A stretch of DNA of 26,018 bases, taken from positions 1-26,018 of the IMG/VR virus record IMGVR_UViG_3300033388_001210. One strand, 5' to 3'. Positions 1 through 26,018 of the stretch are shown in pieces (the first letter of the stretch is position 1; each line of letters begins with the position of its first letter). The position numbers and the translations under genes were made by a program. Below the pieces are notes generated by a model. It was not told where the DNA came from. It worked only from the letters and a program-made list of their open reading frames with translations, and searched no databases. This DNA comes from a virus.

Positions 1-63
1 TAAAACAAAATTTATATAAGAAGATATTATTTAGTATATAAGCAATAACTTACTTTTTCTCTC

Positions 64-100
64 TTAAACCGTTCTGCTGGTATTAGTTTAAAGAAAGGAT
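64..100 (+). promoter_or_regulatory. Leader hairpin before the first gene
   Basis: A perfect 6-bp inverted repeat (TTAAAC at 64-69, GTTTAA at 86-91) encloses a 16-base loop and ends just before the ribosome site AAAGGAT of the gene at 107. It is too AT-rich and lacks a following T-run, so it does not look like a terminator. It could tune translation of the first gene or protect the 5' end of the transcript. A 6-bp AT-rich stem can arise by chance in such sequence. Confidence 0.3.
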
Positions 101-106
101 ACGGAT

Positions 107-412
107 ATGGAAGAATTGAGATTAGGGACGAGAGCTACAGAAGGTGGTGGTGGTCGTTGGAGATATATCTATTATGGTAAAGTTGTAATCGGTGAAGCTT
201 GTATTAACGATAAAAATAAGATAATAAGTGCAGGCTATCTATATAATGATGAATATCACGAAATTTGTCGTAATTGCAAAATAAGAAAAGAAATAAATAT
301 ATTAAAGCAAGTATTAAAAGAAACACCAAATGAGCTACAAACTAAAATAGATGTTATGCAGTTAAAAATAGGCTTTATGAAAAAACACATAAACAAATTA
401 AGGAGTAAATAA
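107..412 (+). CDS. Hypothetical small phage protein (101 aa)
   Basis: I do not recognise this protein. The N-terminal half is Gly/Tyr-rich with alternating hydrophobic residues, suggesting beta strands. It carries a single Cys-x2-Cys (C54, C57) preceded by a His, a possible half zinc site. The C-terminal third (from about residue 62) is Lys/Leu/Ile-rich and probably a helix or coiled coil. The start is supported by an AAAGGAT ribosome site about 8 bases upstream. It is the first gene of a rightward series with only 1 base before the next start, so it is co-transcribed with the small genes that follow. Confidence 0.75.
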   Translation: MEELRLGTRATEGGGGRWRYIYYGKVVIGEACINDKNKIISAGYLYNDEYHEICRNCKIRKEINILKQVLKETPNELQTKIDVMQLKIGFMKKHINKLRSK

Positions 413-413
413 G

Positions 414-722
414 ATGAGTACAACACAAGAAAAAATAAACAATTGGCTAGATTCTGATAATAGCAGAGAAGATTTGTGTGTTAATTTGGCATCTCTTGAA
501 GAAAGCTTAATCAATAGTGCAAAACAAATAGAGTTGCTAAAGGAAGAGAATGAATGGGTAAGTGTTGAGGATAGATTGCCTGAAGAAGAAGGGTATTATT
601 TAACTTCTGTTGAAGTTGGGCATATGGATGTTGTTTATTGGAATGGTGTAGGATGGGATTATTCTGAAGGTTTAATTAAATTTTGGAATAATACTGAACC
701 ACCAAAAAAGGAGACAGAATAG
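414..722 (+). CDS. DUF551-like protein
   Basis: The C-terminal half matches the DUF551 pattern seen in many phage and prophage accessory proteins: W-V-S-V-x-D-R-L-P at residues 48-56, a Val/Tyr-rich middle, and a closing W-x4-E-P-P at about residues 91-97, where family members have an H-W-x-P-L-P-x-P-P type ending. The first 45 residues are a helical, charged extension. The molecular function of DUF551 is not known. The gene starts 1 base after the previous stop and has a GGAG-like ribosome site in the end of that gene. Family assignment is by motif only. Confidence 0.75.
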   Translation: MSTTQEKINNWLDSDNSREDLCVNLASLEESLINSAKQIELLKEENEWVSVEDRLPEEEGYYLTSVEVGHMDVVYWNGVGWDYSEGLIKFWNNTEPPKKETE

Positions 723-723
723 A

Positions 724-918
724 ATGCACATATTAAAAACTAAAATATACTGGATAACTTGTCATAATTGTGAGTTCTTAATAAGAAAAGGTACCTTTAA
801 AGACTTTATGTATAGTGTTGATGGTGTCGATGTTGATATAAATGATTTAAAAGACTTCGATTTATTCACAACACTAGAAGAAGCAGAAAAACACTTAAAA
901 GAATTGGAGGGTAAGTAG
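724..918 (+). CDS. Hypothetical small protein with one CxxC (64 aa)
   Basis: Not recognised. It has one Cys-x2-Cys at C13 and C16 (with H14 between them), followed by an acidic middle and a C-terminal segment with the L-x-E-A-E-K-H-L-K-E-L pattern of an amphipathic helix. Similar short N-terminal strand plus helix proteins are common in phage early regions. The ribosome site GGAGACAG lies just before the start, overlapping the end of the upstream gene. One base separates it from the stop upstream and one from the start downstream, so it is part of the same operon. Confidence 0.7.
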   Translation: MHILKTKIYWITCHNCEFLIRKGTFKDFMYSVDGVDVDINDLKDFDLFTTLEEAEKHLKELEGK

Positions 919-919
919 T

Positions 920-1171
920 ATGGTAAATGCTGTAATAAATATAATATGTGGTAATTGTGGAAGTCAAAAGGTATATTATGAACTTAGAAAACATTGCGAA
1001 CCAGGAGAAACACCTGTAGGAGAAACACCTGTAAATTTAGTTTGTAATGATTGTGCTACAATACACTTTATTGACGAATTTAACGAAAAACAGTGGGATA
1101 TAATACCAAAAGAAGAGCAAGATAAATGGTTAAAGCAATATAAAATACACAAAGATTATCAAGAAAGATAA
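920..1171 (+). CDS. Small zinc-ribbon-like protein
   Basis: Two Cys-x2-Cys knuckles (C10/C13 and C42/C45) separated by 28 residues form a four-cysteine zinc-ribbon layout, with an additional H25-C26 between them. The C-terminal part is acidic and aromatic. A perfect 15-base tandem duplication (1004-1018 and 1019-1033) encodes a repeated G-E-T-P-V in the loop between the knuckles, a recent in-frame expansion in a spot that should tolerate length change. The ribosome site GGAGG lies about 10 bases before the start inside the end of the upstream gene. Role unknown; zinc ribbons commonly bind nucleic acid or act as structural knobs. Confidence 0.75.
   Translation: MVNAVINIICGNCGSQKVYYELRKHCEPGETPVGETPVNLVCNDCATIHFIDEFNEKQWDIIPKEEQDKWLKQYKIHKDYQER
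1004..1033 (+). repeat. 15-bp perfect tandem duplication
   Basis: The unit GGAGAAACACCTGTA occurs twice head to tail without mismatch. Its length is a multiple of three, so the reading frame of the zinc-ribbon gene is preserved and five residues (G-E-T-P-V) are doubled. The absence of any drift suggests a recent slippage event. Confidence 0.95.
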
Positions 1172-1191
1172 CAAATAAAGGAACTAAACAA

Positions 1192-1401
1192 ATGAAAGAA
1201 GAAGAATGCTATTTAAACGAAAAACCGTTTAATCGATGTTGTTGTAATTGTAAACAACAAATACCTTTAAAGCCTCACCCGTGGCTTAAGTGGGTAAAAT
1301 TAAAATATATTTGCATTGCTGGCTTAGATTCTGGAGTGGTAACACCATCTAACGAGCATTGTTGTGGCTGTGAGCTATATATTAAAAAGGAAATAAAATG
1401 A
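1192..1401 (+). CDS. Cys-rich hypothetical protein (69 aa)
   Basis: Nine cysteines in 69 residues, arranged as C6, a cluster C16-C17-C18-x-C20, C41, and a second cluster C57-C58-x-C60 preceded by H56. This is a layout for one or two bound zinc ions rather than disulphides, since it has no signal peptide and should stay in the cytoplasm. The middle is basic and Trp-containing. An AAGGAA ribosome site precedes the start. Its stop overlaps the start of the next gene by four bases (ATGA), so translation is coupled. Function is unknown. Confidence 0.75.
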   Translation: MKEEECYLNEKPFNRCCCNCKQQIPLKPHPWLKWVKLKYICIAGLDSGVVTPSNEHCCGCELYIKKEIK

Positions 1402-1562
1402 TAAAACTAACAAAAGAAGAACTACAAAGTAAAATACCGAAGGCAAAGATTTCAGTTCACACTCTACAAATACACAACATAAGAGTAGCAGTAAACAGTG
1501 GATATATAACAGCAGAGCAAGGCTATCCTTTAGCAATGGAAGCTATTATTAGAAATCTTTAA
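1398..1562 (+). CDS. Hypothetical protein, 5' part of a frameshifted gene (54 aa)
   Basis: The frame starts with an ATG that overlaps the upstream stop (ATGA), preceded by AAGGAAATAA as a ribosome site. It codes for 54 residues ending in A-I-I-R-N-L followed by TAA at 1560. Directly past this stop, the +1 frame stays open to 1686 with gene-like composition (see next entry), so this is probably the first part of a protein of about 95 residues. The stop is in the context CTT-TAA, where sliding one base forward gives TTT-AAA. Either programmed +1 frameshifting, a one-base insertion or a sequencing error could explain it. Not recognised by family. Confidence 0.65.
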   Translation: MIKLTKEELQSKIPKAKISVHTLQIHNIRVAVNSGYITAEQGYPLAMEAIIRNL

Positions 1563-1686
1563 AGAGAATGAGGTAATCGAGCTTAAAAATACTAAACAAT
1601 CTATATTATCGACTAATTTAGAAGGAAGAATAGAAACAGTTAAGAAGAAAATAACTTTATTAGAGAAAAGGTTTGACATTCAATAA
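1534..1686 (+). pseudogene. 3' continuation of the frameshifted gene, +1 frame
   Basis: This open frame begins after an in-frame TAG at 1531-1533 and runs to TAA at 1684-1686. It contains no ATG, GTG or TTG with a credible ribosome site at its beginning, yet the translated part after 1558 (E-I-F-K-E-N-E-V-I-E-L-K... to K-R-F-D-I-Q) reads as a normal Lys/Glu-rich helical phage protein tail. Removing a single A from ATTATTAGAAATC near 1551 would join the two frames as I-I-E-I-F-K. The end lies about 70 bases before the next gene, and nothing else fills this stretch. Confidence 0.55.
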
Positions 1687-1707
1687 CTTAGCTGGTACAC
1701 TTACAGA

Positions 1708-1752
1708 GGGTGGAGTCCTATAGCTTTACCCAACTTTTATAGGAAAGGAAAG
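1708..1752 (+). promoter_or_regulatory. Hairpin or H-type pseudoknot overlapping the ribosome site region
   Basis: A perfect 7-bp inverted repeat (TCCTATA 1716-1722, TATAGGA 1738-1744) encloses a 15-base loop. The loop contains ACCC (1728-1731), which can pair with GGGT (1708-1711) just upstream, giving the order stem1-5', stem2-5', stem1-3', stem2-3' of an H-type pseudoknot. The 3' arm of the 7-bp stem touches the purine-rich ribosome site (1744-1752) of the gene at 1757, so folding could reduce translation. The 7-bp stem is secure by eye; the 4-bp stem is weak evidence and the pseudoknot is inference. No known riboswitch class fits clearly. Confidence 0.4.
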
Positions 1753-1756
1753 AATT

Positions 1757-2029
1757 ATGAGAATTAAAACAGACAAAAAATTTCACAAAGTAAGAAGAAA
1801 AGCAGTAGGTAACTATTATTCAGTTGATTGTATAATTAACGAGAGGTTATTAAGGGCTACTTTTAACATAGAAGATGTGCTATGTAATAAATATTTAAGC
1901 AAACAACAAGTTGAAGACAGAGCTATTGAAGGCTTTGAGTTTAATATTGGTGTAAGAGAGCAAGAATTAAAGGCAGATAAGAAGTTCCTTAAAGAAGTAA
2001 AGGAGCAAAATTATGAAACTACCATTTAA
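1757..2029 (+). CDS. Hypothetical protein (90 aa)
   Basis: Not recognised. The protein is basic at the N-terminus (K/R-rich first 15 residues), with a central strand-like segment and a Lys/Glu-rich helical C-terminus. The ribosome site AAAGGAAAG sits 4-12 bases before the ATG and lies directly against the hairpin at 1716-1744. It is the first gene after the only sizeable gap in the early region (about 70 bases). Its last 17 bases overlap the next gene, which points to translational coupling. Confidence 0.7.
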   Translation: MRIKTDKKFHKVRRKAVGNYYSVDCIINERLLRATFNIEDVLCNKYLSKQQVEDRAIEGFEFNIGVREQELKADKKFLKEVKEQNYETTI

Positions 2030-2312
2030 AATAATAAGCAGATATGAATATGCAGTTATGAGTAAGGGCTGTAATAATAACTATAAACAAAGATGTGTAG
2101 TAGACGAGTTGGCAGCTAACTTCAGAGCATTAACTAAAAAGCAGTTAAGACAGACAACATCATATCAACTAAAGAACATATTAAAAAGATTCGGGGTTGT
2201 AATAGAACCAGTGCATAAACATACAAAAAGCCTTAACACTAAAGAGAGAAAAGCTATAATGAATTATATGAATAGTTGTAAACAAACAGAGGAGAATAGA
2301 GATGACACTTAA
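2013..2312 (+). CDS. Hypothetical basic protein (99 aa)
   Basis: Not recognised. The protein is Lys/Arg/Asn-rich with a segment (about residues 42-62) of alternating Leu and basic residues that suggests helices and a possible nucleic-acid contact surface. It has two Cys near the N-terminus (C20, C28). The ribosome site AAGGAG lies about 7 bases before the start, within the end of the upstream gene, and the start overlaps that gene by 17 bases. The 3' end overlaps the next start by 11 bases. Confidence 0.7.
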   Translation: MKLPFKIISRYEYAVMSKGCNNNYKQRCVVDELAANFRALTKKQLRQTTSYQLKNILKRFGVVIEPVHKHTKSLNTKERKAIMNYMNSCKQTEENRDDT

Positions 2313-2562
2313 AGGATATACAAGGTTTAAATGTAGAATATGTGGTAAGCCAGATAAAAGAAAAGCTGGTATTGTTAGTATAGGGTTACAAATGGTTATA
2401 CCTTCATTTAATGATTGTTGTTCTGAAGAATGTTTTAAAAAATATAATAGAAAACAAGAATTAAAGGCTACAAGAGAAAAAGCTAAGAAAGAAGCTGAAT
2501 TTATAACTAAGGTAGCTAAGGAAGTTATAAAGCTACAGAAGAAGGAGAATAACAATGAGTAA
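2302..2562 (+). CDS. Small zinc-finger-like protein (86 aa)
   Basis: The N-terminal half has C11-x2-C14 and C39-C40-x3-C44, a four-Cys arrangement similar to TRASH/MYM-like or ribosomal-protein-like zinc knuckles (F-K-C-R-I-C-G-K-P, then C-C-S-E-E-C-F-K-K-Y). The C-terminal half is a highly charged Lys/Glu/Ala helix, likely a coiled coil. A strong ribosome site AGGAGAATAGAG precedes the start. It overlaps both neighbours by a few bases. A nucleic-acid or host-protein adaptor role is plausible but cannot be proven from sequence. Confidence 0.75.
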   Translation: MTLKGYTRFKCRICGKPDKRKAGIVSIGLQMVIPSFNDCCSEECFKKYNRKQELKATREKAKKEAEFITKVAKEVIKLQKKENNNE

Positions 2563-2773
2563 TAAACTAGGAGATTTCCTAAAAGCAACTAGAAAAGAAA
2601 GAGGATATACATTCTTTGAAGTAGTTAAGCTAACAGGATTAACAAAAGAACATCTTTCAGCTTTAGAAAAAGGCGCGGAAGAAGAACCAACCGATAGGGT
2701 TTTACAAATACTAGGTAGTGTTTATAGAATACCTACAGAACATTTAAAGGAATTAAACAATGGAACTAACTAA
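2555..2773 (+). CDS. XRE-family helix-turn-helix protein
   Basis: A compact 72-residue protein made almost entirely of one Cro/C1-type helix-turn-helix domain: L-G-D-F-L-K-A-T-R-K-E-R-G-Y (helix 1), then F-F-E-V-V-K-L-T-G-L-T-K-E-H-L-S-A-L-E-K-G (helices 2 and 3), then a Pro-containing turn and L-x-x-I-L-x-x-V-Y-x-I-P (helices 4 and 5). It lacks the C-terminal oligomerisation or LexA-like cleavage domain of full-length CI repressors, so it resembles Cro-like or early/late switch regulators. Ribosome site GAAGGAG. Overlaps the previous gene by 8 bases and the next by 14. No operator can be named from this window. Confidence 0.88.
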   Translation: MSNKLGDFLKATRKERGYTFFEVVKLTGLTKEHLSALEKGAEEEPTDRVLQILGSVYRIPTEHLKELNNGTN

Positions 2774-3077
2774 ATTATATCACTATGTAGACCAAAACAC
2801 ACTAACAGTAGGTTCAGGTAAACTATTAGCACATCAAGTAGATTTAAACTCTAAATACTTTTTATGTTTATTTGATGCAGGACTTGACGAAAACGGTGAA
2901 AAGCAATACGATAGAATAGAAGATACACTAGTATTTAACACTAAAGGTGAAGCAGAAGGCAAATTAGAACTAGTTAAGCCTATTATAGAAGAAGCTAATA
3001 AGATTTCAGAAGAACTTAACTTAAAGTTAAAAGACAAAAGAGAACAGGTAATTGGTAAACCTAAGTATGAGGGATAG
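2760..3077 (+). CDS. Hypothetical protein (105 aa)
   Basis: Not recognised. The first 60 residues have a beta-like pattern (Y-H-Y-V-D-x-N-T-L-x-V-G-S-G and K-Y-F-L-C-L-F-D-A-G), and the last 45 form a long charged helix (E-G-K-L-E-L-V-K-P-I-I-E-E-A-N-K-I-S-E-E-L). The start overlaps the end of the regulator gene by 14 bases and uses an AAAGGAATT ribosome site. It ends three bases before the next start. Confidence 0.7.
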   Translation: MELTKLYHYVDQNTLTVGSGKLLAHQVDLNSKYFLCLFDAGLDENGEKQYDRIEDTLVFNTKGEAEGKLELVKPIIEEANKISEELNLKLKDKREQVIGKPKYEG

Positions 3078-3080
3078 ATT

Positions 3081-3356
3081 ATGAGAACACATAGAATAAT
3101 GACATATAGGGGTATAGTTTGTAAAACAGATTATAGTATTACATTGGGAGTTGAACAGACAAGCCACTATACAGAGTTTACATTGAATGATAATATGTAT
3201 TGCAATAGTGTATTTACTTCTAACCTGAAATTAGCTCAAACACAAGTTAGATTACAAATAGATAAGCTTTTAAACCCCGAGTTTTTTTATTATTTAGAAA
3301 ACGAGACATCAGATAAGTTTTGGAGAAGATTAATAAACAAGAAGAAAGGAAGATAA
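3081..3356 (+). CDS. Hypothetical protein (91 aa)
   Basis: Not recognised. The N-terminal 60 residues show alternating polar and hydrophobic residues typical of a small beta sheet, and the C-terminus is basic (R-R-L-I-N-K-K-K-G-R). The ribosome site is weak (GAGGGATAG just before ATG). It sits between a hypothetical gene and the putative small terminase, and is in the same dense rightward series (3 bases to each neighbour). Confidence 0.7.
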   Translation: MRTHRIMTYRGIVCKTDYSITLGVEQTSHYTEFTLNDNMYCNSVFTSNLKLAQTQVRLQIDKLLNPEFFYYLENETSDKFWRRLINKKKGR

Positions 3357-3359
3357 ACA

Positions 3360-3773
3360 ATGACTAAAGGCGAAGAGAGACTTAAGAAATGTATGGATGC
3401 TGGTACAAAGGCATTAGACGAAGCAGTAAGTGAATGTAAACCTAAGCATAACCCTACAGACAACCTTAGACCTCAGACAGCTCCACCATTTAGTAAAGAG
3501 AATCAACCTAGTAGAGAAGCTAAGAGTGCAGGACAAAAGAGATACCAAGCATTAAAGAGTATAAAGAATGATTTATTTGAAGAGATGATAGGACATAAGA
3601 TACCTGAGAATATGATTGAGAAGATTAAGGAGAAGGTAGAACAAGGTGATGTAAAAGAAGCATTAGACTTGCTTAAGATAATAACACCAAAAGAAATGGA
3701 TATAAACAACCCTGATGGTAACCTAACACCACAGATAACAATAAACACTAACTTAAAGAAACAAGGAGAATAG
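3360..3773 (+). CDS. Putative terminase small subunit
   Basis: A 137-residue protein with the motif P-F-S-K-E-N-Q-P-S-R-E-A-K-S-A-G-Q-K-R at about residues 43-61, which resembles the F-x-K-G-Q-S-G-N-P-x-G-R-x-x-G type N-terminal segment of DUF5681-like proteins and of some small terminases. A helical region follows (residues 62-105) and then a linker ending in T-P-Q-I-T-I-N-T-N-L-K. It lies one short gene upstream of the large terminase, the standard place for the small subunit that selects phage DNA and starts packaging. Ribosome site AAGGAAGATAAAC. The assignment rests on position plus motif, so an alternative structural or regulatory role is possible. Confidence 0.6.
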   Translation: MTKGEERLKKCMDAGTKALDEAVSECKPKHNPTDNLRPQTAPPFSKENQPSREAKSAGQKRYQALKSIKNDLFEEMIGHKIPENMIEKIKEKVEQGDVKEALDLLKIITPKEMDINNPDGNLTPQITINTNLKKQGE

Positions 3774-3774
3774 T

Positions 3775-4023
3775 ATGGATATAATATATGAATATGAGAT
3801 ATTCGCTTTTGGGTATAAAAGGATTTATAGCATCGAAAGAGATACGGAGTTAAATACAAGTAGTGGGGTTGTTATAGTATCAGGAAGTGAAAAGGGTTCT
3901 TCTGATGATTGTTATTATGACGGTAATTTCTGCACAATAATACCATTGCACCAAATACAATTTATAAAACTAAAAATTAAAGATAAGAACACAGGGCTGT
4001 ATATAGAAGAAGAGGAACAATAA
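3775..4023 (+). CDS. Hypothetical acidic protein (82 aa)
   Basis: Not recognised. A mostly beta-like protein (I-Y-E-Y-E-I-F-A-F-G-Y-K-R-I-Y-S-I) with a central Ser/Gly/Asp-rich loop and an acidic C-terminus (E-E-E-E-Q). It is inserted between the two terminase genes, with a good AAGGAGAATAGT ribosome site and no gap to the next start, so it is expressed with them. It could be a head or packaging accessory protein, but nothing in the sequence shows this. Confidence 0.65.
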   Translation: MDIIYEYEIFAFGYKRIYSIERDTELNTSSGVVIVSGSEKGSSDDCYYDGNFCTIIPLHQIQFIKLKIKDKNTGLYIEEEEQ

Positions 4024-5355
4024 ATGATAGAACTTCCCCTAATACCTTTAAGAGATTATCAAATAGATGTATGGAACACACTACATAGTGGAGTAAGTAA
4101 AGCAATCCTTATCTGGCATAGAAGAGCTGGTAAGGATTTATTTTGTTTAAACTATCTTATAAGTCGTGCAGTAATGGAAGTGGGAAACTATTGGTTTATA
4201 CTGCCTGAATCACAACAAGTCCGTAAGGCTATTTGGGAGGGTGTAACAGCATCAGGGATAAGATACTTAGAGTTCTTCCCTAAAGATATGGTATTAAAGC
4301 AAGATGACCAGTCAATGACGATATACTTAAAACACCCTGATGGTGGACTAGATAATAAAGGTAAGCCTAGAGTAGGAAGTATAATATCATTTGTTGGTGG
4401 AGATAGATACGATAAAAGAGTTGGTGCAGGTATTAAAGGAGCTGTAGTGTCTGAATGGGCTTTACAGAAACCTAACTTATATGATTTAGCATTAGAGCCT
4501 ATGTTAAGAGAAACTAAAGGCTGGGTAGTATTTAACTCAACACCTCGTGGAGAGAACCATTGCAAAGATACATTAGATTGGTTAGAAGATGATGATAAGT
4601 ATTTCTCTAGTGTATTAACTATTGATGATACTGGTGGTATTGTAACAGAAGACGATATATCAGAAGAACGAAGAAGGGGTAAAGCAGAAGAACTTATACA
4701 ACAAGAATACTATTGTTCATTCGAGGGAGCTATACAAGGTTCATATTACGGTGATATACTTAAAGCACATAAAGATAAAGTTATGCCAGTACCTTATGAC
4801 CCTCAATTTACAGTTGAAACAATATGGGATTTAGGTGTTAGTGATACTACAGCAATATGGTTTGTGCAGTTTGTAGGTAGAGAAGTAAGAGTAATTGATT
4901 ACTATGAAGCATCAGGTTATGGATTAGGGCATTATTACGATGTATTAACAGCAGAAGATAGAAATTATAGATACTCTAAACATAGATTACCACACGATGG
5001 AGCGCAAAGACAAATGACATCTACTGAAAGAGCTATAAGTATAAAACAACAGTTGTTGAACTTAGGGTTGAAGAATGTAGAAACTAACAAGAGAACCTCA
5101 GATGTATACACAGATATACAAGCTATTAGAGGATTATTACCTAGATGTGTGTTCGACAAGGTTAAAACAAAAGCAGGTAGAGAAAGCTTGAAACAGTATA
5201 GAAGAAAGTTTGATGAGAAAAGAAATTGTTTCTTAAATCAACCGTATCACGATTGGGCTTCAAACGGAGCAGATGCTTTCAGGTCTATATTACCAGCAGT
5301 ACAACAAACAAACATTAAGGATTGGAAACCTAGAAAATCAAATTGGAAGGCATAA
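4024..5355 (+). CDS. terL: Terminase large subunit (TerL)
   Basis: The packaging motor: an N-terminal ATPase that pumps DNA into the prohead and a C-terminal RNase H-fold nuclease that cuts the concatemer. Visible motifs: an adenine-binding-like R-D-Y-Q at residues 10-13, Walker A variant H-R-R-A-G-K-D at 32-38, Walker B A-V-V-S-E-W at 140-145 with the catalytic Glu, coupling motif N-S-T-P-R-G at 171-176, then nuclease acids D269 in I-W-D-L-G, D292 in V-I-D-Y-Y-E, and the C-terminal H-D-W-A-S-N-G-A-D-A-F-R (D410, D418). At 443 residues it is short compared with T7 gp19 (about 586) but complete for all motifs. It directly follows the upstream gene and is 1 base from the downstream start. Confidence 0.95.
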   Translation: MIELPLIPLRDYQIDVWNTLHSGVSKAILIWHRRAGKDLFCLNYLISRAVMEVGNYWFILPESQQVRKAIWEGVTASGIRYLEFFPKDMVLKQDDQSMTIYLKHPDGGLDNKGKPRVGSIISFVGGDRYDKRVGAGIKGAVVSEWALQKPNLYDLALEPMLRETKGWVVFNSTPRGENHCKDTLDWLEDDDKYFSSVLTIDDTGGIVTEDDISEERRRGKAEELIQQEYYCSFEGAIQGSYYGDILKAHKDKVMPVPYDPQFTVETIWDLGVSDTTAIWFVQFVGREVRVIDYYEASGYGLGHYYDVLTAEDRNYRYSKHRLPHDGAQRQMTSTERAISIKQQLLNLGLKNVETNKRTSDVYTDIQAIRGLLPRCVFDKVKTKAGRESLKQYRRKFDEKRNCFLNQPYHDWASNGADAFRSILPAVQQTNIKDWKPRKSNWKA

Positions 5356-5356
5356 T

Positions 5357-5743
5357 ATGAATTTATTAGAATGGAAGAAGCAAATAGAGAAAGACGAGGG
5401 TGTTAATGTAGATGCCTCTTGGAAGATGATACAAGCTATAGACAAGGCTGGAATGCTTAGAGTTAAAGAGATAGATGATAAGTGTTTGATATTATACTCA
5501 ATACTAACAGAGCTTAACCAAGAAAAGAGCTTGACAGAACTATTAATATATACTAAAAAAGAATATAGAGGGGACATTCGTCTTCTTCACAAAATAAAGA
5601 TATTCTTTGATAAAGAAGCATCTGATGAAGATTGTGACTGTGTGAGAATAGGTGCAAACTTTGGCTATAAAGACGATTCTTTCTCAAGGTTATTAGAGCG
5701 ATGGGGCTATGTGCCTGATGTATATCGCAAAGAAAGGAAGTAA
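5357..5743 (+). CDS. Hypothetical protein between terminase and portal (128 aa)
   Basis: Not recognised. The upstream in-frame ATG at 5273 lies inside the terminase gene; the ATG at 5357, one base after the terminase stop, is the natural start (M-N-L-L-E-W-K-K). The protein is mixed alpha/beta and acidic, with a C-terminal G-Y-V-P-D-V-Y-R-K-E-R-K and a Cys pair D-C-D-C near residue 94. Its position in the packaging cluster suggests a head-related or packaging-related accessory, but no domain is visible. Confidence 0.7.
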   Translation: MNLLEWKKQIEKDEGVNVDASWKMIQAIDKAGMLRVKEIDDKCLILYSILTELNQEKSLTELLIYTKKEYRGDIRLLHKIKIFFDKEASDEDCDCVRIGANFGYKDDSFSRLLERWGYVPDVYRKERK

Positions 5744-5745
5744 TT

Positions 5746-6024
5746 ATGGCAGTAACATTAGCAACAGGATTAGCCATCGCAGCAACAACAGCAACAGTAG
5801 CAGGTGCAGGTATAGCAACTAAAGGTTATTTAGACCAAAGAAAAGCTACTAAGAAGTCTGAGCAAGAAATCGAAAGACAAAAGGGAGAAGCTCAAAAGAA
5901 AAGAGGTTCTTTAATTCGCCAACAAAGAAGACAGCTAGGAACTGGAGATAGTTTAAACAAGACTAGCCCTAGTGGAGTAAGTGGATTAACATCACAGAAA
6001 CCACAAGAGGAGGTTTTAGGATAA
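5746..6024 (+). CDS. Small protein with hydrophobic N-terminus (92 aa)
   Basis: Residues 3-25 are an Ala/Thr/Gly-rich hydrophobic segment that could span a membrane or pack as a helix, followed by a strongly charged Lys/Arg/Gln/Glu helix (about residues 27-65) and a Ser/Pro/Gly-rich tail. This layout (Ala-rich helix plus charged coiled coil) is common for small virion or ejection-associated proteins encoded just before the portal in podophages. The function is unknown. The stop overlaps the portal start (TAATG), so the two are coupled. Confidence 0.7.
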   Translation: MAVTLATGLAIAATTATVAGAGIATKGYLDQRKATKKSEQEIERQKGEAQKKRGSLIRQQRRQLGTGDSLNKTSPSGVSGLTSQKPQEEVLG

Positions 6025-7592
6025 TGCAACAATCAGCAAAAGAAATAATAGCTAAGTATAATATAGCATTTGGTAAAAAGGGAACAGTAGATACTCGTTA
6101 CAAAGAAGTATTTAGATTGGTTATGCCTGATAGAGATGGTTATGATAACCCAGACCCTCAAGATAACTTTAGAGATAACAGGTCAGAGATATATACATCA
6201 GTAGGAGTTAATGCAGGTAATACATTTATTAACAAGACACAAGCTACTTTAACACCAATCAATGCAAACTTCATTGAGTTTCAAGTAGAAGATACAGACC
6301 CTGATAAAGATGAGAAGAACAAAGAGTTAGATAAGATAGCTTCAATCTGTAATACGATTAAGAATAAATCTAACTTTGACCAAGAGATTGGTTCATTCTA
6401 TAGTGATTTAATTGCAGGTACAGCTTGTATATTAGCATTAAAAGGTTCTCCTAAGAACCCTAGTGTGTTTAGAGCTATCCCTATTAAAGATATTTCTATT
6501 CTTGATGGAGTAGGTGGTGAAGTATCATTTGTATCAAGGAAGTTTACACTTACTAAAGAAGTTCTTAAATGGCAATGGGCTGAGTTAAATGAGATGGAAG
6601 TTGCAAAAGGTGAATCTGATAAAGATGTAACTATATTAGAAGGTACATATAAAGACTATGATGCTAATGTTTGGAGATATTTTGTTATAGACCAAGAGAA
6701 AGAATCAATATTAGTAGATAGAGAGTACAGAGTTAATCCATTTATTACTTTAAGATGGTATAATGCACCTGGAGAGCTTTACGGTAGAGGAGTTGGACTA
6801 CAAGCATTACCTGATATTAAGACATTAAACAAGATGACAATGTATAACTTAATGGCTACAGGCTTTAAATTACCTACATTACTAGCTGAAAGAGATTCTA
6901 TATTAGACCCTGATGAGTTTTTATTAGAACCTATGGCTATTAACCCAGTAGAGAACATAGACGGAATACAACCTTTACAAATGCCTAATACAGGTGATTC
7001 AATGTTTATCGATATGGAACGATTAGAACTTAACATTAAAAAGACAATGTTAGATAATCCTTTACCTGATACAGTTAGACCAGGTATTACAGCAACAGAG
7101 ATAGCAGAGAGAACATCAGCATCTAATATTAACATCTCTAGTATCTATGGTAGATTAGAAAATGAGTTACTTATTCCATTAGCTAAGAACTTAGTTATCC
7201 ACGCTCAAGAGTTTGGTATGCTAGACCCTGAAGAAGATATTATTGGAATGATTGAAGACGGCTTAATTAAAGTAGTTATCAATACTCCACTAATGAAACA
7301 ACAACAAGCTGGAGAGGTTAAAGCTATTATTGACTTTGCTTCTGTATTAAATTCATTTGACCCTACAGGACAAACATCAACAGCAGCTATTAAAGTAGAT
7401 GCAGCTATTCCTTACTTAGGAGATAGAATGGGAGTGCCAGCTTGGTTAATTAGTTCAGCACAAGAGTTTATGGCTAATGCACAAGCACAGGGTCAAGCAC
7501 AGAAACAAGCACAAGACCAAGCATTACAAGATGAGACTAATGCAACTATGGCTGTAGATGCTAATAAAGCGGAGGTAAACAAAGATGCCTAA
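6024..7592 (+). CDS. Portal protein (T7-type head-to-tail connector)
   Basis: A 522-residue protein close in length to T7 gp8 (536). It shows the signature of the head-to-tail connector family (Pfam Head-tail_con): N-terminal R-Y-K-E-V-F-R-L-V-M-P-D-R, the T-L-T-P-I-N-A-N-F-I-E-F strand region near residue 75, W-Y-N-A-P-G-E-L-Y-G-R-G near 245-256, the L-N-K-M-T-M-Y-N segment near 268-276, the stem-like G-I-T-A-T-E-I-A-E-R-T near 353-363, and a Gln/Ala-rich C-terminal barrel helix (Q-A-Q-G-Q-A-Q-K-Q-A-Q). Twelve copies form the DNA gate at one capsid vertex, which binds TerL during packaging and the tail tube afterwards. It is preceded by GAGGAGG and coupled to the gene upstream. Confidence 0.95.
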   Translation: MQQSAKEIIAKYNIAFGKKGTVDTRYKEVFRLVMPDRDGYDNPDPQDNFRDNRSEIYTSVGVNAGNTFINKTQATLTPINANFIEFQVEDTDPDKDEKNKELDKIASICNTIKNKSNFDQEIGSFYSDLIAGTACILALKGSPKNPSVFRAIPIKDISILDGVGGEVSFVSRKFTLTKEVLKWQWAELNEMEVAKGESDKDVTILEGTYKDYDANVWRYFVIDQEKESILVDREYRVNPFITLRWYNAPGELYGRGVGLQALPDIKTLNKMTMYNLMATGFKLPTLLAERDSILDPDEFLLEPMAINPVENIDGIQPLQMPNTGDSMFIDMERLELNIKKTMLDNPLPDTVRPGITATEIAERTSASNINISSIYGRLENELLIPLAKNLVIHAQEFGMLDPEEDIIGMIEDGLIKVVINTPLMKQQQAGEVKAIIDFASVLNSFDPTGQTSTAAIKVDAAIPYLGDRMGVPAWLISSAQEFMANAQAQGQAQKQAQDQALQDETNATMAVDANKAEVNKDA

Positions 7593-7836
7593 GTTAAGTT
7601 TTGACGAGCAATTAAAGTGTGTCAAAAAAGACACAGATACTAAAGTTACTTTATTTAAAGAAGTATTTAAAGGGGAACAGGGTAAGCTATTGCTAGAATA
7701 CTTAGAATATAAGTGTAAGGCAAAGGCTGACTTTGACAATGAACACCGAACCTATTACGGGTTAGGACAACGAGATGTAGTAAAATACATCAAAACAATC
7801 CTTGAACAAGGAAGTCGAGAAAGGACTAAAAAATAA
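7585..7836 (+). CDS. Bbp19-like phage protein
   Basis: An 83-residue protein with the pattern L-F-K-E-V-F-K-G-E-Q-G-K-L-L-L-E-Y-L-E at residues 23-41, followed by a short loop with Y-Y-G-L-G-Q-R-D-V-V-K-Y-I-K-T-I-L at about 58-74. This fits the Bbp19-like family (V-F-x(3-4)-G-x-x-V-L-x-x-L, then F-x-E-G-R-R-x-V-x-x-x-I), small proteins encoded next to portal and scaffold genes of podophages. Its role is not well known. Ribosome site CGGAGG, overlap of 8 bases with the portal gene, and stop coupled to the scaffold start. Confidence 0.7.
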   Translation: MPKLSFDEQLKCVKKDTDTKVTLFKEVFKGEQGKLLLEYLEYKCKAKADFDNEHRTYYGLGQRDVVKYIKTILEQGSRERTKK

Positions 7837-8765
7837 TGACTGATGATAATGTAACACCAGAAGTAGCACCAGTAGAAACTACACCTGCTGAAAATACAAC
7901 TGAAGTAAAAGAAACGATGACAGGTAGACCAGCAGAGACTCCTGTAGAAGAACCTAAAGAAGGTGAAGAAGAAGTGAAAGCTCCTGAAAACCCTAACTTA
8001 GTATATCCTGAGGGATTTGATTCTGAGACTTATGACTTAACTACTCAATCTATTAGACAAGATGTTATCTTAGAAAAGATTGCTAATGCTAATGCAGACA
8101 CAGAGAAGTATAAGAAACAATCTCAAGATATGAGAAAGATTATCTCTAAAGGTAAAAGTAAAGATGAAGCATCAGAATATGTAGAAGCTTATGTGCCTGA
8201 TGAGAAGTATGCAGGGTTTTATGACTTTGATAACGAGAACAATGCACCAGTTAAAGAAGCTGTAGAGAGTTTATCAGTATTAGCACAAGAGAACGGTTTA
8301 AATACAGAACAGTTTAGAGCTATGACAGACTTCTTCAATGATACAATGGCAACTGCTGGAGTATTAGATACAACTTCCCCTGAAGAGAAACTACAAATAC
8401 AGCAAGATTTCTTAGCTAATGAGAACAAGAAACTACACGATGACCCAGTAGAAGCTGTTAATATTATCAATAGTGCAGTAAAATGGGTTGATGATATGAG
8501 CGTGTTTAATGAAGAAGAGAAATCTGCTATTAAAGACGTTATGGATAAAGGAGCTATCGGAGTTAGTGCAGTTCATAAGATGAGAAAGTTATTCGGTGGT
8601 AACGGTCAAGATATACCAACTATCAATGTTAATAACACAGGACTAGCTAGTGATGATGCTTTAGCTGATGAGTATAATAAAGCTGATACTAGTATGGCAC
8701 GAAGACAAGAGATACTACAGAAGAGAAGAGAAGCAGGTCGTCAAGGAGGACTACCTAACAAATAG
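7836..8765 (+). CDS. Putative scaffolding protein
   Basis: A 309-residue protein, highly acidic, with a Pro/Glu/Thr-rich N-terminus (first 50 residues, probably disordered) and a helix-rich remainder with a basic C-terminus (M-A-R-R-Q-E-I-L-Q-K-R-R-E-A-G-R-Q-G-G). This layout, together with its position between portal and major capsid protein, is the standard for T7 gp9-like scaffolds, which guide coat assembly through a basic C-terminal helix and leave before or during packaging. It is the last gene before a terminator, so capsid protein is expressed from a separate transcript or from read-through. Confidence 0.88.
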   Translation: MTDDNVTPEVAPVETTPAENTTEVKETMTGRPAETPVEEPKEGEEEVKAPENPNLVYPEGFDSETYDLTTQSIRQDVILEKIANANADTEKYKKQSQDMRKIISKGKSKDEASEYVEAYVPDEKYAGFYDFDNENNAPVKEAVESLSVLAQENGLNTEQFRAMTDFFNDTMATAGVLDTTSPEEKLQIQQDFLANENKKLHDDPVEAVNIINSAVKWVDDMSVFNEEEKSAIKDVMDKGAIGVSAVHKMRKLFGGNGQDIPTINVNNTGLASDDALADEYNKADTSMARRQEILQKRREAGRQGGLPNK

Positions 8766-8777
8766 GTATTATTAATT

Positions 8778-8805
8778 AAGCCACTCTTAACGGGGTGGTT
8801 TTTTT
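8778..8805 (+). terminator. Rho-independent terminator after the scaffold gene
   Basis: A stem CCACTC (8781-8786) / GGGTGG (8793-8798), with one T-G wobble and a 6-base loop, can be lengthened by A-T and G-T pairs at its base, and is followed by a run of seven T (8799-8805). It lies 13 bases after the scaffold stop. It should reduce read-through into the capsid gene, which has its own likely promoter just downstream. Confidence 0.85.
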
Positions 8806-8823
8806 GTGTGTCATAAATAACAC

Positions 8824-8852
8824 TTGACAAAGATAACTTAATGTAATAGCCT
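8824..8852 (+). promoter_or_regulatory. Probable sigma70-type promoter for the capsid gene
   Basis: A perfect -35 element TTGACA (8824-8829) is followed after 17 bases by TAGCCT (8847-8852), a weak -10 match (first T, A and last T conserved). An AT-rich stretch follows. The position, between a terminator and the capsid gene, supports it. A start near 8859 would give a leader of about 110 bases ending in the strong AAAAGGAG ribosome site at 8960-8967. The -10 is poor, so the promoter may need an activator. Confidence 0.6.
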
Positions 8853-8972
8853 AAATATAGATAGTGAAAAACCTCGCGTCTCAAGGCATAACTCACATAG
8901 AGTCCCTTTATATAGATAACAGCTTATTTTGAACCATCAATTCAACTTAACAAATATAAAAGGAGACATATT
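8853..8972 (+). other. Untranslated leader of the capsid gene
   Basis: About 110 bases between the probable promoter and the capsid start contain no open frame of note. A short stem ACTC-x5-GAGT (about 8890-8903) is the only obvious pairing. The stretch ends with the ribosome site AAAAGGAGACATATT. Long leaders on capsid genes often stabilise the message, but nothing here identifies a specific regulator. Confidence 0.5.
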
Positions 8973-9812
8973 ATGTCACAACAAATAGATAATGTTTTTA
9001 TTGATTTCTTTGACGCTGAAGTTAAAAGAAGTTACGGAGACAAAAGAAAATTAAACGGGACTACTTACGAAAAACAAGTTACAGGTAAAACTGCATACTT
9101 CAATAAAAAAGGTAAAGGTTTAGCTACACAACATAACTCAGGTTCAGAAGTTACATATATGAATACTGAATTCTCAAGAGTTTCTTGTGATTTACAAGAC
9201 TGGGAAGCATTCGACCAAGCAGATAAATTTGACGCTAAGAAAATTAATTTCTCAGAAGTTTCAGAACTAGCAGAAGTAGCTGGTGATGCTATTGGTTTAA
9301 GAATGGATCAAATTATCATTGACGCTATCAACACAGGTAGAAATACAGGTGATGCTTCTTATACAGTAGGTACAGTAGGAACAGCTTTAACAGTTGCTAC
9401 ATTACTTAAAGGTAAGAAAAGATTAGATAAAAATGGTGTTGAATCTACAGATAGATACTTTATGCATAGTGCAGACCAATTAGAAGACTTGTTAAATACA
9501 ACACAAGTTACATCAGCTGACTATAACTCAGTTCAAGCTTTAGTACACGGTACAGTAGGTTCATTCTTAGGAATGAAATTTATTGACATAGCTGACAGAC
9601 AAGAAGGTGGATTACCTAATCCTGGTGCTACATCAGTTAGAGGATTTATCTATCACAAGCGTTCAGTTGGTTCAGCTATTGCTATGGGAATGGAAACAGA
9701 AATGTCTTGGATTCCTAAAGAAAGAGCTTATATGGTAGGTGCTGAATTCTCAGCAGGTGCAGTAGTAATTGATGACGAAGGTATCGTATCAGTTCAATCA
9801 TTAACATCATAA
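8973..9812 (+). CDS. Major capsid protein
   Basis: A 279-residue protein lying right after the scaffold, with features of the podophage HK97-fold coat proteins: an N-terminal arm (residues 1-20), a strand region V-T-G-K-T-A-Y-F-N-K-K-G-K-G resembling the E-loop area, a long spine-type helix around residues 95-120 (E-L-A-E-V-A-G-D-A-I-G-L-R-M-D-Q-I-I-I-D-A-I), and a C-terminal domain ending with G-A-V-V-I-D-D-E-G-I-V-S-V-Q. It is shorter than T7 gp10A (345) but in the normal range of this group. It has the strongest ribosome site in the region (AAAAGGAG), its own promoter and a codon composition noticeably richer in GCT/GGT/GAA than its neighbours, consistent with very high expression. Confidence 0.9.
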   Translation: MSQQIDNVFIDFFDAEVKRSYGDKRKLNGTTYEKQVTGKTAYFNKKGKGLATQHNSGSEVTYMNTEFSRVSCDLQDWEAFDQADKFDAKKINFSEVSELAEVAGDAIGLRMDQIIIDAINTGRNTGDASYTVGTVGTALTVATLLKGKKRLDKNGVESTDRYFMHSADQLEDLLNTTQVTSADYNSVQALVHGTVGSFLGMKFIDIADRQEGGLPNPGATSVRGFIYHKRSVGSAIAMGMETEMSWIPKERAYMVGAEFSAGAVVIDDEGIVSVQSLTS

Positions 9813-9832
9813 AAATAAGGAAATAAAAAATT

Positions 9833-10090
9833 ATGGCTTTCGATATTAAAAACATCAGTTCAATAAGTAACAACAAAAATCTAGTAGCAGGCGGAGGAAT
9901 CCCAAACAGATTCCAATTCTGGAACGAAGATGGAGACACAGTTACAACTGAAGACTATATCCCATTAAACAATGGTATTAGAAAAGGTGACCAAGTTATC
10001 GTTGTAGATGCAGACTATGGAAATAGTACTGACTATAACGCAGTAGCAGATGGTACAACTGGCTTGTTAACTTTAACAGCTAACGCTTAA
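9833..10090 (+). CDS. Small capsid-proximal protein sharing the fibre N-terminal module
   Basis: An 85-residue beta-rich protein. It begins M-A-F-D-I-x-x-I-S-S, has E-D-Y-I-P-L at residues 40-45 and G-D-Q-V-I-V-V-D at about 53-60, and ends with G-L-L-T-L-T. The first 87 residues of the fibre gene at 20045 follow the same plan (M-A-F-D-L-x-x-L-V-S, S-D-Y-F-N-E-L, N-D-T-I-T-V-L, G-V-V-E-V-E). The two are probably homologous modules. The position right after the capsid gene suggests a head decoration or minor head protein. Ribosome site AAGGAAATAAAAAATT. A terminator follows. Confidence 0.7.
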   Translation: MAFDIKNISSISNNKNLVAGGGIPNRFQFWNEDGDTVTTEDYIPLNNGIRKGDQVIVVDADYGNSTDYNAVADGTTGLLTLTANA

Positions 10091-10096
10091 TTATAA

Positions 10097-10122
10097 TTAC
10101 AGGGTGTAAAAGCCCTGTTTTA
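10097..10122 (+). terminator. Terminator-like hairpin after the small capsid-proximal gene
   Basis: ACAGGG (10099-10104) pairs perfectly with CCCTGT (10113-10118) around an 8-base loop, with a further T-G closing pair possible inside, and is followed by TTTTAT. The T-run is short (four to five), so it is probably leaky. It would make the downstream genes less expressed than the capsid gene. Confidence 0.7.
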
Positions 10123-10139
10123 TAAAGAAAGGAAAAATT

Positions 10140-10391
10140 ATGGCAGATTCAAAAGGGCTAGCAGAACTAGCAACAACTGAATTAGATGTAGTTACAACTG
10201 CAGCGACAACAGTTTATCTTGCGGTTATAGTTGATGATATTCCAAAGAGAATAACATTAGCAGATTTAATTGCAGTTATAGGTGGTGAGATTTCTATTTT
10301 AGATTTATCAGACACACCTTCAGCATTTAGTGCTTCAGATACTTGGAAGACAAATGCAGGCGCGGACGCTGTAGAACAAGTTACAGTATAA
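10140..10391 (+). CDS. Small structural protein with fibre-like C-terminal motif (83 aa)
   Basis: The first 50 residues are Ala/Thr/Val/Ile-rich and beta-like (A-A-T-T-V-Y-L-A-V-I-V-D-D-I-P-K-R-I-T-L-A-D-L). The end carries L-S-D-T-P-S-A-F followed by W-K-T-N-A-G-A-D-A-V-E, a pattern found in phage tail fibres (L-S-D-T-P-x-x-Y...V-x-x-G-x-x-L-x-F). The fibre gene of this same phage has the related G-L-S-D-V-F...L-K-W-N-G-G-T-A-R-F-E. The protein may be a head or tail fibre-like appendage. Ribosome site AAAGGAAAAATT; placed between two terminator-like hairpins. Confidence 0.6.
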   Translation: MADSKGLAELATTELDVVTTAATTVYLAVIVDDIPKRITLADLIAVIGGEISILDLSDTPSAFSASDTWKTNAGADAVEQVTV

Positions 10392-10399
10392 TAATAATT

Positions 10400-10420
10400 G
10401 GGAGGGGTAACCCTCCTTTT
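10400..10420 (+). terminator. Terminator-like hairpin before the tail genes
   Basis: GGAGGG (10401-10406) pairs perfectly with CCCTCC (10411-10416) around a GTAA tetraloop and is followed by four T and ATT. The GC-rich 6-bp stem with a GNNA-type loop should be very stable. It sits 9 bases after the stop of the small structural gene and 17 bases before the start of tail tubular A. The short T-run suggests partial termination. Confidence 0.8.
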
Positions 10421-10436
10421 ATTACAAGGAGAGTTT

Positions 10437-11021
10437 ATGGCTTATACAGAAGACCAAATAAAACAATTAATGGCAAACGAGCTAGGACAAAGAGACGGAT
10501 TAGATTTCAGTTCAGATACTAACGAGGCAGTTAGAAAGATAAATGCTAGTTATCCTTTAATAGTAAGAACAGCCCTACAGAGATATAGATGGGGTTTTGC
10601 TAATACAACAGTAAAATTAGATACTCCTAATGATTTAACAGATAATAAATATAAATACAGCTATGAATTACCAACGGATTTTTTAAAGTATATAACATCA
10701 TTTAACGATGCAAACAGATTAAATCCTATTATAGATTATGACCCACCATTAAAAGGGTTGTTAGATTGTAATGTAAAAGACCAAGTATACTTAAACTACA
10801 CAGCAGATGTTGACGTATCATTATACACCGATTACTTTGTTGATTACTTGAAGCTTAAAGGAGCATTTGAATTATGCTATGACCTTACAGGCGATACACA
10901 ACTATTACAAGTATTACAAGCAAGAGAAGCGAAACAATGGGCTATATCAACTAATATAGATACAGTACAAAAAAGAACAAGAAGAATAGCAAACGCACCT
11001 TATATAAGCGTAAGAGGTTAA
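10437..11021 (+). CDS. Tail tubular protein A-like (gp11-type)
   Basis: A 194-residue protein, near the length of T7 gp11 (196). It shows the family pattern: N-terminal helix, A-V-R-K-I-N-A-S-Y-P-L-I-V-R-T-A-L-Q-R-Y-R-W-G-F-A at about residues 34-58 (helix with the W-x-F-A end), then beta segments (Y-E-L-P-T-D-F-L-K-Y-I near 78-88) and a C-terminal Y-L-K-L-K-G-A-F-E-L-C-Y-D-L-T-G-D. The ring it forms connects the portal to the nozzle. The start at 10437 is chosen over an in-frame TTG at 10398 because the latter would translate through the terminator stem, while AAGGAGAG lies just before this ATG. Confidence 0.85.
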   Translation: MAYTEDQIKQLMANELGQRDGLDFSSDTNEAVRKINASYPLIVRTALQRYRWGFANTTVKLDTPNDLTDNKYKYSYELPTDFLKYITSFNDANRLNPIIDYDPPLKGLLDCNVKDQVYLNYTADVDVSLYTDYFVDYLKLKGAFELCYDLTGDTQLLQVLQAREAKQWAISTNIDTVQKRTRRIANAPYISVRG

Positions 11022-11022
11022 T

Positions 11023-14007
11023 ATGAAAACAGCAAAGAAACAAGTTAAATTTAGTAAAGGTGAAGTAAACCAATCCCTAATTGAAAGAACTGATATATCT
11101 TTGTTGAACTCATCAGCTAGTTACATTAGTAACTACATTGCTACTTTATACGGTGGGATTAAAACAAGACAAGGCACATTAGACATTGATAGTATTTTAA
11201 GTTCATTAGTACCTAAAGAAACTACATTTGTGTCTTCTATTGGTGGAGATGTAGCAGATATAGGTTCAGGCTTTGTATCAACTACTATTAACGGTGCTAC
11301 TCTAGAATTACACGGTGATTTATCTACATCAGATGTTTACGAGAACATAACAATCAATAATATTAAATTAAGCTTTGAAGATGGTGCAGTTAGTGCTACA
11401 GATACAGCTGGAGTTATTGATGCTACTTCTATAGACTTGCCAGGTAAGGGATATAAAGATATTACATTAACTGTCGTAGGAGACGGTATAGATGCAGTAT
11501 TAACACCTACACTAGCAACAGACGGTTCTATAGCCTCTATAGCTATTACAAACGGAGGAACAGGCTATACTTCTTACACAGTAGAGATTACAGAGAATGA
11601 TGTATGGACTGACACGCAAACATTAGAGATTTCAGTAGATAATGCTATATGGACTAAGGTAGCAGACTTTGAAATAACAAGATTGGCTAATACATTGTCT
11701 TATCCTATAGTAAGCTCTTATAGATATGTAAGATTATCAAGAGATGGCTCTAGTATTACAACTTGTTTAGAGTTGTTGGACTTTGTTATATATGATAAAG
11801 TTGATGCAGAGAATAGAGTTAGAATGGCTGACTTTGTATTTAGTGAAGATGAAAAGTATGCTTTAATATTTACAAACGAAACAGTAAGAGTTTATCAAGA
11901 TGATATATTAATTGAGACTATCCCAGCAGTAGGCTTATTAGACGACTATTTTAAAAGGTTAAAGTTTACTCAAGCAGAAGACACAATGATACTTACACAC
12001 CCTAATATGCCGCCTAAACAGCTTATTAGAGGACTAGATGCTACAACAAATACTATTATACCTGAATTTGGTGCAGGTGAAACTACCAAAGACGGTTACA
12101 CAATATCAGCAGATAGTTCCAATCCTTATAAAGTTTGGGATTTAAACACATCTACTTACTCTACATTAGGAGAATATCTAACAGAGATGGTTCGTTATTT
12201 AGAGGGTGGTTACCCTACTACTTATGACCACTTATTACCTAATAACTTTATATGTGATTTTGATGGGGCTAAGGATTTAAAGAGAATTACATTCAGAGCT
12301 AAAGATATGAGCCAATATGAAGTTTATACAAAAGATAATCTAGGTAATTACACATTGCAAAAAGGTGGAGTGTTTAGCAATACCCCATCAGAAACAAAAG
12401 ACATTACAGTAAACTTAGATGTAAATTGTTATGGTTATAAAATATATACTTATGGTGTTAAGGTTAATACAAGAGTACCTAGAGTAGTTGCAGAACCTGA
12501 TAGTTATAAATCAGAATGGTATCCAGTTAAGATGTATGATTCAAGAACATTTGAATCTGTTAATACATTGTTTAGCTTTGATGATTTTGAGTTAGAAGGT
12601 ATACCATATTATAATTATGATGCTTTAATAAAAACCAATCCAGCTGTAAGTATTACACCTAGTTCAGCAGACGGCTCAGGAGAGATAACAGCAAGTGGCT
12701 CAATCTTTACAATAGATTCAGTAGGACAATATATAAACACAGATTTGGGTTCAAGGTTTAAAATTACTTCTTATATAAGTGGTACTAAGGTTTCAGGTTA
12801 TACAATTATACCTTTCTTAAATACAAGTGCTATTGGTTCTCAGAAATGGGAATATGAAGCAGGTTATGAATTGGTGTGGAGTGAAGAGAGAGGTTATCCT
12901 TTAACTTGCTTATTCTATCAACAAAGATTATGGTTCGGCGGCTCTAAAGGTAGACCTCAGACTATATGGGGTTCAAGAATTAATCAATATCATAGCTTTG
13001 AGAACATAGGGCAATACGATAATGATGCTATTGAAGCACCTATTGCAGCTAAAGAAACCAACGAGATTGTAAACTTATACGATAATAGAGGGTTACAAAT
13101 ATTTACAGGTGGCGCAGAGTATATAGCTAATGATTCATCATTAACACCTAGTAACATCTTTATAACTAAAACTACCCCTAATGGAAGTTTAAGCAACTTA
13201 GCTCCTGTTTCAGTAGGTGGTGTTACTTTATTCTTAGAGAAAAACGGTAAGAGTTTATTAAGTTTCGTTTATAACGAAGTTCAGGCTAACTATATCACAG
13301 ATAATATTTCATTATTAAGTTCTCATTTAATAGCGAACCCATTAAGATTAGCAGTTGATTATAACTCTAATAATGATAATGGTAACTATTTATATATGGC
13401 TAAAGAAGATGGTGAGTTGTTAGTGTCTAATATATTACTAGACCAAAAGATAAACGCCTTTACTAGAATTAACACAGCAGGATTAGTTAAAGATGTTATG
13501 GTTCTTAAATCAGATACTTACTTATTAGTAGAAAGACTTGATGTTTTATACTTAGAGAAACTAGCAGATGTTAAGACTGATTGCAGTTTAATTAAAGCAC
13601 CAACATTAACTATCACAGGACTAGAGAAGTTTGAAGACTTAGAAGTAAGAGCTTATAACGATATAGATTACGGGTTATATACAGTTGAAAATGGAGAGAT
13701 AACATTAAATGATACTCCAACAGAACCTGTTATTATAGGTGAGGACATACCTTGTCAATTAAGGTCTAACCCAGTTTACATAAGTAACGAGACAACATCT
13801 ATATATAAAAGAATATCTAAAGCTATCTTGACAACTAAGGATACAACCTCTATAATATTAAATGGAGATGTAGACACATCTGACGATAATATCTTTGAGT
13901 TCTTTTCTGTTAGTGGTTATGAAAGAGAGAATAAGTTCACAATAACAAGCACATTCGATAACTTAGAATTATTATCAGTAATGTTGCATATAAATTACGG
14001 AGATTAA
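11023..14007 (+). CDS. Tail tubular protein B-like (gp12-type nozzle) with inserted domains
   Basis: A 994-residue protein, longer than T7 gp12 (794). The N-terminus has the classic F-S-K-G-E-V-N-Q-S-L-I-E-R-T-D and N-Y-I-A-T-L-Y-G-G-I-K-T-R-Q-G-T pattern (residues 10-52), and the core has P-L-T-C-L-F-Y-Q-Q-R-L-W-F-G-G and P-Q-T-I-W-G-S-R at about 625-650, then Q-I-F-T-G-G-A-E-Y near 695. Insertions: a G-K-G-Y...N-G-G-T-G-Y repeat-like unit at 141-186, a discoidin (F5/8C)-like segment at about 190-258 (T-L-E-I-S-V-D-N-A-I-W ... Y-R-Y-V-R-L), and a second discoidin-like segment at about 355-490. These modules often bind sugars. The nozzle closes the short tail. Confidence 0.87.
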   Translation: MKTAKKQVKFSKGEVNQSLIERTDISLLNSSASYISNYIATLYGGIKTRQGTLDIDSILSSLVPKETTFVSSIGGDVADIGSGFVSTTINGATLELHGDLSTSDVYENITINNIKLSFEDGAVSATDTAGVIDATSIDLPGKGYKDITLTVVGDGIDAVLTPTLATDGSIASIAITNGGTGYTSYTVEITENDVWTDTQTLEISVDNAIWTKVADFEITRLANTLSYPIVSSYRYVRLSRDGSSITTCLELLDFVIYDKVDAENRVRMADFVFSEDEKYALIFTNETVRVYQDDILIETIPAVGLLDDYFKRLKFTQAEDTMILTHPNMPPKQLIRGLDATTNTIIPEFGAGETTKDGYTISADSSNPYKVWDLNTSTYSTLGEYLTEMVRYLEGGYPTTYDHLLPNNFICDFDGAKDLKRITFRAKDMSQYEVYTKDNLGNYTLQKGGVFSNTPSETKDITVNLDVNCYGYKIYTYGVKVNTRVPRVVAEPDSYKSEWYPVKMYDSRTFESVNTLFSFDDFELEGIPYYNYDALIKTNPAVSITPSSADGSGEITASGSIFTIDSVGQYINTDLGSRFKITSYISGTKVSGYTIIPFLNTSAIGSQKWEYEAGYELVWSEERGYPLTCLFYQQRLWFGGSKGRPQTIWGSRINQYHSFENIGQYDNDAIEAPIAAKETNEIVNLYDNRGLQIFTGGAEYIANDSSLTPSNIFITKTTPNGSLSNLAPVSVGGVTLFLEKNGKSLLSFVYNEVQANYITDNISLLSSHLIANPLRLAVDYNSNNDNGNYLYMAKEDGELLVSNILLDQKINAFTRINTAGLVKDVMVLKSDTYLLVERLDVLYLEKLADVKTDCSLIKAPTLTITGLEKFEDLEVRAYNDIDYGLYTVENGEITLNDTPTEPVIIGEDIPCQLRSNPVYISNETTSIYKRISKAILTTKDTTSIILNGDVDTSDDNIFEFFSVSGYERENKFTITSTFDNLELLSVMLHINYGD

Positions 14008-14010
14008 ATT

Positions 14011-14511
14011 ATGCCAGAAGGACAAGGATATTTAACACAAGCACAAGCTCATTTTAATGAAGCAGCTAATTTATCTAAGATTGGTGGTTACGGAGCTATT
14101 GCTAGTGGGATTATAGATTTTGGTGTATTAAGAAACCAAAAAGCAGAAGCCAAGAATAGAGCAGCAGCTATTGAATTGCAAGCAGAACAACGAGCAAACA
14201 TCTTATTAGAGTCTTTTAATGCTTCTATGGGAAATTTACAGTTTAGCGCAGCAAGAAGAGGAGTTAAAGCTGGAGAAGGTTCTGTAATGAGAAACATTGA
14301 GTTATCATCTAAAGACTTAGGCGAAGATATACAAGCAAGAAGAAGAGAAGCAAGTATTAAAGCTGGTAAAGTTAAGACACAAGCTAAGACAGATTTCTCA
14401 GCAGGTGTTGTAGGTTCTTTATCAGGTGGAACAGAAGGGTTCTTAAAAGGTATGGAAGGATTCAAAAGAAATAAAAGCTTAGCAGATTTATTAGGAGGTT
14501 CAAATGAATAA
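14011..14511 (+). CDS. Internal virion protein, gp14-like
   Basis: A 166-residue Ala-rich helical protein. It has a Gly/Ala-rich semi-hydrophobic segment (I-G-G-Y-G-A-I-A-S-G-I-I-D-F-G, residues about 24-38), then a long charged helix, then the motif N-L-Q-F-S-A-A-R-R-G-V-K-A-G-E-G-S at about 75-91, and a second helix rich in R and A. The same arrangement is seen in T7 gp14-type internal core proteins (196 residues in T7), which are ejected first and form the outer-membrane part of the DNA channel. It lies just after the nozzle gene, as gp14 does relative to other core genes. Ribosome site GGAGATTAAATT. Confidence 0.75.
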   Translation: MPEGQGYLTQAQAHFNEAANLSKIGGYGAIASGIIDFGVLRNQKAEAKNRAAAIELQAEQRANILLESFNASMGNLQFSAARRGVKAGEGSVMRNIELSSKDLGEDIQARRREASIKAGKVKTQAKTDFSAGVVGSLSGGTEGFLKGMEGFKRNKSLADLLGGSNE

Positions 14512-16048
14512 GATATTCACAAGCCAAAAAACAGTAGACACAGGAATCACACAAGGTATTAGACCGACTGGTGCTGATTTACTTAGAAAACAAGTAGGTA
14601 AAACTCAGGCTCTTGCAGAAAAAGAAGAGCAAAAGGGGTTTAAGAGAGTAGAAGAAGCAACTAAGACATTTAAAACTGGATTAGAAACTGAATCTAAACT
14701 ACAAATGAATGAGTTATATAACTTAAATTCTGACAATCCTGAAGAGTTGTTTAAACAATTTCAATCTATGAATGAAAAGCTAGGTGAAGATATTCCTATT
14801 GAAGGCATAAGAGAAGAAGTTGTAGCTAATAACTTACTTACTCAACAATCTTTAATGACAAGAGCAGATAATAACTTTAATAAACAACAAACCAAAAAGA
14901 ATAAGTTAGTAAGTTCTGAATCTATAGATACAAGTATAAACTCATTAAAAGAAATATCTACTGTATTTTTCAACCCTGAAGAATCAGAATCAGTAAATAA
15001 TACAAAGATACAAGCTCAAAATGAAATAAACAATATTATAAACTTAGCAAACTCTAAAGATGCTGATGGCTTCCCTATATTCTCTGATAGTGAGAAAGAC
15101 AAGATGTTAGCCTCTGTCAGCGATATTAAAACACTAGGTTATGAAACTAATGTAGATGAGTTGTTTGAAGTGTCCCCTGAAAAAGCAGAAGCTTATATGC
15201 AGGATATGGAACTTAACAAAGACAAATTTATTAAAAAGTATAAGATAGATAACGAAGAATATGACGATATGCTTTCTTATAATAAGACTGTAAGGTCTAG
15301 ATTTAAAATTGCAGAACTACAAAAACAAACGATAGGTTCTCAAGCAGGTAGCGAGATTATAACTAACCCTGAATTAAGTACAGCCAATAAAAAGATAGAG
15401 ATTAACAAATTACTATTAGAAGGCTCTATTACTTCACAATATGCAGGTAAGCTTAAAGGTGTGTTATTATCTGATAAGGCAATAGGTGCTAGTGATGATG
15501 CTGATGCTATGGCTGATATTATCCTAAGAGTAAATGACTTAAATGCTAGGGCTGACTTAGACCAAGAAGATTATCTAATTGGTGTTAGAAACATTAGAGA
15601 CGAAATACTAGACAGAAGAACATCAGGTAATTTAAGTGAAGAGGGTAGCACTAAACTAAATAATCAAATATCTACTTTAACTTCTGCTAAAATATCAGGA
15701 GCAACTAACATAGTAGGTTATAACTTTAATGTAGGTAGTGATATGTTTGAAAACCAATTACCACCTGAGTTTAGAGGTAAAGCAACAAGAGAGCTATTTT
15801 ATCAAACAGAAGGACAAGAACCTACAGAAGCAGAGCAAAAGGCTCTTGCTACTACTATTATTGATAGTATAAATGTACAAAGAAGAGATAAGACTATTCA
15901 AAGAGTTAACGAGATTAAACAAGTGCAAGCTGTGAATGTAGAAGAAGAAGCTAAGAAGCTTAACATTTCTATTTCAGATATAAAAGAAACAGCAAGAATC
16001 CATAACTTAACAGAAGAACAAGTAATTCAAAGACTGAAAGGTAATTAA
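14504..16048 (+). CDS. Large helical virion protein (probable ejection protein, gp15 position)
   Basis: A 514-residue, almost fully helical, Lys/Glu/Asn/Leu-rich protein without obvious catalytic motif. The N-terminal T-D-T-G-I-T-Q-G-I-R-P-like stretch leads into long coiled-coil-type regions (residues 30-130, 220-280, 470-510). It occupies the place of T7 gp15 between a gp14-like protein and a giant core protein, which is why an internal core role is likely. Sequence similarity to gp15 itself is not visible by eye. It overlaps the upstream gene by 8 bases with a TAGGAGG ribosome site and is coupled to the next gene. Confidence 0.7.
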   Translation: MNKIFTSQKTVDTGITQGIRPTGADLLRKQVGKTQALAEKEEQKGFKRVEEATKTFKTGLETESKLQMNELYNLNSDNPEELFKQFQSMNEKLGEDIPIEGIREEVVANNLLTQQSLMTRADNNFNKQQTKKNKLVSSESIDTSINSLKEISTVFFNPEESESVNNTKIQAQNEINNIINLANSKDADGFPIFSDSEKDKMLASVSDIKTLGYETNVDELFEVSPEKAEAYMQDMELNKDKFIKKYKIDNEEYDDMLSYNKTVRSRFKIAELQKQTIGSQAGSEIITNPELSTANKKIEINKLLLEGSITSQYAGKLKGVLLSDKAIGASDDADAMADIILRVNDLNARADLDQEDYLIGVRNIRDEILDRRTSGNLSEEGSTKLNNQISTLTSAKISGATNIVGYNFNVGSDMFENQLPPEFRGKATRELFYQTEGQEPTEAEQKALATTIIDSINVQRRDKTIQRVNEIKQVQAVNVEEEAKKLNISISDIKETARIHNLTEEQVIQRLKGN

Positions 16049-19000
16049 TGGCTGATTTATTTAAAGATACAGAGAGCAAGGGCAAAGATTTATTCGCTGG
16101 CGGTAAAGACTTATTTGCTGGTGCAGTTGCTCCTGAACCTATTTCTACTACAGAACAGAATATAAATGCTGTTAATAGCGGTATACCTGTAGATTCAACT
16201 CCTGAATTAAAACAAGATTACGATGATAATATGTCTCAATGGGAACAGTTAGGACAATCAAGATTTTCACCTGAAAGATTAGAAAGCTTTAAAAACAATC
16301 CTATTGGGTTCTTAGAAGCTAGTGATTTTTTAGAAACTAAAGATGTAGTTCCTTTAGGTGGATTAGCGCAAGGTGTAGAATCATTACAAATATTAAACAT
16401 CTCTAAGAAGCTAGAAAAAGGTGAAGAAGTTACAGAACAACAACAAGAACAGTTTAATTCTTATATTGATAAGATGACAGAGATAAATCTAAGGGGTTTT
16501 GATGTTGGTGGTAAAATTGGTTACTATGGTATGCAAATGCCAGCCTTTATGACAGAGTTTGCTTTGACTGCTGGAGTTGGTAAGATAGCACAAAAGGCAA
16601 CCACAACTGGAATAAAAAAAGGAGCTGTTAAAGTTGCTGTTGGTACTGCAGCTAATATAGCGGCTAGGTCTACTGTAATGATGCCTATGAATGTTAGCAC
16701 GTACGGAAACAGAAGATTAAATAATTTTATGTCTATTACTGATAAAGGACAGGTATTAACACAAGAGGGTAAAGAATCTCCTGTAAAAAGTGCCTTGATG
16801 AGTTATGGGTATACAACAGCCTCAGTTGGTTCTGAAATGGCAGGTGGAGTTATATTGAAGGGTGTAAGTAAAGTATTATCACCATTAGGAGTATTAAAAA
16901 CTCCTTTAACACAAGCTGTAAATAAATTGCCTATGAGTGTACAAAAAGGACTGTATCAATCTTATAAAAAAATAAATGTTAATTCTAAAATATCTAACGC
17001 TTTTTCAAGAGTTGGTTATAATGGTATGCTAGGAGAATTAGGGGAAGAAGAACTAGAAAATGTATTAGCAGCAGGTATTGGACTTGTAGGTGGAGATTTA
17101 GACCTACAAGGTGCATTAGAAGCTGTCAAAGGCGACAACACAGATAGATTAGCGACTGCTGGTATCATTGGTATAATGGGTGGAGCTAGTGTGTCTTTTA
17201 ACACAGCTGTAAACTTATTCACAAGAAAAGGTTCTTCTCCAATAGAAGCTAAAGAACTTGCTAGTAATATGACAGAAACAGAACTAGATGAGTTTGTAAA
17301 TAATGAGTATCCTTTACCTAAGAGTGGTTATAAGTTTAATGAGTTTGAATCTAAGAGAAAAGAAGATTTAGATGTTACTTCTCCACAATCAATTCAAGGA
17401 GACTTAGCTAATATAGAAATAAAAAACCAACAAGAACTAGATACTCCTTTAGTGGCAGATGAAGAGAGTGGATTTAATAACGGCTTTATGACTAAAGCAG
17501 AAGCTGTAAAAGAAAAAGCTATTGACCTAAAAGATAGATTTGTGTTTGAAATGGTAAACGATAAAAGGTTCTTAGAATCTTTAAGCCCTGATATTAAACA
17601 ATCTATTAGACAATTCTACGGTATAGCTGGAACTATAAGACAAAACTTACAAGTAGGTATCTATGAAGTAGTTGACGGTAAGAACCAAATAGTAGGTAAA
17701 TCTTTAAAGTCTATTACTGATGACTGGAATAATGCTATATTAGAGAAAGAACCTAGCTTAGATAATAGATTAAACGACCAAAACGAATACTTACAAGCTC
17801 GTAGAATGTTAGAAGATTTAATACCTAGAGCAGATGTAGAAATAACAGACACACAAAAGACTAAAGCTATTACAGATATGGCTAGACTTAATGAGAAGTA
17901 TGGCGATAAAATGGAGTGGTTTGAAGAGTTCTCTAATGAGCTATACGAAAACCAACAAACTATATTACATAAATTAGTTGATTCAGGGGTGATGAGTGAG
18001 GAATCATTTAAGGCTATTACAGAAGCTAACCCACATTATATATCATTTAATAGAATTATTGAAGACGGTGGATTTAGTGGTTACTCTAAGAAAAGAAAGT
18101 TTACAGATGCTAAACCTGATATTAAGAAAATCAAAGGTGGCTCTGATTTAGAAATAGGTAACTTCCTAAAAACTGTATCAATCAACACAGGTAAGATGAT
18201 AACTATTGCAGAAAGAAACAGAATAGCTACATCAGTAAAAGATGTATTAGTTGGTATGGGGCAAACTGAGAAGTCTAAACCTTTATTAAAAGAAAAAGAA
18301 CTTGACGGTAAGACTGTATTAAAACCATCAAGACAGAAACCTGAGGGGACTATGTCAGTTTATGAAAATGGCGAAAGAGTATTTTACTCAGTAGATGAAA
18401 AAGTATTAAGAGAAGTAGAACAACAAGACCCTAATGTAAATAGATTTATGGCTGGGTTATTATCTCCTTTGAGAGTATCAGCTAAAGTAATGAGAGCAGG
18501 AGCTACAGGATTAAACCCTGAGTTCTGGAGTAGAAACTTTATTAGAGATACATTTATGGTTAATCTACAATCTAAAGTAAACCCTAATGCAAAAGATGCA
18601 GTACAAGGTATATTTACTGTTTTAGGTCAAACAGATGCTTATAACGAATGGGAAGCAGCAGGAGGTTCATTTGATTCATATATGGGTCAAGACCCTAAAG
18701 AGATGGATAAAAACCTAGAAGAAATATATAAAGACTTATACGGTCAACACAGTAAAGTCCATAGATACTTAAGAAACCCACTAAGAGCTATTGAAGATGT
18801 TGGTGATGTAGTAGAAAAAGCTAACCGTTTAGGTGTATTTCAAAAAGCCCTTAAAAAAGGATTAAGCGAGAAAGAAGCTGTATTCGAATCAAGAGATGCT
18901 TCCTTAGACTTTATGGTTGGTGGTAAAACTGGTCGAATTATAAATAGATATATACCCTTCTTTAATGCAGGTATTAGAGGTTCTGCTAAGTTAATGAGCA

Positions 19001-20019
19001 CAATTAAGACAAACCCTAAAGCATTTATGTATCACGGTATTACTAGAATGACATTGCCTACTATACTTTATAACTATTATATGTTATATCAAGCTCCTGA
19101 TGACGAAAGAGAAGAATACTTAGAACTCCCTACTTGGAGAAGAATGTTATCTTGGAATGTTAAAATCGGTGATAACTGGTGGTCTATACCTAAGCCATTT
19201 GCTCCAGGTCAATTATTCGCAACAGTCCCTGAGATGTTAATGTTAAAAGGATATAAAGGAAACAAGCCTGAAGTAGAGAATATGGGTCGTGAGATTGTTA
19301 TGGGTATGGCTGGTTCATTAGTTCCAATTCAAGATATTAGTGGGGTTATGCCTCCATTGTTAAAGTACTCTATAGAGAGTATGACAAACTATAATTTCTT
19401 TACAGGTAGAAATATTTATCCTGAATGGATGGATAGACTAGAACCTTCTGAAAGAGCTAGTAAACACACACCCGAATCTATGAAGATGTTAGGAGAACAA
19501 TTTAATGTATCTCCAGCTTTAATTAACAATGCTTTAAGAGGACAATTCGCAGGTAGTGCAAGGTTCTTTACAGATGCAGCTGATAAAGTTATAAAAGAAG
19601 TTAGAGAGTTCAACGGAGAGAAGACATCTGATAAACCTATTGTACCAGCAGATATTCCTTTGGTAAGGTCTATGGCTGTAAGAACTCCATCAGGTTATGG
19701 TACTATCTCAGCAAGTAATTTCTTTGATAACTGGAATACAATCCAACAAAAGAATGCTACTTTCAATAAGAAAAAAGGCAAAGATAAGAAGGAATACTTT
19801 GAGAAAAACAAGAGAGAATTAACATCTTATAAACTAATGAAGGGCTTTTATAATCAAATGAAATCCATTAGAGATATTGAAGATAGAATTTACACAGATA
19901 AAAATATGAGTTCTGAGGATAAAGTAGATAAGATAAAATCTTTAGATAAGAAAATAGACACTATCGTTAAGAAAGCAAACAAGACTTATAAAAATAGGTT
20001 GCAAAAAGAAAATAAATAA
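16048..20019 (+). CDS. Giant ejection/polyvalent protein with LPD38-type region
   Basis: A 1323-residue protein in the place of T7 gp16 (1318). The first 25 residues contain a direct repeat G-K-D-L-F-A-G (12-18, 19-25). Hydrophobic Gly/Ala-rich stretches at about 155-215 and 365-390 may insert in membranes. Residues about 800-1100 match the large polyvalent protein-associated domain 38 pattern: L-N-P-E-F-W-S-R-N-F-I-R-D, D-V-V-E-K-A-N-R, R-Y-I-P-F-F-N-A-G-I-R-G, and W-W-S-I-P-K-P-F. I see no lytic transglycosylase motif as in gp16. The C-terminal 130 residues are highly charged helices. It most likely enters the cell with the DNA. An AAAGGTAATTA ribosome site precedes the start. Confidence 0.8.
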   Translation: MADLFKDTESKGKDLFAGGKDLFAGAVAPEPISTTEQNINAVNSGIPVDSTPELKQDYDDNMSQWEQLGQSRFSPERLESFKNNPIGFLEASDFLETKDVVPLGGLAQGVESLQILNISKKLEKGEEVTEQQQEQFNSYIDKMTEINLRGFDVGGKIGYYGMQMPAFMTEFALTAGVGKIAQKATTTGIKKGAVKVAVGTAANIAARSTVMMPMNVSTYGNRRLNNFMSITDKGQVLTQEGKESPVKSALMSYGYTTASVGSEMAGGVILKGVSKVLSPLGVLKTPLTQAVNKLPMSVQKGLYQSYKKINVNSKISNAFSRVGYNGMLGELGEEELENVLAAGIGLVGGDLDLQGALEAVKGDNTDRLATAGIIGIMGGASVSFNTAVNLFTRKGSSPIEAKELASNMTETELDEFVNNEYPLPKSGYKFNEFESKRKEDLDVTSPQSIQGDLANIEIKNQQELDTPLVADEESGFNNGFMTKAEAVKEKAIDLKDRFVFEMVNDKRFLESLSPDIKQSIRQFYGIAGTIRQNLQVGIYEVVDGKNQIVGKSLKSITDDWNNAILEKEPSLDNRLNDQNEYLQARRMLEDLIPRADVEITDTQKTKAITDMARLNEKYGDKMEWFEEFSNELYENQQTILHKLVDSGVMSEESFKAITEANPHYISFNRIIEDGGFSGYSKKRKFTDAKPDIKKIKGGSDLEIGNFLKTVSINTGKMITIAERNRIATSVKDVLVGMGQTEKSKPLLKEKELDGKTVLKPSRQKPEGTMSVYENGERVFYSVDEKVLREVEQQDPNVNRFMAGLLSPLRVSAKVMRAGATGLNPEFWSRNFIRDTFMVNLQSKVNPNAKDAVQGIFTVLGQTDAYNEWEAAGGSFDSYMGQDPKEMDKNLEEIYKDLYGQHSKVHRYLRNPLRAIEDVGDVVEKANRLGVFQKALKKGLSEKEAVFESRDASLDFMVGGKTGRIINRYIPFFNAGIRGSAKLMSTIKTNPKAFMYHGITRMTLPTILYNYYMLYQAPDDEREEYLELPTWRRMLSWNVKIGDNWWSIPKPFAPGQLFATVPEMLMLKGYKGNKPEVENMGREIVMGMAGSLVPIQDISGVMPPLLKYSIESMTNYNFFTGRNIYPEWMDRLEPSERASKHTPESMKMLGEQFNVSPALINNALRGQFAGSARFFTDAADKVIKEVREFNGEKTSDKPIVPADIPLVRSMAVRTPSGYGTISASNFFDNWNTIQQKNATFNKKKGKDKKEYFEKNKRELTSYKLMKGFYNQMKSIRDIEDRIYTDKNMSSEDKVDKIKSLDKKIDTIVKKANKTYKNRLQKENK

Positions 20020-20044
20020 TTAAACTATAAACAAAGGAGTATAT

Positions 20045-22405
20045 ATGGCATTCGATTTAGACAAACTAGTATCATTCGCGGGACAAGGTAAACGAGGTTC
20101 TTCATATCAAACATTTGGTTATGTAGCAACAGACCCTAAAGCAGAGGTTATAGCTAGTGATTACTTTAATGAACTTAAAGGTAAAGCATCAATTAACGAT
20201 ACTATTACAGTATTAAATAATTCAGGAGATGATGAGGGTAAGTCCTACTTATTAAAAGTAATTTCTATTAATATCAATGGAGTTGTAGAGGTCGAGGATA
20301 TATCTTGGCACGGTGTTATTAGTGGAGATGTAGATTTTAATGGACACGGTGCTACTAATGTTGGATATATAGACTTTATTTTAACTGCTACTATAGCACA
20401 CCAAGAGGGTAGATTACATTGGAACGGCGATGATGGAACTCTTGAATTAGGAATGCCAGGTGGTAATGTTAACCTACAAATAGGACAAGAGAACCTTATT
20501 AGAGCAACTAACGATGAAGGAGATGATATAATTAACGGTCAAGCTGTTTATGTAAGTGGTGCATCAGGTGCTAATCCTGAAATTATGTTAGCAGATAAAG
20601 ATTCATTAACTACAGCCTCAGTGATTGGGGTTGTTACAGAGAATATTACAGATAATCAAAAAGGTTATGTTACTACTTTCGGATATGTTAGAGATATGGA
20701 TACTTCTGGTATTTCAGAGGGAGCTATTGCTTGGTTAGGAGATGACGGTAACCTTACGGGGACAAGACCTACTTCACCTGATATTCAAGTTGGCGTTGGT
20801 ATAGTAATGAGAGAACACGCTGACGAAGGTGTATTGTTTGTTAATCCATATATTACACCTAGATTACAAGGACTTAGTGATGTATTTATAACTCCAGTTG
20901 ATGGCGATTTACTTAAATGGAATGGTGGAACTGCAAGATTTGAAGCTTATAATGTAGGCATAACAAAAGAACCTACTGGATTTGTAGAGCCTAAAGATGT
21001 TATTATTACAGGTAACGGAGATGAAACAGTAACTTTAACAGGAACAGTAAATGCTTATTATGAAGGTGTTAAGAGTACAACTATTATAAACGGTTGGACT
21101 TCACCAGCACACGGAACAGATATAAATGATTCTTATTTCTTAATGGATAACGGAACAACTATTGACTGGGTTTTAGAATCTAGTGGATTTGGAGAAGATA
21201 TTTACTCTAATCTTTTGATATGTTTTGCATTCTATGACCCTACTAATGCTACTTGGGTTTATTTAAGAGAACCGCACGGTTTAATGCCTTGGCAATCACA
21301 CAGAGAAAATCACAAAGTAAACGGAACATTTAGAGATAGTGGTGGTTCGTTAGCTGATTATGTATTAGATAGTACAACAGCAGCGGATAGAAGACCTTCT
21401 ATAAGTGCTTGTTTATTATATGATGAAGATTTACCAACTGAAAACAATGCTTTACCAACTGGTACTTATACTAATTTTTATATAAACGGTGCAGATGCTG
21501 ATGTAAACTTTGTTACAGGACAAGCAGATATAATCCCTTTAAGTACAAACCAACCCTATTGGAATGAGTTTACAGGTGGTGCTTGGCAACAAACATTGAT
21601 GTCTAACAACTATTATAGTTATTCATTTGTAATTGCTATCCCTATGTGTGAAGATTCTGACTCACAAGATTTAAGATATATACACGTTCAAGGGCAACAT
21701 CAAGATAATAGCTTATCTAATATACAAGCTATAACAACAAACGATGTGAGCTTAGGTAAGTTTAGCTTATTACTACCTGAATTTATAGGTATTACTAAAG
21801 TTATTCACCAATATACAGCTGGTAATTGGAAGCTTATTGAAGTAACTGATTTGACAGGTACAAGTTCAAGTCAAGTATCTTCACCAGCAGGCAACTTTTT
21901 AACAAGTGTTACAAGTGATGCTACATTATCAGGATTAGGAACTGCTTCTAGTCCTTTAGGAGTAGTCCCTACATTAACAACAAAAGGTGATTTACTAGGG
22001 TTTACAACAGTTAAAGCTAGATTAGGTGTAGGAACAGATGACCAAGTATTAACAGCAGATAGTACAGCACCAACGGGATTTGCTTGGAAGGCTGGAGGTG
22101 GAAGTTTTACAAGAGATGTATTGTTCACAGGAAGTGCAGGAGTATCAACTATTAACTTAAGTCAAGATATAAATGATTATAATTTCTTAGAAATAACAGG
22201 GTATGTTTCTAGTAGCAGTTTAGTAAATTCGAGGGTTATAACCGTTGAAACATTTAAAGAAACTTCTTCTTCCTTTAAAGAAGATATTAGATTTACAACA
22301 GCAACAGTAGATAGAGCGGTAGTGTTCTATTATGCTACTGATACATCAATAACTATTTCAACAGCAGCAAGTGCAACATTAACAAAAGTAGTAGGAGTAA
22401 AATAA
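20045..22405 (+). CDS. Tail fibre / receptor-binding protein
   Basis: A 786-residue modular protein. Residues 1-87 are an anchor-like module related to the small protein at 9833. Residues about 140-290 match a common fibre domain (I-N-G-Q-A-V-Y-V-S-G-A-S-G, S-V-I-G-V-V-T-E-N-I, K-G-Y-V-T-T-F-G-Y-V), followed by G-L-S-D-V-F...L-L-K-W-N-G-G-T. The centre (about 310-600) is a Trp/Tyr/Asn-rich beta region with the best chance of receptor contact. Near 605-690 are L-S-G-L-G-T-A-S-S-P-L-G-V and T-K-G-D-L-L-G-F...L-G-V-G-T-D-D-Q-V-L-T-A-D, typical of fibre shafts and tips. No pectate-lyase or sialidase motif is evident. An AAAGGAG ribosome site is present. Confidence 0.87.
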   Translation: MAFDLDKLVSFAGQGKRGSSYQTFGYVATDPKAEVIASDYFNELKGKASINDTITVLNNSGDDEGKSYLLKVISININGVVEVEDISWHGVISGDVDFNGHGATNVGYIDFILTATIAHQEGRLHWNGDDGTLELGMPGGNVNLQIGQENLIRATNDEGDDIINGQAVYVSGASGANPEIMLADKDSLTTASVIGVVTENITDNQKGYVTTFGYVRDMDTSGISEGAIAWLGDDGNLTGTRPTSPDIQVGVGIVMREHADEGVLFVNPYITPRLQGLSDVFITPVDGDLLKWNGGTARFEAYNVGITKEPTGFVEPKDVIITGNGDETVTLTGTVNAYYEGVKSTTIINGWTSPAHGTDINDSYFLMDNGTTIDWVLESSGFGEDIYSNLLICFAFYDPTNATWVYLREPHGLMPWQSHRENHKVNGTFRDSGGSLADYVLDSTTAADRRPSISACLLYDEDLPTENNALPTGTYTNFYINGADADVNFVTGQADIIPLSTNQPYWNEFTGGAWQQTLMSNNYYSYSFVIAIPMCEDSDSQDLRYIHVQGQHQDNSLSNIQAITTNDVSLGKFSLLLPEFIGITKVIHQYTAGNWKLIEVTDLTGTSSSQVSSPAGNFLTSVTSDATLSGLGTASSPLGVVPTLTTKGDLLGFTTVKARLGVGTDDQVLTADSTAPTGFAWKAGGGSFTRDVLFTGSAGVSTINLSQDINDYNFLEITGYVSSSSLVNSRVITVETFKETSSSFKEDIRFTTATVDRAVVFYYATDTSITISTAASATLTKVVGVK

Positions 22406-22406
22406 T

Positions 22407-22916
22407 ATGATTTGGAGTATAAACGGCGAAAGCATAGGTAAAGGTACAGGTTCAATAGTTGGGGGTACTGACTTTGAAGGAACTTTTGAAGAAGCACAAC
22501 AATATGTTTATAACAGTAGACCTATTGAAGATTTTAAGACTGATAAAATAAAAGAGTTAAAAGAATATAAAAATGATATTATTGCAACTTGTAAGGTTTC
22601 AGCTACGGAGTACTTTCAAGCTGATGATATAAGTTTAGTTACAATGGAGAGTAGATTTACATATTTACTTAATATCTCTGATTTAACTTATTCTAGCACT
22701 TCATTTCTTCATATATGGAGGTGTGGCGATGATTGTCTTTACACCTTTACTAACAGGGCAGATGCTATTTCAATATTAAACAATGTAATAAGCAAAGCAA
22801 GAGAGAACTGGGGAGTTTATAACGATAAAACCCAAGAGATTAAAGAGCTAACAACGGTTCAAGAAGTAGTAGACTATGATTTAACTACTGACTGGACTAC
22901 AATGGATATAACATAG
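22407..22916 (+). CDS. DUF4376-like protein next to the fibre
   Basis: A 169-residue protein. Residues about 45-150 resemble DUF4376-type regions of phage tail-associated proteins: K-I-K-E-L-K-E-Y-K-N-D-I, then a short strand pattern, F-Q-A-D-D-I-S-L-V-T-M-E-S-R, and T-F-T-N-R-A-D-A-I-S-I-L-N-N-V-I-S-K-A-R-E-N-W. The N-terminus has G-T-G-S-I-V-G-G-T-D-F-E-G-T-F-E-E-A. These proteins are encoded beside fibres and may cap or chaperone them; a role is not established. Two bases separate it from the fibre stop, so they are co-expressed. Confidence 0.6.
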   Translation: MIWSINGESIGKGTGSIVGGTDFEGTFEEAQQYVYNSRPIEDFKTDKIKELKEYKNDIIATCKVSATEYFQADDISLVTMESRFTYLLNISDLTYSSTSFLHIWRCGDDCLYTFTNRADAISILNNVISKARENWGVYNDKTQEIKELTTVQEVVDYDLTTDWTTMDIT

Positions 22917-22929
22917 GAGAATACGAATA

Positions 22930-23079
22930 ATGCCAAAAGAAAATCAAGATAAGGCAACACAGAAATTTGTAAACGAAGTTAAAAAGAGAGAGGTTGCAGG
23001 TATCAGACCTAATGGAGAAGCTAGGAAAAAGCCTACACTAAAGAAACTTATGGCTAACTTTAAGGAAAGAACGGCATAA
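22930..23079 (+). CDS. Small basic protein (49 aa)
   Basis: A short gene with an AGGAGAATACGAATA ribosome site before its ATG, and a TAATG junction coupling its stop to the next start. The protein (K/R-rich, 14 Lys/Arg in 49 residues; ends L-M-A-N-F-K-E-R-T-A) has no hydrophobic segment and no recognised domain. It fills the space between the DUF4376-like gene and the membrane gene without gap, which supports it as a real gene. Function unknown. Confidence 0.7.
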   Translation: MPKENQDKATQKFVNEVKKREVAGIRPNGEARKKPTLKKLMANFKERTA

Positions 23080-23777
23080 TGAAACTATTATTGACAATTA
23101 TAACTCTAAACTTTACTCAGTTTTATTTAGCTGATTGGTTTGGAAACATTACTTGTCAACAGGTAGAATCTTTTATATTGTGCTTATTCGCTTGGAGGTG
23201 GCTAAAACATAACATCAAAGGGCAGAGTATATTTGCATTACTAACTATGCACTTTATATTCATAGCTTGTTTAGACCCATTTATAACTTACTTACCTAAC
23301 AGTTTATTCTTATCTTACAACTTAATCTTATTAAGCTTAGGAGTGTATTTAACTAGAAAACAATACGAATATAAATCAGACAAAGTAAACAAGAAAAACA
23401 TTTGCTTAGTATTCTATAAACCTAAATCATTACATCAAACTATTATTAGTTTATTCTCTGCACCAGTTGCGAGCTTTGGAATGATACGAGGTTCTAGCTT
23501 ATACCAATTAAGACACGGTAAATCTAAGATACAAAAACTGGGTTATAATGTTAAAGATGTTGAGAGAAAATACATTGTAATAGATACAGGCTATCCTAAC
23601 TATACAGTTACAAAAAAAGACCTAGATGAATTATTATTAAAAAAGGCTAGACAAGCTAAAACTTTATGGTTAAGATATAACTGTTTAAGAGATTTTAAAC
23701 ATATCCTAAATAAACTAACAGGATACGAATACAACGGCGAGATATTGCCAACATTTTACTTAAGGAAAATACGATGA
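23079..23777 (+). CDS. Multi-span membrane protein with soluble C-terminal domain
   Basis: A 232-residue protein. The N-terminal 95 residues contain about three to four hydrophobic segments (near 1-20, 29-45, 51-70 and 75-93). The remaining 135 residues are soluble and basic, with V-F-Y-K-P-K-S-L-H-Q-T-I-I-S-L-F-S near 107-123 and L-R-Y-N-C-L-R-D-F-K-H-I-L near 200-212. The N-C-x-x-D/F placement resembles the catalytic Cys region of permuted NlpC/P60-like hydrolases, in which an S-H after the first strand supplies His; here the place has S-F-G, so the enzyme would be degenerate. This idea is weak. It is located just before the holin-like gene, so a lysis or superinfection role is possible. 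Confidence 0.55.
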   Translation: MKLLLTIITLNFTQFYLADWFGNITCQQVESFILCLFAWRWLKHNIKGQSIFALLTMHFIFIACLDPFITYLPNSLFLSYNLILLSLGVYLTRKQYEYKSDKVNKKNICLVFYKPKSLHQTIISLFSAPVASFGMIRGSSLYQLRHGKSKIQKLGYNVKDVERKYIVIDTGYPNYTVTKKDLDELLLKKARQAKTLWLRYNCLRDFKHILNKLTGYEYNGEILPTFYLRKIR

Positions 23778-23986
23778 AGAATACAATGCTAACTAAAACA
23801 GATGCTATAATAATGCCAGTAGGTGTAACAGCTCCAGCTTGGGTTCCTGAATTAACAACTTGGCTAGGTTTACCGATAGCAATACTAACTTTATTATATA
23901 TGGTCTTTAAGGTAATAGATGGATATTATCAATGGCAACATCGCTGGGAAAAAAGAAAAAAAGAAAAGAAGCTTGACAATAAATAA
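23774..23986 (+). CDS. Holin-like small membrane protein (70 aa)
   Basis: A single hydrophobic segment at residues 29-48 (T-W-L-G-L-P-I-A-I-L-T-L-L-Y-M-V-F-K-V-I), an uncharged N-terminus with a few polar residues and a strongly basic C-terminus (R-W-E-K-R-K-K-E-K-K). This resembles the small class II or III holins and other phage membrane proteins encoded at the end of the tail module (T7 has gp17.5 after the fibre gene). The start overlaps the previous stop (ATGA). It is the last rightward gene before the terminators, and the endolysin is encoded on the opposite strand. Confidence 0.6.
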   Translation: MKNTMLTKTDAIIMPVGVTAPAWVPELTTWLGLPIAILTLLYMVFKVIDGYYQWQHRWEKRKKEKKLDNK

Positions 23987-24003
23987 TCAATAGTTTTAGA
24001 ATA

Positions 24004-24038
24004 TAGATGGAGGCGAAATCCTCCGTTTAAGTTTTTTT
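24004..24038 (+). terminator. Rho-independent terminator ending the rightward structural genes
   Basis: A 10-bp stem (24004-24013 with 24020-24029) built from GGAGG/CCTCC plus an AT- and GT-paired base, with a 6-base CGAAAT loop, is followed within two bases by seven T (24032-24038). It lies 18 bases after the holin-like stop. On the opposite strand no T-run follows, so it acts on rightward transcripts. Confidence 0.9.
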
Positions 24039-24046
24039 CATAGAGG

Positions 24047-24069
24047 ACTAGTCTTAATTGGCTAGTTTT
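24047..24069 (+). terminator. Second terminator-like hairpin at the convergence point
   Basis: ACTAGTC (24047-24053) pairs with GGCTAGT (24060-24066), with one T-G wobble and a TTAATT loop, followed by TTTTC. It overlaps the stop codon of the leftward resolvase gene (24062-24064). With the terminator just upstream it forms a double block against rightward transcription running antisense into the lysis operon. Confidence 0.65.
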
Positions 24070-24397
24070 CTATTATTATCTCTCCCTTAGCACCCCATAC
24101 TTTAGTTATACGAATATCGTATATATGTGAATCCTCTTTTAAAACAGCATCCATTACAGATTTACATAAATTATCAACATCAGGTCTTTGTTTATGTGGT
24201 TGACCTTCAACTAACTTTTTAAGTTTACTTTTAGGAATAGGCAATACAAAAGTTATATGACAGCCATTTTTAACCTCAACCCCTTTATCTCTACACTCAT
24301 CAGCAAAAGCACGGTACTTCATTACACAAGGTCTTTGTTTCCACTTATCAGAACGAGTCTGTCTAGGTTTAGAAACTGGTGTTATATTATATCTCAT
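24062..24397 (-). CDS. rusA: RusA-family Holliday junction resolvase
   Basis: A 111-residue enzyme that cuts four-way DNA junctions symmetrically as a dimer. The N-terminus has the strand S-K-P-R-Q-T-R, the middle F-V-L-P-I-P-K-S (50-57), and the catalytic part R-P-D-V-D-N-L-C-K-S-V-M-D-A-V (71-85) with I-Y-D-I at 92-95. The acids D73, D75 and D94 correspond to D70, D72 and D91 of E. coli RusA. Lys-rich residues 56-61 can contact DNA. An ATG at 24397 and a GTG at 24400 are both possible starts; the ribosome site is weak, so expression is likely by coupling to the lysozyme gene that it overlaps by 11 bases. Resolving branches would help packaging. Confidence 0.92.
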   Translation of the reverse strand: MRYNITPVSKPRQTRSDKWKQRPCVMKYRAFADECRDKGVEVKNGCHITFVLPIPKSKLKKLVEGQPHKQRPDVDNLCKSVMDAVLKEDSHIYDIRITKVWGAKGEIIIEN

Positions 24398-24797
24398 CAC
24401 TCATAAACAGATACAATTCCTCTGCCCTTCTTTTAGCTAATCCTCTTAATGGTTTTTTATTTGCTGAAATCCAATCCCAATTCTTAAATATACCCTTAAT
24501 ATCCTTGTTCTCAATAAAGCCTTTTAAAGAGCTTCTATTGTATGCCCCTTCTCCTACATTATAAATTAAGCTTTCTAGTGCTTCTCGTTGCCCTTTAGAT
24601 AGGTATTCAGGCAGTTTAAGTTTACTTAAATAGTAATTAATATAAACCTCTGCTACTCCGTCTGTTATTTCATCACCTTCTTTTACCTTTTTACCATTAG
24701 GATAAACAGTAGTGCCATACCCAATAGTCCAAACTCCAGCAGGGCATTTATAAGCTATTATTCTATAGCCCTCGTATTTCTTAATTAATTCGTTCAT
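24387..24797 (-). CDS. Endolysin, GH24 phage lysozyme
   Basis: A 136-residue muramidase that cuts the glycan strand of peptidoglycan. The N-terminal active site follows E-x8-(D/C)-x5-T: E9 in K-K-Y-E-G, C18 in Y-K-C-P-A-G, T24 in W-T-I-G-Y-G-T-T. The middle has Q-R-E-A-L-E-S-L-I-Y-N-V-G (about 70-82) and the end G-L-A-K-R-R-A-E-E-L-Y-L-F. There is no signal-anchor or signal peptide, so release across the inner membrane must depend on a holin. The Cys in the second position, as in phage P1 and phage 21 type endolysins, is a known variant. Strong AAGGAG ribosome site 7 bases before the ATG, with a 4-base overlap with the gene upstream. Confidence 0.95.
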   Translation of the reverse strand: MNELIKKYEGYRIIAYKCPAGVWTIGYGTTVYPNGKKVKEGDEITDGVAEVYINYYLSKLKLPEYLSKGQREALESLIYNVGEGAYNRSSLKGFIENKDIKGIFKNWDWISANKKPLRGLAKRRAEELYLFMSDEI

Positions 24798-25018
24798 TTT
24801 ATTGCTCCTTTGTCATTGTTTAAAAGTAAAAACCTATGCTCTTCTCTTCTTCTTTTAAATTCTTGCACACCGTCTTCTACTTCTTTTTTCACCCTCATTC
24901 TCTCTGCTGTTTTATTAGCTACTGATTGCCAGCTATCATCACAATCATATCCACCTTTAAATGCTCTTAGTCCAAAAGGTTTCATTTTCCTTTTATCTTT
25001 TTTAACAAAAGCTTTCAT
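24794..25018 (-). CDS. Hypothetical charged protein in the lysis operon (74 aa)
   Basis: Not recognised. The protein is basic (K/R-rich ends) with a short centre F-K-G-G-Y-D-C-D-D-S-W-Q-S-V-A-N-K and a long helix E-D-G-V-Q-E-F-K-R-R-R-E-E-H-R-F-L. The ATG at 25018 is preferred over the GTG at 25021 because AGGAGG lies 7 bases before it; its start overlaps the upstream stop (TGATG). It has no membrane segment. Its place next to the endolysin does not by itself show a lysis role. Confidence 0.7.
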   Translation of the reverse strand: MKAFVKKDKRKMKPFGLRAFKGGYDCDDSWQSVANKTAERMRVKKEVEDGVQEFKRRREEHRFLLLNNDKGAIK

Positions 25019-25251
25019 CACTTAACCTCCTGTATGTTTGCCACCATTGATGATGGTATTAAATCTCCGTCAACCCAAAAATCATAATCGTATAGTCTTT
25101 TTATATTTAGGTAGTATTTAAAAGCTTTCCAATCTTCTTTATCAAAGAATCTATATGTATGCCCTGTTAGTTTAGATACTATTACATAGAAATGGTCTTC
25201 AATGCTTCTTTGTGTACCTACTGGGTAGTTGTTTTTATCTATATTAAACAT
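25018..25251 (-). CDS. Hypothetical protein (77 aa)
   Basis: Not recognised. A compact alpha/beta pattern rich in Tyr, Phe and Asp (F-Y-V-I-V-S-K-L-T-G-H-T-Y-R-F-F-D-K-E-D-W). No signal peptide, no cysteine. The ribosome site is weak (AAAGAAAG about 11 bases before ATG). The start overlaps the upstream small gene by 8 bases and the stop overlaps the next start, so it is coupled with both. Confidence 0.65.
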   Translation of the reverse strand: MFNIDKNNYPVGTQRSIEDHFYVIVSKLTGHTYRFFDKEDWKAFKYYLNIKRLYDYDFWVDGDLIPSSMVANIQEVK

Positions 25252-25402
25252 CTTTATTTTCTTTCTTTGGATTGTTGATAACTATTCTTCTACTAAATAA
25301 AGCCCACTTCAAAGTTGACAAAAAAGGCATTTTAGTTGTCATTGTTAAACCGTCATCTGAATAATCAATATATATAGCAGTTTTTTCTTTTATATTAAAC
25401 AA
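25244..25402 (-). CDS. Hypothetical protein with TTG start (52 aa)
   Basis: An open frame of 52 residues that uses TTG at 25402-25400. The choice is supported by AGGAGG 6 bases upstream, within the end of the small membrane-peptide gene. The protein starts M-F-N-I-K-E-K-T-A-I-Y-I-D-Y and ends K-K-E-N-K-D-V; it has M-P-F-L-S-T-L-K-W-A-L-F-S-R-R-I-V as its only hydrophobic stretch, mixed with basic residues. It overlaps both neighbours by 8-13 bases, in keeping with the tight operon. Function unknown. Confidence 0.55.
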   Translation of the reverse strand: MFNIKEKTAIYIDYSDDGLTMTTKMPFLSTLKWALFSRRIVINNPKKENKDV

Positions 25403-25461
25403 AGTATTCCTCCTATTGTTAAAGCTATTAGTATGTTGCTTATTATTGTAATCTTATTCAT
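25390..25461 (-). CDS. Small hydrophobic membrane peptide (23 aa)
   Basis: A very short frame beginning MNKITIISNILIALTIG and ending at TAA (25392-25390). Nearly the whole peptide is one hydrophobic helix, long enough to cross a membrane. The ATG has a GAGGACAAC ribosome site, overlaps the stop of the upstream membrane gene by 8 bases, and its 3' end carries the AGGAGG of the next gene. A pinholin-like or accessory lysis peptide is conceivable, but the peptide could also just be a translation-coupling leader for the TTG gene. Confidence 0.5.
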   Translation of the reverse strand: MNKITIISNILIALTIGGILCLI

Positions 25462-25663
25462 TGTTGTCCTCTGTTAATACCATCTTGCACATATAAGTTT
25501 CATCATCATTTGTGGTTATAAACATATAATCGTTTTCTACCAACATCTCTACAGACTTTTCAAAGCCCCTGCTTAACCCCTTATAATAAGATTTTAACAC
25601 TACAGGTGTCATAATGCCCCCTATAATAATGCCATATAATAATATTTCTCTTAATGTCTTCAT
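25454..25663 (-). CDS. Single-span membrane protein in the lysis operon (69 aa)
   Basis: An N-terminal membrane helix (residues about 5-24, I-L-L-Y-G-I-I-I-G-G-I-M-T-P-V-V-L) is followed by a charged C-terminal domain (K-G-L-S-R-G-F-E-K-S-V-E-M-L) with an acidic end (E-D-N-N-E). An in-frame ATG at 25702 would place the start in the upstream gene; the ATG at 25663 is preferred because AAGGAG lies 9 bases upstream and gives a proper membrane N-terminus. The layout (one membrane helix, then soluble domain) would also fit an anti-holin or a holin partner. Its family is not recognised. Confidence 0.65.
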   Translation of the reverse strand: MKTLREILLYGIIIGGIMTPVVLKSYYKGLSRGFEKSVEMLVENDYMFITTNDDETYMCKMVLTEDNNE

Positions 25664-25676
25664 CTTTTCTTTCTCC

Positions 25677-25910
25677 TTATTTATCACAGTTAAGCTCTTC
25701 ATAAGCTATATTGTTATCTGTAATGTCGTCTATTAATTCTTGTTGTGTATCTGCATTAAAGAATACAGGCTTGTAAATATCGCAAAAGTTACTTAGTATA
25801 TTTTGACTGCACCCTTGCACGGATAGACTTATCAGCCCTAGCATTAGAAACTTTCTTGTTAGTCTTAATTGTTTGCTTTGCTTGTTTGTATTTAACTTTC
25901 TTAATACCAT
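25677..25910 (-). CDS. Probable o-spanin (Rz1-like outer-membrane lipoprotein)
   Basis: A 77-residue protein with a basic N-terminus (K5 to K20), a hydrophobic core F-L-M-L-G-L-I-S-L and lipobox-like S-V-Q-G-C (Cys34). After that Cys the mature part is 44 residues, with F-C-D-I-Y-K-P-V at 42-49 and a second Cys (C75) near the end; the pattern N-x-A-Y-E-E-L-N-C is common in Rz1-like phage lipoproteins. GGGAG lies 6 bases before the ATG at 25910. The first 122 bases overlap, in a different frame, with the upstream gene that would encode the i-spanin. Q at the -2 site of the lipobox is unusual. Confidence 0.65.
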   Translation of the reverse strand: MVLRKLNTNKQSKQLRLTRKFLMLGLISLSVQGCSQNILSNFCDIYKPVFFNADTQQELIDDITDNNIAYEELNCDK

Positions 25911-25983
25911 CTATAACTCCCTTAAAATATACTAAAAAAGGGCTTAATGCCTTGATTAGTGCTAATAAAACTTTGCTTTCCAT
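25789..25983 (-). CDS. Probable short i-spanin-like (Rz-like) protein (64 aa)
   Basis: A 64-residue protein with a hydrophobic N-terminal stretch (residues 5-27, V-L-L-A-L-I-K-A-L-S-P-F-L-V-Y-F-K-G-V-I) and a highly basic C-terminal helix with A-R-A-D-K-S-I-R-A-R-V-Q-S-K-Y-T-K at the end. Some small phage Rz-like proteins have a similar layout. It is far shorter than lambda Rz (153) and its membrane segment is interrupted by Lys, so the call is tentative. The gene for the probable o-spanin lies within and beyond it in another frame, as in Rz/Rz1. The ribosome site is weak (ACTAAG); upstream sequence is cut by the window edge. Confidence 0.5.
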   Translation of the reverse strand: MESKVLLALIKALSPFLVYFKGVIDGIKKVKYKQAKQTIKTNKKVSNARADKSIRARVQSKYTK

Positions 25984-26018
25984 CTTAGTGACTAAACTTG
26001 TTAATTAAAGTTTGTAAT

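Follow-up and report, generated by a model that had tools for sequence, protein, structure and literature searches.

Decoration proteins whose outer parts are adhesive or fibrous have been described, with the phi29 gp8.5 head fibres and T4 Hoc as examples, and Ig-like domains occur on tail fibres as well as on head and decoration proteins (PMC7602432). In phage 7-7-1, capsid fibres reach the host (PMC12796354). LME-1, a mobile element of Legionella pneumophila (PMC9765430), is described as a phage in a 2025 paper, according to the citation of that paper in PMC13306086, and PDB entry 9EG4 is entitled as a cryo-EM structure of the icosahedral capsid of LME-1 phage.

The locus studied here lies in a stretch of viral DNA of 26,018 nucleotides (IMG/VR record IMGVR_UViG_3300033388_001210, positions 1 to 26,018), which we call the window. 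Its major capsid protein (279 aa; PF19821, E 1.5e-60) is encoded on the plus strand at 8973-9812 and is followed, after a gap of 20 nt, by the gene of a small protein of 85 aa (9833-10090, plus strand). On the same strand, at 20045-22405, lies a fibre gene of 786 aa, whose first 87 residues are encoded by 20045-20305. A first-pass annotation of the window had proposed that the small protein and this N-terminal part of the fibre share one module, and both genes do lie where it had placed them.

Relation of the small protein to the fibre N-terminus

All motifs on which this proposal was built are present, in the small protein and the fibre, respectively, as MAFDIKNI and MAFDLDKL, EDYI and SDYF, GDQVIVV and NDTITVL, and GLLTL and GVVEV. 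The D-Y-[IF] segment had been taken for a strand; the segment is there, but in structure models it forms a loop or short helix with no clear strand. Compared directly, the two sequences give no BLASTP alignment at E <= 100, and a global-alignment shuffle test of the pair is not significant (p 0.066; p 0.34 with the first four residues, MAFD, held fixed). When aligned, the small protein and the fibre module are 19% identical.

It is their relatives that connect them. A family of unannotated phage proteins, phrog_18004, matches the fibre N-terminus at E 6.6e-8 (1.4e-9 in a second search) and the 85-aa protein alone at E 0.0097 (3.3e-4 in the second search), and nothing else in the window record matches it. 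The fibre N-terminus also matches gp30 of Methylophilales phage MEP301 (E 9e-7), the product of a small gene downstream of the capsid gene that occupies the slot of the 85-aa gene, and relatives of gp30 occur in at least 80 viral contigs. With an iterated profile of this family, the fibre reaches 4.6e-21, whereas the small protein, the top scorer outside the family, reaches only 0.027. Searching with the capsid protein of the window yielded two phages that bridge the gap, L091 and L092. Their capsid proteins share 68% and 59% identity with that of the window, and their post-capsid proteins of 81 and 80 residues are 40% and 56% identical to the small protein and are matched, at 3e-11 and 2e-8, by a family profile built without the clade of the small protein. 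A comparison of profiles, as the first-pass annotation had suggested, revealed significant similarity between this clade and the family over nearly the full length (E 5.3e-12, probability 97.5%, 77 columns) and gave E 7.3e-12 when redone with larger sets. Since relatives thus bridge two sequences which as a pair stay within chance, we accept their homology: the small protein and fibre residues 1-87 are homologous modules.

Neither sequence belongs to a family in Pfam or NCBIfam. The Pfam entries DUF4330 and IgG_binding_B gave weak matches to single members only, and designed TIM barrels, which appeared among early phmmer matches of the small protein, vanished with a profile and were taken as chance. 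Two scans of genome contigs for the module gave no match.

Fold of the module and its relative in the LME-1 capsid

In order to avoid circularity, AlphaFold models were made from non-overlapping alignments, i.e. from the clade of the small protein only (7 sequences, pLDDT 73) and, for the fibre N-terminus, from the remaining family (37 sequences, pLDDT 77.5). As this model confidence is moderate, only the fold should be read from them. The strands follow each other in identical order, at residues 26-30, 54-58, 65-72 and 78-83 of the small protein and 23-28, 53-58, 67-75 and 81-89 of the fibre module. For both models, the best-matching PDB chain is 9eg4_H, with Z 9.7 over 77 residues (rmsd 1.7; next match 5.1) for the fibre module and Z 8.6 over 75 residues (rmsd 2.1; next match 5.9) for the small protein. 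Foldseek also ranked 9EG4 chain H first for the small protein (probability 1.00); for the fibre module, 9EG4 was not among the top 50 and came first once the top 1000 had been realigned. The structural comparison proposed in the first-pass annotation hence bears out its idea, in that the folds agree and have their best match in common. That two unrelated small beta proteins merely resemble each other by chance would be in line with the direct pairwise comparison, which is not significant, but the profile–profile similarity (E 5e-12), the bridge sequences (1e-8 to 1e-11) and the same top structural match from models on non-overlapping alignments leave this explanation with next to no probability.

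Chain H of 9EG4 is called 'orf16' and has 269 residues, of which residues 1-87 match the module profile (E 2e-8). Of this capsid-associated LME-1 protein, residues 2-90 (89 residues) have been modelled, and these are the module. Chain A, the capsid protein, has a homologue in the capsid protein of the window (E 9.1e-27). The entry contains seven chains each of orf16 and the capsid protein, as expected for a T=7 asymmetric unit. These contents suggest that the module is the ordered, capsid-bound part of orf16, with the remainder being flexible.

These findings bear on two further proposals of the first-pass annotation. A binding partner common to the fibre anchor and the small head protein is well supported, as the solved relative sits in an icosahedral capsid model; most likely, and with fair confidence, this partner is the capsid lattice or surface. 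For a location of the small protein at the portal vertex, by contrast, nothing speaks: in the icosahedral model the chain count of the relative equals that of the capsid protein, which implies the whole lattice rather than the portal vertex.

Linkage to the capsid gene

Of the 103 loci that hold both genes, 102 have the start of the module gene no farther than 100 nt from the capsid gene, at a median distance of 14 nt. Twenty of the linked loci were reached via the capsid protein and most others via the module, so no single search can have produced the linkage artificially. Downstream of the small gene, the window carries a terminator-like hairpin with a short T run (10099-10118, plus strand; ACAGGG..CCCTGT followed by TTTA), which a stricter terminator scan missed because the T run is too short. 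A hairpin at this spot behind the module gene is present in 28 of 53 distinct loci as compared to 19 of 790 random stretches, a contrast somewhat inflated by the coding DNA that the random stretches include. With their close linkage and the hairpin, the capsid and module genes look as if they formed the last part of a single unit with strong expression. The 85-aa protein, a stand-alone and capsid-linked version of the module, is probably a capsid decoration protein.

Several other features were observed around these genes. Another small gene (10140-10391, 83 aa) separates the module gene from that of tail tubular A, with a terminator-like hairpin of its own downstream (10400-10417). Its product matches phrog_18667 (E 0.0087), and by eye its end, LDLSDTPSAFSASDTWKTNAGA, resembles the fibre stretch LSDVFITPVDGDLLKWNGG. 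Further downstream, a promoter that fits the sigma-70 consensus perfectly (13828-13856; TTGACA, 17 nt, TATAAT) lies close to where the tail tubular B gene ends and directly precedes the genes of the internal virion proteins.

Not every phage of this capsid family has a detectable module: it was not detected in three Vibrio phages or in the pelagiphages HTVC034P and Baldr, all of which have homologous capsid proteins. Such absence is as expected of an accessory decoration protein. In the post-capsid slot, HTVC034P (L007:27915-28412) and Baldr (L008:9441-9893) encode proteins of 165 and 150 aa; these (HTVC034P gp51 and Baldr 014) do not match the module profile and are possibly other decoration proteins. 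Scanning of whole records found a single module in 32 of 33 matching records. The exception is the Dunaliella viridis virus SI2, whose post-capsid protein has two modules in tandem (L005:1880-2374); the host label of this alga-named record is doubtful because the record has tailed-phage genes.

An alternative is that the module is simply a small stable beta domain or oligomerization cap, its two copies sharing ancestry and not a binding partner. Small beta domains are indeed widely reused in phage structural proteins, as exemplified by Ig-like domains (PMC7602432), and with 19% identity the fibre module differs strongly from the small protein of its own phage. Against this stand the strict linkage of the module family to one capsid family, the N-terminal position of the module in long proteins, which is where fibre anchors sit, and the fact that in 9EG4 this domain is the only one of orf16 to be modelled on the capsid, as fits an anchor. 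We therefore regard this alternative as improbable.

A fibre with an exchangeable body

The fibre body, residues 93-640 (20321-21964, plus strand), is of an exchangeable, tail-fibre type. It recurs with 90% identity in contig L154 behind a different N-terminus and, in parts, with 40-49% identity in five further contigs (L155-L159), in one of which (L155) the related body follows the siphophage tail protein domain Sipho_Gp37 (E 3e-52). Residues ~106-300 match proteins annotated as tail fibres in Pseudomonas, Roseobacter and Synechococcus phages. The fibre gene of L154 (L154:5653-9198), whose product has an unrelated N-terminus, comes from the same sample set (IMG 3300033388) as L001 and L062, and together with this shared origin the 90% identity of the body points to recent exchange. 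Anchor and body are interchangeable, and with a tail-fibre-type body behind an anchor of the capsid-decoration type, the fibre protein of the window is a recombinant.

Long proteins that start with the module are found only in the window (786 aa), in L062 (636 aa) and in L050 (236 aa). In L050 the gene lies between those of tail tubular A and B, in L062 between the small gene and tail tubular A, i.e. inside the head gene cluster, where two more proteins (97 and 333 aa) are encoded between the small module protein and the 636-aa protein (L062:1099-2390). In the window, the fibre gene follows that of a large internal virion protein and thus occupies the tail-fibre slot of its relatives. In 25 related records, including MEP301 (gp22), HTVC034P (gp43) and Baldr, fibres have a different N-terminal anchor domain in common (E <= 1e-7), and a profile of this domain matches no open reading frame of the window at E <= 10. 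In L146 and L147, the nearest relatives of the window, this slot is filled by a protein of 107 residues together with a fibre of a further type. The window was found to have none of these anchors. No other tail-fibre candidate was found within the 26-kb window, and given its position the fibre may be the tail fibre of this phage; as the record may be a fragment, a second fibre could lie outside.

Anchor domains may also be exchanged in the opposite direction. In contig L084, a head-cluster protein of 368 aa encoded directly after the module gene (L084:1258-2364) starts with the N-terminal domain of the relatives' tail fibres (E 4.6e-9), and the same anchor domain recurs on a later fibre of this contig.

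The position of the fibre gene also suggests a different division of labour, in which the small protein decorates the capsid and the fibre module has been repurposed as a tail anchor, making the protein an ordinary tail fibre at the portal/tail junction that perhaps touches the capsid subunits ringing the portal. The gene does sit in the tail-fibre slot of its relatives, its body resembles tail fibres, and with the relatives' anchor domain present in no open reading frame of the window, a replacement would be needed. On the other hand, the only solved relative of the module belongs to an icosahedral capsid model, the gene of this phage's small protein accompanies the capsid gene and not tail genes, and the long module protein of L062 is a head-cluster product. 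Weighing these points, we hold a tail-anchoring role to be rather unlikely, though clearly the strongest competitor of a fibre on the capsid.

Origin of the two module copies

The first-pass annotation called the modules duplicated, which does not quite fit this phage, as a recent copying event within the genome is unlikely: the best alignment of the fibre module is to small proteins of MEP301-like phages (score 120), while it barely aligns to the small protein of its own phage (score -1). In a weak tree, placing the fibre module together with the clade of the window is nonetheless not rejected (p-AU 0.10), whereas the corresponding grouping for L062 is (p-AU 0.008). We read the fibre module as an old or imported copy rather than a fresh duplication. 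Its closer resemblance to the small proteins of another lineage also means that its affinity for the capsid of this phage is not assured.

A capsid-surface anchor as the proposed function

Overall, we propose with some confidence that the shared module, of ~85 residues, is a capsid-surface anchor domain. The stand-alone 85-aa protein would be made along with the capsid protein and coat the mature capsid as a decoration, while residues 1-87 of the fibre would dock a tail-fibre-type receptor-binding body, presumably trimeric, onto the same capsid lattice, probably using a minority of the sites that the small protein occupies. Whereas homology, fold and gene order are shown, it is inferred that the module of this phage binds the capsid, in what copy number, as a trimer and on the outer face, and that the fibre uses capsid rather than tail sites. 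A fibre on the capsid in general is favoured over one that sits only near the tail vertex. A point against a capsid fibre is that a lattice-wide anchor seems wasteful for a fibre that is usually needed in few copies.

More tentatively, and with rather more doubt than belief, the usual tail-fibre anchor may have been swapped for a decoration domain, such that the main receptor-binding fibre of this phage resides on the capsid lattice and the decoration site has become a docking point for exchangeable bodies. If the fibre is on the capsid, it would be the shell through which a short-tailed phage makes contact with its host. This would change how host range is read from such a genome, and nature would provide an example of large proteins displayed on a capsid. 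More generally, the analysis proposes a function for an unannotated family whose genes adjoin the capsid gene in more than a hundred viral contigs, and it shows that a fibre body can be passed from an anchor of the tail type to one of the capsid type or back.

Comparison with known systems

In the literature searched, a scope outside which the LME-1 capsid paper lies, no description of a link between fibre and decoration protein was found. New are the function proposed for PHROG 18004, the link of this family to the LME-1 capsid and the use of the anchor on a tail-fibre-type body. Both sequences of the window match PHROG 18004, whose members are unannotated; both its connection with decoration and that with fibre anchoring come from the present analysis.

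The closest described counterpart is orf16 of LME-1 (9EG4 chain H), which shares with the window the module, at its residues 1-90, the family of the capsid protein and a place in an icosahedral capsid model. It differs in being a protein of 269 aa with ~180 further, unmodelled residues, whereas the window has the module both alone, as 85 aa, and on a 786-aa fibre at a tail-fibre locus. MEP301 resembles the window in its gp30, a single-module protein of 88 aa encoded between the capsid gene and the tail tubular A gene, but has only one module copy, and its fibre gp22 carries another N-terminal domain.

That one domain family serves in head decoration as well as in tail fibres has a precedent in the Ig-like domains of virions. 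There, they are added surface domains, whereas the part shared here is an N-terminal anchor, and Ig folds were absent among the leading structural matches of the module models. In general layout, the fibre of the window rather recalls phi29 gp8.5 and T4 Hoc, in which a capsid-binding end is likewise combined with an outward part suited to host adhesion, but which, as described in review (PMC7602432), are built from other folds.
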